From positions 55,810 to 119,809 of IMG/VR virus record IMGVR_UViG_3300044797_000101: a stretch of DNA of 64,000 bases; one strand, 5' to 3'. This document shows positions 1-64,000 of the stretch, piece after piece; the stretch's first letter is position 1, and the number at the start of each line of letters is the position of its first letter. The DNA is from a virus. A program made the position numbers and the translations under genes. The notes under the pieces were generated by a model. That model was not told where the DNA came from and did not search any database. It was given only the letters and a program-made list of their open reading frames with translations.

Positions 1-518
1 AGTATCAAGGGTTGATGATACTCTGGATTGAAGTGTTTGATGATCTTAAAGGCATCCTGCATGTTTAACCCGATCCAGGAATCCGTTAGGTATTGGTTGG
101 CAAAATTCTTTTTATCCTCAAGATAGAAGATGGGATGATCATCGACAGCTATCCAAGCTTCTACATCTTTCTGATCTTCAAGCCACCACATGATCTCCAT
201 GTTACGCGAACTAGAAAATTTACGAGGCGTAATACCAATGAGCCTTGAACTCGGAAGACGGAAGATCTTAAATAGCTCTTTAAACTGAGGAAGACTAAAT
301 TGAGCTCCCCAAGCTGAAGAGATAACGATCTTCAAATCTGGTACCTGCTTAAGGATATACCCGAGCACCCACATATTATTATAATTAACACTCTGTTTCA
401 TATGAAATAGATCTGCATCACTTAACGTATCAGCAGCTGGTTTTTTCTTATCCATGATAGATAAGAAATGCTGTTTGCTGTTTAGTACGCCATCAAAATC
501 TAGGAATAATACTTTCAT
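1..518 (-). CDS. HAD-superfamily phosphatase-like protein, C-terminus cut by window edge
   Basis: Reads in from the ATG at 518 and runs off the left edge after 172 codons. It opens with MKVLFLDFDGVLNS, the motif I of HAD hydrolases (nucleophile Asp7, acid/base Asp9). ISSAW at 66-70 fits motif II and VDD at 125-127 fits the metal-binding motif IV. The layout resembles the HAD domains associated with RNA repair proteins, which remove 3' or 5' phosphates, and an RNA ligase and HD-Pnk lie elsewhere in the window. The substrate is inference. Overlaps the upstream small gene by ATGA, so translation is probably coupled. Confidence 0.82.
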   Translation of the reverse strand, partial: MKVLFLDFDGVLNSKQHFLSIMDKKKPAADTLSDADLFHMKQSVNYNNMWVLGYILKQVPDLKIVISSAWGAQFSLPQFKELFKIFRLPSSRLIGITPRKFSSSRNMEIMWWLEDQKDVEAWIAVDDHPIFYLEDKKNFANQYLTDSWIGLNMQDAFKIIKHFNPEYHQPLI

Positions 519-634
519 TGGACCCTCGTCGTAGATTTGTAATTAGGATCGTCATACATCCTCATATTACAATCAATCAATGCAATTAAACGATCAGGTG
601 TGATAGCACATCCGTACGTCATAAATGTAATCAT
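515..634 (-). CDS. Hypothetical 39-aa protein
   Basis: Short ORF joined to both neighbours by ATGA overlaps (631-634 and 515-518), which is the main support for it being a gene. Begins MITFMTYGCAITPDRLIALI and ends KSTTRVQ. No recognisable domain; could be a small adaptor or simply a coupling ORF. Confidence 0.6.
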   Translation of the reverse strand: MITFMTYGCAITPDRLIALIDCNMRMYDDPNYKSTTRVQ

Positions 635-843
635 TCTATCCCCTTAAACCAGAATGCGTCAATCCAATCTGGTGTCATATCTGTCTTAATCCATTGTCCT
701 GATGAACCCTCTTCGAATACTCTCTTGATCTCTGTCACTGTCATTGTTTGAGTAACCATGAAAGCATACAGTATCATCTGATCAGCTATTTGCTCATCAA
801 ATGGATTATCCTTAAGTTTTACCTTGTCGCCAATTTTAAACAT
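631..843 (-). CDS. Hypothetical 70-aa protein, SH3/KOW-like start
   Basis: MFKIGDKVKLKDNP at the N-terminus is the kind of start seen in small SH3-like beta-barrels (G-D-x-V-x-L), followed by an acidic segment rich in Trp. Not assigned to a family. Sits between two membrane/small ORFs in the leftmost operon. Confidence 0.7.
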   Translation of the reverse strand: MFKIGDKVKLKDNPFDEQIADQMILYAFMVTQTMTVTEIKRVFEEGSSGQWIKTDMTPDWIDAFWFKGIE

Positions 844-844
844 A

Positions 845-940
845 TTAGTGAGTGAGCCTCGCGCCTAGAATGCCTAGGAACATTACAATAATTATAACTA
901 AGACCTTTACTGGATCTGGTAAATCTTTAAAGTCTTTCAT
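845..940 (-). CDS. Single-pass membrane peptide (31 aa)
   Basis: Translated as a 31-aa protein with a short charged start (MKDFKDLPDP) and one hydrophobic helix at about 12-27 (VLVIIIVMFLGILG). Start overlaps the end of the upstream gene by ATGA. Function unknown; tiny membrane proteins of this sort are common in phage accessory operons. Confidence 0.6.
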   Translation of the reverse strand: MKDFKDLPDPVKVLVIIIVMFLGILGARLTH

Positions 941-1251
941 ACCACTTCCGATGCGTAATATTCAGGTCGACTTTCAGACGTTACTACAAATTTCTTAATT
1001 AAACCATCGGGACATTTGATAGTGACATCCACTTCAGACCCGCCTGCGCATGTGTAATCACCTTCTGCATCCCATTCTTCTACAGCTTTTTGGGCTGCAT
1101 CCTCAGCGTCATGAGCATTGATTTTCATGGCATCCTCTTCAAAATCATCACCATGATAATCCTTAATCAAGACTAAATAAATTGGAGGGCATTTATGATG
1201 TTCAGGGAATGACATGTAAGCGTGGCATGTATTACAGAATGATGAACTCAT
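937..1251 (-). CDS. Small zinc-finger protein, 104 aa, unknown function
   Basis: The start is put at the second Met (1251) because it overlaps the stop of the upstream gene by ATGA. Cys6-x2-Cys9 then His18/His19 and Cys21 make a likely N-terminal zinc site. An acidic central segment (DDFEEDAMKINAHDAEDAAQ) and a beta-rich C-terminus follow. No family recognised. Confidence 0.7.
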   Translation of the reverse strand: MSSSFCNTCHAYMSFPEHHKCPPIYLVLIKDYHGDDFEEDAMKINAHDAEDAAQKAVEEWDAEGDYTCAGGSEVDVTIKCPDGLIKKFVVTSESRPEYYASEVV

Positions 1252-1469
1252 TTGAACCACGCTGTCCAATACATGAACAACCCTGTTTCAGGATCAGTCA
1301 TTTCATGTAGTGTTGCCAACGCAATCTTGTTATCAACTGGATGAGTAGCACCAGTGTTCTTATCAACTGCAACCAATTTCTTGTTAGCTTTCAATGCTTT
1401 GGCTTGACGATCAGTCAATGACATTGAACCACGTTGAAAGTAGAATGAATTCTTGATATTGATCTTCAT
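1248..1469 (-). CDS. Hypothetical 73-aa protein
   Basis: Basic N-terminal half and an aromatic C-terminus (FMYWTAWFK). Couples to both neighbours by ATGA overlap. A second Met at residue 16 (MSLTDRQ) could be the true start; the sequence does not settle it. No domain recognised. Confidence 0.65.
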   Translation of the reverse strand: MKINIKNSFYFQRGSMSLTDRQAKALKANKKLVAVDKNTGATHPVDNKIALATLHEMTDPETGLFMYWTAWFK

Positions 1470-1747
1470 TTCAATTCTCCTAATAATTTATTAACCTTCG
1501 CTTCAAGTTTGTCCAGCTTCTTCGTGTGATCTTCTGAGTAATAATCAATCTTATTGGTCAGACTTCTATACTTCCCCCCGAAGCCAAATAACCCTTGGAA
1601 TCTAAATTCCCAACATAGGTTCTGATCTTCATCATCCGTATGAACAAAGACAAAGTTGTTACGTAATGATTCAGGAGCACCAGCGTGAGTCACTAAGATA
1701 TCATATACCATATTTGCTGTAATAAGTGAAAGTCTTTTTCCTCTCAT
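1466..1747 (-). CDS. Hypothetical 93-aa protein
   Basis: Mixed alpha/beta composition with a Gly/Phe-rich centre (FQGLFGFGGKYRS) and a predicted C-terminal amphipathic helix (KKLDKLEAKVNKLLGELK). Overlaps both neighbours by 4 nt. Unknown function. Confidence 0.65.
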   Translation of the reverse strand: MRGKRLSLITANMVYDILVTHAGAPESLRNNFVFVHTDDEDQNLCWEFRFQGLFGFGGKYRSLTNKIDYYSEDHTKKLDKLEAKVNKLLGELK

Positions 1748-2016
1748 TTGAGCACCACAACAGCCATGTATTTACAATCGGTGCAAATCTTCTTTTGGCG
1801 AGATTCGATCTCTGAATATATCGGATCACCGCCATAGGTATGTGTTACATTCATATAGTAAACATCTCCGACATCCTTAAAGACATGCCAACCTTCAAAG
1901 CGCTCTTCTTTTCCACAGGTTTTACAGGTATGATAACGATAGCAAGGACGATGCTTCATCTCTTCAATCTTACGAGTATTCCAGTTGTGGAAACCTAATA
2001 TACAGAACAATTTCAT
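1744..2016 (-). CDS. Zinc-ribbon protein (DUF1660-like), 90 aa
   Basis: MKLFCILGFHNW followed by CYRYHTCKTCGK and a C-terminal CTDC gives two CxxC-type half-sites plus a Cys/His N-terminus. The pattern C-x4-H-x-W with a downstream CxxCG resembles small phage and prophage zinc proteins of the DUF1660 type. Role unknown. Shares one base with the upstream gene (TAATG). Confidence 0.7.
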   Translation of the reverse strand: MKLFCILGFHNWNTRKIEEMKHRPCYRYHTCKTCGKEERFEGWHVFKDVGDVYYMNVTHTYGGDPIYSEIESRQKKICTDCKYMAVVVLK

Positions 2017-2207
2017 TATTCTATCCCCACAAATTCATTGTTATCTACTTCAACCTCGGTAAGATCTTCTTCGTTCTTAACGCCTGCTTCTTTAGCTTTC
2101 TCAACGGAGGAGAAGATCTTTACAGATGGATATGGAAAAGGACCACCGCAACACTCTGGATCACTGCAGCTATTATCATCATCCATATAGCAGACGTATA
2201 CCTTCAT
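2016..2207 (-). CDS. Hypothetical 63-aa cysteine-rich protein
   Basis: N-terminal beta strand (MKVYVCYMDDD) then a Cys cluster (CSDPECCGG) and an acidic tail. The opening resembles other small phage proteins that start with MKVYV, but no family can be named. Confidence 0.6.
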   Translation of the reverse strand: MKVYVCYMDDDNSCSDPECCGGPFPYPSVKIFSSVEKAKEAGVKNEEDLTEVEVDNNEFVGIE

Positions 2208-2404
2208 TGTTTTTCCTCGGCTGGAGCGAATCCGATATTCAGGCCATCATCACCATCACGAGTAACTGTAAGCTCACCTTCTGTATACGATTTGATCAAG
2301 GCTAACACATGGGAATAATCGGCATACACAATGCCATTGATCTTTGTTTTAGCCATACCAAACAAAGCGATTTGAATCTGATCGAACTCTCTCGGTGTTA
2401 GCAT
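2204..2404 (-). CDS. Hypothetical 66-aa protein
   Basis: The start is placed at MLTPREFDQ (2404), directly after the stop of the upstream gene; a longer reading would overlap that gene in another frame. Predicted helical N-terminus and an acidic end (FAPAEEKQ). Unknown function. Confidence 0.6.
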   Translation of the reverse strand: MLTPREFDQIQIALFGMAKTKINGIVYADYSHVLALIKSYTEGELTVTRDGDDGLNIGFAPAEEKQ

Positions 2405-2405
2405 T

Positions 2406-2618
2406 TTACCATCCCCACTTTTTAGTAGTGTCATAAAAAGCTTGTTCAGGATCAATAGGCTCAATCGTATCTTGATCTACTTCTCCAGTAGCATCACAGC
2501 GATCACAAGGCAATGTCGCTGGATGACCTAATGCACTATGTCCAAAAATACCCTTGTGTCCATCACAACGAGGACATTTCACAAAGATCTTTCGTTTACG
2601 TAGGATAGAATCATTCAT
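2406..2618 (-). CDS. DnaJ-type CxxC zinc protein, 70 aa
   Basis: CPRCDGHKGIFG at 15-26 and CDRCDATGEV at 38-47 form two CxxCxGxG-like half-sites, as in the central zinc domain of DnaJ. No J domain is present. Such stand-alone modules are common in phages and are usually annotated only as zinc fingers. Confidence 0.7.
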   Translation of the reverse strand: MNDSILRKRKIFVKCPRCDGHKGIFGHSALGHPATLPCDRCDATGEVDQDTIEPIDPEQAFYDTTKKWGW

Positions 2619-2977
2619 CGTAATGCCTCCAATAGATTTACGAGATAATGCCGTTTAAGTTTAAGATTGACTGCAGTCAAAAGCTCTTTGACATACTTGT
2701 TCTTTAAATCCTTCTTGACAAGTTTAAGCGCCTTGGTTAATGATAATGCTGTATCAGTAAAGAATACCACGCGATCACCAATCCCACCACGACGATCAGG
2801 TACCCAACTAAAATTATAGGAATCAATACGACCTGGAACACAGTATCGACTTATTGAAGCTCCATGATCTGTTATATGGATGGATAGATATTGATGACCC
2901 CATTTTGTTCTAGCTACAAGGGTATTGTCAGAGTATAGCGTTTTATCTTCGTGATTGTAATCGATAGTTAAGCTCAT
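2615..2977 (-). CDS. Hypothetical 120-aa protein
   Basis: Beta-rich N-terminal 70 residues and a basic helical C-terminus (LKLVKKDLKNKYVKELL). ATGA overlaps on both sides place it firmly in the operon. Not recognised. Confidence 0.65.
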   Translation of the reverse strand: MSLTIDYNHEDKTLYSDNTLVARTKWGHQYLSIHITDHGASISRYCVPGRIDSYNFSWVPDRRGGIGDRVVFFTDTALSLTKALKLVKKDLKNKYVKELLTAVNLKLKRHYLVNLLEALR

Positions 2978-3123
2978 AAGAAGTTCTCCAATATAGTACC
3001 GAGGACAAAGAACAGACCAAGTGTTTCAAAGCCTACATTTGTACCATAGACAATGCCAACAGCTAATGACAAGTCCACTGTTCCTGATGGACATGTGATA
3101 GTAAACTTATGTTCTTTTTTCAT
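2974..3123 (-). CDS. Small membrane protein (49 aa)
   Basis: Translated as a 49-aa protein. A basic start and a short polar region (KFTITCPSGT) are followed by a hydrophobic stretch of about 25 residues reaching the C-terminus (LAVGIVYG... LGLFFVLGTIL). ATGA overlaps at 2974-2977 and 3120-3123 support it. Confidence 0.6.
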   Translation of the reverse strand: MKKEHKFTITCPSGTVDLSLAVGIVYGTNVGFETLGLFFVLGTILENFL

Positions 3124-3287
3124 AATCCTAACCTATCACATAATTGCAAGATATAATAAGCCTCAATGAATAAGAAGCATACAAAGCTCGCAAGCTTCTC
3201 AAAGATATTAACCTTTTGTGAGCTAACAATCAAAGCTTCAGCATATAAGAAGAAGCACATCGCTGCCACAACGAATAAGGTTAGCAT
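3120..3287 (-). CDS. Two-helix small membrane protein (55 aa)
   Basis: The 55-aa product has hydrophobic stretches at about 1-20 (MLTLFVVAAMCFFLYAEALI) and 33-48 (ASFVCFLFIEAYYIL), suggesting a hairpin in the membrane. It shares a single base with the next gene. Function unknown; the neighbour downstream is also a membrane peptide. Confidence 0.6.
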   Translation of the reverse strand: MLTLFVVAAMCFFLYAEALIVSSQKVNIFEKLASFVCFLFIEAYYILQLCDRLGL

Positions 3288-3466
3288 TAACGTTTGACCT
3301 CTCTAAGAAATTGTAGATGCGCCTCATCGTACTTCATCATACCTTTTGGATATGGGAACTTAATGAACACACGAGTCTTAAGGATGTTATCCACGACTCC
3401 GACACCCCAATCAGGGTACCAAGTGTCTTCGACTTTCGTTCCAAAATCTAGCTCTTCAATGTTCAT
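3287..3466 (-). CDS. Hypothetical 59-aa protein
   Basis: 59 aa beginning MNIEELDFGTKVEDTWYPDWG, with V-V-D and V-F-I-K strands and a basic end. The pattern (G-T-x-V ... G-x-G-V-V) is typical of a small beta-barrel. ATGA overlap with the upstream gene. Confidence 0.6.
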   Translation of the reverse strand: MNIEELDFGTKVEDTWYPDWGVGVVDNILKTRVFIKFPYPKGMMKYDEAHLQFLREVKR

Positions 3467-3642
3467 TGGTTAATGTGAACCGTATCAATGCTATTGATAT
3501 TAATATAATAGTTTGAGCCTGCATCAGCAAACACCAAGATCGAATTAGGAACATCAATGCTGATGATGGTTCCAGTAAACAGTCTACCGTGAATCAATAG
3601 ATCCAACGATTTACCGACTAATGTTTGTAATAGGTTAAGCAT
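3463..3642 (-). CDS. Lsm-like small beta-barrel candidate (59 aa)
   Basis: First gene after the 3654-3682 promoter, with GGATAT ahead of the ATG. The 59-aa sequence has the strand pattern of an Sm-like fold: an N-terminal helix (LNLLQTLVGKS), L-D-L-L-I-H-G-R, L-F-T-G-T-I-I-S-I-D, I-L-V-F-A-D, N-Y-Y-I-N-I-N-S-I. A short barrel protein of the Lsm or DUF2642 kind is possible; identity is inference. Confidence 0.6.
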   Translation of the reverse strand: MLNLLQTLVGKSLDLLIHGRLFTGTIISIDVPNSILVFADAGSNYYININSIDTVHINQ

Positions 3643-3653
3643 ATATCCTCTTT

Positions 3654-3682
3654 ATTATAACAGGTATTTGGGGTTTTGTAAA
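3654..3682 (-). promoter_or_regulatory. Promoter, TTTACA-17-TATAAT with extended -10
   Basis: On the minus strand: -35 TTTACA (3682-3677), 17 bp spacer ending TGT, -10 TATAAT (3659-3654). A G-run precedes the -35. A perfect 7-bp inverted repeat (GGGGTTT ACA AAACCCC) overlaps the -35. Drives the leftmost operon (3642 to 1). Confidence 0.85.
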
Positions 3683-3691
3683 CCCCCTATT

Positions 3692-3907
3692 TTAATGTTT
3701 ATTTGGAGAGACAGGTTCAACCTTTACAGTTGTCACTGTCTTTAAAGCATCAGCAAAGGCTGACTCTTCATCTGCTCCATAACCTGCTACGATGCGACCA
3801 TTGCTATGTCTTACACCAACAAACCACTTTCCCCATGATACAACTGGGGAAGCAGTGGAATGCTGGACTTCGAAACCTAGAGCAACCAATTCTTCTTTGC
3901 TTGCCAT
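3692..3907 (-). CDS. Hypothetical 71-aa protein
   Basis: Contains F-V-G-V-R-H-S-N-G-R-I-V-A-G-Y-G, an alternating strand-turn-strand core, then a helix and a Val/Pro tail. Last gene of its unit, ending just before the promoter at 3654. Unknown function. Confidence 0.65.
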   Translation of the reverse strand: MASKEELVALGFEVQHSTASPVVSWGKWFVGVRHSNGRIVAGYGADEESAFADALKTVTTVKVEPVSPNKH

Positions 3908-3916
3908 AATATCTCC

Positions 3917-4423
3917 TTACTGCGCTGCGTATTCGCCTGCAGCTCGTAATTTAAAAGGACTCACAATAACGCGTGGCTCAACATAGAGAGGAGCGATATT
4001 GCCTTTCTGAGTAGGATCGATGCATGTAACCCATGTTCCCTCAGCATTAGCTGGCATAAACAATCCGTTTGGTTCTGCTTGTGGGATTGTAACGTTCGTT
4101 CCCCAATTAGCTTCTTTCATTGGGTTAGAGAATTGCGTTGCGTAAGGAACTCCATACCCAATGCTATCGCACAAGTGCCAAAGCTTTCCATTCATGTCAG
4201 GGATATATGAGTAGGTAGCAATGTTCTGATCACGAAGCTCATACAGCTTACGGACAAGCTTAAGCTCAGTGTAGTTGGTGATACCAGGCAATCCTACTTG
4301 AGCGACCGCTTGCTGCTGCATTCCTTCTTGCTGCTGTTGAACCTTCTGATCAGCTGATTGATCACAACCAGTGACAATAATAACTCCAACCAATCCCATC
4401 ATCATTAATAGTATACGATTCAT
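3917..4423 (-). CDS. Secreted lipoprotein, 168 aa
   Basis: The N-terminus MNRILLMMMGLVGVIIVTGC is a signal peptide with a lipobox (VTG-Cys20), so the mature protein should be lipid-anchored. A Gln-rich linker (25-40) precedes a globular domain with Cys at about 87 and 137. Coupled to the membrane gene upstream by ATGA. The pair could act together at the envelope, for example in superinfection exclusion, but no such function is shown by the sequence. Confidence 0.75.
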   Translation of the reverse strand: MNRILLMMMGLVGVIIVTGCDQSADQKVQQQQEGMQQQAVAQVGLPGITNYTELKLVRKLYELRDQNIATYSYIPDMNGKLWHLCDSIGYGVPYATQFSNPMKEANWGTNVTIPQAEPNGLFMPANAEGTWVTCIDPTQKGNIAPLYVEPRVIVSPFKLRAAGEYAAQ

Positions 4424-4749
4424 TGTAAGCTCCTTATGAATACTTGAAGATCGATAGGCAATAAAGAATTATCAATCGTGGAAGCTTCAGACAAGATCAA
4501 GGTACGAAGTGCAGCGCGTTGATTCGTATCCGATGATTCTTGATATTGAAAACGCAAGTGACAGAGGTACTCTACTTTTCCTTCAACATAACTCTGTGTA
4601 TGTTCAAACACGTTACGTTGTGCATTCGCATACTTGGGTGCCCAGAATTTAAAGCTATTGTAATCATAGCCTGTAAAGATAAAGCCCAGTACAAAGATCC
4701 CAACCAATGCTACCAATCCTAACAACACTGCTTTAAGTTCATCCATCAT
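4420..4749 (-). CDS. Phage membrane protein with extramembrane helix, 109 aa
   Basis: One transmembrane helix at 8-27, then YDYNSFKFWAPKYANAQRNV and FEHTQSYVEGK and a helical domain. This arrangement (APKYxxxQRxVFExTQSYxxGK) is familiar to me from a widespread uncharacterised phage membrane family. Paired with the lipoprotein downstream. Met1 or Met2 could start. Confidence 0.7.
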   Translation of the reverse strand: MMDELKAVLLGLVALVGIFVLGFIFTGYDYNSFKFWAPKYANAQRNVFEHTQSYVEGKVEYLCHLRFQYQESSDTNQRAALRTLILSEASTIDNSLLPIDLQVFIRSLQ

Positions 4750-4766
4750 AATCTCCTTATCGTTTA

Positions 4767-4901
4767 TTATCCTAAATCCTGCATAGTTATTTTAGTAAGT
4801 GCTGCCGCCAAATATGTAGGCGATATCTGTAAGTATTCAGCTAATCGTTTAATGATCTCTTCACCTTCAAGCTTTGTTGTCCCACAAGCGTCAAATGCCA
4901 T
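4767..4901 (-). CDS. Hypothetical 44-aa protein
   Basis: 44 aa, MAFDACGTTKLEGEEIIKRL at the start, then YLQISPTYLAAAL. The helix-turn-helix-like spacing is too short to call a DNA-binding domain. Starts 2 nt before the stop of the upstream gene region. Low information. Confidence 0.5.
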   Translation of the reverse strand: MAFDACGTTKLEGEEIIKRLAEYLQISPTYLAAALTKITMQDLG

Positions 4902-4902
4902 A

Positions 4903-5142
4903 TTAGAATCCTACCTGAATTCGAGTAGGTCCACCTGGTCCAAGCTCTCTTAAGATCTCTTGAATCTCCTGCTCTTCTTTTGCTTTCTTAGCAATATATG
5001 CCTTACGTTGCTTTGGAGTCATAGCCTCGAACTTAGCTTTTTCAGCTGCAGCTTTGTCCAGTAAACCATTTAGTACTTGATCAAATGTCATAGCTGGAAC
5101 AGAAATAGGAATTGCTTTATTTACTACTTTCTTTTTAGCCAT
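4903..5142 (-). CDS. Lys-rich helical protein, 79 aa
   Basis: Basic start (MAKKKVVNKAIP), then a long charged helix from about 28 to 66 (DKAAAEKAKFEAMTPKQRKA and on) and a Gly-Pro end. Nucleic-acid binding is plausible from charge only. SD-like AGGAG lies upstream. Confidence 0.65.
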   Translation of the reverse strand: MAKKKVVNKAIPISVPAMTFDQVLNGLLDKAAAEKAKFEAMTPKQRKAYIAKKAKEEQEIQEILRELGPGGPTRIQVGF

Positions 5143-5350
5143 TTAAAATCTCCTTAGTAAATGTATCTAGAGTAAATCCAACGCATTGACATTCAATACA
5201 ATTAAAGTTCTCATCATTGCCATGAGATAAGTTTGAATGACCACACCAACAATTACCTGCATCATTAGTATAAGGCCAACCCGTTAAGGTAAGCAATGCT
5301 GCAGCTTCTGAAATCTCTTGGAGCGTATCTTCGTTCACGTTAGAATCCAT
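5135..5350 (-). CDS. Zn-tail family head without the tail (71 aa)
   Basis: Start chosen at 5350 (MDSNVNE) because it overlaps the end of the upstream gene. The head is complete: Cys34, Cys36, His38, His43, then Cys51, Cys54, Cys56 and VGF. Where the main family has DNLxYLE this protein ends LDTFTKEILNG. It lies 4 kb from the main array. Confidence 0.7.
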   Translation of the reverse strand: MDSNVNEDTLQEISEAAALLTLTGWPYTNDAGNCWCGHSNLSHGNDENFNCIECQCVGFTLDTFTKEILNG

Positions 5351-5510
5351 ACTTATCCTTCCCATTATAGATAGGCACAAATGGAACGCCTAGGTTAGGT
5401 TTCTTATCATCTGGCAATAGCATATACTCGTGAAAGCATTTGTCACAACGACCTAAAAAGTCTAGGTCCTTCGCTTCGAATTCACCTTTACACATTACAC
5501 AAGGTTTCAT
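5340..5510 (-). CDS. Zinc-ribbon protein (56 aa)
   Basis: 56 aa starting MKPCVMCKGEFEAKD, with CVMC (4-7) and CDKC (22-25) as the two half-sites of a treble-clef or ribbon. C-terminal half is Pro/Lys-rich. Overlaps the next gene by 11 nt. Confidence 0.65.
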   Translation of the reverse strand: MKPCVMCKGEFEAKDLDFLGRCDKCFHEYMLLPDDKKPNLGVPFVPIYNGKDKYGF

Positions 5511-5515
5511 CTTAA

Positions 5516-5626
5516 TCACAATGCTTTCTTTCTCAAGATAGCAAGCTCACACACGAGCTCTTGAATTTGCTCAGGAGTAAGCTTATTATATTCTACCACA
5601 TGTTCCGCTAATTGTTGAATAGTCAT
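5516..5626 (-). CDS. Hypothetical 36-aa helical peptide
   Basis: Reads MTIQQLAEHVVEYNKLTPEQ then IQELVCELAILRKKAL. Two amphipathic helices, small enough to be a protein-protein interaction peptide. ATGA overlap with the upstream gene is the best support. Confidence 0.5.
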   Translation of the reverse strand: MTIQQLAEHVVEYNKLTPEQIQELVCELAILRKKAL

Positions 5627-5784
5627 TTCTTGCCTCGTTTAAAGACCAAGAGCAGTCCAGGTTGTCTTACCATTCCCTTCTTGCACCGTTTACGTTTAGG
5701 CGCGTTACAAATCTTATGAGCACCATTCAAGCAATTATAGCATTGCGTTCCATTATAATTAGTACACAAGCAAGGATGAATCAT
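5623..5784 (-). CDS. Cys-rich basic protein (53 aa)
   Basis: Seven cysteines within the first 34 residues (Cys5, 7, 15, 18, 26, 34 region) followed by a very basic end (KRKRCKKGMVRQ...FKRGKK). A zinc- and nucleic-acid-binding peptide is likely; no family recognised. Confidence 0.55.
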   Translation of the reverse strand: MIHPCLCTNYNGTQCYNCLNGAHKICNAPKRKRCKKGMVRQPGLLLVFKRGKK

Positions 5785-6311
5785 TGTAGTTCCTTAACTC
5801 CTGATAGATCCTCGTTCACATCGCCTCGACCAATGTTTCTATTCCAAATCAAGTACGTAAGCATGTCAGCAATTTGAGCCTCTGCTTCTTCTTCAGTTTT
5901 AGTAGACCATACTTGAGGTTCGCCATCCTTCATCTTATCCCCTCGAGCGTAGCTTAAAACCTCATTATCTTGTGTAATCTCATATCTATTATTAGCCCAT
6001 TCTAACCAAACATTGAGCTCTTCTAAAGAAATTCCGAGTTTATTTTCAGTATATTGTAAGCAACCTTGTAGACGTTCCTCAATGCTTTTGCGTTGCGCTG
6101 TTGTCCAGGGTTTAACAATACGTGAAGGTGAAGCAAACGTCCATTCACGTTTGAACTCAGCTTCCCATTGTTTCGTAAACGCTTCAATGTGCGCAGCACG
6201 AATAGCTGCTGTTGCTTCTTGTCGAGGTTTAAGCTCCACACCGCTATAAACATAGACCTTTGCCTCTTGATACAGGTTGCGTTCTAATGGGGTTGCAAAT
6301 TCCGTTACCAT
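5781..6311 (-). CDS. Hypothetical 176-aa protein
   Basis: Mostly helical with many charged residues; includes WTFASPSRIVKPWTTAQRKS and a C-terminal acidic helix. Overlaps both neighbours. No catalytic motif seen. Confidence 0.65.
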   Translation of the reverse strand: MVTEFATPLERNLYQEAKVYVYSGVELKPRQEATAAIRAAHIEAFTKQWEAEFKREWTFASPSRIVKPWTTAQRKSIEERLQGCLQYTENKLGISLEELNVWLEWANNRYEITQDNEVLSYARGDKMKDGEPQVWSTKTEEEAEAQIADMLTYLIWNRNIGRGDVNEDLSGVKELQ

Positions 6312-6580
6312 GACTCCACCAAATCCTTTGCTTCCTTCAATCCCAAACCAGTCCTCTCACGAACTGATCTGATTGTTGGAATGAATTGCTGACTGCTACG
6401 TCCACCTGCTTGCTTAAAGTATTCTCTTAGATCATGCAAAGGATCGTCAACCTTCTCGCCAAGCTTCACATGCTCTTCATTCAGCATACCAAGTAGAATA
6501 TCACGATTGCGTTTACTAATCAACCTGAATTCTCTTAATGCAACCTGCATACTCTCAAGATCTTTTAATGAATCAGCCAT
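6305..6580 (-). CDS. Small protein with ribosomal L7/L12-like C-terminal motif (91 aa)
   Basis: Residues 65-91 (FIPTIRSVRERTGLGLKEAK then DLVESW) match the core of the bL12 C-terminal domain, where VIKxVRxxTGLGLKEAKDLVE forms the factor-binding helices. The N-terminal half is an unrelated charged helix. In the ribosome this surface recruits translation GTPases; mimicry is an inference. The protein is shorter than bL12 (about 120 aa). Confidence 0.7.
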   Translation of the reverse strand: MADSLKDLESMQVALREFRLISKRNRDILLGMLNEEHVKLGEKVDDPLHDLREYFKQAGGRSSQQFIPTIRSVRERTGLGLKEAKDLVESW

Positions 6581-6800
6581 TGGATAATACCTCCTTGCGA
6601 TAGAGTGAACGTAGCAACGGATCAGGAGCAGACGTCACAACCTCACGGATGAATCGACCTTGTACTGTATCTTTAAGCCGTTCCCAATTAAAGGAATCCC
6701 AAAGATAACCGGCAGCTTCATGGATGCACTCACGATTATTAGCCGACTCATTGGCTATGTTACGAACCAAATTATTAAAGTCTTGATCGTCACGAACCAT
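6573..6800 (-). CDS. Hypothetical 75-aa protein
   Basis: Start set at 6800 (MVRDDQDF), which has GGGGAGAA just upstream in the end of the previous gene; a longer reading overlaps in another frame. Helical, with Trp-rich centre (LWDSFNWERL). Unknown. Confidence 0.65.
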   Translation of the reverse strand: MVRDDQDFNNLVRNIANESANNRECIHEAAGYLWDSFNWERLKDTVQGRFIREVVTSAPDPLLRSLYRKEVLSNG

Positions 6801-6802
6801 TG

Positions 6803-7288
6803 TTATTCTCCCCACGTTTCGGTATCAGCTTCAACCTTATCAGCAGTCTTTTCAGCCATATTAACAATCACACATTTATCTTCTGTGCCATCCCATTCAA
6901 AGGAAAGTCCAACCTTAGCAAGCGTTCCAGCGAGAAGCTTACCTACATCTAATGTTGAGACGGGTTTTTTATCAGGGTATTTATTGGTGGAAGCATCAGC
7001 GAAAGAGATATAGAGTTTACCGGAGGGAAGACGACCGCGATGATCTGTAACAAGATCTTCAGCGCTTTGACGATTGTAGAAAACATAACCTGTTACTGGT
7101 TTATTCTTATCATGCAATCCTTCAATATGAGTACCAATCTCATATGATCCACAAGAACCACAGCACCCAAAACTCTGTCTCGCAATGAGTTTAGCTTCAC
7201 GGAGGAGTTTGAAAACCTTATTAAGCTTTACTTTGTTCTCAGCGATCGTGTCTTCAAATCTGTCAATCTCTTGATATGTAGGTCGCAT
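6803..7288 (-). CDS. DUF6891-like protein, 161 aa
   Basis: Layout is N-terminal helix, Ala-Arg-x-x-Phe then CCGSCGS at about 42-48, then GYVFYNRQSAEDL at 67-79, then a beta-rich end. This order (CCxxC, GYxFYxxQxxE) matches the uncharacterised DUF6891 type. Function unknown. Confidence 0.65.
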   Translation of the reverse strand: MRPTYQEIDRFEDTIAENKVKLNKVFKLLREAKLIARQSFGCCGSCGSYEIGTHIEGLHDKNKPVTGYVFYNRQSAEDLVTDHRGRLPSGKLYISFADASTNKYPDKKPVSTLDVGKLLAGTLAKVGLSFEWDGTEDKCVIVNMAEKTADKVEADTETWGE

Positions 7289-7391
7289 TAGATTCTCCCT
7301 TATGCTGTGATTTAATAGCTTCTAATAAAATCTCAAGCATACCACTGCTTTCGTAAAGCTGTTCCATGTCAGACTTAAGAAGCGTTTTCAT
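7263..7391 (-). CDS. Hypothetical 42-aa protein
   Basis: First ORF after the 7398-7426 promoter. Begins MKTLLKSDMEQLYESSGMLE, one long amphipathic helix. Overlaps the next gene by 26 nt, and its codons supply the GGGAG used by that gene. Confidence 0.5.
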   Translation of the reverse strand: MKTLLKSDMEQLYESSGMLEILLEAIKSQHKGESNATYISRD

Positions 7392-7397
7392 ATCCTA

Positions 7398-7426
7398 ATT
7401 ATAACAGAAGTAAGTAAGAATGTACA
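7398..7426 (-). promoter_or_regulatory. Promoter, TGTACA-17-TATAAT
   Basis: Minus strand -35 TGTACA (7426-7421), spacer TTCTTACTTACTTCTGT, -10 TATAAT (7403-7398) with TG one base upstream. Drives 7391 leftward. Confidence 0.82.
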
Positions 7427-7445
7427 TAGGCCCTTTGAACTATAT

Positions 7446-7655
7446 TTAATGGTGTGGATGAGGATGAACCTCTTCCTCCATTTTGACATCGTGCAAGCCA
7501 TGAACTCCAGAACAGAAGAATGCACATCCAGATAGGTGCATAATTCCACCTAAAAGTGTAGCCTCTCCAACGTGGAAGCTTAGGAAGAATAGAGCAGCTC
7601 CAATAAGCATCCAGATGAAATTAGGGAGATTGCTTCTAACAATCCTTTTGACCAT
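7446..7655 (-). CDS. Two-pass membrane protein with His-rich tail (69 aa)
   Basis: Hydrophobic segments at about 12-30 and 33-52, then an acidic and His-rich C-terminus (VHPHPHH) that may bind metal. Last gene before the 7398 promoter. No family recognised. Confidence 0.65.
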   Translation of the reverse strand: MVKRIVRSNLPNFIWMLIGAALFFLSFHVGEATLLGGIMHLSGCAFFCSGVHGLHDVKMEEEVHPHPHH

Positions 7656-7807
7656 TAGGCTTGTCTCCCGAATACTGCCTGAAGTTCATCCCGCTTCATT
7701 TTAACTGGGCTTTCGATCGTTTGGGTAGTAGTTGTCACCTTAGGCAAATTAAGTGCCTTAAAGTGAAATACAGCCAAATGAGACATTAAGGACAAGGTAA
7801 GTATCAT
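7655..7807 (-). CDS. Hypothetical 50-aa protein
   Basis: Hydrophobic N-terminus (MILTLSLMSHLAVFHF) that may insert in the membrane, then a Thr-rich linker and a basic end (KMKRDELQAVFGRQA). Shares ATGA-type junction with the upstream gene. Confidence 0.5.
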   Translation of the reverse strand: MILTLSLMSHLAVFHFKALNLPKVTTTTQTIESPVKMKRDELQAVFGRQA

Positions 7808-7989
7808 AGGATCTCCTTAGTTGTCACAAGCTTTACCAATTCTGTATCAAGCTTGTCGTTGATCTCTGCGCTGAATCTCTCATCACGTTCGTCTGATGAT
7901 CCACTATCGAATATGTCTGACAAGTGATCAGTCAACCAATCCGCTTGCTGCTTTGTCAATGTGATCTTAACCAATCCACTGTTTGACAT
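7804..7989 (-). CDS. Hypothetical 61-aa acidic protein
   Basis: Starts MSNSGLVKITLTKQQADWLT, then a Ser/Asp/Glu-rich loop and a helix. One-base overlap with the upstream gene. Not recognised. Confidence 0.6.
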   Translation of the reverse strand: MSNSGLVKITLTKQQADWLTDHLSDIFDSGSSDERDERFSAEINDKLDTELVKLVTTKEIL

Positions 7990-8288
7990 TATAATCCCTC
8001 CGAAGGAAACGTACCTTGAACAAGCTCAGCAACCTCTTTTGCAAGGTTCTTTTGGTTGTCAAGAAATTTAGCTAAGTCAGCGCTATTCGTGTATCCATAG
8101 CCTTTGCTAGAACCATCAGCTGACCATCGTGTCCATTTGGAACGGATGATCGCTTCAATCTGTCGATCATCATATCCACGTTTGCGAAGCATTCGGATGG
8201 AAGAACTCCAACCACCTTTATAGTTAGCAGTCGAGTAAGCGTCGGACAATTGCTCAGCGAATTCTTTAACGTTCAATTTGGTATTCAT
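7989..8288 (-). CDS. Hypothetical 99-aa protein
   Basis: Helical; includes SSIRMLRKRGYDDRQIEAII, which has the look of a helix-turn-helix-like pair, and a Trp/Gly centre. DNA binding is possible but unproven. Confidence 0.6.
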   Translation of the reverse strand: MNTKLNVKEFAEQLSDAYSTANYKGGWSSSIRMLRKRGYDDRQIEAIIRSKWTRWSADGSSKGYGYTNSADLAKFLDNQKNLAKEVAELVQGTFPSEGL

Positions 8289-8578
8289 TAGTATGCTCCC
8301 ACTTTGTGATTAGGAAACAGTTTCTGCACGACAGTTAAAGCTAATTCTCCATGTCCACCAATATGCCAATCGTACAAACCTTTAGGTGTAACATCTTCTT
8401 TATAGTCGTAGATCGTGAAGACAACGCCTTCAACTGTCTTGAAATTCCACTCAGCTGTAATCTTATCTCCGTCTGTATAATGAGGAACGTCAAGCTTGTC
8501 CATCAATTCTTTAAATGTGATAGTGATTGATCCTTGTAAGTGAGTACCATTAATCTCGTGACACGGTTTGATATTCAT
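8288..8578 (-). CDS. Hypothetical 96-aa protein
   Basis: First gene after the 8608-8636 promoter. Start moved to 8578 because AAAGGAGACC lies 4 nt before that ATG, while the earlier ATG has no ribosome binding site. Beta-rich (ITAEWNFKTVEGVVFTIYDY) with His residues. Unknown. Confidence 0.65.
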   Translation of the reverse strand: MNIKPCHEINGTHLQGSITITFKELMDKLDVPHYTDGDKITAEWNFKTVEGVVFTIYDYKEDVTPKGLYDWHIGGHGELALTVVQKLFPNHKVGAY

Positions 8579-8607
8579 GTTGGTCTCCTTTGTTTTGATC
8601 ATAATAT

Positions 8608-8636
8608 ATTATACCATGAGTAGGTAAGTTTGTCAA
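8608..8636 (-). promoter_or_regulatory. Promoter, TTGACA-17-TATAAT (consensus)
   Basis: Perfect -35 TTGACA (8636-8631) and -10 TATAAT (8613-8608) with TGG before the -10 and six G upstream of the -35. Spacer contains ACTTACCTACT, shared in part with the promoters at 32731 and 37055. Confidence 0.92.
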
Positions 8637-8651
8637 CCCCCCTGCCTATAT

Positions 8652-9215
8652 TTATTTCTGCAAACTATCGTGGTAGGCTATCAAATCAGCTTCAGAAATA
8701 GGCATGAAATTCCACTGATCCATACCCACGTTAATCATATGGTTCTTATACTTTCCTGGCATCGTCTTCCAAGCAGTATGCACGTGTCCATTGATTAATA
8801 GTCTACCATCATCTGGGATGTTCTTATGATCAAACTTTGTTCTATGATGAGGATCGTCTGTACCTCTATAAGGATAATGACTGAGATTAGCTTCTGTTCC
8901 ATCTGAGAGAGTAATCCTGAGACTCTGATGAACCTCTTGAAATCCGCGTTCAAGCATCTTCTCTTCTGCTCGGTCGTGGTTGCCAAGGATTAGGATCTTA
9001 TGTCCATTTAGGTTCTCTACGATGTGCTTGCACCATTCAGGACTCGTGAAAGCGACATCACCCATATGATAAACTGTATCCTCAGGTTTAACTAGTTTGT
9101 TCCATTCTGATACGATATGCCGATCCATCTCACCTGCATCCTTAAATGGACGAAGGCAATACTTAATGATGTTCGCATGACCAAAATGGGTATCGCTTGT
9201 GAAGTATCTCGTCAT
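8652..9215 (-). CDS. Calcineurin-like metallophosphoesterase, 187 aa
   Basis: Metal ligands in order: SDTHFGH (Asp8, His10), GD in HMGDVAF, GNHD at about 86-89, SHYP and GHVHTAW. This is the small phage/bacterial phosphoesterase type (about 180-190 aa). Start at 9215 has AAAGGAGAATAGAC ahead of it, inside the end of the first Zn-tail gene. Substrate unknown, perhaps a nucleotide or phosphoprotein. Confidence 0.88.
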   Translation of the reverse strand: MTRYFTSDTHFGHANIIKYCLRPFKDAGEMDRHIVSEWNKLVKPEDTVYHMGDVAFTSPEWCKHIVENLNGHKILILGNHDRAEEKMLERGFQEVHQSLRITLSDGTEANLSHYPYRGTDDPHHRTKFDHKNIPDDGRLLINGHVHTAWKTMPGKYKNHMINVGMDQWNFMPISEADLIAYHDSLQK

Positions 9216-9474
9216 GTCTATTCTCCTTTTCAGCAACCTTAAACTCCAGGTATTCTAAATTTGTTAATGGTTCAAATGGGTGGAAGTCATAACCTGCACG
9301 ACGACAATCCGCCTTCATCTCTTCCATGTAATTCGTTATATAGCGAGAATGCTCATAACTTCCGTTTCTATAATGGGTCTCAGCATTCTCTCTATACCTA
9401 TTAACGGCATCTTCCATTGAATGGAACATCTCTACTTTAAACTGTCCACAATGTCTACAAGGAATCATGTTCAT
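9163..9474 (-). CDS. Zn-tail family, long form (103 aa)
   Basis: CRHC at 6-9 is the only clear metal pair; a charged helical middle (20-60) replaces the usual second cluster. Tail TNLEYLEFK at 71-79 is followed by a further 24 residues, so here the tail is not terminal. Those extra codons carry the ribosome binding site of the phosphoesterase gene. Confidence 0.8.
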   Translation of the reverse strand: MNMIPCRHCGQFKVEMFHSMEDAVNRYRENAETHYRNGSYEHSRYITNYMEEMKADCRRAGYDFHPFEPLTNLEYLEFKVAEKENRHDEILHKRYPFWSCEHH

Positions 9475-9679
9475 TTGCTTTGTTCTCTAAGTATTCTAGG
9501 TTGTCACAAAGCTCTGACATATGATCATATTGAGGCACAAGCGCGATACCATCTGCTCTTGGGAATTGAGCCTCATAAGATGTAAACTTAGGATCTTTTA
9601 TAATAACGAATAGCTCATGATACATGTTCTTTCTTCCACATATCTTACAAGGCCAATCCATTAGCAATGGTGTCTTCAT
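9455..9679 (-). CDS. Zn-tail family member (74 aa)
   Basis: Cys11-x2-Cys14 and His21 form the head; the middle is hydrophobic and lacks more Cys until CDNLEYLENK near the end. Joined to the upstream member by ATGA and overlapping the next by 20 nt. Confidence 0.82.
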   Translation of the reverse strand: MKTPLLMDWPCKICGRKNMYHELFVIIKDPKFTSYEAQFPRADGIALVPQYDHMSELCDNLEYLENKANEHDSL

Positions 9680-9888
9680 TTGCTCAGCTCTTCTAAATAC
9701 CTAAGGTTATCTCGTTGATATCTCTCACATCTACAATCAAACATATAATCACTTGAATGCCTGCAAAGATAAGAATTACTTGTTAAATGAAGTTTTTCTA
9801 AATGTCCACAGGTACACGGAAATTTATTACTCAAAACTTCAGGGGTCCAAAGATTATGATATCTTGGCCATGTATTAGCTTTAAACAT
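9676..9888 (-). CDS. Zn-tail family member (70 aa)
   Basis: A 24-residue N-terminal extension precedes a full head: Cys25, Cys27, His29, His34, Cys42, Cys52, Cys54. Tail DNLRYLEELSK ends the protein. The codons for YLEE (TTAGAAGAG) are the Shine-Dalgarno of the next gene, 8 nt before its ATG. Confidence 0.85.
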   Translation of the reverse strand: MFKANTWPRYHNLWTPEVLSNKFPCTCGHLEKLHLTSNSYLCRHSSDYMFDCRCERYQRDNLRYLEELSK

Positions 9889-10063
9889 TTTTAGTTAAAC
9901 TCTCTAAATACTTTAGATTGTCCGGAACAAATACATGTTGCCATGTTGTACTGTTTGCATAATCATAAAAACATTTTTCACATAATTTAGGAGCATTACC
10001 AATATTATAGTGTTCAGATTCGAAATGACTACAAATCTTACAAGGGAAATTAACTTCATTCAT
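9881..10063 (-). CDS. Zn-tail family member (60 aa)
   Basis: Cys8, Cys11, His18, then Cys28, Cys31; no CxC before the tail. Tail PDNLKYLESL at 47-56. The second cluster is a CxxC, giving a compact ribbon-like variant. Confidence 0.85.
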   Translation of the reverse strand: MNEVNFPCKICSHFESEHYNIGNAPKLCEKCFYDYANSTTWQHVFVPDNLKYLESLTKNV

Positions 10064-10227
10064 ACTAAGCTCTCCAAGTATCTTAGATTGTCACCGTTGA
10101 AATCATGATAACAATCTATTCTTTTTAACTCAATACAGTCCCAACAGACTTGCCCATCATGAAATGAGGAATGCGTAGTATGTCTATCTTTGTCATGTGC
10201 GCACATACAGATATTAACTTCTAGCAT
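10060..10227 (-). CDS. Zn-tail family member, short (55 aa)
   Basis: One of the shortest members: Cys7, Cys9, His11, His16, Cys28, Cys31, tail GDNLRYLESLV to the end. GGAGAG in the tail codons sits 6 nt before the next ATG. Start overlaps the end of the aminotransferase gene by 14 nt. Confidence 0.82.
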   Translation of the reverse strand: MLEVNICMCAHDKDRHTTHSSFHDGQVCWDCIELKRIDCYHDFNGDNLRYLESLV

Positions 10228-11080
10228 GCTTATGAAACTCCTTTGCGATACTCAAGACAACGTTACGACCTGTATCTGTTCCCAAGACATATCCATCTAA
10301 TTCTACTACAGGTGTAACCTCTGCATAGGTTCCACATATGAATACACCATCTGCTGTAATTATATCAGGTGCAGTTAGCTTTCTTTCAATAACTTTATAG
10401 CCAGAACGCTTAGCTACACAAGACATGATGAACTCTCTCGTGAGACCTGGCAAGATGTTCCCATCGCTTGGTGGAGTGTATAACGTTATACCTGTATTAT
10501 CAATCTTAACCATGAAAAGGTTAGCTGTCAATGCTTCCGTGTAATACCCATTCCGATCTGTAAGGAACACAGTATCTGTACCAGTTTCTTTAGATAGATG
10601 CTCAAGGGACCTGAAGAATCCATAGTTGTTTGTGCTCTTGCATTGCATCCAATAATCGGGATACGAACGCTGCTTGGGTGAAGTGATTGCCTTAATCCCT
10701 AGGCGATCTTGGTTGGATGGGAGTAGAAAAGAATGTACCTCAACATTGACATCAGGACTACTTGTCTTCGCTCCTTCAGCCTTCCCAGAATAGTAGATGA
10801 CCGGACGGATATACTGTTCTCCGCCACCATTCGCAACTAAGACATCAATGCAAGCATTCATGAGAGTTAGCTTATCAAAGGGCATTGGAACTCTTAATAG
10901 CTTGGCAGAGTTGAAGAGGCGAGTGATATGATCATCTAGTAAAAAAATAGTATTTTTACCATTCTTATCTACATAGGATCGAATCCCTTCCCACACAGCT
11001 GATCCATAGTGTAAGGACCAATTGAAGGAATCTATTTGAATCGGTGAGTCGACGACCTTTCCGTTAAGCCAAGCTTTCAT
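10214..11080 (-). CDS. ilvE: Branched-chain amino-acid aminotransferase (class IV, IlvE-like), 288 aa
   Basis: PLP fold-type IV enzyme. WSLHYGSAVWEGIRSY (21-36) is the family N-terminal signature, Lys148 in QCKSTNNYG is the expected Schiff-base lysine, TEALTANLF carries the PLP-holding Glu and GTYAEVTPV near 258 is the second signature. Length is close to cellular enzymes (about 300 aa). Start 11080 has AAAAGGAATGAT; the longer reading overlaps the neighbour. D-amino-acid transaminase or aminodeoxychorismate lyase are alternative specificities. A complete metabolic enzyme amid tiny Zn-tail genes is odd and suggests acquisition. Confidence 0.9.
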   Translation of the reverse strand: MKAWLNGKVVDSPIQIDSFNWSLHYGSAVWEGIRSYVDKNGKNTIFLLDDHITRLFNSAKLLRVPMPFDKLTLMNACIDVLVANGGGEQYIRPVIYYSGKAEGAKTSSPDVNVEVHSFLLPSNQDRLGIKAITSPKQRSYPDYWMQCKSTNNYGFFRSLEHLSKETGTDTVFLTDRNGYYTEALTANLFMVKIDNTGITLYTPPSDGNILPGLTREFIMSCVAKRSGYKVIERKLTAPDIITADGVFICGTYAEVTPVVELDGYVLGTDTGRNVVLSIAKEFHKHARS

Positions 11081-11081
11081 A

Positions 11082-11294
11082 TCATTCCTTTTGCTTACTT
11101 TTATATTCCAGATACTCAAGGTTCGACATCGGTCCAAAGAAGCAAAGGTTCAAGACTCTGCCATGCTCATCCTCTGCGGTTGGACAAACAACCCTCTCAG
11201 CATACTCACCAGTTGCAGACCAATCATCATGCACATCCTTAAGCTCATGACAATACCTACAAAGCTGCTCGTTGGAACTAAGATCGTTGTTCAT
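11082..11294 (-). CDS. Zn-tail family member (70 aa)
   Basis: Head Cys12, Cys15, His22; later Cys37 and Cys51. Tail SNLEYLEYK at 58-66. The final residues QKE are encoded by CAAAAGGAA, the Shine-Dalgarno of the aminotransferase gene. Confidence 0.83.
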   Translation of the reverse strand: MNNDLSSNEQLCRYCHELKDVHDDWSATGEYAERVVCPTAEDEHGRVLNLCFFGPMSNLEYLEYKSKQKE

Positions 11295-11490
11295 CTTTAT
11301 ATTCCAAGTATTCCAGATTATCTATGATAGCACGATGACTAGTTACCAATGGTTCACCATACCAATCTACATCAAGACCTTGTTTCACATAATAATTACG
11401 ATCTGCACAGAAGAATACCTTATGGAATCTATTGCGCTGTCCACAAATGATGCAACGCTTATTTAGAACTTCTATGTGTTGATTCGACAT
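11278..11490 (-). CDS. Zn-tail family member (70 aa)
   Basis: Head Cys13, Cys16, His23, Cys28; the centre is a hydrophobic/aromatic strand region with no second CxC. Tail IDNLEYLEYK at 56-65. Overlaps both neighbours (17 and 32 nt). Confidence 0.82.
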   Translation of the reverse strand: MSNQHIEVLNKRCIICGQRNRFHKVFFCADRNYYVKQGLDVDWYGEPLVTSHRAIIDNLEYLEYKDEQRS

Positions 11491-11794
11491 ATTTCCATTC
11501 TATATATTCTAAGTTGTTTACTTTACGAAATATATCACCATGAATCCTATGTTGGTACATCTCACCTTGTTTCACCACAGCAACAAGCTCCATCATCTTC
11601 AGTGGCATCTCACCATGAGTTAAAAGTATTGGATAGCATTTGGCATATTGATACATAACATGATCAGGTCCATAATTAATCAATACAACTTGAGTTTGTA
11701 TAATCTTTGAGTCACTGATTATAACAGTAACACTACCCTCTACCGCTGGACACTCTATATTATAAAGAGGACTTATTATTGAGCGTTCGTTCAC
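11459..11794 (-). CDS. Tail-only protein: beta-rich domain plus NNLEYIEWK (111 aa)
   Basis: Residues 1-90 form a strand-rich domain with only two scattered Cys (CPAVEGSVTVIISDSKIIQT at the front), so no zinc head. Residues 93-101 are NNLEYIEWK. GTG start with AGAGGAAAAAA upstream. Shows the tail can be carried by a different domain. Confidence 0.75.
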   Translation of the reverse strand: MNERSIISPLYNIECPAVEGSVTVIISDSKIIQTQVVLINYGPDHVMYQYAKCYPILLTHGEMPLKMMELVAVVKQGEMYQHRIHGDIFRKVNNLEYIEWKYVESTHRSSK

Positions 11795-11948
11795 TTTTTT
11801 CCTCTAAGTACTTAAGGTTATCTAGGATAAAGTTATGAAGCATAACCCATCCCATACAATTGTGGCATTTGCCTACTGTATTAGGATACAATCGATGGTT
11901 CCGCTTTGGATGACCACAAACCTTACAGTTTCGATCTAGTCGCTTCAT
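11760..11948 (-). CDS. Zn-tail family member (62 aa)
   Basis: Cys8, Cys11, His13, His18, Cys28, Cys31 in textbook spacing. Tail LDNLKYLEEKSE at 42-53. TTAGAGGAAAAAA over YLEEK precedes the GTG start of the next gene. Confidence 0.85.
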   Translation of the reverse strand: MKRLDRNCKVCGHPKRNHRLYPNTVGKCHNCMGWVMLHNFILDNLKYLEEKSERTLNNKSSL

Positions 11949-12117
11949 ATTCTAGGTACGTTAAATTATCCATGGGTCTAAACATTGTGCAGCTCTCACA
12001 GATAAGACATTCACTATAAACCTTTGGTTGCGGCTGTAACGTTGCACACGTAGAGCACGAGTGAGGCAAATGCTCGAAGTCCCAACATCCACACTCACAA
12101 GGTATCTTGCTGCTCAT
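11923..12117 (-). CDS. Zn-tail family member, Cys-rich (64 aa)
   Basis: Ten Cys: 7, 9, 11, 21, 24, 37, 40, 43 plus His16 and His19, enough for two or three zinc sites. Tail MDNLTYLEYE at 49-58. Confidence 0.84.
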   Translation of the reverse strand: MSSKIPCECGCWDFEHLPHSCSTCATLQPQPKVYSECLICESCTMFRPMDNLTYLEYEATRSKL

Positions 12118-12280
12118 TCTTATATTCCAAATACTCTAAATTATCCATCCATTCAATCTGATGTGATGAACCAATTGGCTTACTCTTCCTGCATTCTGAA
12201 CAAACATAAATAAGTCTAGCTACCCATGCTAATGTATGATAGGTAAAGAAATGCCCGCACTTACAAGGTCTTTTGATCAT
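12095..12280 (-). CDS. Zn-tail family member (61 aa)
   Basis: CKCGH start: Cys6, Cys8, His10, His15, Cys27, Cys30. Tail MDNLEYLEYKNEQ at 45-57. 20-nt overlap with the upstream member. Confidence 0.85.
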   Translation of the reverse strand: MIKRPCKCGHFFTYHTLAWVARLIYVCSECRKSKPIGSSHQIEWMDNLEYLEYKNEQQDTL

Positions 12281-12482
12281 TTAGAAACTCTAGATATTCT
12301 AAGTTACCAGCTGGCTGATAGGAAATCCATTCCCAATCCGAATCAGGTATGATGTTCCCGTTCTCTATCTCATGCTGCATCACTACAGATAGGTGATCGA
12401 ACTGACAAAGCCCTTCATAGGTTCCTTCTGTTCTATGATCCTTCTCAAGCATCCCGCAATTCTTACAGGGTCTTTCTGCCAC
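12261..12482 (-). CDS. Zn-tail family member (73 aa)
   Basis: GTG start preceded by AGAGGATCATT. Head Cys6, Cys9, His16, Cys26; a Trp-rich segment (DSDWEWISY) replaces the second Cys cluster. Tail GNLEYLEFL at 59-67. Confidence 0.82.
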   Translation of the reverse strand: MAERPCKNCGMLEKDHRTEGTYEGLCQFDHLSVVMQHEIENGNIIPDSDWEWISYQPAGNLEYLEFLNDQKTL

Positions 12483-12681
12483 AATGATCCTCTAAATACT
12501 TTAGGTTATCAGGTCGAAACTCACGACATCGACATGTTGTCGTCGTCTTATGAGTACCCGACCTTAATTGTTCTAATGTAATCACGCTATACAAGCAGCC
12601 GAACATAACGGAGTCCGGATCAAAGTTGTGGGTCTTCTCTTCATGCCCGCAAAGGCAATTAAATTTTATCTTTCTTTTCAC
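12463..12681 (-). CDS. Zn-tail family member (72 aa)
   Basis: Cys9, Cys11, His13, His18, Cys29, then Cys50-x-Cys52 and EFRPDNLKYLED. Full canonical architecture including the CxCxxF element just before the tail. Confidence 0.87.
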   Translation of the reverse strand: MKRKIKFNCLCGHEEKTHNFDPDSVMFGCLYSVITLEQLRSGTHKTTTTCRCREFRPDNLKYLEDHCGRKTL

Positions 12682-12862
12682 TCAACTGCTCCAGATACTT
12701 CAGGTTATCGCTGCTCACCCATTCATTACACTTGCATCCATAAGATGAATGACTTGGTGATACAAACTCATTTGAGCACTGGTTTTCAGGACGTGAAATC
12801 CCAACATACATTGTATGCCAATGCTTACAATTCCTACATTGCCACCCTTTAAAGTCTACCAT
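12659..12862 (-). CDS. Zn-tail family member (67 aa)
   Basis: Start assigned to 12862 (MVDFKG), which overlaps the previously unlisted upstream member; the longer frame only shadows that gene. Cys9, Cys12, His14, His16, Cys29, Cys43, Cys45; tail SDNLKYLEQL at 51-60. Confidence 0.83.
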   Translation of the reverse strand: MVDFKGWQCRNCKHWHTMYVGISRPENQCSNEFVSPSHSSYGCKCNEWVSSDNLKYLEQLSEKKDKI

Positions 12863-13025
12863 ATGTTGCCAGATATTCCAAGTAAATAAGATTCGTGAAG
12901 TATTCACGCTCAAACCATATCTTTAATAGATTACCTTTTGTTGTATATATGGCAGAGTTATCTAGATAAAAATAAAGTTCTTTAGCTGTATGAATCGTAA
13001 ACTGCTCATCACAACGGCTACACAT
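12849..13025 (-). CDS. Zn-tail family member, divergent (58 aa)
   Basis: Begins MCSRCDEQFTIH (Cys2, Cys5, His12) and ends YFTNLIYLEYLATYGRL. No other Cys, so metal binding would need a partner or a dimer. Tail has Ile at the variable position. Overlaps neighbours by 8 and 14 nt. Confidence 0.75.
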   Translation of the reverse strand: MCSRCDEQFTIHTAKELYFYLDNSAIYTTKGNLLKIWFEREYFTNLIYLEYLATYGRL

Positions 13026-13392
13026 GACGATTTTGTTCCCATTCTAGGTATTCGAGGTTAGACATGATGGTCCAATCCTCATTGTAATCTTTAAGGAATA
13101 CTCCCTTTCCAAACTTAGCCTCAGGCTTTAATACTGGAATGGTCTTGAACTCCCACCACTCAGAACCATCATACTCATGACGTTCCATCCACCAATCATC
13201 ACCTACAACAACTAGTGAACCATTAACCTCTTGTCCGCCATACCCAGCATCGTATTCCTTATCCGCTATCTCTAGGAAGTAGTCAGGATGGATCTTAACG
13301 TTCCCATCTGAATGTCCTATCCATCGGACATCAGCCATGGTTTTATTATGGTGCGACATAAAGATGATCGTTTCTTCTTTAAGATTGCTCAT
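13018..13392 (-). CDS. Tail-only protein, Trp/Tyr-rich domain (124 aa)
   Basis: Start at 13392 (MSNLKEET) overlaps the upstream stop. The 110-residue domain has many Asp, Gly and Trp (VVVGDDWWMERHEYDGSEWW) and no Cys, then MSNLEYLEWEQNRHV. Another unrelated domain with the same tail. Confidence 0.76.
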   Translation of the reverse strand: MSNLKEETIIFMSHHNKTMADVRWIGHSDGNVKIHPDYFLEIADKEYDAGYGGQEVNGSLVVVGDDWWMERHEYDGSEWWEFKTIPVLKPEAKFGKGVFLKDYNEDWTIMSNLEYLEWEQNRHV

Positions 13393-13687
13393 GTGCTTTC
13401 CATTCGAGGTACTCAAGATTGTTTGTAAAGAATGGGTGATTCATAATCGTACGATTTGCGCCATCCTTATGCTGATGCTCACTTACCTTACAGAATGAAC
13501 AGATACGTTCCTCAAACTTTAATGTAACAACTCCAGCTGGATAATATACCGCCATCCCAATATCCTCATAGACAGAGAAGGTATCAGTTGCAACGCCAAT
13601 GATAGGATCTGTTTCATTAATAGCTTTAATAACCTGTCCTTGCTGATTGACAGTTATCAAATCACCTTTATTTATTCGATCGTTCAT
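13379..13687 (-). CDS. Zn-tail family, HPF subclade with beta-rich N-domain (102 aa)
   Basis: Residues 1-58 look like a small beta-barrel (GDLITVNQQGQVIKAI ... GVATDTFSVYEDIGMAVYY). Cys63-x2-Cys66 and His71/His73 follow, then HPFFTNNLEYLEW. The zinc knuckle and tail thus form one C-terminal module. Start 13687 chosen by overlap. Confidence 0.78.
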   Translation of the reverse strand: MNDRINKGDLITVNQQGQVIKAINETDPIIGVATDTFSVYEDIGMAVYYPAGVVTLKFEERICSFCKVSEHQHKDGANRTIMNHPFFTNNLEYLEWKAHEQS

Positions 13688-13919
13688 ATTCCCACTCAAG
13701 CATCTCTAGATTGTTCCTAAAGAATGGATGTTGCTCTTCTCCCTCGTGACCATGCTCATAGTTTGTTACACCACATTTAGCGCATGTGATAGAACTTACA
13801 AAAAGACTATTTGTATTCATGAATCTATTTAACTCAGCGATTATCTTCTCTTGTTCAGCTGTCCACTTAGCAACTTCGTCAGACAGATAGATGAGAGGTT
13901 TAAGATCGTTGTCGAACAT
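13668..13919 (-). CDS. Zn-tail family, HPF subclade with helical N-domain (83 aa)
   Basis: A helical N-terminal 40 residues (KWTAEQEKIIAELNRFM) precedes Cys46-x2-Cys49, His56 and HPFFRNNLEMLEWE. Shares the last 40 residues with the genes on either side but not the first 40. Confidence 0.78.
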   Translation of the reverse strand: MFDNDLKPLIYLSDEVAKWTAEQEKIIAELNRFMNTNSLFVSSITCAKCGVTNYEHGHEGEEQHPFFRNNLEMLEWEYERSNK

Positions 13920-14088
13920 ACATCCTCTCTAAATACTCTAAGTTATTAAAGATACCATCTAAACACTTACAGCGCTTGGTCGCACACTGTTGATGCTCAT
14001 ACTTAAAGCTACCATCAGCACAATACTCCAAGATGCTCATGAAGTGAACGTGCTTACAAATCAAGCAAGGCTTATTCTCTGGTAGCAC
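13900..14088 (-). CDS. Zn-tail family member (62 aa)
   Basis: GTG start with GGAGTGGAAAA upstream. Cys8, Cys11, His13, His15, Cys23, Cys35, Cys40, Cys42; tail FNNLEYLERM at 47-56. Confidence 0.83.
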   Translation of the reverse strand: MLPENKPCLICKHVHFMSILEYCADGSFKYEHQQCATKRCKCLDGIFNNLEYLERMYVRQRS

Positions 14089-14287
14089 TTTTCCACTCCA
14101 GAAACTCTAAGTTATTAGAGATAAACGGATGAGCCGTGAATCCCTCATTGTGAGACCATTCAGCTGCTTTACAATACTGACAATAGGCAATCTGATTATC
14201 ATGAGGTATCGGTGCCCAACCATGTCCTGTATAAACCATCGTGACATTAGCTTCAATGTCATAGATGAGCTCACCGATCTGACTCAC
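14072..14287 (-). CDS. Zn-tail family, HPF subclade (71 aa)
   Basis: GTG start overlapping the upstream TGA (GTGA). N-domain IGELIYDIEANVTMVYTGHG, then Cys36-x2-Cys39, His46, HPFISNNLEFLEWK. Third member with the knuckle placed directly before the tail. Confidence 0.78.
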   Translation of the reverse strand: MSQIGELIYDIEANVTMVYTGHGWAPIPHDNQIAYCQYCKAAEWSHNEGFTAHPFISNNLEFLEWKSATRE

Positions 14288-14442
14288 TTGTGCTCACCAA
14301 CTGATAGCGTACAATTACAAATAGCTTTATGCTGCTCAAGCTCTTTATTAACCTTCTTGAGCTCTGCTTCTAGAAAACCTATGTTATGCCAAAGCTCAGC
14401 AGGACAAGGTTCTTTACAATTATCCCCGTGTGTTCTTATCAT
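14284..14442 (-). CDS. Hypothetical 52-aa coiled peptide in the Zn-tail array
   Basis: MIRTHGDNCKEPCPAELWHN, then IGFLEAELKKVNKELEQHKA and ICNC. Four Cys bracket a helix. HNIGFLEAEL is faintly like the tail but not convincing; listed as a separate gene. Confidence 0.6.
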   Translation of the reverse strand: MIRTHGDNCKEPCPAELWHNIGFLEAELKKVNKELEQHKAICNCTLSVGEHK

Positions 14443-14833
14443 ATTCTTTCCTTTTCAAATAGTCTTTGATATAGCTTTTCAGTGTACATAGATGATCAAG
14501 ATAACTGAGACCGTCAATCTTACCTTCTTTGCCCAGCTTACGTATCATAGCGATAGCATTGTCACAATGCTTCTTCTCTGGGAAATCAATCTGCTCAACC
14601 ATGAATACCCAGTTGCCACTCACCGTCTCATCTGTCTTATACGCATCACAAAGTGTAAGGTGATTGTGGTGCTCAACGAATAGAAGACCTGGCAACCAAG
14701 TCTGGTTATCCTTAACATGAGGTGTAATCCTGTAAACGATATGACCATTGACACTTCCAAACTTACCTACTGGAAGCTCATGAATCCTAATGAGACCTGG
14801 TTTATTAACCCACTTAGGCTTTAGCGTTGCCAC
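14420..14833 (-). CDS. Hypothetical 137-aa protein
   Basis: GTG start within the end of the upstream gene. Beta-rich N-terminal domain (FGSVNGHIVYRITPHVKDNQ) and helical end. Contains IDGLSYLDHL at about 107-116, which may be a decayed tail followed by an extra helix. Otherwise unrecognised. Confidence 0.65.
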   Translation of the reverse strand: MATLKPKWVNKPGLIRIHELPVGKFGSVNGHIVYRITPHVKDNQTWLPGLLFVEHHNHLTLCDAYKTDETVSGNWVFMVEQIDFPEKKHCDNAIAMIRKLGKEGKIDGLSYLDHLCTLKSYIKDYLKRKEYDKNTRG

Positions 14834-15005
14834 TTAGTTCCTTTATAGCATGTAAGCATTCTAGATACAAGAGGTTATCTCCATTTGAACTTCGTATGGT
14901 CCACGCAGTGAATTCTAATAGCCTAAGCTTCTCAGGTATAGGCATTTCAAGCTTGTTGATGACCATGCTTACAAAACTAGCGGAGATTATTTCTTGTTGG
15001 GACAT
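14814..15005 (-). CDS. Tail-only helical protein (63 aa)
   Basis: Helical, Cys-free head (SFVSMVINKLEMPIPEKLRL), then GDNLLYLECLHAIKELSG at 42-59. The tail continues into a longer helix, fitting the idea that the motif itself is helical. Confidence 0.72.
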   Translation of the reverse strand: MSQQEIISASFVSMVINKLEMPIPEKLRLLEFTAWTIRSSNGDNLLYLECLHAIKELSGNAKA

Positions 15006-15168
15006 TGATCAAGCTCATCTGGTATTCCCATTCTAATAGCTCAAGGTTATTCATAGGGATAAACCTATTACATCCTGTTGTATCAGGCATATTCTCCCAA
15101 TCCAATAGGATATATAGATGAGCCTCGTAAGTATCCTTACATGTCATGCATCGTTTATCTTTGTTCAT
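14977..15168 (-). CDS. Zn-tail family member (63 aa)
   Basis: Cys7, Cys10, His17, Cys33; tail MNNLELLEWEYQ at 39-50 has Leu in place of Tyr. A 12-residue extension after it covers the start of the next gene. Confidence 0.82.
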   Translation of the reverse strand: MNKDKRCMTCKDTYEAHLYILLDWENMPDTTGCNRFIPMNNLELLEWEYQMSLINVPTRNNLR

Positions 15169-15307
15169 TTAAATACTCCAGATACTCTAGATTATCCATC
15201 GCTTCAAAGTGTATCATCTCACCATTACAATAATAATCTCCTGCCCAACCATCATCGTAATCGTGTTCATCCTTCAGCTTCTTACAATGCTTACAGACGT
15301 TGAGCAT
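15155..15307 (-). CDS. Zn-tail family member, shortest (50 aa)
   Basis: MLNVCKHCKKLKDEH: Cys5, Cys8, His15, then Cys27 and MDNLEYLEYLNEQR to the end. 14-nt and 17-nt overlaps with neighbours. Confidence 0.8.
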   Translation of the reverse strand: MLNVCKHCKKLKDEHDYDDGWAGDYYCNGEMIHFEAMDNLEYLEYLNEQR

Positions 15308-15485
15308 CGCTCTTCCATTCTAAGAATTCTAAGTTGTCCATTGGCATATACTGATCACAAGGACATTGCCCATATTCGCTATACACACACCAACCACGAA
15401 AATCCTCATCAAGTTCCATATCATCGTTACAGAAGATCTTATGATCTTCTTTCTTGTGGAAGCAATTACAAGGAAGCTCGGCCAT
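15291..15485 (-). CDS. Zn-tail family member (64 aa)
   Basis: Cys6, Cys8, His10, His15, Cys19, Cys33, Cys41-x-Cys43, then QYMPMDNLEFLEWK. Acidic loop (DDMELDEDF) between clusters. Confidence 0.85.
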   Translation of the reverse strand: MAELPCNCFHKKEDHKIFCNDDMELDEDFRGWCVYSEYGQCPCDQYMPMDNLEFLEWKSDAQRL

Positions 15486-15678
15486 TCTTCTTTGCCTCTA
15501 AGATCTCTAATAACCTAAGGTTATCCTTTATAAATATACCACATACGATGTTAACTCCATAGGTATTTAAATGACTGCGTGTTTTATAGCATTCCCAACA
15601 GACACCACCATTAAGATCACCATACCCTACAAGGTGATTTGTCTTTACATGGCCACACTTACAGATGCTCTTACTCAC
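15466..15678 (-). CDS. Zn-tail family member (70 aa)
   Basis: CKCGHVKTNH head (Cys6, Cys8, His10, His15), Cys27, Cys30, Cys46; tail KDNLRLLEILEAKK at 51-64. Confidence 0.85.
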   Translation of the reverse strand: MSKSICKCGHVKTNHLVGYGDLNGGVCWECYKTRSHLNTYGVNIVCGIFIKDNLRLLEILEAKKNGRASL

Positions 15679-15910
15679 TAGCTTTCTGCTCTAAGAACTG
15701 AAGGTTATCTACTGATTGAAACGCCTCAATGTGATTAGGCACGATCCACACATCTCCATACTTCTTATCATGAAAGCTATAATGAGGAGAATTAGAATTT
15801 TGATCTGTCCAATTAAATGTTCCTTCAAAGATATTACCAGACTTCATAAACAACCGGAAAAACACGTTAGGTTTCCCATCCATCTTTTGTCTTAATTCAT
15901 AGAGATACAT
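15671..15910 (-). CDS. Tail-only beta-rich protein (79 aa)
   Basis: Residues 1-64 form strands (FFRLFMKSGNIFEGTFNWTD, YGDVWIVPNHIEAF) without Cys; tail SVDNLQFLEQKASE ends it. The N-domain resembles a small SH3-like barrel. One-base overlap with the upstream member. Confidence 0.74.
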   Translation of the reverse strand: MYLYELRQKMDGKPNVFFRLFMKSGNIFEGTFNWTDQNSNSPHYSFHDKKYGDVWIVPNHIEAFQSVDNLQFLEQKASE

Positions 15911-16152
15911 TACTTGCTTTTCTCCTCTAAATACCTCAAGTTGTCTAGCTTAAACAATAGACAAGGACATTCATTATAATCTATCTTATAGTTCTCGGCC
16001 ACGTTCTTATACCAGCTACACTTTGTAAAGACCTTCACCTTGATGATCGTTACAACCTCTTGCTTAAAGCGAAGATCATACTCTGTTTGCTCATTCTCAT
16101 GGAATGAAGCAGTGTGTCCACACGTACAAGGATCTTCAAGCTCTGTCTTCAT
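15910..16152 (-). CDS. Zn-tail family member (80 aa)
   Basis: CTCGHTASFH head (Cys9, Cys11, His13, His18), central Cys45, Cys62-x-Cys64 and LLFKLDNLRYLEEKSK. The insert between clusters is a long strand pair. Confidence 0.86.
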   Translation of the reverse strand: MKTELEDPCTCGHTASFHENEQTEYDLRFKQEVVTIIKVKVFTKCSWYKNVAENYKIDYNECPCLLFKLDNLRYLEEKSK

Positions 16153-16337
16153 TTGCTCAATCTCTCTAGGTGCCTCAGGTTATTAGGCTTAAACTTATGC
16201 CATGGATAATAGCAACTGCTATCTGGTTCATTCCTGCTTATATAACAATCCCCACAATAATCCGTATACTTAGGATGTGCTGCTTGTACATGACGTTTCC
16301 TTGTATGACCGCAATCACACGTAAAGCTATTGGACAT
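16149..16337 (-). CDS. Zn-tail family member (62 aa)
   Basis: Start at 16337 (MSNSFTC). Cys7, Cys9, His11, His16, Cys28, Cys31, Cys42; tail PNNLRHLERLSK with His at the aromatic position. Confidence 0.84.
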   Translation of the reverse strand: MSNSFTCDCGHTRKRHVQAAHPKYTDYCGDCYISRNEPDSSCYYPWHKFKPNNLRHLERLSK

Positions 16338-16500
16338 GCTCTGCTCTACCTTCCAATACACAGATAAATCCTTCTGTCCACCACCAAAGTATAAACAACC
16401 AGACAACTGGCAGCAGAACAACTGCTAGTAGGATTATACCAGATACGAATGCTAAAGTAAAGAACAATGTTCCAATGGCTATCAAGATCTTCTTAAACAT
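16327..16500 (-). CDS. Membrane protein in the Zn-tail array (57 aa)
   Basis: Start at 16500 (MFKKILIAIG). Almost wholly hydrophobic from 4 to 42 (GTLFFTLAFVSGIILLAVVL, then PVVWLFILWWW), i.e. one long or two short helices. No tail. It lies directly after the membrane-anchored family member, so the two may form a pair. Confidence 0.68.
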   Translation of the reverse strand: MFKKILIAIGTLFFTLAFVSGIILLAVVLLPVVWLFILWWWTEGFICVLEGRAEHVQ

Positions 16501-16819
16501 AATACTCAGGCTCCCTTTCACTCTTTTCTAATAACTCTAGGTATTCTAGGTTGTTCATCCTATAAACTGTACATGGACATCTACTACTGAAATCAGCTGT
16601 AAAATCATGGCATCTTTGCGGGTAGTCTGGATTGCTTCCAATACGTGAAGTATGATACCAACGTCTATGACCACACAGACACGAAACCTTATCTAGTAAA
16701 AGATCATGCTTACGTTTCTCATGCTTCTTGAAATCCTTATACAGCATTATACTACTGATTATAAGATACCCAATAGCAAACGCAACTGCACCACCAAGTA
16801 TATAGATATTCTTATCCAT
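16493..16819 (-). CDS. Zn-tail family member with N-terminal transmembrane helix (108 aa)
   Basis: Hydrophobic helix at 5-27, basic linker (KDFKKHEKRKHD), then the head Cys47, Cys49, His51, His56, Cys70, Cys81, Cys83 and MNNLEYLELL at 88-97. The positive linker predicts that head and tail face the cytoplasm. Confidence 0.82.
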   Translation of the reverse strand: MDKNIYILGGAVAFAIGYLIISSIMLYKDFKKHEKRKHDLLLDKVSCLCGHRRWYHTSRIGSNPDYPQRCHDFTADFSSRCPCTVYRMNNLEYLELLEKSEREPEYYV

Positions 16820-17069
16820 GAAGTAAACTCTCTAACCACTTTAGGTTATCCTGCTTGAACATTCTACACTTACAAAACACTGCATTGCAATCTGTAAAGA
16901 TGAACTCCTTAGTGAGTGTCATGAGATTCTCTTGCATATATCTGTGATGTTTATAAGCAGAGTGTTCGCACACACAATGCTTCCTCAAGATCTCAAAGAT
17001 AAGCTCTTTTACATTAGAAGCTCTTACCAACTTCTCCCATGGAATACAATAAGTCTCAGGGGTTAGCAT
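16812..17069 (-). CDS. Zn-tail family member with helical extension (85 aa)
   Basis: A 30-residue N-terminal helix (WEKLVRASNVKELIFEILRK) precedes Cys32, Cys34, His36, His41, Cys61, Cys66, Cys68; tail QDNLKWLESL with Trp at the aromatic position. Confidence 0.84.
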   Translation of the reverse strand: MLTPETYCIPWEKLVRASNVKELIFEILRKHCVCEHSAYKHHRYMQENLMTLTKEFIFTDCNAVFCKCRMFKQDNLKWLESLLHG

Positions 17070-17241
17070 GGGCTTTCTTCTCTAAATAATCCAGGTTGTC
17101 TTGCTTGTAGGCAAGGCATTGACACACAGAGATTCGCATCAGGTGTGTCATGCAATGGTCTTGATAGTCGTCACCATCGTGCTGACGCTTCAGATGACCA
17201 CAGATGCAGAGATAGTTAAGGTCTTCGCGCAGTCTTCTCAT
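17056..17241 (-). CDS. Zn-tail family member (61 aa)
   Basis: Cys12, Cys14, His16, His21, Cys30, Cys40, Cys42, then AYKQDNLDYLEKK. Canonical. Confidence 0.86.
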   Translation of the reverse strand: MRRLREDLNYLCICGHLKRQHDGDDYQDHCMTHLMRISVCQCLAYKQDNLDYLEKKAHANP

Positions 17242-17410
17242 CAGCTAAGTCCTCTAATAGACGTAGATTATCTTGACTATATCCAGAACAGTTGCAATGG
17301 TTTCCTTCTCTCTCAAACCTGAAATAACAATCCTGATACCAATTGCCATCAGCTGCAATGTGGTGGTAAGCGATATGTCCGCAGACACATTTGGTATATG
17401 GATTAGGCAT
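17216..17410 (-). CDS. Zn-tail family member (64 aa)
   Basis: Cys8, Cys10, His12, His17, Cys28, Cys39, Cys41, then YSQDNLRLLEDLADE. TTAGAGGAC in the tail codons is the ribosome binding site for the next gene. First family member after the lipase gene. Confidence 0.86.
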   Translation of the reverse strand: MPNPYTKCVCGHIAYHHIAADGNWYQDCYFRFEREGNHCNCSGYSQDNLRLLEDLADEKTARRP

Positions 17411-18308
17411 TTGGTGGAGGAACTGGCGGGGTTGGATTCTTCCTCAAGATCTTGCTATGCCTAAAGAACCGTTCGATATGGTACTTAGCATAGTTGTAAC
17501 TATCCTTGAAGACCGATTTAGCGAGTGCACGGTTGGGATTGAATATGTCCACAGGTTGAGTAAGACCTGGAGCTAAGTAGATAAGCTTTGTCTTGCCAAC
17601 CTTCTTGGGCCATATCTCCTTCTCAGTGATACTCATACTGCGACGTACGATCTCTAGGATAGGAAAGATATCATCCTCTAGATAACTATTATCATCCGTT
17701 GTCTGCTCGTAGCTTAGGTTGGACACGATAATATAATCTAGATCAGGATGAACGTTAAGCAATGCTTTAGGGAGCTCATCCTTAAGCATTGCGCCATCGA
17801 TATAGTATTGCCCATCAATTAGCTTAGGCATGAACATTACAGGGATTGCCGCTGAAGCTCTGCACTTCTCTGAAATCTTACCTGTATTGAATAGACGAAG
17901 CTTATAGGTTTTGAGGTCGGTTGCTGATACATAGAAGGGAATCTCTGTCTTACTGAAATCGTCCTTATCCGCAAGACGATCAGCGACATACTGCTCAAGC
18001 TTCTCACCCTTAATAAACCCCTTGAAATTCTTAGCCTTATTTACAATGAACTCTTTTAAGATATCGAAGCGTGAAACCTTATCGAGGAATTGGTCCGCTG
18101 TTAATGTGAGCATGTGGTGAAGCATAACCTGATCGTTAAGTCCTGCTGCCATGAATGAACCAATGATTGAACCCGCTGAAGCTCCTAAGATAACCTTCGG
18201 CTTGATACCTAAATCCCTAATAGCCTTAACAACACCCGTGTGCGCGTAAATCCCCTTAAGACTTCCACCAATTAAGATCAATCCAATCTTTGGCTGGTTC
18301 TCTTCCAT
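17403..18308 (-). CDS. Patatin-like phospholipase, 301 aa
   Basis: Alpha/beta hydrolase with a Ser-Asp dyad. Oxyanion loop GGSLKG at 14-19, nucleophile elbow GASAG at 42-46 (Ser44), ASAAIPVMF at 151-159 and catalytic Asp171 in DGA. Length suits a single patatin domain; no signal peptide or transmembrane helix, so it should act from the cytoplasm on membrane lipids. First gene after the 18324 promoter and ahead of the Zn-tail run, so probably expressed with it. A role in host membrane damage or lipid remodelling is inference. Confidence 0.92.
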   Translation of the reverse strand: MEENQPKIGLILIGGSLKGIYAHTGVVKAIRDLGIKPKVILGASAGSIIGSFMAAGLNDQVMLHHMLTLTADQFLDKVSRFDILKEFIVNKAKNFKGFIKGEKLEQYVADRLADKDDFSKTEIPFYVSATDLKTYKLRLFNTGKISEKCRASAAIPVMFMPKLIDGQYYIDGAMLKDELPKALLNVHPDLDYIIVSNLSYEQTTDDNSYLEDDIFPILEIVRRSMSITEKEIWPKKVGKTKLIYLAPGLTQPVDIFNPNRALAKSVFKDSYNYAKYHIERFFRHSKILRKNPTPPVPPPNA

Positions 18309-18323
18309 ATTTATTTCCCTTTA

Positions 18324-18352
18324 ATTATAACATGTAAAAAAACTATTTTTTA
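18324..18352 (-). promoter_or_regulatory. Promoter, extended -10 TGTTATAAT, weak -35
   Basis: Minus strand TATAAT at 18329-18324 preceded by TGT; the -35 position holds only TAAAAA. The extended -10 may compensate. Placed just ahead of the lipase gene and the main Zn-tail run. Confidence 0.68.
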
Positions 18353-18580
18353 TCTAAAGAATCCAAGACGATCCAAATGACTGTAAGTTAAGATCGCAGC
18401 TGTTACCCCTGAAACTGCAGATAGAGCGAAATAGAAGATCTCTAATGCTGTCTGGTTGTGATCAATGGCAGCTTGCCATCGCACTGCAGCATACCAAGAC
18501 AATAAGCCACAAGCTACTGGAACAACGATAGCCAAGTGAAGCTTCGCCCAACTCGTAACCTCTTTAGTATCTATTACCAT
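18350..18580 (-). CDS. Two-pass membrane protein (76 aa)
   Basis: Hydrophobic segments at about 16-34 (AIVVPVACGLLSWYAAV) and 47-67 (FYFALSAVSGVTAAILTYS). Short loops on each side. Function unknown. Confidence 0.65.
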   Translation of the reverse strand: MVIDTKEVTSWAKLHLAIVVPVACGLLSWYAAVRWQAAIDHNQTALEIFYFALSAVSGVTAAILTYSHLDRLGFFR

Positions 18581-18588
18581 AATATCTC

Positions 18589-18795
18589 CTATCCTTCTGT
18601 ATTAAACGGCCGACGCCAAGATGATAGCGCATCTTCTGCGATAATTCCCATTGCTTTGTTTATTACACTTCTTACCCACCAAAATTTAGCCTTCCCCTGC
18701 GCTTTCCTATTTATAGACTTCCACGGTTTAACTACTTCATAAATTATATCATGATTCTCATAGCATTGACCAACCTTAATTTTAGGTTTCTTCAT
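18589..18795 (-). CDS. Hypothetical 68-aa basic protein
   Basis: Basic, with Trp residues (KFWWVRSVINK); begins MKKPKIKVGQCYENHDIIYE. A small beta-barrel nucleic-acid binder is possible. ATGA-coupled to the Zn-tail gene upstream. Confidence 0.62.
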   Translation of the reverse strand: MKKPKIKVGQCYENHDIIYEVVKPWKSINRKAQGKAKFWWVRSVINKAMGIIAEDALSSWRRPFNTEG

Positions 18796-19088
18796 CGTGA
18801 TAGACGCTCCAAGTATTTAAGATTATCTCGTTTAAATCCTTTACACATACAGTCATCTAGTACACATTCGACTCTATTCTGAATGTTCCACATAGCTGTC
18901 ATTAACGCTTGACTGCGACTAAAAAAAGATCCATCATAAAATGTATAACCAATGACTCGTTTAGAAGCATTCCGCACTATCTTACAATTGTTAGCTCTTA
19001 CCCTAATAACACGAGCTAATAACTCATTGGGAGTCTCATACATTGCATGGTATTTATTTAAATGCCCACAAATACACGGTATATTCAT
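18792..19088 (-). CDS. Zn-tail family member with long insert (98 aa)
   Basis: Head Cys5, Cys7, His9, His14; a 60-residue insert with strands and a helix (VIGYTFYDGSFFSRSQALMT); then Cys75, Cys80, Cys82 and KRDNLKYLERLSR. Confidence 0.86.
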   Translation of the reverse strand: MNIPCICGHLNKYHAMYETPNELLARVIRVRANNCKIVRNASKRVIGYTFYDGSFFSRSQALMTAMWNIQNRVECVLDDCMCKGFKRDNLKYLERLSR

Positions 19089-19255
19089 GCTCGTTCCTTT
19101 ACTTTACTCTTATACTCTAAATATAACAGATTATCCTCTGGAATGAAGAGGTAACATCCACACGCTAGATTATGCATCCAACATGTATCCATGATCTTCA
19201 AGGATAACATCAGATGATGGTGCTTACAATTCCGACATTTATTAATCTCACTCAT
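19085..19255 (-). CDS. Zn-tail family member (56 aa)
   Basis: Start at ATG 19255 preferred over an upstream TTG. Cys7, Cys10, His12, His13, His14, Cys25, Cys32, Cys34; tail EDNLLYLEYKSK. First member after the 19320 promoter. Confidence 0.82.
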   Translation of the reverse strand: MSEINKCRNCKHHHLMLSLKIMDTCWMHNLACGCYLFIPEDNLLYLEYKSKVKERA

Positions 19256-19319
19256 ATAATCTCTATCCAAATCTCCAAGTGCATTCTGTAAGTCATATCG
19301 ATCTGTTAGGCTCTATCTA

Positions 19320-19348
19320 ATTCTACCATGTTAGGAGTGATATAACAA
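19320..19348 (-). promoter_or_regulatory. Promoter, TTGTTA-17-TAGAAT
   Basis: Minus strand -35 TTGTTA (19348-19343), -10 TAGAAT (19325-19320) with TGG before it. Overlaps the end of the 19331 ORF. Between it and 19255 is a leader of about 60 nt with a possible 14-codon ORF (19296-19252). Confidence 0.72.
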
Positions 19349-19453
19349 GTAATTAACAATCCCTAATAGTAGGTAAGTATCATGATAGCCTGGCATACGC
19401 TTATCTACTAGTCTAGCACGTAGCTGCACCAATCCTAGATAAGTATCATCCAC
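19331..19453 (-). CDS. Possible 40-aa protein
   Basis: GTG start overlapping the stop of the ORF upstream, ending TAA at 19331. Reads MDDTYLGLVQLRARLVDKRM then PGYHDTYLLLGIVNYLLYHS. Only the coupling and helical composition support it. Confidence 0.4.
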   Translation of the reverse strand: MDDTYLGLVQLRARLVDKRMPGYHDTYLLLGIVNYLLYHS

Positions 19454-19568
19454 AGCTGTCCAGCTTCTCTACAAATTCTCGGCCACAACACTCACAGACG
19501 AAGACATCCTCTCTATCTATCGTATGAGAGTAGGTGATCTTCTCGTGCTTAGTCTTGGTGATGCACAC
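19446..19568 (-). CDS. Possible 40-aa zinc peptide
   Basis: GTG start 8 nt after AGAGGA in the upstream tail codons. Contains VCECCGREFVEKLDSCG, five Cys in total, but no DNL tail. Could be a truncated or head-only relative. Confidence 0.45.
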   Translation of the reverse strand: MCITKTKHEKITYSHTIDREDVFVCECCGREFVEKLDSCG

Positions 19569-19782
19569 GTGCTTTGTCCTCTAAGAATCTTAGGTTGTCT
19601 TGTCTATAATTGGTACAGATGTTTCCATACACGGTAAGCATATTAAACATTGCTGCTTGAAGGCGAGCCTTCTCATTATAAATCCCATCCATTGCTTCAT
19701 CTACGGATTGTCCTACAAACTTATCTAGCATAGCAATGTAGTGATCATCCTTAGGAATCCCACAGAGGCAATACTCAGTCAT
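19549..19782 (-). CDS. Zn-tail family member with helical insert (77 aa)
   Basis: Cys5, Cys7, His14, a helix-rich insert (VDEAMDGIYNEKARLQAAMF), Cys56, then YRQDNLRFLEDK. Insert is like the long one at 18792. Confidence 0.82.
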   Translation of the reverse strand: MTEYCLCGIPKDDHYIAMLDKFVGQSVDEAMDGIYNEKARLQAAMFNMLTVYGNICTNYRQDNLRFLEDKARVHHQD

Positions 19783-19954
19783 TTATAATCTCTTCTAAAT
19801 ACCTTAAGGTATCTGGCACGTATTCAAAACATAAGCAAGAGCCATCAGTTGAATAGGTAGCTATGCAACCATTGGGATGTGCTTCACGATGAAGATCCCA
19901 AAAGCCAGTATGCAACTGTTTAAGATGACCACACCTGCATTTGAATTCACTCAC
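19775..19954 (-). CDS. Zn-tail family member (59 aa)
   Basis: GTG start overlapping the upstream stop. Cys6, Cys8, His10, His15, Cys30, Cys40, Cys42; tail PDTLRYLEEI, the one case with Thr for Asn. TTAGAAGAG over YLEE precedes the next ATG. Confidence 0.82.
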   Translation of the reverse strand: MSEFKCRCGHLKQLHTGFWDLHREAHPNGCIATYSTDGSCLCFEYVPDTLRYLEEIIND

Positions 19955-20135
19955 GGCTTAGGTTCTCTAAATACCTGAGGTTGTCGTTCTTAAATGGATG
20001 CATCCAAGACACAACCGTACTGTTATGCTCTTGAAAGCAAATCCTACAATAGATGAATGTATTATGGAGCTCTTCTCCAAGGACATGCTCATAGTTGTCA
20101 TGCCCGCATTCGCAAGTCCTGATCTTAAGAGCCAC
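19947..20135 (-). CDS. Zn-tail family member (62 aa), first of the array
   Basis: GTG start at 20135 chosen because it overlaps the upstream stop; the longer frame shadows that gene. Cys8, Cys10, His12, His17, Cys30, Cys33, then WMHPFKNDNLRYLENLSRE, sharing HPF with the 13-14 kb subclade. Confidence 0.8.
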   Translation of the reverse strand: MALKIRTCECGHDNYEHVLGEELHNTFIYCRICFQEHNSTVVSWMHPFKNDNLRYLENLSRE

Positions 20136-20295
20136 GAGATATTCGCCTATGCACCTTGATATACCTACGAGCTGCTTCACGTGTAAAGAACTCCCCTAAT
20201 TGTCCACCCTTTGGACCACGTACGATCCACACCGTAAACTGTCCATTACGAATTGGTCCGCAAATGCTTGGCTTAGTGATCTTCCTGTTTGACAT
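20125..20295 (-). CDS. Hypothetical 56-aa basic protein
   Basis: MSNRKITKPSICGPIRNGQF, then TVWIVRGPKGGQLGEFFTRE and a basic end. Strand pattern around G-Q-F-T-V-W-I-V-R-G-P suggests an AP2/integrase-arm-like DNA-binding fold, but this is a guess. Confidence 0.6.
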   Translation of the reverse strand: MSNRKITKPSICGPIRNGQFTVWIVRGPKGGQLGEFFTREAARRYIKVHRRISRGS

Positions 20296-20887
20296 GTTTA
20301 TATACCTCTCCCAGTAAAACCTTAGATTCTTTTAGTGAAATTGTACCCTGCTTTATCCAACCGTACACCAGCTTAAATGGGTCTTCCGCTGTCTTTAATT
20401 GCTGCTTCTTCTCTGTTAGCTCTTGCTTCGCCACATACTTATCTTCTACTAGATCGAGGTTGGTCTTCTCTTTGTAGGCATCCTTCGAAACCTTAATCGC
20501 AAGCTTCAAAGCTTCTTTGTATTGGTTGCCTGGGAAGATCTCATACTCTACATCCCATTTGCCTGGTTTACGTCCTGGTCCAACAAGCTCACGGCCAAAG
20601 GCATCAGACAAAGGGATAAGCTCACCAACCTCGAATACGTAGTCCTTGAAGTGTACGATCCCTTCAGCGTTCTCAAAGAAATTATAGAACTGTCCTGTTT
20701 TGGTATCCATGACATCAACGACGTCTTTAAAATCAATCGTGGCGTCATACTTCCCAAACTCTTCATTACCCTCGGAATTCGTTATCCTAGTGATGACACA
20801 CCACTTAAACTTACCTACTGCTACATCGCAGGTGTAGCAACGATACTCAGAAGATACGGCAGGATCACCACAACGTTTACAGGCCAT
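20273..20887 (-). CDS. Zinc-ribbon protein, 204 aa
   Basis: CKRC (3-6) and CYTC (17-20) form an N-terminal ribbon; then a beta-rich domain (GKFKWCVITRITNSEGNEEF) and a Lys-rich helical C-terminus. Unknown function; could contact nucleic acid through the ribbon. Confidence 0.68.
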   Translation of the reverse strand: MACKRCGDPAVSSEYRCYTCDVAVGKFKWCVITRITNSEGNEEFGKYDATIDFKDVVDVMDTKTGQFYNFFENAEGIVHFKDYVFEVGELIPLSDAFGRELVGPGRKPGKWDVEYEIFPGNQYKEALKLAIKVSKDAYKEKTNLDLVEDKYVAKQELTEKKQQLKTAEDPFKLVYGWIKQGTISLKESKVLLGEVYKHVKQEDH

Positions 20888-21086
20888 CCTGATCCCCTTC
20901 GAGATTCTTCTTGTTCTCCTCTTCTAATAGCTCAATAGCAACCTCTCCAACAATCTCTAATGATCTGGAAAGCTCACCCATGATCATATAAAGTCCAGGC
21001 CAACCCTCGTGAGCGAAGGCAGCCTTGACGCTACGACGGAGCATGATCTCGTCTTCTAGTTTGATGAATTTATATGGATCAGACAT
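20877..21086 (-). CDS. Hypothetical 69-aa helical protein
   Basis: Charged helices, ending ALELLEEENKKNLEGDQDGL-like acidic residues. Overlaps the zinc-ribbon gene start by 11 nt. Not recognised. Confidence 0.6.
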   Translation of the reverse strand: MSDPYKFIKLEDEIMLRRSVKAAFAHEGWPGLYMIMGELSRSLEIVGEVAIELLEEENKKNLEGDQDGL

Positions 21087-21128
21087 TGTTCACTCTATTC
21101 TATCAGATTTGGAGCGAAAGCTTAAGGC

Positions 21129-21635
21129 TTATTTCTTATTGCGGCGACGACCTGAAATCATCTCGTCAATCCGTCGAGAATTCTCTTCCCGCCAGCGTTT
21201 AGAGTCTTCCTCAGACTTAACCAAATACTCTCGGAAATCCTCACTATTGCGACCATCAGTGACGCCCTTCTTAACTGCATCCTTCAAGAGGAATTCCAAG
21301 CTACTCGCAGCTCGATAAGGATACTCAACGTAGTTGCTATCGGAGTCTTGTTTGTTATAGAATCCGCCAAGGCGTTCAGCAAGCACTGTAAAGATCTGAT
21401 CTGATTTACCACCTGCTCCAAGACTCAGCAATGTTCCTTTGAATCCACCCACTTCATATCCAGTAAACACGCTCATTGAACGCTGATCATCTAATGCCGT
21501 GAAGTGAAGCATCACATAATCCTCTTGACTCGTAGCATCATATTTAACCTTGATACCAAAGAGGCTTTCCAATGCGTCCTTCACATCTCTTACCTGCCAA
21601 CGATCACTGATGAAAAGCTTTCGATCAAGTCCCAT
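21129..21635 (-). CDS. Hypothetical 168-aa protein
   Basis: Start at 21635 with CGGAGGACAAATAAC ahead. Alpha/beta region to about 120 (VMLHFTALDDQRSMSVFTGY, LLSLGAGGKSDQIFTVLAER) and a long basic C-terminal helix (SKRWREENSRRIDEMISGRR). No motif identified. Confidence 0.65.
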   Translation of the reverse strand: MGLDRKLFISDRWQVRDVKDALESLFGIKVKYDATSQEDYVMLHFTALDDQRSMSVFTGYEVGGFKGTLLSLGAGGKSDQIFTVLAERLGGFYNKQDSDSNYVEYPYRAASSLEFLLKDAVKKGVTDGRNSEDFREYLVKSEEDSKRWREENSRRIDEMISGRRRNKK

Positions 21636-21636
21636 G

Positions 21637-22002
21637 TTATTTGTCCTCCGGATAAGGTAGCCAACCAACAGATTGAGTGTTATTCCAGTGAATCTTCTGA
21701 GTGCTTGGAACTACAGACCAAGCAATTTCTTGAATAGCTTCACGTAAAGCATTGTTCGGATAGATCACTGCATTGCCACGATCATAGATCCCACTGTCGA
21801 TGAACTCATCATGAATCCGACAGTGAACCTGAAATGCGGTTCTATCTTCACCGGTGATATGGAGATACACAAGACTATGATTATAGAGATTATTAAATCT
21901 ATAAACAATCATCGCTGTATTAGCCTGACGATCTAGATGTTCTTTAATCCGAGCATCTCGTACAGCAGGATCTATTGTCACGATCTTTGATTTTTTAGCC
22001 AT
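21637..22002 (-). CDS. Hypothetical 121-aa protein
   Basis: Start at 22002 (MAKKSK) has AAAGGAGAATAAC upstream. Includes HSLVYLHITGEDRTAFQVHC, a strand pair. Basic start, neutral end. Unrecognised. Confidence 0.65.
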   Translation of the reverse strand: MAKKSKIVTIDPAVRDARIKEHLDRQANTAMIVYRFNNLYNHSLVYLHITGEDRTAFQVHCRIHDEFIDSGIYDRGNAVIYPNNALREAIQEIAWSVVPSTQKIHWNNTQSVGWLPYPEDK

Positions 22003-22003
22003 G

Positions 22004-22369
22004 TTATTCTCCTTTAAAGTGATAGACAATCTCATCATATTTCTCTGAACCAACGCGAAGCTCTAAGCGGCGAAGATCATCAGCATATCGAACAGCAAGC
22101 ATCTTATGAACCTTTGGGATGCTATGCGTCTTCGTGAACTTAACGATATGCGGAACAATATCAAAGTTATAGTCAACAAGATCACTCAATACTTTACCAG
22201 GCATAACAACAACCAACATACATGCACTGATATGATCTGCACTGAAGAGAAACTTATGCAAACGTTTTAACAAGATCTTCTTTTTGCGATGCTGTGGTTT
22301 ATGTGTCAACGCGATCAAGTCAAACAATTCTACATCTAACTTCGCAGCATATTCATTGAGAGTGCTCAT
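22004..22369 (-). CDS. Hypothetical 121-aa helical protein
   Basis: Mostly helical with a basic patch (HKPQHRKKKILLKRLHKFLF) near residue 30. Possible nucleic-acid contact. One-base overlap with the upstream gene. Confidence 0.62.
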   Translation of the reverse strand: MSTLNEYAAKLDVELFDLIALTHKPQHRKKKILLKRLHKFLFSADHISACMLVVVMPGKVLSDLVDYNFDIVPHIVKFTKTHSIPKVHKMLAVRYADDLRRLELRVGSEKYDEIVYHFKGE

Positions 22370-22569
22370 TAGATTTTCTCCTTTTTATCGCTAAATACTC
22401 CACAGTTTTTACATTCATAATAATTTCTATTATATTTACCTTGAGGAGGAATTGCTTGACCTTTTTCATTACAAATTGGACAGATAGCATTAATGGTACC
22501 ATAGGATGCTAAGAGTTTCGCCATTCCCTTGTAATACGACTGCTTCGATTGATCCAGTTTGTTTTCCAT
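22369..22569 (-). CDS. Zinc-ribbon protein (66 aa)
   Basis: CPIC (30-33) and CKNC (52-55) frame a classical ribbon. First gene after the 22576 promoter. Unknown target. Confidence 0.7.
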   Translation of the reverse strand: MENKLDQSKQSYYKGMAKLLASYGTINAICPICNEKGQAIPPQGKYNRNYYECKNCGVFSDKKEKI

Positions 22570-22575
22570 ATTCTA

Positions 22576-22604
22576 ATTATACCATGAGAAGATAGGAATG
22601 TAAA
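22576..22604 (-). promoter_or_regulatory. Promoter, TTTACA-17-TATAAT
   Basis: Minus strand -35 TTTACA (22604-22599) after GGGGG, spacer ending CATGG, -10 TATAAT (22581-22576). The 70 nt between it and the end of the upstream gene (22674) hold no gene. Confidence 0.88.
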
Positions 22605-22673
22605 CCCCCGCCCCCTAAAATGTTACAAGTATTAAAGGGAGAAGGGGTATTAAAAACAGCTTGATTTATATGC

Positions 22674-23876
22674 CTATTTATCTACTATCTGGATTAGATC
22701 AGCCTCGTATGCCGTAACACTCTGTAAACTGTAATAGAATCGCTCTACGACATCATCTGGGACTCTCTTTTCTCTTGCCCTATTCCGTTCATGCAATGTG
22801 GTAAGGGGAATGTCAAAATAGATAGCAGAGCAGAGTGCCCCGTTTCGTCTACCGATCTCCCAAAGCATCTTCCTAAGCTTTCGGGTGGCATTTGTCCCAT
22901 CTACGATGACGTTCTCTCGGTTCTCCATCGCTTCAGTAAGCGTTCGTTGTTGCCAAGCAAATACTTCAGAGTTTCTAGATTGATCATTAATATCTCCAGT
23001 AAGCTCTTTGCGGCGATCATCCATGCTGATGACCCGAATTCCTGGATACTGGGCGACAAGCTTCTCTCTTATCGTAGACTTGCCTGATCCTGGCGCGCCG
23101 ATGAGGAGCATAAGCTGAAAGTTCTGCTTTCCTGGTTGGACCATAAGCTCTTGAGCTGCTTCATAGGTATTGTAATCTTCTGGTGCTCCATTCATCAGGA
23201 TATTCCAGCGAGCAAGAGAATAGGAAGCATCATCTAAGCTTGTAGCAAGAGGCACACGATAAGGACGATCCCATACCCCAATGTCCTCACAATTCTGCTT
23301 AAACAATTCAAGCAAGAACATGCTCGAAGCCATATCATTACATGTACGACCAAGCGTATCGGCTTGAGATAGAACGTATAGATGCTTTACGTTCAGTGAG
23401 AGCGAGAGCATCTTAAGCTTCGTCACTGAACAGGTTTCATCCTTCATCCAAATTCGTGGTTGCATGTGCCATTCGATTAAGCGACAAACAACCTCGCGTT
23501 GCTTGTAGCTAAACTCTGGGAAGTATTTACGCATAAATTCATTAGCAAGTGGAACACCTGCTTCATCGTGTCCATATGCTGTGATCTTATTCTTCTTAGC
23601 ATTGAAGACACTCGTCTTCGGCTTCCCGATATCATGGAGAAGCGTAGCAAGATAGATCAAAGGCTTATACTGCGCAGCGATGTTCTCAGCTTCCATGAGT
23701 TGCAGCACGATGCGTCCTGCCATATTTACATGGATAAGAACGTTCCCCTCAGCATGATGTGTTGCTGTTTGATTGCAAGCCTCAAGACTATTCAATTCAG
23801 GAATCACATCTCTGAACTGGAATAGATCTAAAGACTTTACATTAATAACAGCATCATGGAATTCTTGAACACTCAT
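22674..23876 (-). CDS. HD-Pnk: HD phosphoesterase fused to polynucleotide kinase, 400 aa
   Basis: N-terminal HD phosphohydrolase domain (His81-Asp82 in LLHDIGKPK, with His41, His103, His137 and Asp173 as likely further ligands) followed by a P-loop kinase with Walker A GAPGSGKST at 260-268 and a REKRVPDD lid near 352. The same two-domain order is known in the HD-Pnk RNA end-healing enzymes, which remove 2',3'-phosphates and phosphorylate 5'-OH ends. With the RNA ligase at 26184 it would make a complete RNA repair route against host anticodon nucleases. Function by homology of layout only. Confidence 0.85.
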   Translation of the reverse strand: MSVQEFHDAVINVKSLDLFQFRDVIPELNSLEACNQTATHHAEGNVLIHVNMAGRIVLQLMEAENIAAQYKPLIYLATLLHDIGKPKTSVFNAKKNKITAYGHDEAGVPLANEFMRKYFPEFSYKQREVVCRLIEWHMQPRIWMKDETCSVTKLKMLSLSLNVKHLYVLSQADTLGRTCNDMASSMFLLELFKQNCEDIGVWDRPYRVPLATSLDDASYSLARWNILMNGAPEDYNTYEAAQELMVQPGKQNFQLMLLIGAPGSGKSTIREKLVAQYPGIRVISMDDRRKELTGDINDQSRNSEVFAWQQRTLTEAMENRENVIVDGTNATRKLRKMLWEIGRRNGALCSAIYFDIPLTTLHERNRAREKRVPDDVVERFYYSLQSVTAYEADLIQIVDK

Positions 23877-24334
23877 TTTGATATCTCGCTGATCTCTTTT
23901 AATAGTTTCTCAATCTTCTTACCGATCTTCTCATACTCAAGCCTAAACGGTATCATGCTCTTATGATGCTGCATAAAATGATACACATGAGTTAAACCAT
24001 ATCCTATTCCCACAATAGCAGGAACATAAAAAGATTTGAGCCATACAGTAGCTGGATGAAGCTGATGAAATCCTAACATCATCACTGAGAAACATAATCC
24101 ACCAATCACACAAACACATATGTTTACTGCTTCTGCTCGTTGTTGACCATGATACTCATCAAATACTGTATCTATCAAATCAGGTGCGACAAGCGTCTGG
24201 AGGTACTTAAGTTCAGATAGCTTTGATGCTAATAAGAATTCCTTACGTTCTTTCGAACCTTCAGGATAACTGATGTACAACTTCCTCTTAATTCGGAGTA
24301 TATCTACCCGAACTTGGTCAGGATTAAATGGCAT
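23873..24334 (-). CDS. Membrane protein, 153 aa
   Basis: Two transmembrane helices at about 69-88 (AEAVNICVCVIGGLCFSVMM) and 96-115, between basic cytoplasmic ends. ATGA-linked to HD-Pnk. No family recognised. Confidence 0.65.
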   Translation of the reverse strand: MPFNPDQVRVDILRIKRKLYISYPEGSKERKEFLLASKLSELKYLQTLVAPDLIDTVFDEYHGQQRAEAVNICVCVIGGLCFSVMMLGFHQLHPATVWLKSFYVPAIVGIGYGLTHVYHFMQHHKSMIPFRLEYEKIGKKIEKLLKEISEISK

Positions 24335-24349
24335 AATTTACCTCTAGTT

Positions 24350-24460
24350 TTAGCTTCTAAGTTCTAACGCAATAAGTGCACCAAGTCCAAGGACGGCCAA
24401 TCCAACTAGGACATAAGATGCGACCGTGCACAACTGAAGAGCAGCATTCAATTCGTTCAT
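24350..24460 (-). CDS. Single-pass membrane peptide (36 aa)
   Basis: 36 aa, one helix (ASYVLVGLAVLGLGALIALE). Well-placed GGAG upstream, first ORF after the 24480 promoter. Function unknown. Confidence 0.58.
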   Translation of the reverse strand: MNELNAALQLCTVASYVLVGLAVLGLGALIALELRS

Positions 24461-24479
24461 GATAGTTTCTCCTTATCTA

Positions 24480-24508
24480 GTTATACCAGATAACAACTGC
24501 TTTGTCAA
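24480..24508 (-). promoter_or_regulatory. Promoter, TTGACA-17-TATAAC
   Basis: Minus strand -35 TTGACA (24508-24503) after GAGGG, spacer ending CTGG, -10 TATAAC (24485-24480). Confidence 0.86.
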
Positions 24509-24512
24509 CCCT

Positions 24513-25034
24513 CTATTTTTTGGTTGATTTTACAGTACGATTCTTAACAGCTGCAGCAAAGTACTCATGATGCTCAGCGTATTCTTTAGCATACTTCTGG
24601 TTGATGAATCGTACCGCTGATTTAAGATCAGGGAACATATGATCTTGAGGAATCAGGATATTAACCCATCCCATAAAGTTACCCTTAATACGTTCTGGTG
24701 CGATCATCACTACAGGAATACCGATGTTCTGAGCGTAACGCCACTCAAGTAAGGTTCCTTCAGATACCACATCGCCTGTAAGTACAAGCATAACGTCGCA
24801 ACGGCGAATCAGCCAAAGATCATGCCATACCATAATCTCCATGATCTTACGTTTAAATGTAGAGGAAATCTTGGCATTCTTCTTATTAGGCCAAAGCTTT
24901 TCCTCTGCAGCTGCAGGATCTACAGCTCTCATCTTAAACTTAGCTAACTCTTCCGTTGCACGTCTGCGTTCAGATTTTACGTCTTCTACATAGCGGTTCG
25001 ACATCTTTCCGCTTAAGTATACTCTGCAAGACAT
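24513..25034 (-). CDS. Nucleoside 2-deoxyribosyltransferase-like protein, 173 aa
   Basis: Opens RVYLSGKMS, the first strand/loop of the NDT/SLOG-like fold. AVDPAAAEEKLWP follows and, in the second half, RRCDVMLVLTGDVVSEGTLL then EWRYAQNIGIPVVMIAP, where the S-x-GT-xx-E element holds the catalytic Glu in NDT enzymes. Such proteins cleave N-glycosidic bonds of nucleosides or related ligands, sometimes NAD-like. A second relative is at 42241. Confidence 0.78.
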   Translation of the reverse strand: MSCRVYLSGKMSNRYVEDVKSERRRATEELAKFKMRAVDPAAAEEKLWPNKKNAKISSTFKRKIMEIMVWHDLWLIRRCDVMLVLTGDVVSEGTLLEWRYAQNIGIPVVMIAPERIKGNFMGWVNILIPQDHMFPDLKSAVRFINQKYAKEYAEHHEYFAAAVKNRTVKSTKK

Positions 25035-25062
25035 CCTATGAGTCTCCTTAACTACCTCCTAA

Positions 25063-25404
25063 CTACTTCGCGACTGGTGGAGGTGTTGCAGTAGATGTTG
25101 GTGCAGCTTCAGTTGGAGTAGGCGCATCTGCTACATCGCCTGCAGGAACTTGAGCTGGAGCAGCTACTGGTTTGTTTACTACTGGTGTAACTGGAGCAGC
25201 TGCATCAACCAATGGTGGAACTGGTGCACCGAGTGGAGCAGGATTTACACCCGCTGGTGTTGGCAAAGGTGTTTTCAAATCCGTTGGCGTCGCACCTGGA
25301 ACTGTAGGTTTGGGAGCCAAAGGATTATCTTTCACCAAATCGCGTACCCAATTTGAGGGACCGAGAGGCTTTTCGTCACGTTGTGGCAATGGATTTTCAG
25401 GCAT
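25063..25404 (-). CDS. Pro/Ala/Thr-rich low-complexity protein (113 aa)
   Basis: From residue 25 to the end it is almost only P, A, T, V with few charges. Probably disordered. The opposite strand is open over the same stretch because of the base composition; the minus frame has the ribosome binding site and fits the operon. Confidence 0.65.
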   Translation of the reverse strand: MPENPLPQRDEKPLGPSNWVRDLVKDNPLAPKPTVPGATPTDLKTPLPTPAGVNPAPLGAPVPPLVDAAAPVTPVVNKPVAAPAQVPAGDVADAPTPTEAAPTSTATPPPVAK

Positions 25405-25416
25405 TTTGAGTCTCCT

Positions 25417-25650
25417 TTATTTAATTACTTTACTTTTATAGTTACCATCGATGAATCGGCCTTGTACATCATACGTCGACCAATACCCACCGATTGCTTT
25501 CGATTCTGTACTACCTTGAAGCCACAACTGATCGTAATCTGTACCTGTAAAGATTCGTTCTATCTTACCGTCTTCAGACTGTAAGCAAAGAACGTATAGC
25601 TTATTTTTTGTCTTCGGTATCGTCTGTATCTCGTTCTCGGGTGTTTTCAT
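25417..25650 (-). CDS. Hypothetical 77-aa protein
   Basis: Start at 25650 with AGAGGAACAAA upstream. Beta-rich (KLYVLCLQSEDGKIERIFTG) and ends basic. Resembles no family I can name. Confidence 0.62.
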   Translation of the reverse strand: MKTPENEIQTIPKTKNKLYVLCLQSEDGKIERIFTGTDYDQLWLQGSTESKAIGGYWSTYDVQGRFIDGNYKSKVIK

Positions 25651-25816
25651 TTTGTTCCTCTCGCGCTCTATTGTGTTCAGCAACATACCAATTAAGCATC
25701 CCGCACAAGAAATTTATAACCATGAACCAGAAATCATGAGCTGCAGCGCAAACAACCGCAGCAAATAGTGAAAAGAAACAGCAGAAATAACTAACTTTAG
25801 ATGGGATTGGTTTCAT
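25601..25816 (-). CDS. Membrane protein with acidic tail (71 aa)
   Basis: Two hydrophobic stretches (11-27 and 31-46) then a highly charged disordered C-terminus (EEQNENTRERDTDDTEDKK). Overlaps the next gene by 50 nt. Confidence 0.62.
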   Translation of the reverse strand: MKPIPSKVSYFCCFFSLFAAVVCAAAHDFWFMVINFLCGMLNWYVAEHNRAREEQNENTRERDTDDTEDKK

Positions 25817-26181
25817 CGGTGATAAGCTCCTTCGGTAACATGCTTTATTTCATGATGCAGTACAAGCGGATCATACACGCACCAAATCGTATTTGTCCCA
25901 ACATTATAGAATCCCTCAACAGGAGTTGTATCATTAAACTCCTTTTGATATTCTAGGTTGACTGCATACTCTGAGGCGATAAAGATCTTAAGTGTATCTC
26001 CACCTAGATGATAACTGTTATGAAGATGTTTGATCTCTAAAGGAATGATCTGATTATGATTATAATAACGATCAGAGATTGTTAACGCTTCAATACGAGG
26101 TGTATTGACTAAATGCCTGATATATGGAAGCATTAAGATCTGACCAATTAAAATACCAAGCAGCAATGATTTTCTATCCAT
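25813..26181 (-). CDS. Membrane-anchored HExxH-type small protein (122 aa)
   Basis: N-terminal anchor (SLLLGILIGQILMLPYI) and a C-terminal HHEIKHVTEGAYHR at about 109-122, an HExxH zinc-protease-like motif. The rest (strand-rich, 30-105) is unassigned. At 122 aa it is small for a metallopeptidase; a third ligand could be the final His. Activity is uncertain. Confidence 0.6.
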   Translation of the reverse strand: MDRKSLLLGILIGQILMLPYIRHLVNTPRIEALTISDRYYNHNQIIPLEIKHLHNSYHLGGDTLKIFIASEYAVNLEYQKEFNDTTPVEGFYNVGTNTIWCVYDPLVLHHEIKHVTEGAYHR

Positions 26182-26183
26182 TA

Positions 26184-27314
26184 TTAAATCCTTGTACGTC
26201 CATCAATATTATCAATCTCTTCCAACACCTTGAACATCTGCTTACGGTTCACACACTTACTATCTAGTAGATGGAACATGAATCCCTTAAAATGATGAGG
26301 GACATTCTGCTGTACCCATAATGCAAAGTCTTTGCGTGCTACTTCCCTCGGAGCACTGCTATATAGATTATAACACATGTGCTCTAATTCAGTTACCCTT
26401 TTATTAAAGTGATCAATCTTATCTAGTACATCCTGGCGATACTCTTCAGGAGCTAGAACGGCTAGATTTGACGCTGTTCCATCCGCTACAGCCTCGAGGA
26501 TGTTACGATCGCTAAGATGACTTATAAAGCGATGAGCTGCAAGGTAAGCACTTCCTTTGACCTTGACCATTAAATCATCCTCAAACCTGAGTACGAAGCC
26601 TTCCTCAAGCACGGGAAGATCCTTCGCAGTGGTAAGCAGGGAATCTAAAGAGCTAAATGAATACCTCTTAAACGTAGGAACTCCAAGCATTCCCGCAATC
26701 TTATCTACTTCATCAAAGGTAGCGAGCTGTCCAGAGATATGATCGCGATACCCGATCAGGTATAAACCCTCTTCATAACCCTTCTTTTTATAATCAACCA
26801 CGATCTGAAATCGTTTAGAGATAAGCTCGAACACAAGCGTTCCACGGTTCATGTATCGTTCTGCATTAATAAGGAACTGCTTAGACACCGGCAACGCATT
26901 CGTGTATTGTCCATGCTCAGAATCTAAAGAACCTTTAGTAGTGAACGTAAGCTTGTTAGTATTAGGATCTTTGAACGCGATGACCATTGAACCATCTAGC
27001 TTCTCGCTTGTATCAAAAGTACCCAAAGCTTCAAGGTTCTCATATTTTGTCTCAGGCATTTGATCTAGGTTGAAAAATTTATTGAATGGCCAAGCCAAGA
27101 CACGTTGATTCTTGAGGTCTAGGATCAATCCACGACACATTCTATTAAATGTATTCCACAGATTATCGTATTGAACTGCATCCATATAATGCAGCATCAC
27201 GACATCAGGGAACTTAGGGGATTGAATAACATAGACGTTGTTATGTTGAGCGTGTTGCTTCAACCGTTCAATGTCCCAAAGATCATTGATCTTTATGTAC
27301 TGTGAAGGATTCAT
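26184..27314 (-). CDS. rnlA: T4 Rnl1-type RNA ligase, 376 aa
   Basis: Nucleotidyltransferase motif I KLDGSM at 105-110 (Lys105 is the AMP acceptor), preceded by FNRMCRGLILD (motif Ia-like Arg) and followed by FELISKRFQIV, EEGFVLRF (motif IV) and MVKVKGSAY (motif V). Length equals T4 RNA ligase 1 (about 374 aa). Seals 3'-OH/5'-P RNA breaks such as cleaved tRNA anticodons; the partner end-healing enzyme is HD-Pnk at 22674. Confidence 0.92.
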   Translation of the reverse strand: MNPSQYIKINDLWDIERLKQHAQHNNVYVIQSPKFPDVVMLHYMDAVQYDNLWNTFNRMCRGLILDLKNQRVLAWPFNKFFNLDQMPETKYENLEALGTFDTSEKLDGSMVIAFKDPNTNKLTFTTKGSLDSEHGQYTNALPVSKQFLINAERYMNRGTLVFELISKRFQIVVDYKKKGYEEGLYLIGYRDHISGQLATFDEVDKIAGMLGVPTFKRYSFSSLDSLLTTAKDLPVLEEGFVLRFEDDLMVKVKGSAYLAAHRFISHLSDRNILEAVADGTASNLAVLAPEEYRQDVLDKIDHFNKRVTELEHMCYNLYSSAPREVARKDFALWVQQNVPHHFKGFMFHLLDSKCVNRKQMFKVLEEIDNIDGRTRI

Positions 27315-27790
27315 TTCTTTCCTTTATTCGCTAGCAATTCTTTCTTTGCACTCAAGATAGAGAGATAATCAATGTTCTCAGTCGTTTCCAGTTGGATCTT
27401 AATCGTTGTGATACCCTTACGAGTGACACGATCTTGCACTCGTTTAATAAGATAAGGTGCTTTATAATTGCCTACCTGAATGATGATAGGATAATCGATG
27501 AAATCCGTATCATCTAGTTTGAACCATACCGACTTCTTCTTAAGGATAACGTCCGTGAACTCAGCACGAACATTACGCAGCTTAAGCCACTTCTTAAATT
27601 TAGCCTTGGATTGATCTGTTGTGTTACCACTTGTCTTTGTACCATTTACAGCGTCAATAACTGTAACCTTAATCTTCGTAACAGCGTCAGGTTTCTTGCG
27701 ACGCTTATTAATGTAGCGATTATATTGTTGAGGCATCCATCGTGCCGCAGCTAGTCGCACAAAGGTCCGTTGAATCTTATTCAAACTCAT
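27311..27790 (-). CDS. Hypothetical 159-aa basic protein
   Basis: Very basic N-terminus (MPQQYNRYINKRRKKPDAVT), then a strand-rich domain (VWFKLDDTDFIDYPIIIQVG). ATGA on both sides. Adjacent to the RNA ligase, so RNA binding is possible. Confidence 0.62.
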   Translation of the reverse strand: MSLNKIQRTFVRLAAARWMPQQYNRYINKRRKKPDAVTKIKVTVIDAVNGTKTSGNTTDQSKAKFKKWLKLRNVRAEFTDVILKKKSVWFKLDDTDFIDYPIIIQVGNYKAPYLIKRVQDRVTRKGITTIKIQLETTENIDYLSILSAKKELLANKGKK

Positions 27791-28323
27791 GAATTGTTCT
27801 CCTGATTAAGTGCTTCATCTACTTTATCTGAGATTGTCTGAGACACATTCTCGACTACTTGTGCCTTGATCTCATCCTTCAAATCTTCTGTTTCTACTGA
27901 GTCAAACAAGTGTCCTACCTCTACAGAATGCCGTCCCTTCTTAAGCTTACGTTTACCTCGTTTCTTTTTAGCCTTATTAGAGGTATCAAGGATCGCTACA
28001 GCTTTTGCCTTATCATGCTGCTTCTTCTTTCTGGCATACCACCAAGTAGCTAAAGCTGTACCTACGATCTTACCGATCGTGTATAGAATGTATGGGATAA
28101 GCTTATAGTAATCATGCACTCCGTTGTGCCATGTTTCCCAGAACTGAATCAACACACCGAATAGGAAAACGTACATAAAGAAGTCGATGATCTGATTTAA
28201 AGAACTATAGACAACAGTGGCTAAAAACTTAAGCCGTGATGATACTAGGGTTTCCCACGTATCTATGTAGAATTCTAATACGCCGATTAAAAAGAATCCT
28301 ATGGATAAACCTAATGTTGACAT
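27787..28323 (-). CDS. Multi-pass membrane protein, 178 aa
   Basis: Three or four hydrophobic helices in the first 95 residues (LSIGFFLIGVLEFYI, FFMYVFLFGVLIQFW, LYTIGKIVGTALATWWYA), then a Lys-rich cytoplasmic tail (KKKRGKRKLKKGR). Unknown role. Confidence 0.66.
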   Translation of the reverse strand: MSTLGLSIGFFLIGVLEFYIDTWETLVSSRLKFLATVVYSSLNQIIDFFMYVFLFGVLIQFWETWHNGVHDYYKLIPYILYTIGKIVGTALATWWYARKKKQHDKAKAVAILDTSNKAKKKRGKRKLKKGRHSVEVGHLFDSVETEDLKDEIKAQVVENVSQTISDKVDEALNQENNS

Positions 28324-28331
28324 GTTATCCT

Positions 28332-28922
28332 TTACTGCGCTCCTAACACCAAGTCAATCGCGATACGACGTTTCTCAAAGGCTTTCCAATACTTCTCTGA
28401 ATACTTACCATTATGGAAATGAACCAATCCATTGTAGGCCATGATCGACTTCTTATAATCGCCATGCTTCTTAAACTTGCCATCTAAAACTCTGAACATA
28501 ATATCTGTATTCAAATCAATATCATAGTAGTTCTTATGCACATTGTAATCCTTAAACTCACAAGGCATGATTTGAAACACGCCTCGTTCACCGTGCGTAC
28601 CGACTTCGAACTGACGAAATTCTGACTCAAGCCAAGCCATCGCAATGATATCGTTACGGCGGAATGGTCCATTAGGATACCAAACAGGAAGCTGCTTATC
28701 GATCTGCTTTAGAAGCTCTACCACTACAGTGGAACGGACAGGCGTTCCTTCTTTAAATAGAACATCGTTCAATTTCGCTGCTTGCTGATAGTAAGCTAAT
28801 TCAATCTCAGCTTCAGTTTTCACATGAACCTTAGGCTCGTCAAGTTTTTGCTGCAAGCGACAGATACCGAAATACAATCCAAAACCAGCCACTAATAGAA
28901 CAGTCTTATGAATGTTGTTCAT
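28332..28922 (-). CDS. Lytic transglycosylase with membrane anchor, 196 aa
   Basis: N-terminal anchor (HKTVLLVAGFGLYFGI), then an SLT-type domain: catalytic Glu in WLESEFRQFE (about 97), GERGVFQIMP and SIMAYNG as the further signatures. Cleaves peptidoglycan glycan strands, so it may help lysis or act in cell-wall remodelling. No virion gene is nearby, favouring a cell-localised enzyme. Confidence 0.86.
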   Translation of the reverse strand: MNNIHKTVLLVAGFGLYFGICRLQQKLDEPKVHVKTEAEIELAYYQQAAKLNDVLFKEGTPVRSTVVVELLKQIDKQLPVWYPNGPFRRNDIIAMAWLESEFRQFEVGTHGERGVFQIMPCEFKDYNVHKNYYDIDLNTDIMFRVLDGKFKKHGDYKKSIMAYNGLVHFHNGKYSEKYWKAFEKRRIAIDLVLGAQ

Positions 28923-28934
28923 AACGTCCTCCTT

Positions 28935-29123
28935 TTACTTCGTGAGTGGCGGTGGCGTACATTTCATGTGTCTTACATATTGTCCCACTGATCTATAACT
29001 TTCTTTTCCAATCTTGAGAAAATTGATCTGCTTGTTACAAATAAAGCATTGTTGATACCACTTTACTCCGTCTGCTGTAAACCCTGGTTTTGACTGTCCA
29101 GGCGTAAAATTGTATTCACCCAT
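28935..29123 (-). CDS. Zinc-finger-like protein (62 aa)
   Basis: CFIC at about 27-30 and His-x4-Cys near the end (RHMKCTPP) give a C2HC finger. First gene after the 29143 promoter. Unknown. Confidence 0.62.
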   Translation of the reverse strand: MGEYNFTPGQSKPGFTADGVKWYQQCFICNKQINFLKIGKESYRSVGQYVRHMKCTPPPLTK

Positions 29124-29142
29124 TATTATTCCCTCCTAATTG

Positions 29143-29171
29143 ATTATACCAGGCATTTGCTGATTTGTACA
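29143..29171 (-). promoter_or_regulatory. Promoter, TGTACA-17-TATAAT
   Basis: Minus strand -35 TGTACA (29171-29166) after TAGGGGG, spacer ending CTGG, -10 TATAAT (29148-29143). Confidence 0.87.
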
Positions 29172-29175
29172 CCCC

Positions 29176-29194
29176 CTAAAATCAGCTTGATTTA
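29176..29194 (-). terminator. Possible weak terminator hairpin
   Basis: Inverted repeat AAATCA-AGC-TGATTT begins in the stop codon of the exonuclease gene and is followed by TTTTA on the minus strand. All-AT-rich 6-bp stem, so weak. Confidence 0.35.
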
Positions 29195-29773
29195 AAGAGC
29201 CGTTTCTAACATTACAAGCTGCTTAAGTTTCCTTAAAACCTCAATAACCATCCAAGTATCTCCCTTGGCTGTGTGAGGGACATTTGTGATAGTAGATATA
29301 CCAAAATGAATGGCAATCTCAGATAAAGATCCTGCTAAGTCTCGTGAAACCAATCCAGTGAGTTTCATGAACTGAATGATGCTTCCAGTATCCAACATCC
29401 GATAGGATACATACTGATTAAATGCCTTGTTAACTAGGTGCTTTTTAACAAACTGGACATCGAAAGCAATATTATGGCCTAATGGAGTAAGCTTCGTCGT
29501 TCCATCTGGTGCATGTGTCTTAAGGAAATTATAGAGAAGCTGTCCAGCTTTGCTCTCTGTAATGGCAACCTTGTCATGCTCGATCAAATTAATCTTATTT
29601 ACTTCTAAGCCTTGAGCTGTCACACTGTAATTACCATCATCTGGCTTTACCAATAGATCAAGCTCGCCATAGATAGTTTTAAGATCCTCATCTATCACTA
29701 CGAAATACGCAGACAAGAGAGAATTATCATCATTCACTCCGCCTGATTCTGTATCAAATGCAAGATATTTCAA
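29192..29773 (-). CDS. DEDDh 3'-5' exonuclease (DnaQ-like), 193 aa
   Basis: Exo I FDTESGG (Asp7, Glu9), exo II GHNIAFDVQFV (Asp about 104), exo III HTAKGDTWM (His about 173, Asp178). This is the DEDDh exonuclease fold found in polymerase proofreading subunits and RNase T. Since the phage polymerase has its own exonuclease domain, this one may act on RNA or on free DNA ends. Confidence 0.87.
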   Translation of the reverse strand: MKYLAFDTESGGVNDDNSLLSAYFVVIDEDLKTIYGELDLLVKPDDGNYSVTAQGLEVNKINLIEHDKVAITESKAGQLLYNFLKTHAPDGTTKLTPLGHNIAFDVQFVKKHLVNKAFNQYVSYRMLDTGSIIQFMKLTGLVSRDLAGSLSEIAIHFGISTITNVPHTAKGDTWMVIEVLRKLKQLVMLETAL

Positions 29774-29877
29774 GGTCTATAAACCTCTTTATCCTCTAAT
29801 AGTTCTTTAAGCTCTTCAAGTAGCCAATCTTGTGGTGGTTCCGGAATAACAACGGCTGGTTTTTTCGGGTCTACCAT
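29770..29877 (-). CDS. Hypothetical 35-aa peptide
   Basis: MVDPKKPAVVIPEPPQDWLL then EELKELLEDKEVYRP: a Pro-rich arm and an acidic helix. Overlaps neighbours on both sides by 4-7 nt. Confidence 0.52.
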   Translation of the reverse strand: MVDPKKPAVVIPEPPQDWLLEELKELLEDKEVYRP

Positions 29878-30203
29878 ACATCCTCCTCTTCCGATTGTTG
29901 GAATGTTTTAAGCCATGAGTGAATCTGAAGCTCTAACAATGTAAATCCGTCTTGATCAAAATTGGCGATAAACTCTCTCTTGAATGCTTGATGATATATC
30001 TTAGCAACATGTGCACTACCAACAGCATCGTAAAGGATCGCCGCAGCAGTTTGGCTTGGTCCTGACCCAAAGTATCCCCATTCTGTATCTGCTCCGTAAT
30101 CGTACACATCCTTCTTTGATGGACCTAGATCTAAAAGCTTTCCATCCACATAGACGTTAGCCGTATATCCTGGAACAGCACGAATGCCTACGTAGATCTT
30201 CAT
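29871..30203 (-). CDS. Hypothetical 110-aa protein
   Basis: Start at 30203 (MKIYVGIR) by ATGA overlap. Contains strands at 1-40 and DFDQDGFTLLELQIHSWL-like helix at the end. Not recognised. Confidence 0.62.
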   Translation of the reverse strand: MKIYVGIRAVPGYTANVYVDGKLLDLGPSKKDVYDYGADTEWGYFGSGPSQTAAAILYDAVGSAHVAKIYHQAFKREFIANFDQDGFTLLELQIHSWLKTFQQSEEEDVW

Positions 30204-30448
30204 CCTACAAGCTCCCAAACTGCTTTTTCAGACATCGTATGGTTACATGAGATACAGATATAAAGCTTACCTATCTTCTCTAAATGAACTAGCTTACAGC
30301 TTGGGCATAAGACATTCTCTAAATCTGGGTTATGTCCTGCTGCATCATAGCCAAAGCATAAACAATCCAAACAGATATTTGTTGGACCACATCTATGCCT
30401 CTCTTCTATATGCTTACAGACACAAGGTAATTTCTTATATAAGCTCAC
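30200..30448 (-). CDS. Zn-tail-type head joined to a second zinc ribbon (82 aa)
   Basis: Head Cys9, Cys11, His13, His18, then Cys26, Cys29, Cys31 and FGYD, as in the family, but instead of the tail a CPSC...CISC ribbon (about 48-68) and VWELVG follow. Encoded next to a true Zn-tail gene (30445), so a variant in which the tail was swapped. Confidence 0.72.
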   Translation of the reverse strand: MSLYKKLPCVCKHIEERHRCGPTNICLDCLCFGYDAAGHNPDLENVLCPSCKLVHLEKIGKLYICISCNHTMSEKAVWELVG

Positions 30449-30690
30449 TTATCTTTGTCCTTATTCTTAGCTGCCCACTCCAAAAATTCTAGGTTGTCCT
30501 TAGGTATAAACTGGTTACAAGGACATTTCTTATAATCTCCAAGCTCATTAACAAACGCATCAACACAATACTTAATCTTCTTTTGATCAATAAATAGATG
30601 AGACATTAAGACATGGCTGCAAGTTCTGCACACGCTTAATGCTCTAGTAAGTCGATCTACAATCTCGCCGTCAGCGTTATTGTCCATCAT
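30445..30690 (-). CDS. Zn-tail family member outside the main array (81 aa)
   Basis: Cys21, Cys24, His26, His31, Cys42, Cys56, Cys58 and FIPKDNLEFLEW at 61-72. A 20-residue helical N-extension. ATGA-coupled to the head-only gene downstream. Confidence 0.83.
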   Translation of the reverse strand: MMDNNADGEIVDRLTRALSVCRTCSHVLMSHLFIDQKKIKYCVDAFVNELGDYKKCPCNQFIPKDNLEFLEWAAKNKDKDK

Positions 30691-30937
30691 AGTACAGAGT
30701 TATATTAAATTCGCTTCCATCAGAACCATCATAGATTGTCACATGCACGTTTAAAGCTTCATCCAGTACAAGATTAGAATAACGACGAAGGACGTTATCC
30801 TTAATCATCCTACCAAGGACACGTGTCATAGCACTCTTAATATTTCTTTCAGTAGCTGATTCAGAAGAAAAGCATAACTCTGCCGATAATAGCTGATCTA
30901 GCATTAGTTTATAAGTCTCGTGACTGAAGTGGCTCAT
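30677..30937 (-). CDS. Hypothetical 86-aa protein
   Basis: Helical first half (NIKSAMTRVLGRMIKDNVLR) and strand-rich second half (HVTIYDGSDGSEFNITLYYD). No family recognised. 14-nt overlap with the next gene. Confidence 0.62.
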   Translation of the reverse strand: MSHFSHETYKLMLDQLLSAELCFSSESATERNIKSAMTRVLGRMIKDNVLRRYSNLVLDEALNVHVTIYDGSDGSEFNITLYYDGQ

Positions 30938-31138
30938 TTATTTTGCACCCATATGTTCGCGAATAGCTCGCGTATTGTCCGCTGTTTGCGCCGAAGTAAC
31001 CTGGATCTGACTAACTATATCAATCATCTTATGAAGCAATGCTCTATACGTATTATCTGATTCTGCATTTAGGGATGGAACTGTAATCCATCCGATAAAG
31101 ATCCCAGCAATTATAAATAAAACATTTGTCTTATTCAT
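30938..31138 (-). CDS. Membrane-anchored or secreted 66-aa protein
   Basis: N-terminal hydrophobic helix (VLFIIAGIFIGWITVPSL) ending near a possible cleavage site, then a helical domain (LLHKMIDIVSQIQVTSAQTA). Unknown. Confidence 0.62.
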   Translation of the reverse strand: MNKTNVLFIIAGIFIGWITVPSLNAESDNTYRALLHKMIDIVSQIQVTSAQTADNTRAIREHMGAK

Positions 31139-31146
31139 AAAAGGAT

Positions 31147-31356
31147 CTATCCGTTTGCTTCTGGTGTTTCAGGTAATTTAGCCACTTGAGCAGCTTTGAT
31201 ACCAGCACTGATCGCAGCCTTATGAGCCGCAGTTTTCTTGCGTCCCTTTAAAGCTTCGCTAATAGCTTTGGCGTGCTCATCGGTAAAAAGCTTGCCAGCT
31301 TTAGCAGCCGCAATCTTAGCCTTTGTCTCAGGTGAATGTGCTTGACCTTTACGCAT
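31147..31356 (-). CDS. Stand-alone NUMOD3-repeat protein (69 aa)
   Basis: Two NUMOD3-like units: KGQAHSPETKAKIAAAKAGK and TDEHAKAISEALKGRKKT. NUMOD3 is the DNA-recognition repeat normally fused to GIY-YIG homing endonucleases; no nuclease domain is here or next door. Could be a remnant or a small DNA-binding protein. Confidence 0.74.
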   Translation of the reverse strand: MRKGQAHSPETKAKIAAAKAGKLFTDEHAKAISEALKGRKKTAAHKAAISAGIKAAQVAKLPETPEANG

Positions 31357-31543
31357 TTTTGTTTATCTCCTTTAACCTACTGAGCGCTTCGACATACTCA
31401 ATATTCGTTATGCACTTTGTTCTTACGTGCTCTTTAGCATCCTCTTCATTTCTTATGTTGCAAATTCCTCTACTACACTGATCACGCTTGTAGATAGTCA
31501 AACCACGTGAGAACGCAAACCAACGTGTGAGATTAGTCCTCAT
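31349..31543 (-). CDS. Hypothetical 64-aa protein with tail-like end
   Basis: Three Cys (23, 28, 44) and TNIEYVEALSRL near the end, which is close to the NLxYLE tail but differs at two positions. May be a distant family member. Overlaps both neighbours. Confidence 0.55.
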   Translation of the reverse strand: MRTNLTRWFAFSRGLTIYKRDQCSRGICNIRNEEDAKEHVRTKCITNIEYVEALSRLKEINKNA

Positions 31544-31811
31544 GCTTTAGTGTGCAAATCACATTGCCGCGTAGTCGAATGACATCTCGACCATAATCAT
31601 CTAGCACGATTGTTCCGTTATCTTCTACATACATAAAATAGCCTGAGAATACCTCATCTGATCCTGGATAGCTACAATCCACGGGAGGATTGCCTATGAT
31701 ATTTACAGGAGCGTGAGCGTCAGTAACAAGATGACCCTTCTCAACCGTTACATATCGAATGCTAGTGCAGCTGGACAGTAACAATGGAACAGCTAGCCAT
31801 AGGTATCTCAT
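31533..31811 (-). CDS. Small lipoprotein (92 aa)
   Basis: MRYLWLAVPLLLSSC has a lipobox (LLSS-Cys15), then a strand-rich domain with a Cys pair (CSYP, CTLKHED). ATGA overlap upstream. Confidence 0.7.
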   Translation of the reverse strand: MRYLWLAVPLLLSSCTSIRYVTVEKGHLVTDAHAPVNIIGNPPVDCSYPGSDEVFSGYFMYVEDNGTIVLDDYGRDVIRLRGNVICTLKHED

Positions 31812-32029
31812 TCTGTATCTCCCTCTAGTTTTAGACGTTTACGTTCAAAACAAAGTGAACTTCTATGATCAGCATAAGTATCTCTACAATCTTTTAGGGT
31901 CTTATATTCGCATGAGACAGTTTTCTTCGCGTAATCAACGAGACAGTAATCTTGTTTACCAGATTTTGTGTAATGTTTAAACGCTTGATGTGGTTCCAGC
32001 GTGAAAAGACTAAATAGGAATAGTAACAT
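31808..32029 (-). CDS. Small secreted/membrane protein (73 aa)
   Basis: Hydrophobic N-terminus (MLLFLFSLFTL) likely a signal sequence, then four Cys that could form disulfides (YCLVDY, SCEYKTLKDC, SLCFER). Next to the lipoprotein; both probably act outside the inner membrane. Confidence 0.64.
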   Translation of the reverse strand: MLLFLFSLFTLEPHQAFKHYTKSGKQDYCLVDYAKKTVSCEYKTLKDCRDTYADHRSSLCFERKRLKLEGDTE

Positions 32030-32402
32030 ATCCCACTCCAGTTTTATGAGGGAAAATGGCTTGCTTCACGCCACGTTCCTTTAAAAGACGTTGGCAAAGA
32101 TCACACGGACCAGAAAAGCAGAGGTTGCCAGTAGATACATTCTGACCCCAAATATAAACTGCCGCTCCACGTACAGAGAAGTCACACTTCAGTAATGCGT
32201 CGCACTCAGCATGCAACCCAAAATAACGTCGTTCACCATTCTGACTCGTTATCTTAGGCATCTTAGGATGCGACTTACGATTGCGTCCTGTTGCTAAAAC
32301 CTTATTCCCATCCACAATGACGACCCCGAATTGACGCTTCATCTCTGTACTCTTCAGAGCCATTTCGCGTGCAACCTTCAGGAATCGATTGTGATTAGCC
32401 AC
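32010..32402 (-). CDS. Cytidine/dCMP deaminase-like enzyme, 130 aa
   Basis: Zinc signature HAE at 64-66 and PCDLC (Cys100, Cys103) at 99-103, with the catalytic Glu66. Length matches single-domain CDA/dCMP deaminases, which supply dUMP or deaminate modified nucleosides. The SHPKMPKITSQNGERRYFG insert before HAE suggests substrate specialisation. Confidence 0.86.
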   Translation of the reverse strand: MANHNRFLKVAREMALKSTEMKRQFGVVIVDGNKVLATGRNRKSHPKMPKITSQNGERRYFGLHAECDALLKCDFSVRGAAVYIWGQNVSTGNLCFSGPCDLCQRLLKERGVKQAIFPHKTGVGYVTIPI

Positions 32403-32619
32403 GCGGATGGTTCCTTCGATACTCTTCTGTCAATCGCATATTCTCAAGATCAACATCATCATATGTAGAATCAGCCCAAAGACGAGCAAAGAATTTCGCT
32501 TCTTGTGGAGTGTATCCATGCGTTAATGCATGTTGTTCAGTCGTGAGAATGCCTTCTAATTGAGTCTCACATTCCGGACAAGTTACAGGCACATTTGCAT
32601 CTGAATATTCAGCGGCCAT
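32395..32619 (-). CDS. Hypothetical 74-aa protein
   Basis: Start at 32619 (MAAEYSD) with GAGGAGAATACAA before it. CPEC near residue 15 and an acidic helix. Unknown. Confidence 0.62.
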   Translation of the reverse strand: MAAEYSDANVPVTCPECETQLEGILTTEQHALTHGYTPQEAKFFARLWADSTYDDVDLENMRLTEEYRRNHPRG

Positions 32620-32725
32620 TTGTATTCTCCTCAGGTTTTCTAATCCAGCCTTTATATTCCTGGAATAGGAAATCACATTCATCACAGCATTGAGATTCTT
32701 GAGTTTGCTCTAGTATAGGGTCCAT
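32609..32725 (-). CDS. Hypothetical 38-aa Cys peptide
   Basis: MDPILEQTQESQCCDECDFL then FQEYKGWIRKPEENTNGR. CCDEC could bind metal. First ORF after the 32731 promoter; its end codons provide the GAGGAG of the next gene. Confidence 0.52.
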   Translation of the reverse strand: MDPILEQTQESQCCDECDFLFQEYKGWIRKPEENTNGR

Positions 32726-32730
32726 AATCT

Positions 32731-32759
32731 ATTCTACCATAAGTAGGTAAAAATGTACA
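32731..32759 (-). promoter_or_regulatory. Promoter, TGTACA-17-TAGAAT
   Basis: Minus strand -35 TGTACA (32759-32754), spacer TTTTTACCTACTTATGG, -10 TAGAAT (32736-32731). Spacer matches that of the 8608 promoter over TTACCTACT. Confidence 0.8.
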
Positions 32760-32762
32760 TAG

Positions 32763-32909
32763 TTATTTACTTTTCTTTTGTTTGCTTTCCTTAACAATCT
32801 TAACATCAGAAGTGGTTGCTTTTTCAACCAGTTTTCTAAACTTCTCTAAAAGATTATCATCGGCAACTACATTTAACTTCTCAGGTGTACCCTTCTTTTT
32901 TAATGCCAT
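32763..32909 (-). CDS. Lys-rich 48-aa protein
   Basis: Start at 32909 with AAGGAGCTTAAA before it. MALKKKGTPEKLNVV, an acidic helix, then a basic end (KESKQKKSK). Unknown. Confidence 0.58.
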   Translation of the reverse strand: MALKKKGTPEKLNVVADDNLLEKFRKLVEKATTSDVKIVKESKQKKSK

Positions 32910-32919
32910 TTTAAGCTCC

Positions 32920-33114
32920 TTAATTCCACCTATAGGAATCACTGTCATACTGTACTTCTATCTCATCCCCGTCTGTTCCTGATGCTCTCTTACGCTCAAA
33001 CATGTTACAATCACAACCATCTACAGAATCACAGTACCAAAGCCCGAATGTAGATTGTTCATGCAATCTAAATGTGTGATCACAATTTCTACATAGAAAG
33101 CTCATCTCGTCCAT
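32920..33114 (-). CDS. Zn-tail family head without the tail (64 aa)
   Basis: Cys8, Cys11, His13, His18, Cys28, Cys34, Cys36 and MFE match the family head, but the end is acidic (DGDEIEVQYDSDSYRWN) rather than DNLxYLE. AAGGAG lies upstream right after the 33131 terminator. Confidence 0.72.
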   Translation of the reverse strand: MDEMSFLCRNCDHTFRLHEQSTFGLWYCDSVDGCDCNMFERKRASGTDGDEIEVQYDSDSYRWN

Positions 33115-33130
33115 GTTTCTATATACTCCT

Positions 33131-33172
33131 TAAAAAGATGCTCCGTTCCGAAGGGAGGGTCGGAAACGGAGC
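33131..33172 (-). terminator. Intrinsic terminator
   Basis: Minus strand GCTCCGTTTCCGA ... TCGGAACGGAGC, a GC-rich stem of about 12 bp with one bulge and an 8-nt loop, followed by ATCTTTTT. It follows the stop of the 33177 gene closely and is the strongest hairpin seen in the window. Confidence 0.85.
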
Positions 33173-33176
33173 GAAA

Positions 33177-33500
33177 TCAAGACTTCTTGGTCTTCTTAGT
33201 CTTTGCTTTGGCTTTTTTCTTTTTAGGTACTTCCTGCTTCTTTTCAGCTTCTTTAAGCATCTTCGCAAGATCTTCTATCGTCATTCCTGAACCAGCTGCT
33301 TCTGCTTGTTTCTTCTGACACGCTTCACAGTAGCATTGAACCTTAAGTGCTGATCCGTCTTCGTTAAAGACATGAGCGCATTCAGAACACTTCCAATGGT
33401 TCCCTAATAAGGTCTTAGAGGAAGGTGATTTACAGGTAACACAAGGAATAGATCCTTCATGTCCTGAGAAATCATTAAGCTCTGCCCATATATCGCTCAT
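33177..33500 (-). CDS. Zinc-ribbon protein with Lys-rich tail (107 aa)
   Basis: CVTC (about 20-23), CSEC (38-41) and CYCEAC (57-62) give one or two zinc sites, followed by a helical, strongly basic C-terminus (KKQEVPKKKKAKAKTKKTKK). Possible nucleic-acid binder. Last gene before the terminator. Confidence 0.68.
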   Translation of the reverse strand: MSDIWAELNDFSGHEGSIPCVTCKSPSSKTLLGNHWKCSECAHVFNEDGSALKVQCYCEACQKKQAEAAGSGMTIEDLAKMLKEAEKKQEVPKKKKAKAKTKKTKKS

Positions 33501-33501
33501 G

Positions 33502-33687
33502 TTATTCTGTTACAGTGCCTTCGCGTTCCGCACGTGCAAGAGCAATCTCATCACGTTTCTCTTTACGAGCCTTACGTTGAAGACGACCAGCAAGCTTGTT
33601 CTTGATAAAGGATGTGCTGCGACCACCTTTACGAGATTTGCGGCTAGGAGTATCTGCTGCTTTTGGTTGCGGTGTATATTTTGGCAT
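33502..33687 (-). CDS. Highly basic 61-aa protein
   Basis: Start at 33687 with AGGGAGGGCAAATAAC. Sequence is dense in Arg/Lys (SRKSRKGGRSTSFIKNKLAG, LQRKARKEKRDE). Likely binds nucleic acid non-specifically. Confidence 0.62.
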   Translation of the reverse strand: MPKYTPQPKAADTPSRKSRKGGRSTSFIKNKLAGRLQRKARKEKRDEIALARAEREGTVTE

Positions 33688-33688
33688 G

Positions 33689-33892
33689 TTATTTGCCCTC
33701 CCTAATTTTAGTAACAAGTTTTGGATTCGCTTTAATGATCTTAGAAACCTTCTTGACTAGCAACTGAAAGTTCACGCTGTCCTGATTGAACCAAGTGAGT
33801 AGTTGCTGAGGATCAAGAGTATGGACTCCTTCTAGCAGTTTCACCTTACTCTTTTCAAGCAGCAGCTCGTCTAACTTCGATCCCTTGCTCAT
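33689..33892 (-). CDS. Hypothetical 67-aa helical protein
   Basis: Basic helices (LVKKVSKIIKANPKLVTKI). Coupled by ATGA to the gene upstream. Unrecognised. Confidence 0.6.
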   Translation of the reverse strand: MSKGSKLDELLLEKSKVKLLEGVHTLDPQQLLTWFNQDSVNFQLLVKKVSKIIKANPKLVTKIREGK

Positions 33893-34065
33893 GACTTTCG
33901 AACTCCTTTAGTTTTAAAGGGCACGATATAAAGTAGATACGGTCGACCCTTTTTACCAAGCTTGTTGACCTTTACGCCTGAAGCAAGCCCAATCTTTACG
34001 ATATCATCACCTGCTGCTACAGCTGCCTTCTTAGTCTTGAAGCTATCGTGGAATACCCAAGCCAT
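33889..34065 (-). CDS. Hypothetical 58-aa basic protein
   Basis: MAWVFHDSFKTKKAAVAAGD, then IVKIGLASGVKVNKLGKKGR and strands YLLYIVPF. The pattern (helix then K-x-G-R-P-Y-L-L) suits a small nucleic-acid-binding fold. Directly follows the MoxR gene. Confidence 0.6.
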   Translation of the reverse strand: MAWVFHDSFKTKKAAVAAGDDIVKIGLASGVKVNKLGKKGRPYLLYIVPFKTKGVRKS

Positions 34066-35178
34066 CTACTTATCCTCGCGAGCCGCACGAGAAGCTTTAC
34101 CAACCTTGAGGATACGATCATCAAGCTCAACCAATGCACTCACGACTTCAGACGGAAGCTCATGGATCAACATCGCAGCAATGTCTGCGCTAATGTCATC
34201 GATGAAATCAATCAGGTTCTTCATCTGAGGTTTAGTCAGCTTCTTGTTAGAGGTCTCAGCGATACCAACGATCTGCTTAATCGTGACGTGCATCTCATCG
34301 GTTTTCTTTAATTGTTTTTTGATCTTGTCTTTCACCTTGTCGTACTCATTCAAGACCTCTTCACCGTTCACAGGACGTTCATAGTTCTTGTCCATGAATT
34401 TGATGAAAGCAACCGCCGCATCTTTACCGAGAATACCAGCGATGATCTCGAACTCAAGATCCTGAGGAATTGCTTTGGCTTTGAAGAGCAACGCCAACGT
34501 ATCACCCCAACCAGCAGGTGTTCGTTTGACTGGGAAGTCAAACTCTTCGTTCTCATACAACATCTCTTTGTGCGTACCAATAAAGCCAGTAATTTCAGGT
34601 GGCACATTGCCAATCGTGGTTGCCCAATCAAGCCAAGCATTGACATTGGGTTTCACGACGACAACCGAGCAGCGACGAATCAAGGCTTTATCAAGTGTTT
34701 CAACCTGATAGTCACCAGAATCTGTTTCAGGATTCATCGCAAGCACGATCGTCCAACCATCAGGAAGAACAGAGGTATGAAGAACGCGATCCCAAATGAA
34801 CTGGAAGATACACTGGCGGACATCGTTCGGAGCGCGATTAAGCTCTTCCAAACAAATGATCCCACGCGTACCTTCTTTCGGAAACCATGAAGGACGAGCC
34901 CAATGTGTCTCATGTTGACCATGCACAATCGAAGCATTACCGTTCTTATCCGTGACGGTTTTGCAGTCGTCCGTGCAACGCTGATAAGGAATACCGATAA
35001 GATCTGATGGTTCTTGCGTAGCTAAACGCAAGTCAATAAACCCACAATTCAACTCTTTCGCTAATTGTTTTTCAATAGCAGATTTACCAATACCTGATGG
35101 TCCAACCATCGCAATGGTTACTGGTACCTGTTTCTCAGCGATATTTTTGATGTAGCGTTTAGCGTCATTAATGTGCAT
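34066..35178 (-). CDS. MoxR-type AAA+ ATPase, 370 aa
   Basis: Walker A GPSGIGKS at 26-33, Walker B GIICLEELNRAP near 110, sensor 1 AMNPETDSGDY and an arginine-finger region ALIRRC. MoxR ATPases work with VWA-domain partners to remodel metal-enzyme or other complexes; such a partner is the next gene upstream (35246). The C-terminal 130 residues are helical. Confidence 0.88.
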   Translation of the reverse strand: MHINDAKRYIKNIAEKQVPVTIAMVGPSGIGKSAIEKQLAKELNCGFIDLRLATQEPSDLIGIPYQRCTDDCKTVTDKNGNASIVHGQHETHWARPSWFPKEGTRGIICLEELNRAPNDVRQCIFQFIWDRVLHTSVLPDGWTIVLAMNPETDSGDYQVETLDKALIRRCSVVVVKPNVNAWLDWATTIGNVPPEITGFIGTHKEMLYENEEFDFPVKRTPAGWGDTLALLFKAKAIPQDLEFEIIAGILGKDAAVAFIKFMDKNYERPVNGEEVLNEYDKVKDKIKKQLKKTDEMHVTIKQIVGIAETSNKKLTKPQMKNLIDFIDDISADIAAMLIHELPSEVVSALVELDDRILKVGKASRAAREDK

Positions 35179-35212
35179 TGTTATCTCCCATTATTATTTT
35201 CTAACCTGCTTT

Positions 35213-35241
35213 ATTATAACAGATATTTACCTACTTGTCAA
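35213..35241 (-). promoter_or_regulatory. Promoter, TTGACA-17-TATAAT (consensus)
   Basis: Minus strand -35 TTGACA (35241-35236) after TAGGGGG, spacer ending CTGT, -10 TATAAT (35218-35213). Separates the VWA gene from the MoxR gene, so the ratio of the pair can be set independently. Confidence 0.92.
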
Positions 35242-35245
35242 CCCC

Positions 35246-36544
35246 CTACTTCTGTCTTTTTTTATCTGGGTTGTCAATCAACGATATAACGTGTCCAAAC
35301 GGCATCTTCTGTTTCGGTCCTGTTAATACCCAAAGAACTGGATAAGGTGGACGTTTGCACTGTTCTTGATCTCCATATCCGTCTGTAAAGAAGATCAAAA
35401 GATCAGTCTTAATCTTCTTTTCTTTGACATGCTTAAAGACAGGAAGGAAGCTTGTGCCGCCTCGTCCTTTAAAGTTTGTCTGGGCACGTTTGTACTTGTT
35501 GAGCGTATAGGTCTTCTGAATGTCAGCGTCACACTCCATGACAGTCATTGTTCCTTTATAGCAAGATTGAATGGCTCGCAGCTCAGACAAGAAGTCTTTC
35601 AAATCCTCACTGCCTACAGAACCGCTTGTGTCGATTGCAATGCTCACTGATACCATGCGATCGCTTAGCTTACCCTTCTGTGTGTCACCGAATCGACGGT
35701 TGGGACGTTTCCAAGATCGTTTAGAACCAGCTTTAATAGACGCAGCCAAGAACTTCTTGAGAAGCGTACGCCAGGAAATCACTGGAGGTTTAAGCCATTC
35801 CCCAATCGCTTCTTCTAATCCATAAGGCATCGTTCCACGCGCTTTCTGAGTTGCTTCAACCGCTTCCTTTACTGCTTGACGAATAACCTCTTTGGCAAGC
35901 TCTGGAACATCTCCAGCTTCATTGCCTTCAGACTGCTTATCCTTATTGTTACAGATATTCTTAATCTTAACTTTCCCGATTGTATTCCCTTGTCCATCTT
36001 TTAAGGTGATCTCTGTATTCCCTTGTCCATCGTCAGAAATCTCCATCTTTCCGCCTTTGCCATCTTTACCCTTCGCGGTCTTTTTCAATTCTTTATAGTA
36101 GTTCTCTGACGTATCATCGTCTTTCAAATTAACCTTAACGCCTTGCTTCGCAAACTGTTCAGTGATCGACGCAGGAGTACATGCTCCTTTAGGAAGCTTC
36201 TGAATGTTCTTGTTGGCATTCATGTCTTGTGCGATATTGGCAAGTGAGGAATTCTCTTTATACTCGTCACGCATACGAGTTAAGTGACCAAGCACGACGT
36301 GATTGCACTCATGAGTAAGAACAGCGACAGCTTCTTCAACTGTCAGCGTCTCAAGGAATTCAGGATTAAAGTAGAAGTTGATGCGACCATTCTCAATAGC
36401 AACAGCTTCAGTGGGAATCTGTTTGGCCAATTCACCAACGCACTCAATCTTACGCATCTGAGACAAAAGGCTAGCATAGAACGGACTCGTTTGGATGAGT
36501 CGAATGCTCAGCTTTTCCATCATTGTCATTGATTCACTTGACAT
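35246..36544 (-). CDS. VWA-like protein with HExxH motif (DUF2201 type), 432 aa
   Basis: AVLTHECNHVVLGH at about 75-88 carries HExxH, typical of the putative metallopeptidase domain that precedes the VWA domain in DUF2201 proteins. The C-terminal part has VSIAIDTSGSVG (MIDAS Asp-x-Ser-Gly-Ser) and FFTDGYGD. The middle has a Gly/Lys/Asp-rich linker. Acts presumably with the MoxR ATPase encoded downstream. Target unknown. Confidence 0.84.
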   Translation of the reverse strand: MSSESMTMMEKLSIRLIQTSPFYASLLSQMRKIECVGELAKQIPTEAVAIENGRINFYFNPEFLETLTVEEAVAVLTHECNHVVLGHLTRMRDEYKENSSLANIAQDMNANKNIQKLPKGACTPASITEQFAKQGVKVNLKDDDTSENYYKELKKTAKGKDGKGGKMEISDDGQGNTEITLKDGQGNTIGKVKIKNICNNKDKQSEGNEAGDVPELAKEVIRQAVKEAVEATQKARGTMPYGLEEAIGEWLKPPVISWRTLLKKFLAASIKAGSKRSWKRPNRRFGDTQKGKLSDRMVSVSIAIDTSGSVGSEDLKDFLSELRAIQSCYKGTMTVMECDADIQKTYTLNKYKRAQTNFKGRGGTSFLPVFKHVKEKKIKTDLLIFFTDGYGDQEQCKRPPYPVLWVLTGPKQKMPFGHVISLIDNPDKKRQK

Positions 36545-36546
36545 AG

Positions 36547-36645
36547 TTATTCCTCATCCTCTTCGATCGAAATTTCTTCCTCAACCTCTTCTGGTTCAGG
36601 AAAATTCATATAGTACAGCTGCAGCTTGCTATCACTAGGCATCAT
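36547..36645 (-). CDS. Acidic 32-aa peptide
   Basis: MMPSDSKLQLYYMNFPEPEE then VEEEISIEEDEE, 13 acidic residues. First ORF after the 36651 promoter, ahead of the VWA gene. Could be a regulatory or DNA-mimic peptide; low certainty. Confidence 0.5.
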   Translation of the reverse strand: MMPSDSKLQLYYMNFPEPEEVEEEISIEEDEE

Positions 36646-36650
36646 ATCTT

Positions 36651-36679
36651 ATTCTACCAGATAATTCTTATCTTGTCAA
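36651..36679 (-). promoter_or_regulatory. Promoter, TTGACA-17-TAGAAT
   Basis: Minus strand -35 TTGACA (36679-36674), spacer ending CTGG, -10 TAGAAT (36656-36651). Drives the VWA gene. Confidence 0.86.
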
Positions 36680-36682
36680 GCT

Positions 36683-37048
36683 TTATTTTACCTCAGCGAA
36701 CCACTTGACAATGACGTTCTTGCTAACCTTCGTCTCATCAAAAATAACACCATCTCTCACTGCAAACGCATGACCAGCTTTAATGATATAGAATGAACCT
36801 TTTGGATGCGCAATTAGAAATGAAGATAAAGAGATTCTGCAACGTGTTCCTTTAAGACCCAATTCTGTGAGTGTAGGAATAGTATGATAGGAAGCGCAAC
36901 GATTGCGTCTTCCACCCCATTTGAACACTTCATGTGCTTGATAATAAGGAATATCAGCAGCGTTCGCTAAAGCTCGAACTGCGCAATCGCGACGTTCTTT
37001 CACATAACCTGCTGCTAAACGACCGCCATCAGTTAGTTGGATATTCAT
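36683..37048 (-). CDS. Cysteine-protease-like protein, 121 aa
   Basis: Cys22 in RDCAVRALANAADIPY, then about 70 residues on KGSFYIIKAGHAFAVRDG with His about 96, and FDE after it: the Cys-His-Asp order of papain-like/C39-like folds. Many phages carry such short forms of unknown substrate. First gene after the 37055 promoter. Confidence 0.66.
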   Translation of the reverse strand: MNIQLTDGGRLAAGYVKERRDCAVRALANAADIPYYQAHEVFKWGGRRNRCASYHTIPTLTELGLKGTRCRISLSSFLIAHPKGSFYIIKAGHAFAVRDGVIFDETKVSKNVIVKWFAEVK

Positions 37049-37054
37049 ATCCTA

Positions 37055-37083
37055 TTTATACCAGGAGAAGGTAAGTATGTAAA
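37055..37083 (-). promoter_or_regulatory. Promoter, TTTACA-17-TATAAA
   Basis: Minus strand -35 TTTACA (37083-37078), spacer TACTTACCTTCTCCTGG, -10 TATAAA (37060-37055). A short hairpin-forming GGGCCTAAAGACCC lies just upstream. Confidence 0.82.
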
Positions 37084-37103
37084 TGGGTCTTTAGGCCCAA
37101 AGA

Positions 37104-37838
37104 TTAATTTATTTTGATGGGGGCTTGTTTTACAGCTTCTTTAGTGGTACGGTAGGTTTTCGTTGATTCTTTTAAACGAGCTAACAAATCAGCCATAAAT
37201 TGAGAGTATAATGACTGATCTTGGTGGACAACTTTGTAGGAATTAACAACGGCAGCAAGACACACCTGAATGACTTCTTCAAATGCCTCAGTAAGGTTGC
37301 GGCTAGAATCTTGATCTAGTTGATTCTTTAGGACTGCAATCTTCTCAATGATCGTAACCATCTGCTTACGGTTCTGAAGGATAACCATCTGCATCTGAGG
37401 ATCAAGGAAATTCTGCTGACTAAGCTCTAAACGTTTGCTCGTATCACTACAATCTTTAAAGAGGGATACAAGCGCAGCTTTCTTATCAACTAAACTAACG
37501 TTTGCGTCTGTAAAATTTTCAATGACAGCTAATAGCTCTGGCGGAGTATTCATGACCTGAGTTTTGAGTGCAAGATCAATCTCCTTAATCTTGAACTTCT
37601 TTTCATAGTTGTAGAATGCAACCTTCGTGAGTGCAGCAAGCTGTGGGAAATCTTTTGTATATTTCTCAATCATGTACTTGCGGGTTGCCGAGGGATTCTT
37701 GGCTCGCATGTGTGTATCCATATCCTCACGCACTTCTTTGGGAAGACGTTCAAGGAATCCACGATTGGTTGATCTATCAACCTTTGCTGGCTCTGCTGCT
37801 GGTTGTTCTGGAAGTGGTTCTGTATTTTCTTCGTTCAT
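37104..37838 (-). CDS. Hypothetical 244-aa helical protein
   Basis: Almost all helical. KNPSATRKYMIEKYTKDFPQ and VAFYNYEKKFKIKEI near 45-85 have the look of a helix-turn-helix start, followed by long coiled helices. Lies just below two sigma-like genes in one operon (ATGA junctions), so a transcription role is plausible. Confidence 0.62.
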   Translation of the reverse strand: MNEENTEPLPEQPAAEPAKVDRSTNRGFLERLPKEVREDMDTHMRAKNPSATRKYMIEKYTKDFPQLAALTKVAFYNYEKKFKIKEIDLALKTQVMNTPPELLAVIENFTDANVSLVDKKAALVSLFKDCSDTSKRLELSQQNFLDPQMQMVILQNRKQMVTIIEKIAVLKNQLDQDSSRNLTEAFEEVIQVCLAAVVNSYKVVHQDQSLYSQFMADLLARLKESTKTYRTTKEAVKQAPIKIN

Positions 37839-38407
37839 AATGTTACCTCTAAAAACTTTAGTGTTTGAGTTAATTGTGTGTATATGATCTTGACTTCTCG
37901 ATAAGTCATAACACCACGTGTACCAAATCGCTTACAAACCTCTACATAGGTTAAGGCTGGATTCTTATAAACAGCTGTAAGGATCTTCTGCTGTCGTCCA
38001 TTGATAAGCTCGTTCGTTTCCCAAAAGATCTCTGTAATTAAGGAACGTTTCAACTTCTTGATCTTCTTAAGCATCTCAATTAGCTTGTCAAAAGGCTTGT
38101 TCTCGATCAAATCTGGCCATATAATCTTCAAGGCCATATCAGGATACCTTTTTGCTGTTTCGGTGCGTAGATCAGTCATTACCTGCGTCCTAACCAGCAA
38201 TCCTAGGCTCACTCCTGATCCAAACTTATAAGTAATTAGGATTCGTTCTACTGCATTCTTAACTAGTTCCTCAATCTCAGGTTTCTGAAATGGGAACTTC
38301 TTAATCTTACCTACCTCATTGCACGAGTGCTCAATCAAATCAGCCTTGAGTAGTTCCATCTCTTTTTCAGATAACTTATTCTCTAAATAGATTCTACTTC
38401 GACGCAT
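37835..38407 (-). CDS. Putative helix-turn-helix / sigma-like protein, 190 aa
   Basis: C-terminal third reads INGRQQKILTAVYKNPALTY, VEVCKRFGTRGVMTYREVKI and IYTQLTQTLKFLE, the pattern of a sigma region 4 or similar HTH (E-I-A-like turn then recognition helix). The N-terminal 120 residues are helical and basic. One-base overlap with the next sigma-like gene. Confidence 0.58.
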   Translation of the reverse strand: MRRSRIYLENKLSEKEMELLKADLIEHSCNEVGKIKKFPFQKPEIEELVKNAVERILITYKFGSGVSLGLLVRTQVMTDLRTETAKRYPDMALKIIWPDLIENKPFDKLIEMLKKIKKLKRSLITEIFWETNELINGRQQKILTAVYKNPALTYVEVCKRFGTRGVMTYREVKIIYTQLTQTLKFLEVTL

Positions 38408-38826
38408 TAGTCTTCCTTATTTTTACGGTCTTTGGCAAAGCCTTTCAAATTAATAGGTACACGCAATCGTTTCTGGATCTTCTTGATTGAGGCTTTCAAA
38501 GCACGTGAAACATAATTCTGTACACAACCAACCTGCTGCGCGATCTCACTCTCTGGCATCTGGTAGATGTATCGCATTGAGAAGATCTGAAACTGTGCAT
38601 CCGTAAGAACCTGCGATGAAGCTTTAAAGATCTTTTTCAATAGCTTCTCTTGCTTACGTACAATATGCCTACGCTTGTCATAATCCTGTTTCTGTTCTAG
38701 CAACAGCGATTGTTGCTTTGCTGCCTTTTCCAAATCTTCATGAGACATACTAATCTCAATGTAGTTGGGATTTTCGTAATCTAGTGCTGATTCAGTCGGT
38801 TTTGGTTTTGATTTGGTTCGTTTCAT
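38407..38826 (-). CDS. Sigma-70 region 4-like protein, 139 aa
   Basis: Residues 72-125 (SQVLTDAQFQIFSMRYIYQM, PESEIAQQVGCVQNYVSRAL, KASIKKIQKRL) match region 4 of sigma factors: L-T-x-x-Q-x-x-I/F, E-I-A, V-S-R-A-L. Regions 1-3 are missing, so it would be an anti-sigma, co-activator or late-promoter factor rather than a full sigma. N-terminus basic and disordered. Confidence 0.75.
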   Translation of the reverse strand: MKRTKSKPKPTESALDYENPNYIEISMSHEDLEKAAKQQSLLLEQKQDYDKRRHIVRKQEKLLKKIFKASSQVLTDAQFQIFSMRYIYQMPESEIAQQVGCVQNYVSRALKASIKKIQKRLRVPINLKGFAKDRKNKED

Positions 38827-39374
38827 TGAGGTGCACTATCGGATATTTTTGTAAGATGTGATAAGTTCACAGTTACAGGCGTTGATCGTCCAAAGATCAA
38901 TGTATCGATAGATGCACTATGACCCGATATTTTCATTACAATACCTTTAAATCCAATCAATGGTCCAACGCAAATCTCAACTAGGTTCCCCACTACAATA
39001 TCAATTATCTCTTCTGGTGTAGGTGCTGCATTTGCCATTTCTAATTCTTTAATATGATCAATCTCTTCTTGTTTAATAGGAGTAGGAAGATCGTGCTCAT
39101 CATTATGAGGCAGCTTTAAAAACTTACCTACTTTAGCTTCCATCAAGGCTTGCTCAAGCTTGCTATCATCAATAACAGCTTGAAGGAAGACATATCCTGG
39201 AAACAAGAGTTTTTCACTATCCTTAATTCGTCCTGTTATGGTACCAGCGACTCGTACCATTGGTGTCCAAAGTTCACCCTCATAATCCAAAACATCTAGG
39301 ATACCTTGAATTTTAATGATCGCTCTTGGACCCATTCCTTGGGTTGAAATTATGTACCATGCTTTTTCAGTCAT
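38823..39374 (-). CDS. nusG: NusG-like transcription elongation factor, 183 aa
   Basis: NGN-like start (KAWYIISTQGMGPRAIIKIQ) with PGYVFLQ-type strand (LFPGYVFLQAVIDD) at about 57-70, and a C-terminal KOW motif (VGNLVEICVGPLIGFKGIVM) near 126-145. Length equals bacterial NusG (about 180 aa). It should bind RNA polymerase and change pausing or termination; a phage copy next to sigma-like genes suggests redirection of host transcription. Confidence 0.84.
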   Translation of the reverse strand: MTEKAWYIISTQGMGPRAIIKIQGILDVLDYEGELWTPMVRVAGTITGRIKDSEKLLFPGYVFLQAVIDDSKLEQALMEAKVGKFLKLPHNDEHDLPTPIKQEEIDHIKELEMANAAPTPEEIIDIVVGNLVEICVGPLIGFKGIVMKISGHSASIDTLIFGRSTPVTVNLSHLTKISDSAPQ

Positions 39375-40030
39375 ATTAACTCCTGTTCGCCCAGACTTAA
39401 GAAATCTTCTTTAGTATGAGATTTAAAATAGTCGTCCGGGTCGTTTCCATTTGGTAATTCAATGTAAGTAAATTTTATATCTGAATCATACAACTTGGTC
39501 GGTATAATCTCATCTTGCATCTTCTCTATAAATTTACGTCCAGCCTTATCTGAATCGGGAACCATAACAATCTTCTTTACAAACCTATTAAGAAGACAAA
39601 CTTGAATCTGTGAAAGCCTCGATCCTAACATCCCAACGCAATTATTAATCCCAGCCTGATACATCTGCAACAAGCTAATATTACCTTCTACTACGTAAAC
39701 GGTTTGTGTCTTCAAGCATTCAGGCCATGTTACAGATAACCCATATAGATGCTCTTTCTTCTCGTATTCAGTATTAATGTATTTGGTCTTACTAGGTCCA
39801 AGCGGACGAACGCTTGCTGCTATACATTTACCATATAAATCAAAAATTGGAAACAAAGAAGAATTATAGAACCTTTTATCAAGCAATGGAATCTTATCTG
39901 TGAACTCAGCTCCAACATAAATATCACCATTAGGGGCGACGTAACCCAAATTAAACGCCCTAATTGTTTCCTCGGTAAGCTTACGCTCATCGATGAGATA
40001 TTTGAATGCAGGTATTACTTTTGAAATCAT
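39371..40030 (-). CDS. dnaG: DnaG primase catalytic (TOPRIM) part, 219 aa
   Basis: Begins inside the RNA polymerase core of DnaG (FPIFDLYGKCIAASVRPLG, a GRVIAFGGR-like segment) and has TOPRIM motifs VVEGNISLLQMYQAGINNCV (Glu about 118) and VMVPDSDKAGRKF (Asp-x-Asp about 156-158). The zinc domain is absent here and is encoded 18 kb away (57515). No helicase-binding C-terminal domain is visible. Confidence 0.87.
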   Translation of the reverse strand: MISKVIPAFKYLIDERKLTEETIRAFNLGYVAPNGDIYVGAEFTDKIPLLDKRFYNSSLFPIFDLYGKCIAASVRPLGPSKTKYINTEYEKKEHLYGLSVTWPECLKTQTVYVVEGNISLLQMYQAGINNCVGMLGSRLSQIQVCLLNRFVKKIVMVPDSDKAGRKFIEKMQDEIIPTKLYDSDIKFTYIELPNGNDPDDYFKSHTKEDFLSLGEQELI

Positions 40031-40635
40031 AATTTGAATGAGACTTCAGAAGCAAGTGGTCCAAAGCGTTCGTTAATCAGTTTCGCTTCTCGTTCTAGAT
40101 CTGCAAAGTTGATGTTACGCTCTGCAGGAATAACATGATCAAAATTATAATTATCAAGACTTGTTTCAGTATAATCATTGATAATCGTCTTATAGATATT
40201 AAGCTCTTGTGGACGATTAATACGTACAATATGAGCTCCATGGTTCTTTAGGAACTCAACCTCATTGTTAAATCGTACATCTGTCACCACGATCTTACGG
40301 GTAATGTCGGAAGCACCAAATCCTTCAGCACTAACACGTTTAAATGCTTGCTTAACCCAGAACATGGAATCTACTGATCTATAGTATTTGCCACATAGTG
40401 TCATGATATCACGAGGGGTTAATTCTACGCCCTCTTCGTTCTTATACCCGCATGGAGTTTCTTTCAGCTTTCCATCAGTCTGCTCTGTTGTTAGACCAAA
40501 CTCTTCACGGATCTTATGCTTCAACTCATCTGCAAAACTAACACGTTCCCAACCAAGTGGGATAAGCTTACTCGCGAGAGCATCCTTCCCACTTCCACGT
40601 TTTCCAGATAAGCCAATGATTGAGTATTTGATCAT
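40027..40635 (-). CDS. Deoxynucleoside monophosphate kinase, 202 aa
   Basis: P-loop GKRGSGKD at 11-18, FADELK near 36, and the DVR-type Walker B (IVVTDVRFNNEV near 125). This is the phage dNMP kinase type (as in T4 gene 1 and T5), converting dNMPs to dNDPs for replication. Confidence 0.86.
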   Translation of the reverse strand: MIKYSIIGLSGKRGSGKDALASKLIPLGWERVSFADELKHKIREEFGLTTEQTDGKLKETPCGYKNEEGVELTPRDIMTLCGKYYRSVDSMFWVKQAFKRVSAEGFGASDITRKIVVTDVRFNNEVEFLKNHGAHIVRINRPQELNIYKTIINDYTETSLDNYNFDHVIPAERNINFADLEREAKLINERFGPLASEVSFKL

Positions 40636-40646
40636 GATATCCCTTT

Positions 40647-41708
40647 CTATTTACCGTGTGCTTTATTTTCCACAACGGTATTTGACGATACATATCTAAA
40701 TTTTGCATGAGCTCGTAATTCATCGAGGTTAAACGCATTGAGATAACTGCAAGCGCTTCTGATACCGCCATTGATCTGGTTCAATACATTCACTGCTGGA
40801 CCTTTTAAAGGCATCCAGGTTGAATCGCCTTCAGGGGAACGCCACGATGCAACCTTGCCTTGTGCTTCATAAGACGAAAGTGAAGCGGATCCACGATATT
40901 CTTTGTGCTTTAAACAGTAATTAGTACTACCGAAATTCTTCGTAATATCATGATCAGGGCGGCAAAATTTACCACTTGCCTCATCCGTACCAGCGAACAT
41001 TGAACCAAGCATGATAAGATCCGCACCAGCTGCTAAAGCCTTAACGATATCTCCACTGTTACGAAGTCCTCCATTCACCATCATCTTGATATCATTATCA
41101 TCGCATACACGAACCGCACTGCCAATAGACTCAAACGTAGGTACTCCAACGCCTGTTACTACTCGGGTTAAGCACATGCTTCCCCCACCAATACCAACAC
41201 ACACTGCATCAGGCTTTCGATCAGCTAAACGGATGAACTCTTCAATCTCTTTGCCAGTGCCAAAGTTTCCTACGATGATCTTACAATTAGGTAGCATCGC
41301 TGATAGATGCTGAAACATAGCGACAACGAGGATATTAGCGGCATGTGCAACATCAAGCAAGAAGATCTCAGCTCCTGCTTCAGCAAGCTTAGAGGCACGG
41401 AGTAATTCCTGTTCACCGACTCCTACAGAAACGATAGGTTTAATCCCGTTATGAATGGAAGCTTTAAACAACCGTACATTCTCTTCAATCGTACAGAAGC
41501 GATGGATTGAACTCACTGCACCATAATCATGCAACACCTTACTAAGCTCGGGACTTGCAACAGTATCCATATTAGAGTTTGTAACTGGTAAGCTAAGCTT
41601 AAGTCCTAAGAAGTCAGTAGATGGATTAACATCTTGTCTGCTCTTAACATGAGAGAAGATAGGTTCTAATAAGACATCATCAAAACAAAGCCAGTCTAGT
41701 TCGCTCAT
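40647..41708 (-). CDS. IMP dehydrogenase / GMP reductase, 353 aa
   Basis: TIM-barrel of the GuaB/GuaC family without CBS domains: FDDVLLEPIFS at the start, SNMDTV, GIGGGSMCLTRVV with the catalytic Cys (about 176), NGGLRNSGDIVKALAAGADL, YRGSAS and EAQGKV. Length is closer to GMP reductase (about 345 aa) than to IMPDH (about 490 aa with CBS). It would shift guanine nucleotide pools; the direction cannot be told from sequence alone. Confidence 0.88.
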   Translation of the reverse strand: MSELDWLCFDDVLLEPIFSHVKSRQDVNPSTDFLGLKLSLPVTNSNMDTVASPELSKVLHDYGAVSSIHRFCTIEENVRLFKASIHNGIKPIVSVGVGEQELLRASKLAEAGAEIFLLDVAHAANILVVAMFQHLSAMLPNCKIIVGNFGTGKEIEEFIRLADRKPDAVCVGIGGGSMCLTRVVTGVGVPTFESIGSAVRVCDDNDIKMMVNGGLRNSGDIVKALAAGADLIMLGSMFAGTDEASGKFCRPDHDITKNFGSTNYCLKHKEYRGSASLSSYEAQGKVASWRSPEGDSTWMPLKGPAVNVLNQINGGIRSACSYLNAFNLDELRAHAKFRYVSSNTVVENKAHGK

Positions 41709-41998
41709 TTTTTCCCTTCCATCAAGAATAATAGTGAGTAGTTAAGAATGTCACGGATGGTATCTTCGACCTTCTCGTCCCCAACAATAGCTTCTCTAGA
41801 TTTGAATGAGCCATTAGTAATACCCATCAAATTCTCAAGACGACCCATCTTATCACTCATCCGGATAGCAATCCCATGTTGTCCACCCTTGAGAGCATTT
41901 GGACCATAGTCACGACGTTTATTTACAAGGAGTTTAATTGCTGATTCGACAATCTCGCGGGCCTGTGCTTCGAAGGCATCTAAATTCTGCTCACTCAT
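41705..41998 (-). CDS. DUF1599 / nucleotide-modification-associated protein, 97 aa
   Basis: KRRDYGPNALKGGQHGIAIR then MSDKMGRLENLM and DTIRDILNYSLLFLMEG. The R-DYG, D-K-x-x-R and D-x-x-N-Y pattern marks the short all-alpha family found with phage nucleotide-modification genes, related to MazG-like folds. Confidence 0.76.
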   Translation of the reverse strand: MSEQNLDAFEAQAREIVESAIKLLVNKRRDYGPNALKGGQHGIAIRMSDKMGRLENLMGITNGSFKSREAIVGDEKVEDTIRDILNYSLLFLMEGKK

Positions 41999-42222
41999 CG
42001 AGTTTCTCCCTTCTCTGTGTAAAGACTAAAACTACCCTCTGATCGACTAAATTGAAATTTCTTACAAGGACACTTTTCTGTCTTGATTACTTCTTGTTTC
42101 GCTGAGTCAAAATAGGATGAATTGTAGCATTTTGTTGGCCCCTTTTCATGCTCCATGAACGCGTGACTACACATACAAACGTCATAAACACAATACTCTG
42201 GTTCCCAAGGATAATTACCCAT
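41995..42222 (-). CDS. Zn-tail family head without the tail (75 aa)
   Basis: Cys16, Cys18, His20, His25, Cys32, Cys51, Cys53 and FQF match the family head, including CPCKKF before where the tail would start, but the end is SRSEGSFSLYTEKGETR. Sits between nucleotide genes. Confidence 0.73.
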   Translation of the reverse strand: MGNYPWEPEYCVYDVCMCSHAFMEHEKGPTKCYNSSYFDSAKQEVIKTEKCPCKKFQFSRSEGSFSLYTEKGETR

Positions 42223-42240
42223 TACATTCTCCCTATAATT

Positions 42241-42774
42241 CTAACGGAATAAGCCCAAAAATTGAAGTTTTAAAAGGCGCAACCATTTCCAGAAAATTCG
42301 TTCTTTTACACGCCAAGCAATTCGTTGACTTCTTGAACCCCAACGAGTTAAGATCTCAATACCAGCATGATCTAGAGTTTCAACAACAACGCAATCTTCA
42401 AGTTTGGTGATTGATGGTCCAAGACCATTTGGAAATAACCGAGCGACAGGCTTGAATAACGCGTACCGTGCATACCCGAACTCGTGAACAGCACCTTCCG
42501 AGCGGATCTTAGACGCTGAAGAAAGATCAAGTACGACATGGCATTGCTTGATGAACTCTTTATCCTTACGCCATTCAACGGATAATTCCTCGTCAGAGAA
42601 TGGGACTAAGATCTCGTGTTTATCTTCTACCTTTTCTTCAAGCACTGGAGAGATACACTTGATACCATATTTCGCTAACACAGCAACAGCCTCTTTAGCT
42701 TCTTTAACCATAGCAGCTTTGGAACGGCCAGACATGCGACAGGCGAGATATACTACGACATCGACATCAAACAT
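42241..42774 (-). CDS. NDT/SLOG-like protein, 177 aa
   Basis: VDVVVYLACRMSGRSK opens the fold, CISPVLEEKVEDK follows, and CHVVLDLSSASKIRSEGAVH then EFGYARYALFKPVARLF contains the S-x-G-x-x-x-E element. Second relative of 24513. The C-terminus has a basic amphipathic helix (FWKWLRLLKLQFLGLFR). Substrate unknown; ADP-ribose or nucleosides are options. Confidence 0.74.
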   Translation of the reverse strand: MFDVDVVVYLACRMSGRSKAAMVKEAKEAVAVLAKYGIKCISPVLEEKVEDKHEILVPFSDEELSVEWRKDKEFIKQCHVVLDLSSASKIRSEGAVHEFGYARYALFKPVARLFPNGLGPSITKLEDCVVVETLDHAGIEILTRWGSRSQRIAWRVKERIFWKWLRLLKLQFLGLFR

Positions 42775-43100
42775 TAGCGATTATCTCCAGAGCCTTTGAT
42801 CACACCACGTGCAAGACGATCTTCAAGCTTATCATGATTGAGCTGCATCACGTCTTCCAGGGAGATATTCAATTCAGTAGCTAGACGAGCACAATACCAA
42901 AGCACGTCACCAAGCTCATAGACTAGCTTATCTTTTCGTTCCTGCTGCAACCAACCACCATCATCCCTGATCATCTTCTTAACAATGTTAGCTATCTCGC
43001 CAGCTTCTCCAGTAAGACCAAGGGAGGTATAAACAATGCCCTCATCCTTAGGATAGATTGCTGTCTTCTCTGACCATTTTTGATATTCGTTAGCTTGCAT
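42774..43100 (-). CDS. mazG: MazG-like nucleotide pyrophosphohydrolase, 108 aa
   Basis: All-alpha NTP-PPase: SLGLTGEAGEIANIVKKMIR (Glu-x-x-Glu metal site) and LVYELGDVLWYCARLATELN (E-x-x-D). Hydrolyses (d)NTPs or, in some phages, (p)ppGpp-related pools. Single-domain length. Confidence 0.88.
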   Translation of the reverse strand: MQANEYQKWSEKTAIYPKDEGIVYTSLGLTGEAGEIANIVKKMIRDDGGWLQQERKDKLVYELGDVLWYCARLATELNISLEDVMQLNHDKLEDRLARGVIKGSGDNR

Positions 43101-43115
43101 TTTACCCTCTCATAA

Positions 43116-43144
43116 AGTATAACATAAATAGGTCTAAATTACTA
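43116..43144 (-). promoter_or_regulatory. Candidate promoter, TGTTATACT with poor -35
   Basis: Minus strand -10 TATACT (43121-43116) preceded by TGT; the -35 position (TAGTAA) is weak and lies in the stop region of the polymerase gene. Confidence 0.5.
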
Positions 43145-45722
43145 CCTCTTTTTGCACAAGGTTGTCTACTGTGGCTGGTTTCAACGTGTGCATCCTACCC
43201 CAACGCTTCCCAATCTTAAACTCTGCAATTAAGGGTACCTGAATATCCAGGATCTTACGAGTCATAGCTTCATTCATAATTGCAATTGTTTGCTTGAGCT
43301 CCTCAGCAGGAACCTCAACATAAATAGCATCATGGACGAGGTTACGAAGCTTACCATGCAACCCTTTAGCCTTCAGGTTATTATAAATCCTATTAGCAGC
43401 ATTGGATACATAGTCTGAAGCTGCACCTTGGATGGGTGAGTTAACTGCACCTTGCTCATCCATATAAGCAATCTTATTATCCGAATGATTAATAGCAAGC
43501 AAGTGACGTACACGACCAAAACGATTGCGTACATAATAATTCTTACGAGCGAATGAGACGATATCTTTCTTCCATTGCTTAGCGACAGGATATCGGCTGA
43601 AGAATAGATCCTTAACCTGCTCGGCGTATTGAATACTAACACCATGATCGTGAGCAAGTTTCTCTGATCCCATGTTAAACATGAGTCCGAATACAATACT
43701 CTTGGCAATACGACGTTGGTCTTTAGTAACTTGTTCCATAGGAATTTTGTTAGCAGCCGAAGCCATGTATTTATGGATATCAAGACCATCATTTAAGTCT
43801 TTAACAAGTTGAGTATCGTTAGAATAAATTCCCCACCATCTAAACTCGTTCTGTCCTTCATCAGCCTCAATCAAGATATTACCAGGTTCTACACAGAACA
43901 TATTCTTAATAAGCTTGGAATCACGAGGGAAATTCTGGAAGTTAGGATCACGGCTTGAGAGTCGTCCTGATTCTGTACCTTCCTGTAAGAACTTGGTATG
44001 CAACCTACTGTTCTTATCAAGACGTTCCTCAATGCCTATAACGTACGTTCGGAGCAATTTTGCAATTCCTCTAAATTCTAGGATCTTGTTAGGGATACTA
44101 TTTTTATCCTTATGACCCGTAGCATCCTTGAAATTCTCCGCTAGAACATTCAGGACTTCCTCATCAGTAGAAAAGCCAGTCTTTGTGGTCTTAACCGGCT
44201 TAAGTTTAAGCGTTGTAAACAAGAGGTTTGAAAGTTGCTTGGGGGAGTCAATGTCTACAGGTTCAGTTACACCAGCTTTAGCTAATAAAGCATCGATATC
44301 AGCTTGTGTTTGTACAAGCTCAGCTTCCAGTGTCTTCTTGGCATATTGCATGGCAGTCTGGTCAATCTTAAACCCTTCAAATTCCATTGTTGTCAGAGTA
44401 TAGTTCAAAGGCATAACAAGATGATGCAGTAGATCTGTCATACCTTCAGCCTCTAAACGTTCCATGAAGATCTTCTTAAGCTGGAGCGTTACATCAGCAT
44501 CAGCTGCACCATATGAGAATAGAAGATCCGTAGGTACTCGAGCGTAATTCTTCTCATCACTCTTACCCATCTTATTGGCTTTGAACCATTCATCTAGTTC
44601 TTTCTTATGCTGTCCTTTACCAAGGTATTGGAGTGACATATCCTCTAGGTTATGCTCACCCTTTGAGGTTTCGCGCAGAAGATAGTGCATTAGCAACGTA
44701 TCATAGGCTAGTGGTTTCAAATTCCAACCAAGCTGCATCAAGAACTTCCAATCGAACTTGCCATTCTGTGCAATAAATTTGATATTGCTTTCCATGATCT
44801 GGCGGAACTTGTCCATGATGTACTCTTGCTTATCTTCCCACCAAGGATGATAGGTGTCTTCCAATGTCTTCTCAATAACCTCAATGGGTTTCATTGTGGT
44901 AACACCCTTGCGGGTTACCTTCTTTTCCTTAATAACTATATTCTCGTGCTCTACACCAATCCATCGTGTAATAGGAAGTAAAACACCAGTATTCGCAGCC
45001 CAGGAGAATGAGCAGCAAATGATCTTATTCTCTTGCCAATCAAAGCCAGTGGTTTCTAAGTCGATTGCAACCTCTTCCTGTTCCATGACACGTTCAAAGA
45101 AGGCATCAAATGTCTCAATACTATCAATGACGAGATACTTACCCTTCTCAGTTGCTGTAAGCTGTGGATACTTGGATGATTCAATGGCACGACGAAGATC
45201 TTGAGTAACAACCTCTTCTAAGCTTGGATTGCGAAGGACAGCACCCATATCATAAGTAGGCAAAACCTTGCAGCCAAAACGATCTGACCAGACCTCAATC
45301 CCTCTATGCTCTGTAACCTTGGGTTTCTTTATCTTAAATACAGCTGACATAGCCTCTGTTCCCATAGGTACAATGATATGAGGTTTAATAGAAGCGATCT
45401 CTTTATCTAGGTATTCAGCACATGCTTCAATCTCATCATAGTGAGCAGGACGGAATCCTTCCACCGTTCTAAGGTTAGCACGGCATCGCGTAGCATAGGT
45501 AAAATACACTTGGCTATGATGAAGTCCAAGACGCGCCAATAAGCTATGAAGCTTACGCGCAGAAGGACCTGAAAATGACTTCTGGTTTTGATCATCTTCA
45601 AATGAAGGTGAATTCATTACAAAGACTATCTTAGATGTTTCATCCCCCATGCCATTAAGCACACAAGTACGTAACTCAGATAAGGGACATTTATTACAGC
45701 TGTTGTTCTCGAGATTTTGCAT
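43134..45722 (-). CDS. polA: Family A DNA polymerase with N-terminal UDG-like domain, 862 aa
   Basis: Residues 1-200 form a uracil-DNA-glycosylase-like domain (CPLSELRTCVLNGMGDETSK, VFVMNSPSFEDDQN). The 3'-5' exonuclease domain follows (AIDLETTGFDW, Asp-x-Glu about 219-221; AQNGKFDWKFL; YGAADADVTLQL). In the polymerase domain motif A is EADEGQNEFRW rather than DYSQIELR, motif B RRIAKSIVFGLMFNMG has Phe-Asn for Tyr-Gly, and motif C LVHDAIYVEV has Ala after the catalytic Asp. UDG-polymerase fusions are known in SPO1-type phages. The main replicative enzyme here. Confidence 0.93.
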   Translation of the reverse strand: MQNLENNSCNKCPLSELRTCVLNGMGDETSKIVFVMNSPSFEDDQNQKSFSGPSARKLHSLLARLGLHHSQVYFTYATRCRANLRTVEGFRPAHYDEIEACAEYLDKEIASIKPHIIVPMGTEAMSAVFKIKKPKVTEHRGIEVWSDRFGCKVLPTYDMGAVLRNPSLEEVVTQDLRRAIESSKYPQLTATEKGKYLVIDSIETFDAFFERVMEQEEVAIDLETTGFDWQENKIICCSFSWAANTGVLLPITRWIGVEHENIVIKEKKVTRKGVTTMKPIEVIEKTLEDTYHPWWEDKQEYIMDKFRQIMESNIKFIAQNGKFDWKFLMQLGWNLKPLAYDTLLMHYLLRETSKGEHNLEDMSLQYLGKGQHKKELDEWFKANKMGKSDEKNYARVPTDLLFSYGAADADVTLQLKKIFMERLEAEGMTDLLHHLVMPLNYTLTTMEFEGFKIDQTAMQYAKKTLEAELVQTQADIDALLAKAGVTEPVDIDSPKQLSNLLFTTLKLKPVKTTKTGFSTDEEVLNVLAENFKDATGHKDKNSIPNKILEFRGIAKLLRTYVIGIEERLDKNSRLHTKFLQEGTESGRLSSRDPNFQNFPRDSKLIKNMFCVEPGNILIEADEGQNEFRWWGIYSNDTQLVKDLNDGLDIHKYMASAANKIPMEQVTKDQRRIAKSIVFGLMFNMGSEKLAHDHGVSIQYAEQVKDLFFSRYPVAKQWKKDIVSFARKNYYVRNRFGRVRHLLAINHSDNKIAYMDEQGAVNSPIQGAASDYVSNAANRIYNNLKAKGLHGKLRNLVHDAIYVEVPAEELKQTIAIMNEAMTRKILDIQVPLIAEFKIGKRWGRMHTLKPATVDNLVQKEVVI

Positions 45723-45894
45723 CGTATTCCTTTTCTAGATATCTTAAATTATCTAGCTCAAATTCATGACATACACAATATTTAACGCTGCACCCTAAAA
45801 CTGTTTCTATAAAATCCCCAACAAGTTGGAAATGCTGTGCAAGATGATTAGCATTGCTATGCTTGCACTTGCAAGGTGCATTATTTTTTAGCAT
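45694..45894 (-). CDS. Zn-tail family member coupled to DNA polymerase (66 aa)
   Basis: Canonical: Cys8, Cys10, His12, His17, Cys35, Cys40, Cys42, then HEFELDNLRYLEKEY. Its tail codons (GAAAAGGAATACG) are the ribosome binding site of the polymerase gene, which starts 29 nt inside it. 26 kb from the main array. Confidence 0.86.
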   Translation of the reverse strand: MLKNNAPCKCKHSNANHLAQHFQLVGDFIETVLGCSVKYCVCHEFELDNLRYLEKEYDAKSREQQL

Positions 45895-46324
45895 TTTTCT
45901 TTAATGGCGGATAGATCTGAACATTATTGGCGTCAAGGAACTTGAAGTCAAATTGTTTTAAGATCTTTGCAATCTTTTTATCCTGACCCCAGACGAATGC
46001 TAGCAAAGTATAAAACAATTGAATCCCTGCACCCACACTATCTAGTGGCACTTGAATAACATGTCCTTCAATAGCATAAGACATAATAGCAGGTTTTTGT
46101 AACATAGTTGGGACTGGTGTTACAATTGTACCAGGAAGCTGTTCATCTTTTGGAATAATTGGTTTAATACTCTCAGGATGAGCGTGCAATGCTGGACCGT
46201 GAACTCGGACTTTTTGCTGTAATCTTTCTAAATCTTCATCAGTGATAGCAGTTTGTTTTTGCATTGACTGCAGAATCCCGAATGGTATATTAGATAAGGG
46301 TTTTTTTCCAGAATCATTTTCCAT
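45881..46324 (-). CDS. Hypothetical 147-aa protein
   Basis: Pro-rich middle (KPIIPKDEQLPGTIVTPVPT) and a C-terminal helix-strand segment (LFYTLLAFVWGQDKKIAKIL). Between polymerase and membrane genes. Not recognised. Confidence 0.64.
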   Translation of the reverse strand: MENDSGKKPLSNIPFGILQSMQKQTAITDEDLERLQQKVRVHGPALHAHPESIKPIIPKDEQLPGTIVTPVPTMLQKPAIMSYAIEGHVIQVPLDSVGAGIQLFYTLLAFVWGQDKKIAKILKQFDFKFLDANNVQIYPPLKKNAKK

Positions 46325-46778
46325 GTTTTTTCTCCCAGTTTAAACAATCTACGATTAAAGGTTCTTTCTTGATTAATTGATCCATTGTTGTAATAGTTTG
46401 AGCTGTTAATTTGTCAATATCATCAGGCAAGATAATAGCTGCATCGCTAACGTCTATCATCTCTTCAGGATTTTGAGAGGTAGGATCAACTAGAACACGG
46501 TTAATTTCCCATGGTTCTTGAACCTGTTGCAATTCCTCTTTACGATATAAGAAATACGCATTGATACTAGGTGGAGCAAATGGCAACGTTTGATAAATCA
46601 TTGGTTTAGGACTCTCAATGAGATAGTGAAAGGCTGTTCCAACACAACAGATAGGATCAATGATCCCTATGCTATTTTGATGCTTAGGTAAAAATGCAGT
46701 ATTCCCACTAGATTCAAGCTCTGGGGTATTAATCATCTCTATAATTTCTTTAGCCAGCTCTTCAGCGATTCTATACAT
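46314..46778 (-). CDS. Hypothetical 154-aa protein
   Basis: Helical start (IAEELAKEIIEMINTPELES), strands with CC pair (IIDPICCVGTAF), Pro-rich loop and helical end. ATG overlaps the upstream stop. Unknown. Confidence 0.64.
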   Translation of the reverse strand: MYRIAEELAKEIIEMINTPELESSGNTAFLPKHQNSIGIIDPICCVGTAFHYLIESPKPMIYQTLPFAPPSINAYFLYRKEELQQVQEPWEINRVLVDPTSQNPEEMIDVSDAAIILPDDIDKLTAQTITTMDQLIKKEPLIVDCLNWEKKHGK

Positions 46779-47041
46779 TATTTATTACCCCTATATTTAT
46801 AGTACATTGTCAAATACGATAGACAACAAGATAAACCCCAAGCATGCCCACATATAATTGGGTACTGCTTAATGTGAATAGCATATGTAAGACCGAAAAC
46901 ATAGGCACTACAAAGCATCCACCAAAACAAGATATTGACACCTACAACCTTTTTTGTTTTATAAGTGTACAATAATTGTGGGATGTATGAAATACTAAAG
47001 CACGACGTACAAATCCAACCACAAATTGAATAGATATTCAT
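46778..47041 (-). CDS. SemiSWEET / PQ-loop membrane protein (87 aa)
   Basis: Three transmembrane helices (about 4-22, 34-54, 61-80). SISYIPQLLYTYKTKKVVGV has the PQ-loop Pro-Gln at the end of helix 1 and the following TKKVVG loop, as in bacterial SemiSWEET transporters (about 85-95 aa, one three-helix unit that dimerises). It could move sugar or another small solute across the inner membrane. Phage-borne examples are not familiar to me. Confidence 0.82.
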   Translation of the reverse strand: MNIYSICGWICTSCFSISYIPQLLYTYKTKKVVGVNILFWWMLCSAYVFGLTYAIHIKQYPIICGHAWGLSCCLSYLTMYYKYRGNK

Positions 47042-47640
47042 TAGTCTTCTTTCGTTAATCTGTCTATGATAAACTGTTTCAACTTCTCTGCTCTTGCTCT
47101 TGTTTCAGCTGGTTTATCCTTATTAAGGAATCTAGTCAATTTCTTCTTAAGTGCCTTCTCTTCGTTGATACTCTTGCTATACGTCATCTGCTCTTCTAAG
47201 ACATCCATGTCTCTCTTATCTTTAAGCGTCTGTCTAAAATCTCGTTCTTTACCAGTCTTGATCTCGTGACAAGGCTTACAGATACGCTGAAGGTTTGACT
47301 TCTCACAAACCAGACGAGCCTTATAGGTATTCCAATCCTGCACCTTACCACTGATATCGGTTACATCAATAACTGGAATGATGTGATCGACGTCTAAATT
47401 GTTCTTCCCACCCACTGACATCTTAACCCACTTATTACAAACCTGACAGTGTGCTTCCTTTGAGTCTATCTTCGCACGGCTTCCATCTTGATTAAATCGA
47501 GGTACTCTGCGTATGCCTTCTTCTAAGACTTCTTTTTTAACAGGAAACTGTCTAAAGGCTCTACGCCATGCTCCACGTAGAACAGCGTCTTCGTTAAAGG
47601 GTTTCGGCGCTTTTTTCTTGAGCTGTTGAGAGTCCGTCAT
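47041..47640 (-). CDS. HNH endonuclease, 199 aa
   Basis: Core CQVCNKW ... LDVDHIIPV ... LVCEKSNLQRICKPCHEIK: two CxxC-type zinc pairs around the His-Asp-His-like catalytic DHIIP and N-L-Q-x-x-C-x-x-C-H. Lys-rich C-terminal helix. Either a homing-type or DNA-processing nuclease; no interrupted gene is nearby. Confidence 0.86.
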   Translation of the reverse strand: MTDSQQLKKKAPKPFNEDAVLRGAWRRAFRQFPVKKEVLEEGIRRVPRFNQDGSRAKIDSKEAHCQVCNKWVKMSVGGKNNLDVDHIIPVIDVTDISGKVQDWNTYKARLVCEKSNLQRICKPCHEIKTGKERDFRQTLKDKRDMDVLEEQMTYSKSINEEKALKKKLTRFLNKDKPAETRARAEKLKQFIIDRLTKED

Positions 47641-48238
47641 TTTTAGTTACCTCAAAAATTTTATGAGCTGCTTGCTGCAAGATATCACTATGACTGATCC
47701 ATATGAACTGAACGCCTAAGGCTTCAGAAAGTTTTCGAACGAAGGTAGATAACAATTCCTGATCCTTAACAGCAACATGCTTACATGCTTCATCTAAGAT
47801 AAGGATACGTGAAAGCGATGGTTGCCACTTAACCAGCAATGCTACACGAAGCGCTAATGATACTATATCACATATACCACCACCAAATGAAGTAATGATA
47901 TCGTAGGTTTGACCTGACAGCTTATCAAGGATACCCATTTCTAAGGTTGGTTGATTTGCCTTTGTAACGATCTGCATCGTAAAGACCAGATTCTTATCCT
48001 TAACTGTCTGGAGTGCCTCTGTAACGATACCTGAGATTCTATCTAAGACCTGCAAGCGGGTCTGATCTGAGAGAGACTGTAGAAACAGGCTGGATTTAAT
48101 AGCTAACTCTTCTTGATCAGTTAATTTGATAACGCACTCCTGTGACGCGTGCAACGCAGTACGAAGCTCATTTAATTTATTGATCTTTGTACGGTAGGCT
48201 ACGTTTAAATCATTAAATTTACTATTTAGATTCGTCAT
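47594..48238 (-). CDS. sbcC: SbcC/Rad50 C-terminal ATPase half, 214 aa
   Basis: Starts with a coiled-coil arm and has the C-terminal ATPase lobe only: SFGGGICDIVSLALRVALLV (ABC signature region), RILILDEAC (Walker B, Asp-Glu) and WISHSD (H-loop). The matching N-terminal lobe with Walker A is at 50053, on the other side of SbcD. Together they would form one split SbcC. Overlaps the HNH gene by 47 nt. Confidence 0.85.
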   Translation of the reverse strand: MTNLNSKFNDLNVAYRTKINKLNELRTALHASQECVIKLTDQEELAIKSSLFLQSLSDQTRLQVLDRISGIVTEALQTVKDKNLVFTMQIVTKANQPTLEMGILDKLSGQTYDIITSFGGGICDIVSLALRVALLVKWQPSLSRILILDEACKHVAVKDQELLSTFVRKLSEALGVQFIWISHSDILQQAAHKIFEVTKNDGLSTAQEKSAETL

Positions 48239-48524
48239 ATTTCCATTCTACAAATTCTAGATTGTCACTAGGGATATAACAACGACATTCACAATCTACA
48301 TCTTGTGTATATTCAAATATATCATTTCGACTCATGTCATATGATTTAAAAGAAAGCTGTTCCCCACCGTTGTTATAATCATAAGTTTTTACCATGCCGC
48401 CATTAATACCAAACAATTGATTTGACATGAGACGTAAGCTAATATTGCCAGTTTTATGATTCGTTGCACGACAAATAGACTCGTGCCAATGACCACAAGC
48501 ACGACACATGCTTTTATAGTGCAT
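48222..48524 (-). CDS. Zn-tail family member coupled to SbcC C-half (100 aa)
   Basis: Cys7, Cys10, His12, His14, Cys18, a 55-residue insert, then Cys78, Cys80, Cys82 and YIPSDNLEFVEWKYDE. Val replaces Leu in the tail. The downstream ATG lies 17 nt inside its end. Confidence 0.8.
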   Translation of the reverse strand: MHYKSMCRACGHWHESICRATNHKTGNISLRLMSNQLFGINGGMVKTYDYNNGGEQLSFKSYDMSRNDIFEYTQDVDCECRCYIPSDNLEFVEWKYDESK

Positions 48525-48777
48525 TTACCTGCTCCAGCGCTTTTGATAGCTCTGCATCCAATGCAGCAACTTCAGCTTGAACAGCAGCTTCTTCAGCTTT
48601 CAATACCTCTTCAATCTTGCCAGGACCAGGAGGAATCCCTAATGCTGTGGCTTCAGCCACGATCTTCTCTTGTTCAACCTCTAGATTCTTAAGTTGAATC
48701 TCATTCTGAGCCTTAAGCCTTTCGAGTGTTTTAACCTTTGCTTTCAATACTTCCAAATCTTGCGCGACGTCGCTCAT
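48514..48777 (-). CDS. Coiled-coil protein, possible SbcC arm (87 aa)
   Basis: Two heptad-like helices (VLKAKVKTLERLKAQNEIQL and AAVQAEVAALDAELSKALEQ) separated by a GIPPGPG hinge at about 47-53. Located between SbcD and the SbcC C-half, it could supply part of the missing coiled-coil hairpin. That role is inference from position and shape. Confidence 0.65.
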   Translation of the reverse strand: MSDVAQDLEVLKAKVKTLERLKAQNEIQLKNLEVEQEKIVAEATALGIPPGPGKIEEVLKAEEAAVQAEVAALDAELSKALEQVNAL

Positions 48778-49697
48778 ACTAACTCCTCCTTAGCTTTTCT
48801 GATCCGTTCTAATACTAGATCAATGATAGTTTGCGGTATGTTCTGTTTATTGCCTTCAGCCAATACGACCTGTTCGATATCCATGTTATTAAAGCTTGTA
48901 TTCTCTAAGCTATCCACGAAGGCTTGTAGGTTCATCTCTGTTGATTTAATCTCGGCAGCACTTGCTAGATCAAAGATCTCATCTGCTGGAAGAGCACATT
49001 TTAAAAGCACGTTAGTCAAGGTATTCAATTCCGTATCTAGAATAACAACCTTAGGTTGATGCTGCTCATTGATTGACCATCGTGAAATACTACCAGGATT
49101 CATAAATGTTGTATTACCCTCATGATGCAAGAATTCCTTATGATAGTGTCCAAGAGCAATCAGGTTAGCATTGGTCTTAACCTGCGAAGGATGCACTGCT
49201 TCAAATAGGACGTCATGCGGAATGATGAAGTTATGGCTTACAATAATCTTGTAGTAATCATCATGTTTTCTTTCAGTAAAAAAGTAATCACCTAGCTTAG
49301 GATCAAGGAAAACATGCACGCCACGGATAACGATCTTCTTATCATTAAAAACAAGCTCATCAAGACGTTCAACCGCACCAGCTTCAAAGAGCACTCCAAG
49401 ACCATTGTTACGATCTGATGTTACGTAGGCATTTACGTCGTGATTTCCTACAATGCTATATAGTGAACAGGGAAGACTCTTGCACCAATTTAATGTATCA
49501 GTAACAAGTTGATGCGATACACGAGTATTGTGAAAAAAATCACCTGCACTGATAATCAGCTCAACCTTATTCGCCTCAGCTATAGCGCTAATTTCCTTAA
49601 GCTCTTCAAACTGCTGCTTATAATGATCATCGACACGCCAGAGCGGACGATCTGATTGACTTCTTAAATGGACATCGGTGAAGAATAAAATTTTCAT
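48774..49697 (-). CDS. sbcD: SbcD/Mre11-type nuclease, 307 aa
   Basis: Metallophosphoesterase motifs: FTDVHL (Asp8, His10), SAGDFFH, GNHDVNAY, SHNFI, GHYHKEF. The capping domain is present to the end. Forms the nuclease subunit of the SbcCD complex (phage T4 gp47 type) that processes DNA ends and hairpins in recombination-dependent replication. Confidence 0.9.
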   Translation of the reverse strand: MKILFFTDVHLRSQSDRPLWRVDDHYKQQFEELKEISAIAEANKVELIISAGDFFHNTRVSHQLVTDTLNWCKSLPCSLYSIVGNHDVNAYVTSDRNNGLGVLFEAGAVERLDELVFNDKKIVIRGVHVFLDPKLGDYFFTERKHDDYYKIIVSHNFIIPHDVLFEAVHPSQVKTNANLIALGHYHKEFLHHEGNTTFMNPGSISRWSINEQHQPKVVILDTELNTLTNVLLKCALPADEIFDLASAAEIKSTEMNLQAFVDSLENTSFNNMDIEQVVLAEGNKQNIPQTIIDLVLERIRKAKEELV

Positions 49698-50065
49698 TCT
49701 AGTACAATCGTTTTAAAATTTGTCATATGACTAAAAACAGGCTTCCCATGCTCCATAGCCTTTTTAGACATGTTTTTTGTACCCTTATTCTCTGCTTGAA
49801 CATCAAAGATGCAAATGGCTTGATCAGCATATGCAGCCATCTCTTCATTCCTAATTGGTCCAGCTGCTTTGCCATGCGCTTCCCAATCAGCAGGAAACAT
49901 CTTAACAGGTATACCACGAAGTACAGCCCAATCTTTTCCAAGAGAATCTACACCAGCTGCTCCACCGCAAACAACCTCTGTAATAGTAAAACCAGAAGCT
50001 TTAACAGCTTCTTCAATTACTTTTGAGTCCGTGATCGTTCTGCTACCTGCGATTATTGTACGCAT
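49694..50065 (-). CDS. DUF2493/YspA SLOG-family protein, 123 aa
   Basis: MRTIIAGSRTITDSKVIEEA then EVVCGGAAGVDSLGKDWA, PVKMFPADWEAHGKAAGPIR and NEEMAAYAD: the GSR, GGAxGVD, NxxM pattern of the YspA/DUF2493 SLOG domain, which binds nucleotide-like ligands such as ADP-ribose derivatives. Found between SbcD and SbcC-N. Confidence 0.83.
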   Translation of the reverse strand: MRTIIAGSRTITDSKVIEEAVKASGFTITEVVCGGAAGVDSLGKDWAVLRGIPVKMFPADWEAHGKAAGPIRNEEMAAYADQAICIFDVQAENKGTKNMSKKAMEHGKPVFSHMTNFKTIVLE

Positions 50066-51174
50066 AAATGCTCCGTAGCTTGGTTACACGTTGGACAAAC
50101 CTTATTCTCTCTAAGAATCTCAGTGTATCTTGCTGTAGCAGCTTGTAATTGTGTATCAATACGTTCCGATTCACCTGTGAACCTGAGTTGTTGTGCATTG
50201 CAACTAATCTCACGATCAAATAAAGTTTTAATAATCTTTGTGTTACTGCTTTTACCAGCTAGTTTATCTATACCAGATAAATTGACAGGAGTCAAGATCT
50301 CATTTAGTTTAGTTTCTCGCGTAAATGTCTGCTTAAAGTTGTCAGCTGTGCTTAAAAGTGAACGAACAGCCTTAATCTTATCTACTCTGGCTGGAAGTTT
50401 CTCAAGTCTTGTTAAATCCAGGGGTGTCAAAAAGGCAGCTTTTTGCTGTTCTCGTGCCATATCATCCTTGAACGCATTTACACGTTCTAGGAGCAACCTA
50501 ATGCGATCTATACGCTCTTGGGAGCGCACTAAGGAACTTAATCTGCTCTCAAGAGCAGCAATTGGCTCAGAAAATGCTTCTAATGCACTAAACTTATCTA
50601 CTTGGGCCTGCAATCCTAGGATCTTCTCATCCTCACGGTCTTTTTCAGCTGTAGTTTCACGCTTGGATTTATTCAGGCCCCTAATTGCATGATCTAGATA
50701 TGTCACCCCGGACAATTTCCCTAGGACTTTAGCCCTATAGCTTCCAGTCTGGGAAAGCAGAAAAAGAGCATCCATCTGACCAGCTAAATTCAAATTCAGC
50801 TTATCAGTAGTATCGATTTGTACTTCATGGATCTTCAGGGCTTGCTGGATTTGCTCAGGGGTTGTTGTTCCAAAGGAATCAAAAACCTGTTCGGGGGAGT
50901 TGGGAAGACGAAGGATATAACGATTGAGTTTATCACCCTTTTCACGAACCACTGTAATCCCTGTGCTCGTTTCCAGAGTAATCCTACAAGACTTGGTACC
51001 AAAGCGGACCCAAGATTTATCCCATTGATTGTAAAGAACCAATGAGAGTGCTCGTGCGACACTACTCTTACCTACATTTGAAACCCCAACCAAAATATTG
51101 AGGTGAGGAGATAACTCAAATTCTCCCCTTTCAAATGCTTGAAAGTTTTCTAAGACTATCTTTTTTATATACAT
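50053..51174 (-). CDS. sbcC: SbcC/Rad50 N-terminal ATPase half with zinc hook, 373 aa
   Basis: Walker A GVSNVGKSS at 30-38 in the first lobe, then about 230 residues of coiled coil and a C-terminal CPTC (about 360-363), the zinc-hook motif. The polypeptide ends 10 residues later, exactly where a normal SbcC would turn back. The second half is a separate gene 1.8 kb downstream (47594). Confidence 0.86.
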   Translation of the reverse strand: MYIKKIVLENFQAFERGEFELSPHLNILVGVSNVGKSSVARALSLVLYNQWDKSWVRFGTKSCRITLETSTGITVVREKGDKLNRYILRLPNSPEQVFDSFGTTTPEQIQQALKIHEVQIDTTDKLNLNLAGQMDALFLLSQTGSYRAKVLGKLSGVTYLDHAIRGLNKSKRETTAEKDREDEKILGLQAQVDKFSALEAFSEPIAALESRLSSLVRSQERIDRIRLLLERVNAFKDDMAREQQKAAFLTPLDLTRLEKLPARVDKIKAVRSLLSTADNFKQTFTRETKLNEILTPVNLSGIDKLAGKSSNTKIIKTLFDREISCNAQQLRFTGESERIDTQLQAATARYTEILRENKVCPTCNQATEHLCVQ

Positions 51175-51515
51175 TAGAGAAGTGACAACGTACCAGTAAT
51201 TTTATCAATCATCTCTGCAGGAGCTGGACCAATACCGACAGCTGTATAAGTTGGCTCTTTAAACTCTGTATGACCTGCATCTAAAATAATAACTGTAGGA
51301 AGCTTTGCAGCTTTAGCTTGAGCATGAATTGAATTCAACTGTTCAAGACTATCAACTGAGACAACGATCTTAGTTGTCCCAGTCTCTTCCCACTCATTCA
51401 ACCAATCAGGTTTTGATTCAAACATAGAGTTTACTGAAGCATGCGCGCCCTGAGCAATCATCTTGCCTTTACGCATGTTTAAGTCTTTACGAAGAACCAA
51501 AACCTGCTTGATCAT
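51174..51515 (-). CDS. Peptidyl-tRNA hydrolase 2 (Pth2 type), 113 aa
   Basis: KQVLVLRKDLNMRKGKMIAQ then GAHAS is the Pth2 signature (R/K-D-L-x-M-x-x-G-K-x-x-A-Q-x-x-H), DAGHTEF and GPAPAEMIDKITGTLSLL complete it. Pth2 is the archaeal/eukaryotic-type enzyme that frees tRNA from stalled peptidyl-tRNA; most bacteria use the unrelated Pth1. Full length for the family (about 115 aa). Confidence 0.88.
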   Translation of the reverse strand: MIKQVLVLRKDLNMRKGKMIAQGAHASVNSMFESKPDWLNEWEETGTTKIVVSVDSLEQLNSIHAQAKAAKLPTVIILDAGHTEFKEPTYTAVGIGPAPAEMIDKITGTLSLL

Positions 51516-51926
51516 TTAGATAACTTTATTAAAGAATTCTGAAGCTGTTTCACCATGCAAACCAGTACGTTCCAAGATCTTTGTGAAGTCTGAAAGATCA
51601 GGTTTCGTTAGTTTGTATTCTCCGGTTGTTTCACGAAGATCAACACGGAAGAGCTCACGATAGATTGTAAGGGCACGATCTACATTCTTATCTAGTTCCC
51701 AACCCTGTTTCCAAAGTTCAATGATGATTTTCTTTTTTGTCAGCATGCGATAAAAGCCATTCAACAAGCGAGTACGTGCTTTGTAGGTGCTTTTAGGAGC
51801 ATCTTTCATAACTAAGAGAATATCAGTGCGGTTGACATGGGCGAAACGATCTGGCCACACTTCCATGATCTTTGTAACCATTGCTTCTACACCTGGTACT
51901 GCTTCTACATATTTTGTCTTTGCCAT
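51516..51926 (-). CDS. Degenerate phage metallopeptidase-like protein, 136 aa
   Basis: The order of segments (ILLVMKDAPKSTYKARTRLL, then IIIELWKQGWELDKNVDRAL, IYRELFRVD, KPDLSDFTKILERTGLHG) follows the putative phage metallopeptidase family, in which the third segment is normally HELxH. Here it is YRELF, so both zinc His are gone and the protein should be inactive as a protease. Assignment rests on my memory of the family layout. Confidence 0.6.
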   Translation of the reverse strand: MAKTKYVEAVPGVEAMVTKIMEVWPDRFAHVNRTDILLVMKDAPKSTYKARTRLLNGFYRMLTKKKIIIELWKQGWELDKNVDRALTIYRELFRVDLRETTGEYKLTKPDLSDFTKILERTGLHGETASEFFNKVI

Positions 51927-51941
51927 TGCAATTCTCCTTAA

Positions 51942-53339
51942 TTAGTCGTCTATATCGTGGAATCTGCCTAAGAGACTTGAAGCTCCAGGCGTTGAGAATC
52001 CTGTAACCTGATTGAAGTCTTTACCCTTTACTGCTACGATCGCTTTCTTAAAATGATCATGTGTAATAATCAGTTTAGAGTCGGCGTCATACGATTTTTC
52101 ATCGATAGCGAAGATGATAGCCATATTGACGACCTCGCGGATCTGAGCACCAGTTTTCTTCTTTGTTTCACCAGCAACTTCTTCGAGATAAGGAATATCC
52201 TCACCAAGCAACCCATTGCTGAAGGTCTTGATCATACGCATACGTTCAGCCTTTGCAGGAAGTGGGAAGTCGATAACCTTATCAAAGCGGCCAGGACGTG
52301 ATACCAAGGCTTTTTCCAGGACCTCTTTGTTGTTGGTGCTACCAATCACTATGATATCTGTGTTCTCTTCAACACCATCTAATTGGTTAAGCAGTTCACC
52401 GAGCATCATGGGGTTGTTGTTTGATTCACGTGAACCACCGAATAGATCTATATCTTCCAGGAAGATGATCGAGGGTGAAAGATCACGAGCCAAGTTAACA
52501 ATCTGAGCTACGCGTTTAGGACTCTCAAGATTTTTGGAAGTAACCCAAATGAATGTCCAATCCACTGTGTTACAGAGGATCTTAGCAAGCACTGTTTTAC
52601 CTGTGCCAGGTTCACCGGCCAAAATAAGACCACGTTTAACCTGTAAGCCGTTCTTTTTATAGATCTCACGATATTCGATGAGATTCTTAAGGTTCATTTG
52701 AATCTCAGTCTTGATTTTATCAGACAAGATCAAATCATCCCAGCCAAGCTTACGATTGAACTTAACGAAGTTACAATTAGGATCAATCTTCTGCCCGCGA
52801 AGGAAGTTGTGCTCTTCAGCGTATTTCAATAGATCAGTAATAAGTGAATTAGAATCAGGTGTTGCATCCTTCAAGCTTGCGAACTTGAATAGGAAGGCAT
52901 CAGGATAGGAATCTTCAAGATGGATGATATACTTTACGCCATCACCTACTACAAAGTAATCACCATAATCAAGACGATCAACATTTTTATCAGGAGCGAT
53001 CTCAATAGCACTATAGGTGGCAGCGTAATCACCATCGGATTCTACAGCAGCAATACGCTCAATCTTCAAGCCTTTGCTCTCTAAGAACTCAGGCAAGACA
53101 TAGCGTAATACCAATGATGCAGCAATTGAACACTTATGGTTGGAATACACAATATCATGTATCGTTTCTGCACCAAGGAATGCAACTGAAACTTTGGCTT
53201 TAAAGTCATTGTTCCAGCGTGCTTCTTTAAGAATATCCACATAATCTCGTGCGCTAACGCTGGGCATGAGCTGAGGTGGAATGTTATCGAAGCGTGACTG
53301 AAAAAACTCGTTCTCGTGCTTGTCTTTATTGCGTCCCAT
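51942..53339 (-). CDS. AAA+ ATPase, FtsH/Cdc48-like module, 465 aa
   Basis: Walker A GEPGTGKT near 246-253, Walker B IIFLEDIDLF, SRH GSTNNKEVLEKALVSRPGRF with the arginine finger, and an AAA lid. N-terminal 200 residues are a separate alpha/beta domain. No protease or second AAA domain, so likely an unfoldase or replication/recombination remodeler. Confidence 0.87.
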   Translation of the reverse strand: MGRNKDKHENEFFQSRFDNIPPQLMPSVSARDYVDILKEARWNNDFKAKVSVAFLGAETIHDIVYSNHKCSIAASLVLRYVLPEFLESKGLKIERIAAVESDGDYAATYSAIEIAPDKNVDRLDYGDYFVVGDGVKYIIHLEDSYPDAFLFKFASLKDATPDSNSLITDLLKYAEEHNFLRGQKIDPNCNFVKFNRKLGWDDLILSDKIKTEIQMNLKNLIEYREIYKKNGLQVKRGLILAGEPGTGKTVLAKILCNTVDWTFIWVTSKNLESPKRVAQIVNLARDLSPSIIFLEDIDLFGGSRESNNNPMMLGELLNQLDGVEENTDIIVIGSTNNKEVLEKALVSRPGRFDKVIDFPLPAKAERMRMIKTFSNGLLGEDIPYLEEVAGETKKKTGAQIREVVNMAIIFAIDEKSYDADSKLIITHDHFKKAIVAVKGKDFNQVTGFSTPGASSLLGRFHDIDD

Positions 53340-53352
53340 TATATTCTCCCTA

Positions 53353-54663
53353 TTATGCTAATTCGTAGTTGTAAGGTTTAATGATCTTTTCCAAACGCTG
53401 CTGATCATCGGCTGCTGATACGAACAACCAACGGCTATCGCCTACTGGAAACTTAGAATTCATTTCCCATAAAACCTGCACTGGATTGTTGCTTGTTATA
53501 CCTACGCCTTGAGCGAATGAATCCGTACCAATCATACTACCATTAATGATGATATGAGCTCCGCTCGATACCTGGAAGTGAGCAGCTTGATGCACATGTC
53601 CGAACACGAATACTTCGAATGGATCACGACCTTCTTTGTATTCAGCTTCATTGACGCGTGATACCTGTTTGTTGATATTGTCTGTATTGATGCTTTTACC
53701 TGGGTTGCCAGTAACGAACACGCCATCACCATGTGTCATATAGACGCGATGACCTTGAATTGTTACAGTTGCATACGGTGTTTTAGGGACAACGATCTCA
53801 ACCTTAGGATCTTTCGAGAAGTATTTTGAAAGAGCATAGAAGATGATGTTTTCATAAGAGTCATACTTCTGAGACAACGCTCGATCCTTAGACTGCTTGT
53901 GCATCATTCGACCATGGTTTCCTGGTTGACATACAACGCGAACCTTAGGATAGAAGGCTTTAAGATGTTCAAACGCCTGGATAAAGTAGCTAAGTGCTCC
54001 GTTGACCTGGAATGTGATCAAGTCATAATCTGGACCTTCCTGATTGTGAATAATCCCACCAATCAAGTCACCACCAAGAAGCAATACTACTTCTTCATGC
54101 AAGTGACGAAGTTCCATCTTATAGGTCTGAAGCTGTTCCATGATGAAGCCGAAACGACGAGCGCCAATGTTCCAATTGAATTCATTCTTTCCACCGAGCT
54201 CTGCTGGATCAACATTCGTACCGAAGTGAAGATCAGTAAGAGCTACCACGACTGATCGAGGTGTCGTATCATGAAGATCAGTTTTCTCAATTGACTTGAT
54301 ATATGCTTTAGTGGCTTTTTCATTCAAAATTACTGGTTCTACTCTCATTGTTTCCAATCGTTTGCACAATGAATCAGTTAGCTGTTCAGCGAAAGCATCC
54401 CATTTACCATATTGCTTTTCTAATTTGCCCAAGTAGGATTTACGCTGTTTATTCAGCTCAATATCCTTCAAGGATTTGGTTGTCATAGGGAAGTAAGTAG
54501 ATAACAATGTCTGATATCCGCCAACTGATTGAAGCTGCCAAGGGGTAATACCGCTCAGCTCAATAAATTTTGCTTTGGGGAGTTGATAAGCATCAACGCC
54601 TAAATTTGCAGCGATCGTTTCAATCTGTTTTACAATATCCTTAACCAGTTTACCGTTAGCCAT
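53353..54663 (-). CDS. Calcineurin-like phosphoesterase, 436 aa
   Basis: VVALTDLHFG (Asp, His), LLGGDLIGG, CQPGNHGR, MTHGDGV, FVFGHVHQAAH give the metal sites across about residues 140-370; the N-terminal 130 residues carry a helical, HTH-like region. Larger than the phage phosphoesterase at 8652. Nuclease or phosphatase, unresolved. Confidence 0.86.
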   Translation of the reverse strand: MANGKLVKDIVKQIETIAANLGVDAYQLPKAKFIELSGITPWQLQSVGGYQTLLSTYFPMTTKSLKDIELNKQRKSYLGKLEKQYGKWDAFAEQLTDSLCKRLETMRVEPVILNEKATKAYIKSIEKTDLHDTTPRSVVVALTDLHFGTNVDPAELGGKNEFNWNIGARRFGFIMEQLQTYKMELRHLHEEVVLLLGGDLIGGIIHNQEGPDYDLITFQVNGALSYFIQAFEHLKAFYPKVRVVCQPGNHGRMMHKQSKDRALSQKYDSYENIIFYALSKYFSKDPKVEIVVPKTPYATVTIQGHRVYMTHGDGVFVTGNPGKSINTDNINKQVSRVNEAEYKEGRDPFEVFVFGHVHQAAHFQVSSGAHIIINGSMIGTDSFAQGVGITSNNPVQVLWEMNSKFPVGDSRWLFVSAADDQQRLEKIIKPYNYELA

Positions 54664-55147
54664 TTAAATCTCCTTGTTTCGGACTCCAAACAGTCCATGT
54701 ATAATTGTATCCTAAATCCTTCATTACTTCAAGTAATACTTTCTCAGTTTCTTCCCATGGTACTCCGAACAATCCGCTGTTAAACTTACATGAGTGAAGT
54801 TCACCATGCATGCCGCTTGTTTCATGGATCTTAAAAAACAGCTTTAAAGCTTCTCGTGTGCTTTTGAGGATCTTGGCCTTTGAATCTTTCTTTGCACCAT
54901 AATCTAATGACGTAACTAGGTTCAAAACAGTGTACCCGTTTTCTTGCGAGCATTCAATAAACTTTCCAAGAAGGTCTTCGCCTTCTTGCTGACACATCTC
55001 TGTGTAGAATTGAAAACTCTCAGGGAACCTAACTTTAAATTGTTTGGCAATCCCGCTACCCCAAACTGACCGCGTTGAAACTGCATGGATGAGTAAGCTT
55101 CCAGCGGGAGCATCAAACAATGAACCAGTTTTGTGTACGATAGGCAT
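54656..55147 (-). CDS. Macro-domain (ADP-ribose-binding) protein, 163 aa
   Basis: GSLFDAPAGSLLIHAVSTRS then VWGSGIAKQFKVRFPESFQF matches the Poa1p-like macro domain (G-D/S-L, H-x-V, G-x-G-I-A-x-x-F), and FNSGLFGVPWEETEKVL is the phosphate-binding loop region. Such proteins hydrolyse or bind ADP-ribose 1''-phosphate or ADP-ribosylated targets. Fits with the NAD-related genes at 60-63 kb. Confidence 0.85.
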   Translation of the reverse strand: MPIVHKTGSLFDAPAGSLLIHAVSTRSVWGSGIAKQFKVRFPESFQFYTEMCQQEGEDLLGKFIECSQENGYTVLNLVTSLDYGAKKDSKAKILKSTREALKLFFKIHETSGMHGELHSCKFNSGLFGVPWEETEKVLLEVMKDLGYNYTWTVWSPKQGDLNG

Positions 55148-56154
55148 TAGATCTTCTTAAGTGCTAGAACTGCATCCCAAATTTCTTTCTGAAGTGCTTC
55201 ATTGGGTTTAAGCGCTTCTTCAAACTTCTCACGACCCACCGCTTTGAGTGTTCCAAAGCTAAAGGTAGCACCTGCTTGCTTAATAACATCACGAGCCACA
55301 GCAATTTCAACCAATTCTTTGAAACGGTCAATTCCGTCGAGGAATCGTAATTCAAAGGTAGCTTCGCACATTGGACGACCAATCTTATTCTTAACAACTT
55401 TAACCTTAACTGTATGTCCAAGAATATCGCCGGATGAACCTTCTTCTCCATCACCCTTCTTAACCTTAATCTCTGATCCACCGACCTTACTAACGGCCAA
55501 GCGAACACTAGAATAGAATTTCAAGGCTTTACCACCTGGGGTAACTTCCTTTGGACCATACATCGCCATTGTTTCACGAAGCTGGTTGATGAAGATCAAT
55601 ACAGTTTTGCTCTTAGCAGCAGATTTCACAAGCAAGCGAATCGCTGGTCCAAGCATACGAGCCTGTAAAGCCATCGTTTGATCACCAATCTCGCCATCAA
55701 TTTCCTGTTGAGGAACCAAGGCTGCAACTGAGTCTACAACGATCATGTCGAATAGATTAGATTCTACCATATCTCTGATGATACGAAGGGCTTGTTCTCC
55801 ACCATCAGGTTGATTGAATACTAAGTTGTCAACATCTACACCAAGACGAGCAGCCCAATCTAATGACAAGGAATTTTCAACGTCAATAAATGCACACGTG
55901 CCGCCGGCTCTTTGAGCTGCAGCAATACCCAATAGCGTGATGGTCGTCTTCCCGCCAGATTCAGGTCCAAAGATCTCAATAACACGGCTTCTAGGATAAC
56001 CACCTGCTCCTAGAGCATCATCGATTGAATAGCTTCCTGATGGGATAACCTCAATTTTAGGACGTTCATCCATATCCTTAATTCGAGACACTAAAGACTC
56101 ATGAGTCTTACTTAGCTTATCTAAAAACGACTTTAATTCCTTAACGTCAGCCAT
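55147..56154 (-). CDS. recA: RecA recombinase, 335 aa
   Basis: Walker A GPESGGKT at 63-70 (Gly for the usual Ser), LFDMIVVDSVAALVPQQEID, RMLGPAIRLLVKSAAKSK and the L1/L2 regions (FINQLRET, GGKALKF) are all present. Close to bacterial RecA in length (about 350 aa). Used for phage recombination and repair with SbcCD. Followed upstream by the SSB-like gene. Confidence 0.95.
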   Translation of the reverse strand: MADVKELKSFLDKLSKTHESLVSRIKDMDERPKIEVIPSGSYSIDDALGAGGYPRSRVIEIFGPESGGKTTITLLGIAAAQRAGGTCAFIDVENSLSLDWAARLGVDVDNLVFNQPDGGEQALRIIRDMVESNLFDMIVVDSVAALVPQQEIDGEIGDQTMALQARMLGPAIRLLVKSAAKSKTVLIFINQLRETMAMYGPKEVTPGGKALKFYSSVRLAVSKVGGSEIKVKKGDGEEGSSGDILGHTVKVKVVKNKIGRPMCEATFELRFLDGIDRFKELVEIAVARDVIKQAGATFSFGTLKAVGREKFEEALKPNEALQKEIWDAVLALKKI

Positions 56155-56165
56155 TTAATTTCTCC

Positions 56166-56774
56166 TTAGAATGGAAATGCGCTCGATTTCCTTGGTGCAG
56201 CTGGTGCTGGTTGTTGAACTGGCTGCTGGACAGGTTGTACAAACGCTGGAGCAGCAGGAGCAACTGGTTGAGTTGGCAATGAAACTGGAGCAGCAGCTAA
56301 TACTGGTTGTTGAGCTGCAACGACTGGTTGAGCGGCAACTTGAACAGGTCCAGCTGTATTAGCTTTAGCAAGCCAGATTTGAAGCAACTGAATGTCTGCT
56401 TCAGTCAATGCCATAAGTTTCGTGACATTCTGGAATTTCGCACCAGTGTCTTCATTCTCTTTGGTTTCTAGCAAAACCTTAACATACTTACCTACTAAGG
56501 TTTGCTCATTGAAAGAAGTATCAATGGTGTCAATATCAACGCCAAGCACGGAAAGGAATTTACCCGCATTGCTTTTAGGTGTAACGCTTGGAGGAGTGTT
56601 TCCCCATACCCAACGTTTTGTGTGAGGAGGTTGAACCAATTCAAATCCCCAAGAGATATACTCTTTACCTGATGTTTTACCGATCTTGTGCGCGATCTTA
56701 GCTACCTTTGCTACATACAGATTATCCGGAAGTTCTGGAAAATCTTCTTTTTTTGGTTTGTTAAACAAGCCCAT
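56166..56774 (-). CDS. Single-stranded DNA-binding-like protein, 202 aa
   Basis: OB-fold-like N-terminal 130 residues (YVAKVAKIAHKIGKTSGKEY, ISWGFELVQPPHTKRWVWGN, GKYVKVLLETKENEDTGAKF) and a long Pro/Ala/Gln-rich linker ending in SSAFPF. The disordered linker and hydrophobic tip copy the SSB arrangement, although the tip lacks the acidic Asp-Asp. Encoded just before RecA. Confidence 0.74.
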   Translation of the reverse strand: MGLFNKPKKEDFPELPDNLYVAKVAKIAHKIGKTSGKEYISWGFELVQPPHTKRWVWGNTPPSVTPKSNAGKFLSVLGVDIDTIDTSFNEQTLVGKYVKVLLETKENEDTGAKFQNVTKLMALTEADIQLLQIWLAKANTAGPVQVAAQPVVAAQQPVLAAAPVSLPTQPVAPAAPAFVQPVQQPVQQPAPAAPRKSSAFPF

Positions 56775-56794
56775 GTTAAGTCTCCTTTAGTTAA

Positions 56795-57313
56795 TTAAAA
56801 GTTAAGCGTCTTTGTTGCGCCACGTCCTACACCTGCACTAGGTCCTTGCAAATTCAAGTCCATCTGAATTACTGTAATCTGTCGTGATAGATTAGAGTTT
56901 GCACTCTCTAAGTTACTTGCGACAAGCTGCAAGCACTTCAAGTACCATGAAGCTTTAAGCAATGCAATATCAGCGTAATGAAGCTTTAAAACAAGCTCTG
57001 GCATCTTTAAGCGAGCGTGAATGCTACGCTGTTCGGCTGATTTCTGAGCCTGAACATCCTTATCAGTAGCAATGAATAGATCTTGTGAGCGATCATGCTC
57101 ATTTTGAGCTACATCCTTTAAGATCTCATGCTCAGCTAGGTTCTTCATCGCATCCATAAGCAAGGAAGAAACCTTATCCTTAGCAATCTGAATCTCTGAC
57201 AGCTTATTATTGACTGATACTAATCCTTTTGATAAAGGATCATCATCTAAATAAACCTGAATCTTTTTAACGGCTTCGAGATTCGCAGCCATCTGTTCTT
57301 CTGATAATGACAT
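56795..57313 (-). CDS. Hypothetical helical protein, 172 aa
   Basis: Start at 57313 (MSLSEEQ) with CAGGAGCAAAATAAT upstream; the longer frame overlaps the neighbour. Almost entirely coiled helix. Lies between SSB-like and primase genes, so possibly a replication accessory. Confidence 0.64.
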   Translation of the reverse strand: MSLSEEQMAANLEAVKKIQVYLDDDPLSKGLVSVNNKLSEIQIAKDKVSSLLMDAMKNLAEHEILKDVAQNEHDRSQDLFIATDKDVQAQKSAEQRSIHARLKMPELVLKLHYADIALLKASWYLKCLQLVASNLESANSNLSRQITVIQMDLNLQGPSAGVGRGATKTLNF

Positions 57314-57314
57314 A

Positions 57315-57518
57315 TTATTTTGCTCCTGTATTAAACACTGCGTCCTGATCACGTTGCGTGAGCCATCTAACTTGTCCGAACAACTTGTCGCTCTCAGTAA
57401 TAAGCTTATCAGCGGAATCAACTTCAATTTCTACTTCCAATCCAGTAGTAAAAAATTTAGTTGTTCCGTCAGTCAATTTAACGCTATCTGTAAATTTCTT
57501 CGTAAGAACCATTTTCAT
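57315..57518 (-). CDS. Hypothetical 67-aa protein
   Basis: Strand-rich start (VLTKKFTDSVKLTDGTTKFF), acidic centre, ends FNTGAK. ATGA with the primase zinc gene. Met1 or Met3 could start. Unknown. Confidence 0.6.
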   Translation of the reverse strand: MKMVLTKKFTDSVKLTDGTTKFFTTGLEVEIEVDSADKLITESDKLFGQVRWLTQRDQDAVFNTGAK

Positions 57519-58012
57519 TTAGGATCACCTCTTAGTTGCCGAGATTCGGCTAACACACTATTTAATATATCACGTGTTACGGATTTTGACAAGACTTCTT
57601 TATCAAGCTTGTGTAAAAACTGCATAACATTGGCTACTGAAGCACTACCATCAAGCAACAAATCACGACAATACTTACTTACTGAACAATTGAGTTGAGC
57701 AGAGTAATCAACCTCGTCAATAACCGCAGCTGCATCCATCAACATCCCAAAGTCTTCTTGAAAGCTTACTTCCCCATCTACGATCTTCTTTGCTTCAGCA
57801 TATGAAATACCATCCATATGAGAAATAAAATTAGCTACGTCACCACCAATACCTTCGCCGAAGCAGAAGTATGAGTCAGTATTCTCATAGACAGTGAAAG
57901 ATGGTGTGTTGACGTTAACGTGCATGGGACAAGGACCACGCAGAATACCATCTCCAATATAATGGAGTTTTACACCATACGATTCTACTGTTTCTTTAAT
58001 TGTCTTTTTCAA
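57515..58012 (-). CDS. dnaG: DnaG primase zinc-domain part, 165 aa
   Basis: CPMH (Cys28, His31) then TPSFTVYENTDSYFCFGEGIGGDVANFISHM. In DnaG this is CPFH...CFGCGxGGD; here Cys50 is kept but the fourth ligand is Glu53. The catalytic half is the separate gene at 39371. The C-terminal 90 residues are helical and may dock to the TOPRIM part or to DnaB. Confidence 0.82.
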   Translation of the reverse strand: MKKTIKETVESYGVKLHYIGDGILRGPCPMHVNVNTPSFTVYENTDSYFCFGEGIGGDVANFISHMDGISYAEAKKIVDGEVSFQEDFGMLMDAAAVIDEVDYSAQLNCSVSKYCRDLLLDGSASVANVMQFLHKLDKEVLSKSVTRDILNSVLAESRQLRGDPK

Positions 58013-58533
58013 ATTATGATCTCAAGTAAAATCTCTTCAACTGTTTTAACCTTATCATATGGAAGCTTGCAACCCTTCAAAAATTGTTCCATTTGACGTT
58101 CAAGCTTGTTAGCCTCTTTCTCAGTTTGGAATCGTCCCTGCGCTTCATAAGGAAAATCACGTTTAACAAGCACATTCCAGTAGTTCACATCGTTCAATTG
58201 AGCCAATTCCATAACCTTCTTAGCTGCTGGTACAAGATGATGAGATTTATAGTTAACAGACTCATAGAATCCTGACAAGATCAATGGTGAATCTGTGATT
58301 ATAATGTCAACCTTGTTATATAAGGATGTTTCTTCTCGAACCTGGTTGCCGAACACAATCATCTGATCCGCATAGTTCATCTTACGACCTTCCCATGCCC
58401 AAAGCTTCACCCATTCACGAACCATCTCAACCTGATAGCCATGTTTCTTAAGCTCTGAGAATAGATCAGCTGCTAGTGTGCTCTTGCCTGATCCAGGTGC
58501 GCCGAATAAATTAATTACCGTTGTCTTTGTCAT
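58009..58533 (-). CDS. P-loop nucleotide kinase (AAA_28/NadR-kinase-like), 174 aa
   Basis: Walker A GAPGSGKST at 11-19, REWVKLWAWEG, ADQMIVFGNQ and TDSPLILSGFYES match small kinases including the NadR ribosylnicotinamide kinase domain. If it uses a nicotinamide riboside it would feed the NAD genes nearby; a role in nucleotide or DNA end phosphorylation is equally possible. Confidence 0.75.
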   Translation of the reverse strand: MTKTTVINLFGAPGSGKSTLAADLFSELKKHGYQVEMVREWVKLWAWEGRKMNYADQMIVFGNQVREETSLYNKVDIIITDSPLILSGFYESVNYKSHHLVPAAKKVMELAQLNDVNYWNVLVKRDFPYEAQGRFQTEKEANKLERQMEQFLKGCKLPYDKVKTVEEILLEIII

Positions 58534-59002
58534 GACGTTTATAAGCCTTTTTTAGATATTCAAGTGCAGTCTTTCGACCTGTCCAACCCTTTACAATAAC
58601 TATTTTCTTTTCTAATTGTTTATAGACCTTAAAGAAGTGCTCAATCTCATTCAATCGATCTTGTGGCACATCACCTAATTTTTTAATATGACTATAATGA
58701 GGATCGCGCACTGGGACAGCAAGAATTTTATTATCCTCAACCCCATGATCAATCATTCTCAGCATACCAATGATTCGTACCTCAATAACGCATCCTGTAA
58801 AAGTAGGTTCACCTGTAAGAGCCATAATATCAGCTGGATCACCATCAGACGCTAAGGAATTTGGAATAAATCCATACTCTATAGGATATTGGGTTGATGT
58901 GAATAGCATACGACTAAATCTAAACGCATTTATTTTTGGGTCCCATTCAATCTTGTTTCGGCTTTTACGAGGGCACTCTACCATCATGTCGTATGTTTTC
59001 AT
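58511..59002 (-). CDS. ppa: Inorganic pyrophosphatase (family I), 163 aa
   Basis: Start at 59002 with GGAGAGGGAATTGC. YPIEYGFIPNSLASDGDPAD carries the DxDPxD metal signature (SDGDPAD), and PVRDPHYSHIKKLGD with D-x-x-x is in the right place. About 20% shorter loops than E. coli Ppa (175 aa). It would pull PPi-forming reactions such as DNA synthesis and NAD+ assembly. Confidence 0.88.
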   Translation of the reverse strand: MKTYDMMVECPRKSRNKIEWDPKINAFRFSRMLFTSTQYPIEYGFIPNSLASDGDPADIMALTGEPTFTGCVIEVRIIGMLRMIDHGVEDNKILAVPVRDPHYSHIKKLGDVPQDRLNEIEHFFKVYKQLEKKIVIVKGWTGRKTALEYLKKAYKRHDKDNGN

Positions 59003-59169
59003 GCAATTCCCTCTCCATAAAAGTCTAAAGGTAGTATAGAATTCCAATCAATATTATTACGTTCCACCACTAATTCTCGAATAGCTGTTTGAAAATCAAT
59101 TCTACCATTATGAAAATCAGCTTGAATTTGATTTTCTATTTGATCGTAAAGATGCAAAGACGTTTTCAT
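58999..59169 (-). CDS. Hypothetical 56-aa protein
   Basis: MKTSLHLYDQIENQIQADFH, then NGRIDFQTAIRELVVERNNI and a Pro/Phe end. ATGA joins it to the pyrophosphatase gene and to the DnaB gene. Helical. Confidence 0.58.
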   Translation of the reverse strand: MKTSLHLYDQIENQIQADFHNGRIDFQTAIRELVVERNNIDWNSILPLDFYGEGIA

Positions 59170-60563
59170 GGTATTGTAGTAGACGCAGGAGGAGGTTGAA
59201 CAGCTGCTGTTCCACCGATCTGAAGCTCCTGAATCTGCATGTATTTTCCTTGAATGTTTAAGGTCGCTACTCCAGTTTCAGAGTGGCGTGACAATACTAA
59301 TGCAAGACGTGCGAAACCCTGCTTACCGTTACGATCAAAATCCTCTTGGTTCTCAATCTTCCATGAGAAAACATAATCGACGTCTTTCAATGGTTGACCA
59401 GAACGCTCAATGTCATACGCGTCAAAGTCTTTATCATTATCAACGCCTTCTTTAGCACTGCTTGCCTTAACGTGAGTAAGCAGAATGAACGGAACACGCT
59501 TATCCAATGCAATACTACAAATTGCTTGGGCGATATGACCCTTAAGTTGCCAATCCTGCATCACTTCTTTAGAATTGGTTGTCATACGTCCAAAGTGGTC
59601 GACTACCACAAGCCCTACGTTCTTACCTTCAGCTTTAAGCTTATTCAAACGCTCATTGATAAGCTCTGGAGTACTGATCGCTGGAGGAACCTCATCGAAG
59701 TAGATCTTATTCAAAATCTGGTGCTTACCATCCTTAACAGATTGAATCCATTGCTTCCAGCGTGACTCTTCCATCGGAGTCATCTTGTTATCCTTAATAT
59801 GCTTGAGGGGGATAGATAACTCCATAGCTGCAAACCTGCTATAAAACAGTTTATAGGTACCTTCGTTTGCATGATAATAGGAATAGATACCACGTTTAGC
59901 TGCATTGTAGCAAATCGTCATAGCTAAAGCTGATTTAAATCCTTTGGGCGGTGCCATGATGATTGATACACTAGAAGACACGAGTCCGCCAGTAATCTCA
60001 TCCATCGTGTTAAACCCGATCTTGAGACCTTCATACTTGCTTGGGTTAATCTTACGATCTTCAAACTCAAAGTCGATCTCTTCAGAGAATTGATCAAGCT
60101 GACCGCTGCGGATAACCTCTTGTCTAAACTTGCTCTCAATTCGTGCAATGTCAGATTTTAAGATATTGATTGACTCATCAATCTTGTTCTCTGAAAACTT
60201 CTCAGCCGAACGTCTTAAAGCATGCTCAACCAGGTTCTGCTTATTATAACCAAGGATCTGATCATATAGAAAATTGATATCTGTATCTACTGACTCAGTT
60301 TGAAGCTCTGTAAATAAAACTGTGATAGACTGCTGAAGATCTGGGGAAAGCTTGGTGGATTTCTTTAAAAGACCATCAAGCTCATTTGATGAGAGGCATG
60401 TTCCATAATTCTGAGCATACCAAATAGCAATACCATATAATTTAGCTGCTGTAGTCCATTGAAATACATCCTCACCGATCCTACGCTGGACGGCAACCGT
60501 AGCTGCATCTACATCTCTAATTATTCGTGCTAAAAATCGTCTTTCTAACTGCTGGTCAATCAT
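59166..60563 (-). CDS. dnaB: DnaB-type replicative helicase, 465 aa
   Basis: N-terminal all-helical domain (1-150), a linker, then RecA-like core: Walker A APPKGFKSA (about 214), EGTYKLFYSRFAAME, VGLVVVDHFGRM (Walker B), LTHVKAS, DIERSGQPLKDVDYVFS and SRHSETGVA. Length matches bacterial DnaB. Works with the split primase and PolA at the phage fork. Confidence 0.92.
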   Translation of the reverse strand: MIDQQLERRFLARIIRDVDAATVAVQRRIGEDVFQWTTAAKLYGIAIWYAQNYGTCLSSNELDGLLKKSTKLSPDLQQSITVLFTELQTESVDTDINFLYDQILGYNKQNLVEHALRRSAEKFSENKIDESINILKSDIARIESKFRQEVIRSGQLDQFSEEIDFEFEDRKINPSKYEGLKIGFNTMDEITGGLVSSSVSIIMAPPKGFKSALAMTICYNAAKRGIYSYYHANEGTYKLFYSRFAAMELSIPLKHIKDNKMTPMEESRWKQWIQSVKDGKHQILNKIYFDEVPPAISTPELINERLNKLKAEGKNVGLVVVDHFGRMTTNSKEVMQDWQLKGHIAQAICSIALDKRVPFILLTHVKASSAKEGVDNDKDFDAYDIERSGQPLKDVDYVFSWKIENQEDFDRNGKQGFARLALVLSRHSETGVATLNIQGKYMQIQELQIGGTAAVQPPPASTTIP

Positions 60564-60724
60564 TTTTTATCCTTTTGACTCGTCAAATGGAATTGTTCAC
60601 AAAAGCATTTATACACTCGGACATAGACATCCTTCCCAGCAAGAAAGTCAGCTGCTTTTTGAGCCGCTTCCTTGCTAGGATATGTCTTTTTCGTCGTGTG
60701 ATTAATTACTGAGTTTGACTTCAT
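60560..60724 (-). CDS. Small Cys-pair protein (54 aa)
   Basis: MKSNSVINHTTKKTYPSKEA, AQKAADFLAGKDVYVRVYKC then FCEQFHLTSQK. The pattern Y-x(n)-A-x-x-A, V-Y-x-C-x-C-x-x-x-H-L-T is a common phage mini-domain with a CxC...H zinc half-site. ATGA with the DnaB gene. Confidence 0.62.
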   Translation of the reverse strand: MKSNSVINHTTKKTYPSKEAAQKAADFLAGKDVYVRVYKCFCEQFHLTSQKDKK

Positions 60725-62202
60725 TATTTTGAGTGCAGCAATTTATTTGCTAATCTATTCCTTATACCAGAAAACGTCTCATTAATCAAGAGTTTTCCAT
60801 CTATGAATACATCTTGAAGGGCTGTTTCTGTGTCAGCATCTTTGATTGTCCAATTATCAGAATAGGCAAAAGAACCATCAACAAGCTCAATGACACGCAC
60901 TGCACCACGAGCTGATTTCTTAACTCCGCTATCTGTTACTGGATCTTTAAAGATGGGAATCTCTTTGCCATCGATCACGCAAGCAGTCGATTTCATAGCA
61001 TACCCAAACGTATCACGTGTATTGTATTGATATGTATAAGAACCAATGCCATAGACCATGTTGGTCGAGGCAAAGCCCTTAGCTTTTAGACCTTCGCAAA
61101 TGTCTTTTGCACGGGTACGAGTAATAGCATCTCCATAGATACACCCGATGTGAGAATCTAACACCTTATACCCTTGAGGAGTAATTGTTCCACCAAATAC
61201 ATCCCACAAGAGCTCAATGACACCTTTGCGTTCTGCTTCAGTTTTACCCTCTGGATTTCCAATAACAATCTTAACTGGATCGCCAGAGTCAGGACGAATA
61301 ACAACCTTCCCGTCACGTGCAAGGATTGTGTCTTTAAGTGTAGGAACTACACGTGTCAATACATCCCAAAGATCATATCCATCAGCAACGATGGATACAA
61401 AGCCAGCAGGATGGACACGAGTAATCAATTCAGTGAAGTATTTAAGATCATCACCATATGCACATTGAATGCTATGCTCAGAAGCTGGGATAGAACAGCC
61501 AACCAGTTCCTTCTCAACATTCGCACCATAGTAATGCTCTGCACCTTGAATCGCTGGGATTGTATCTGTTCCAACGAATGAGAGCAAATGTCCCATACCA
61601 CTTAAGATAGCTGATTCTACCGAAGACATGCCTCTGAAAGAAAAGTCATGACCTTGAAACTGTACAAAGCCAATATCTCCAGTCGTTTCTAGCGCATACT
61701 TCTCAAAGATCTTCCTATACTCACGAGCCACGGTAGCGCTTGTGCTTGCCTGCCAAAGTTGAGCAGACATCAATGACTCAATGTAGTTGGTAAGCCAGAA
61801 GAATCTAGGCTCAGTATTCTGCAATGTCATTAAGGGTACACGAAGAGGCACGATCGAACCTTCAGGTAAAGATTTGATCTTTAAGGGAAGATAGCCAAGA
61901 TCATGAAGTGCCTCGATATGAGACACGTCAGGGTTAGCAACTCCTAGGGTGTTTTTAATGATACGAGAATATTCGGCAATGACATCAGCCTTAGGACGGC
62001 TAAAAAATTGTTCATTAAAGAAGTCGATTAAAAATTCCTTAATGAAAGCTTGTGCTCCGAAATGGACAACTTGATTAACGTCGAGTAGGCGGCTTGTTCG
62101 AGCTGTCCATGTAGAATAGACAACCTCGGTTTTTTGAGGATACATACTGCGGTGTGCGATCTTATAAAAATCACACAATAACATCGCTGACAGGTTTTTC
62201 AT
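60724..62202 (-). CDS. nadV: NAMPT-like nicotinamide phosphoribosyl- (or ADPR-) transferase, 492 aa
   Basis: Start at 62202 with CAAAGGAGCAGTATC. LLCDFYKIAHRSMYPQKTEV, YSTWTARTSR, GMSSVESAILSGMGHLLSF, VADGYDLWDVLTRVV, RPDSGDPVKIVIG and GIGSYTYQYNTRDTFGYAMK are NAMPT/NadV core motifs. NadV makes NMN from nicotinamide and PRPP. In the described phage NARP1 pathway a NAMPT-like enzyme (Namat) joins nicotinamide to ADPR-pyrophosphate, rebuilding NAD+ directly. With a Prs-like partner downstream-adjacent and no NMN adenylyltransferase seen here, the second reading is favoured. Confidence 0.92.
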   Translation of the reverse strand: MKNLSAMLLCDFYKIAHRSMYPQKTEVVYSTWTARTSRLLDVNQVVHFGAQAFIKEFLIDFFNEQFFSRPKADVIAEYSRIIKNTLGVANPDVSHIEALHDLGYLPLKIKSLPEGSIVPLRVPLMTLQNTEPRFFWLTNYIESLMSAQLWQASTSATVAREYRKIFEKYALETTGDIGFVQFQGHDFSFRGMSSVESAILSGMGHLLSFVGTDTIPAIQGAEHYYGANVEKELVGCSIPASEHSIQCAYGDDLKYFTELITRVHPAGFVSIVADGYDLWDVLTRVVPTLKDTILARDGKVVIRPDSGDPVKIVIGNPEGKTEAERKGVIELLWDVFGGTITPQGYKVLDSHIGCIYGDAITRTRAKDICEGLKAKGFASTNMVYGIGSYTYQYNTRDTFGYAMKSTACVIDGKEIPIFKDPVTDSGVKKSARGAVRVIELVDGSFAYSDNWTIKDADTETALQDVFIDGKLLINETFSGIRNRLANKLLHSK

Positions 62203-62256
62203 GATACTGCTCCTTTGATAGGATCGCTTCACGTTGCCGTGATTTCGCCTATACAA

Positions 62257-62991
62257 TTATTTTATTACTTCACCATTCCTGGTGAAAATTCGTTTTATCC
62301 CTGCTTCTCGAAGTGGTTCTAATCCTTTAGAGAAAATCCCATGTGAAATATACAAGTGAACCTCAGTCGCTCCAGCTTCATATAGCTTTTTAGCTACTTC
62401 AATGAACGTTCTACCACCATCACAAATATCATCAATAATCAAATATGCTTTAGGTTCAACTGTACCTATAACTGTAAGTCCCTCAATCTTGCCTGTAAGA
62501 GGTTCGCGAATTTTTTCACAATGTATAGCAGTCGAATCAGCTTTATATCGTTTAGCTGCTCCGCTATCTGGATAAACTGGAGCTGCATGTAATTTTTCAA
62601 GTAGTGGAGCAACATTAGGCATTATAGGATTAACGTTTTGAATCAAATAAGAAAACTGCAAATTGTGCGGATCAAAAACAACTACCTCTCTAAATTGAAG
62701 AGCATTCAAAAGAGAAGCGAATGTTCGAAAAGCAAACGTCGATTGATTTGTTACTGGTTTATCTTGACGCGCATATGGCAAATAGGGTAACTCCAAAACG
62801 CATCGAGGTCCAGAAAGCGAATATATTAGTTCTTTTAATTGAGCGACATGCATGAATTCAGCTTCGTTTTCAAATTCCCACATGATTGTATTGTCAACGG
62901 GATTAAACCAATCATCTGGAAGCTTCCAAACCTGAGAAGTCTTATCAGGAAAGATCGTAGGTGTAACTATATGTCCATTGAGTTTAATCAT
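62257..62991 (-). CDS. prs: Prs-like ribose-phosphate (or ADP-ribose) pyrophosphokinase, 244 aa
   Basis: YLPYARQDKPV, FAFRTFASLLNAL, VVVFDPHNLQ-type segment (REVVVFDPHNLQFSYL) and the PRPP loop IIDDICDGGRTFIEVAKKLY are typical of PRPP synthetase. At 244 aa it is about 65 residues shorter than cellular Prs, as are the phage ADPR-PP synthetases (Adps) of NARP1. First gene after the 62998 promoter and 54 nt from the NAMPT-like gene. Confidence 0.9.
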   Translation of the reverse strand: MIKLNGHIVTPTIFPDKTSQVWKLPDDWFNPVDNTIMWEFENEAEFMHVAQLKELIYSLSGPRCVLELPYLPYARQDKPVTNQSTFAFRTFASLLNALQFREVVVFDPHNLQFSYLIQNVNPIMPNVAPLLEKLHAAPVYPDSGAAKRYKADSTAIHCEKIREPLTGKIEGLTVIGTVEPKAYLIIDDICDGGRTFIEVAKKLYEAGATEVHLYISHGIFSKGLEPLREAGIKRIFTRNGEVIK

Positions 62992-62997
62992 ATCTCT

Positions 62998-63026
62998 ATT
63001 ATATCATGAATTGCTTGATTTGTCAC
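62998..63026 (-). promoter_or_regulatory. Promoter, GTGACA-17-TATAAT
   Basis: Minus strand -35 GTGACA (63026-63021), spacer ending CATGA, -10 TATAAT (63003-62998). Overlaps the end of the transporter gene. No other promoter of this type was found until 43116, so it may drive a 20-kb replication transcript headed by the NAD genes. Confidence 0.83.
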
Positions 63027-64000
63027 TCTCTTTTTTAACCTCTAAGAATGGGATGAACGGAAGGCATAAAAACGTGGTAAGTCCTGAAACTATAACCAGG
63101 CCATTGTATCCAAACATCCCAAACAGCTTAGCGCCAGCCAAATTTGAGCAGAATGATGCGAAGTTCACCAAGGCAGTTAATAATGCAAAGGTGGTCGCTT
63201 CTGTGCCTTTAGGACACATATAAGCCATCATTCCTAGCATCAAAAGCTGTGTAAATTGCCCAGACATGCTAAAAACGATGTTATAAACCAAAATCGAGTG
63301 GGGGGTAATCCATAGATAGGCAAAGGAAGTAACACCGTTAAAAATGACACTATAATATAACCACTTTTTAACGTTTATACAGTGACCCCACTTAAAATAG
63401 ATGAGGGCACCGACTATTCCAAATATGGACCCAATCGTGTCAAGCCAGCCAATCCAAATTTTGGAAAAATGAAGCTCATTTCGCATCTTGTCCATAAGTG
63501 GTGTACCAATGGATGGGGAAAACCAAAAGAGCCATAGAAAGATAGCTGATAGGATTAATTGCCTGTTGTTAAGCTTTACAAGGAATTCCTTGATGTTGGT
63601 ATGTTTAGATACTGCAATCTTGTTGGTATCTATAGATACCTTTTCTTCTTTTAGATACCATGAAAGTGCAACGATTGATGCAGGGAATAATGAAACGATT
63701 AGGTAAGCCATGTGATAATCAGCATGCTCCGATATCCACCCGCCCAAAACTCCAGTTATGATAGTTGCTATTCCAAGGCTTGCCCATTGAATGGATTGAT
63801 ACTTACCTACTGTTCCATTCTTTACTCCATCTTCAATCACAAGACCATTTACAGCAACGTTATCGCCTGCTTGGCCAACTGCATAAAGGAAAAGAAAAAA
63901 CAACAATACATGAAACGATACTACAGGTATTAATCCAATCACCAAAGCCATAATACTGCAGATTAATCCACTGATAAAAATATAAGGCTTGCGTCGAAGT
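63004..64000 (-). CDS. MFS transporter, BT1/folate-biopterin-like, right-truncated at N-terminus
   Basis: Runs past the right edge: codons before the Met at 63951 read RRKPYIFISGLICSI, the typical MFS loop 2-3 motif, so the N-terminus is outside. About eight or nine hydrophobic helices are visible up to KKESDKSSNS at the C-terminus. Character resembles BT1-family transporters of small heterocyclic solutes. Located upstream of the NAD+ genes; import of nicotinamide or a related compound is a guess. Confidence 0.78.
   Translation of the reverse strand, partial: LRRKPYIFISGLICSIMALVIGLIPVVSFHVLLFFLFLYAVGQAGDNVAVNGLVIEDGVKNGTVGKYQSIQWASLGIATIITGVLGGWISEHADYHMAYLIVSLFPASIVALSWYLKEEKVSIDTNKIAVSKHTNIKEFLVKLNNRQLILSAIFLWLFWFSPSIGTPLMDKMRNELHFSKIWIGWLDTIGSIFGIVGALIYFKWGHCINVKKWLYYSVIFNGVTSFAYLWITPHSILVYNIVFSMSGQFTQLLMLGMMAYMCPKGTEATTFALLTALVNFASFCSNLAGAKLFGMFGYNGLVIVSGLTTFLCLPFIPFLEVKKESDKSSNS

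What the first reader, a model, noticed from the sequence alone, without database searches (positions are those of the whole stretch)
60724..64000. Probable NAD+ reconstitution pathway (NARP1-like) with an adjacent transporter
A short Prs-like and a NAMPT-like gene lie in one transcript behind their own promoter, with an MFS/BT1-like transporter just upstream. Prs-like plus NAMPT-like is the published NARP1 gene pair (ADPR-PP synthetase and nicotinamide ADPR transferase), which rebuilds NAD+ from ADP-ribose and nicotinamide after Thoeris- or SIR2-type depletion. No NMN adenylyltransferase, needed for the alternative route through NMN, is visible. The transporter association appears new.
Basis: partly seen in the sequence, partly recalled or inferred. 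Interest (0 to 1): 0.85.

Follow-up and report, generated by a model that had tools for sequence, protein, structure and literature searches.

The report
Phage NAD+ rebuilding gene pair (NARP1)
A tailed phage known only from metagenome sequence carries a textbook copy of the known two-enzyme NARP1 pathway, which lets phages rebuild the coenzyme NAD+ after bacterial defences destroy it; the transporter gene beside it is unusual for a phage but also occurs in related phages without the pathway.

Summary
On the minus strand near the contig end lie a Prs-like gene (62257-62991) and a NAMPT-like gene (ATG 62202, stop at 60724), with a BT1/MFS transporter upstream (63004-64000, 5' end cut off by the contig). 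The NAMPT-like protein is a Namat: 60% identical to SPbetaL1 Namat (solved with NAD+) and keeping every listed NAD+-contact residue except F392, which is Tyr; the adenine clamp that human NAMPT lacks is complete. The Prs-like protein has the short Adps form and an altered ribose-phosphate loop. No NMNAT is found in the 119.8 kb record. The pair is therefore a NARP1 module, a known counter-defence that is common in phages.

'Own promoter' is supported: an extended -10 promoter stands 6 bases before the Adps ATG and is kept in a relative, implying a leaderless mRNA.

The transporter claim is weaker. Relatives of this MFS gene lie on the DnaB side of five IMG/VR phages, three of them without NARP1 in the record. 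It is a rare phage transporter of this lineage, not shown to belong to the pathway.

Side leads: a pyrophosphatase 1.7 kb downstream, in-place Namat replacement in a relative, and recurrent macro-domain genes inside other phages' NARP1 operons.

The parts
62257..62991 (-). Adps-like gene (ADP-ribose pyrophosphate synthetase), 244 aa
   Evidence: phrog_619 3e-58; TIGR01251 8e-25, below its cut-off; 30% to SPbetaL1 Adps over 258 columns against 27% over 188 to E. coli Prs; KxR loop kept, DDICDGGRTF in place of Prs DDMIDTGGTL
60724..62202 (-). Namat gene (nicotinamide ADP-ribose transferase), 492 aa
   Evidence: 60% to SPbetaL1 Namat, best PDB hits 9W5X/9W5W 3e-200; motif GSYTYQYNTRD and residues R38, Y389, Y393, T395, D397 of the adenine clamp
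62998..63026 (-). extended -10 promoter in front of Adps; the -10 ends 6 bases before the ATG, so a leaderless transcript is inferred
   Evidence: 11/12 match with TG; same element in the same place in L082; same promoter-to-start spacing at other genes of the record, 0 on the other strand
63004..64000 (-). MFS transporter of the BT1/folate-biopterin type, 5' end cut by the contig
   Evidence: BT1 3e-23; the full relative P0006 matches TIGR00788 at 2e-32, below its cut-off; MFS fold by AlphaFold and Foldseek; relatives in five IMG/VR phages
60560..60724 (-). small ORF (54 aa) filling the gap between Namat and the DnaB-like helicase, overlapping both slightly; role unknown
   Evidence: read directly from the sequence
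59166..60563 (-). DnaB-like replicative helicase, anchor of the neighbourhood; not part of the pathway
   Evidence: DnaB_C 2e-20, phrog_19 4e-47
58511..59002 (-). family I inorganic pyrophosphatase; possible but unproven helper that removes PPi
   Evidence: Pyrophosphatase 7e-54; kept at 55% in L082; matches in only 10 of 50,697 phage records, several of them from bacterial entries
54656..55147 (-). Poa1p-like macro domain with Ser at the near-invariant Asn; in the same run of genes, not next to the pair
   Evidence: Macro 6e-8; ADP-ribose 1''-phosphate phosphatase structures 6lft 4e-18; alignment

Best explanation
The pair is a NARP1 NAD+-reconstitution module. When a host defence such as Thoeris or a SIR2, SEFIR or KomBC NADase splits NAD+ into ADP-ribose and nicotinamide, Adps moves pyrophosphate from ATP to the 1'' position of ADP-ribose, giving ADPR-PP, and Namat joins ADPR-PP to nicotinamide, giving NAD+ and PPi in two steps, without NMN. 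Shown here: gene identity, the complete Namat adenine clamp and catalytic residues, Adps form and motifs, gene order, a conserved promoter, no NMNAT in the record. Inferred from published work on homologues: the reactions and the rescue of phage growth. The transporter is a lineage gene of this phage group next to the replication genes and is probably not a step of the pathway.
For: 60% identity to SPbetaL1 Namat and best PDB hits 9W5X/9W5W. All NAD+-contact residues listed in the structure paper are identical except F392, which is Tyr; human NAMPT has K, G, K at 40, 392, 396. The consensus GSX-T/S-X-Q/N-X-N/V-TRD that separates Namat from Nampt (PMC12774641) is met by GSYTYQYNTRD and by nearly all Adps-linked homologues. 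Adps keeps KxR and PDxGA but has DDICDGGRTF at the ribose-phosphate loop. No PF01467 match in the record, with a working control. The same gene order recurs in L082.
Against: No biochemistry on these proteins. Adps selectivity for ADP-ribose cannot be read from sequence (the 2026 paper calls it obscure), and identity to the tested Adps is only 30%. Namat also makes NMN from PRPP in vitro, so an NMN route using the host's own NMNAT is not excluded. The record may be incomplete.
Confidence: 0.88

Rival explanations
1. An ordinary NAD+ salvage pair: the Prs-like enzyme makes PRPP and the NAMPT-like enzyme makes NMN, which a phage or host NMNAT adenylylates.
For: Homology of both to Prs and NAMPT; Namat can make NMN from PRPP in vitro (PMC12774641); bacterial hosts carry their own adenylyltransferases (general knowledge).
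Against: The adenine clamp is complete and human NAMPT lacks it; the loop that binds ribose-5-phosphate in Prs is changed; no NMNAT in the record.
Confidence: 0.07
2. A transporter-coupled NARP1: the MFS protein imports nicotinamide, ADP-ribose or a precursor and belongs to the module.
For: MFS and Adps are 8-12 bases apart in the window and in L082, and the MFS gene is 2.2 kb from the pair in L006.
Against: The MFS gene stands without NARP1 in G001, G003 and G005. A conserved promoter separates it from Adps. Of 62 NARP1 loci only L006 holds it within 6 kb, and in a survey of the nearest flanking genes of NARP1 loci the only transporter listed was the L082 gene, which had been fetched through the MFS. 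Its closest named families move folate/biopterin or muropeptides.
Confidence: 0.07
3. A decayed or silent copy of NARP1.
For: None found.
Against: Open frames, complete active site, Shine-Dalgarno site for Namat, conserved promoter for Adps.
Confidence: 0.02

Closest known systems
NARP1 of Bacillus phage SPbetaL1 (Adps WIT26982.1, Namat WIT26983.1; structures 9W5W, 9W5X)
   Same: Gene order Adps then Namat on one strand; Namat 60% identical with the same NAD+ pocket
   Different: Adps only 30% identical, with DDICDGG instead of DDLSSFGG; a 54-base gap instead of overlapping stop and start; sits beside a DnaB-like helicase and an MFS gene
Human and bacterial NAMPT with PRPP synthetase (canonical salvage)
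   Same: Fold and catalytic core
   Different: No adenine clamp in human NAMPT (K, G, K at the three key positions); a third enzyme is needed
RyDEP-NARP1 operon of mycobacteriophage DyoEdafos (PMC13232231)
   Same: A NARP1 pair with an extra gene in the neighbourhood
   Different: There the extra gene is a tested glycosidase inside the operon that makes ADP-ribose; here the neighbours are a transporter and replication genes with no tested link
Folate/biopterin (BT1, TIGR00788) and AmpG-type MFS transporters
   Same: Sequence profile and MFS fold
   Different: Scores below the NCBIfam cut-offs; nearest cellular relatives found are 28-34% identical, in Melainabacteria/Obscuribacter and Omnitrophota genomes

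Membership tests
NARP1 | Adps and Namat genes adjacent on one strand | tested here: met
[quoted passage not shown]
   GSYTYQYNTRD
NARP1 (Namat) | Selectivity-clamp loop residue that stacks on adenine (Arg40 in SPbetaL1) | tested here: met
   R38 aligns with R40
NARP1 (Namat) | Nampt-like catalytic core (F189, D215, R306, catalytic His) | tested here: met
   all present; His in PASEHS
NARP1 (Adps) | Prs homologue of Adps form, linked to Namat | tested here: met
   short N terminus, KxR loop, DDICDGGRTF shared with Namat-linked homologues; clade with L006 and L082 at 0.999
NARP1 (Adps) | Pyrophosphorylation of ADP-ribose rather than ribose-5-phosphate | not testable with these tools
   needs purified enzyme; no published sequence rule for Adps was found
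NARP1 | Rescue of NAD+ and of phage growth under NADase defence | not testable with these tools
   needs experiment
Canonical Prs-NAMPT-NMNAT salvage | NMNAT encoded with the pair | tested here: not met
   no PF01467 match in the record even at E 1
BT1/folate-biopterin transporter | Match above the curated cut-offs | tested here: inconclusive
   above Pfam BT1 cut-off (82.7 against 22 bits); below TIGR00788 cut-off (112.7 against 216.4, full-length relative)

The most novel reading that the evidence does not exclude
NARP1 is the core of larger ADP-ribose salvage operons that phages assemble repeatedly: macro-domain hydrolases supply or repair ADP-ribose (including ADPR-1''-phosphate that could form when ADPR-PP breaks down), and in this lineage a pyrophosphatase pulls the Namat reaction forward and an MFS protein moves a related metabolite.
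Probability: 0.15. Interest if true: 0.65.

Novelty: new member of a known kind. Interest (0 to 1): 0.36.

Why it matters
NARP1 shows how phages survive NAD+-destroying immunity. This copy extends it to an uncultured tailed-phage group, where the module is facultative and one of its two enzymes has been exchanged in place. The wider survey points to macro-domain genes as recurrent partners of NARP1, which is directly testable.

Tried and rejected
The transporter found nothing in 50,697 phage records by tblastn, even as the full-length relative at E 0.01, and no PDB chain by sequence. A single-sequence scan found one viral relative, an alignment found five, so such scans miss distant kin; the pyrophosphatase scan found none although L082 encodes one, so that is a false negative. 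Pyrophosphatase as a NARP1 partner: it is clear in G000 and G004 only, not in NARP1-bearing G002, and a link to DNA synthesis is at least as likely, so no claim. The macro domain of the window as part of this NARP1: a macro gene is also in NARP1-less G001 and the window copy lacks the near-invariant Asn, so not claimed. Host: no tRNA genes and only distant cellular kin of the transporter, so not assigned. Literature on a transporter or macro domain with NARP1: none found in the held library; the founding NARP1 paper was not found there.

Full report
What is there. The window is the last 64,000 bases of a 119,809-base viral record that carries portal and large-terminase genes, so it is a tailed phage. 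Nearly all genes run on the minus strand (117 of 120 ORFs of 100 aa or more). In reading order the end of the record holds: an MFS transporter cut off by the contig end, a Prs-like gene, a NAMPT-like gene, a 54-aa ORF, a DnaB-like helicase, an inorganic pyrophosphatase, a P-loop kinase, a CHC2 primase, an SSB-like protein, RecA, a macro domain, a phosphoesterase and an AAA ATPase.

Namat. The NAMPT-like protein is 60% identical to Namat of phage SPbetaL1, whose structures with NAM and NAD+ are 9W5X and 9W5W (PMC12774641); human NAMPT matches far less well (E 1e-65 against 3e-200). That paper defines what separates Namat from NAMPT: a loop residue (Arg40) and a helix motif GSX-X-X-X-X-X-TRD with aromatic residues that hold the adenine of ADPR-PP. 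In an alignment numbered on SPbetaL1, every listed NAD+ contact is identical in the window protein except F392, which is Tyr; human NAMPT has Lys, Gly and Lys at 40, 392 and 396. Nearly all homologues found beside an Adps gene in IMG/VR carry the same motif.

Adps. The Prs-like protein is 244 aa, shorter at the N terminus than E. coli Prs, keeps the KxR loop and the PDxGA and DPH elements, and replaces the Prs stretch DDMIDTGGTL by DDICDGGRTF, shared with other Namat-linked homologues; that this stretch is the ribose-5-phosphate loop of Prs is general knowledge of the family. It is 30% identical to SPbetaL1 Adps over 258 columns and 27% to E. coli Prs over 188. Substrate choice of Adps cannot be read from sequence.

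No NMN adenylyltransferase is found in the record at E 1, with the control genomes ringing. This is weak evidence, because hosts have their own.

Promoter. The best sigma-70-type match in the last 6 kb, GTGACA-17-TATAAT with an extended -10, ends 6 bases before the Adps ATG. Relative L082 has TTTACA-17-TATAAT at the same place although its transporter is only 47% identical. Across the record, extended -10 promoters that meet a start codon 4-9 bases later occur six times on the coding strand, five of them with a full TATAAT 5-6 bases before an ATG, and never on the other; a first-order random model gives 0.15. So Adps very probably has its own promoter and a leaderless mRNA, while Namat follows a normal AAAGGAG site. 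The transporter lies upstream of this promoter.

Transporter. It belongs to the BT1/MFS family; the full-length relative matches folate/biopterin transporters below the cut-off and folds as an MFS protein. It is very rare in phages: no match in 50,697 phage records, five in IMG/VR. In these five the gene lies on the DnaB side: L082 (G004) repeats the order MFS-Adps-Namat-DnaB-pyrophosphatase-CHC2-SSB-RecA-macro-phosphoesterase, though without the kinase; L006/L081 (G002) has Adps-Namat, 2.2 kb, MFS, DnaB; G001, G003 and G005 have no NARP1 in the record. The transporter is thus a gene of the lineage and NARP1 comes and goes beside it. A functional link is possible but has no support beyond neighbourhood. 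The records may be incomplete, so an absent NARP1 could lie in a missing part.

Module exchange. Adps of the window, L006 and L082 form one clade (0.999), but Namat of L082 belongs elsewhere: holding the three together costs 73 log-likelihood units and is rejected (the printed p-value is too extreme to take literally). Flanking DnaB and RecA are 78% and 87% identical between window and L082, Namat only 54%. [quoted passage not shown]

Side lead. In 62 IMG/VR loci with both NARP1 genes, nine have a macro-domain gene directly in the operon: between Adps and Namat in L019, L026, L031 and L069, and directly after Namat in L010, L016, L025, L027 and L070. Macro was the commonest family among 88 nearest-neighbour genes, with 5 of 88 at E 1e-4. 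They fall into a Poa1p-like and an OARD1/BT1257-like type and are scattered on the Namat tree (nine changes for nine carriers), and among loci with a macro gene the abutting places are over-used (P about 0.0004 in a simple placement model made after the pattern was seen). A published precedent is RyDEP, a gene inside a NARP1 operon that makes ADP-ribose for it (PMC13232231). The window's own macro gene is 5.6 kb away and lacks the near-invariant Asn, so it is not claimed as part of this module.

Verdict. A new member of a known kind, well supported as NARP1; the transporter association is a neighbourhood, not a demonstrated part. Namat or NAMPT homologues occur in 1,939 and Adps or Prs homologues in 1,459 of 50,697 phage records, so the pair itself is not surprising.

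Noticed in passing
L010, L016, L019, L025, L026, L027, L031, L069, L070: Macro-domain genes of two subfamilies sit inside or directly after NARP1 operons in nine of 62 IMG/VR loci, scattered over the Namat tree.
   Followed up: partly
window 58511-59002: Family I inorganic pyrophosphatase inside the replication run of a phage; matches in only 10 of 50,697 phage records, several of them from bacterial entries; kept in L082.
   Followed up: partly
window 62998, 22576, 8608, 7398 and contig 46680: Extended -10 promoters with TATAAT ending 5-6 bases before an ATG, none on the other strand: probable leaderless mRNAs as a habit of this phage.
   Followed up: partly
window 54656-55147: Poa1p-like macro domain with Ser at the near-invariant Asn (HAVSTRS instead of HACNAQG), possibly without hydrolase activity.
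   Followed up: partly
L082 9933-11399: Namat exchanged in place: Adps clusters with the window's, Namat does not.
   Followed up: yes
L054, L064, L071 and phage vB_BcoS-136: Namat matches split into two collinear pieces with hundreds of bases between them; introns, inteins or insertions.
   Followed up: no
window 10214-11137, 40647-41708, 17403-18308: Class IV aminotransferase, IMP dehydrogenase/GMP reductase and patatin phospholipase genes in a phage.
   Followed up: no
window 43134-45722: Family A DNA polymerase with an N-terminal uracil-DNA glycosylase domain.
   Followed up: no
neighbours of NARP1 loci (alignment A3): TROVE (Ro60-type) genes in 3 of 88 and one NADAR gene beside NARP1 pairs.
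   Followed up: no
G003 150670-150870: Weak pyrophosphatase match with an internal stop in a NARP1-less relative, perhaps a remnant (E 0.005).
   Followed up: no
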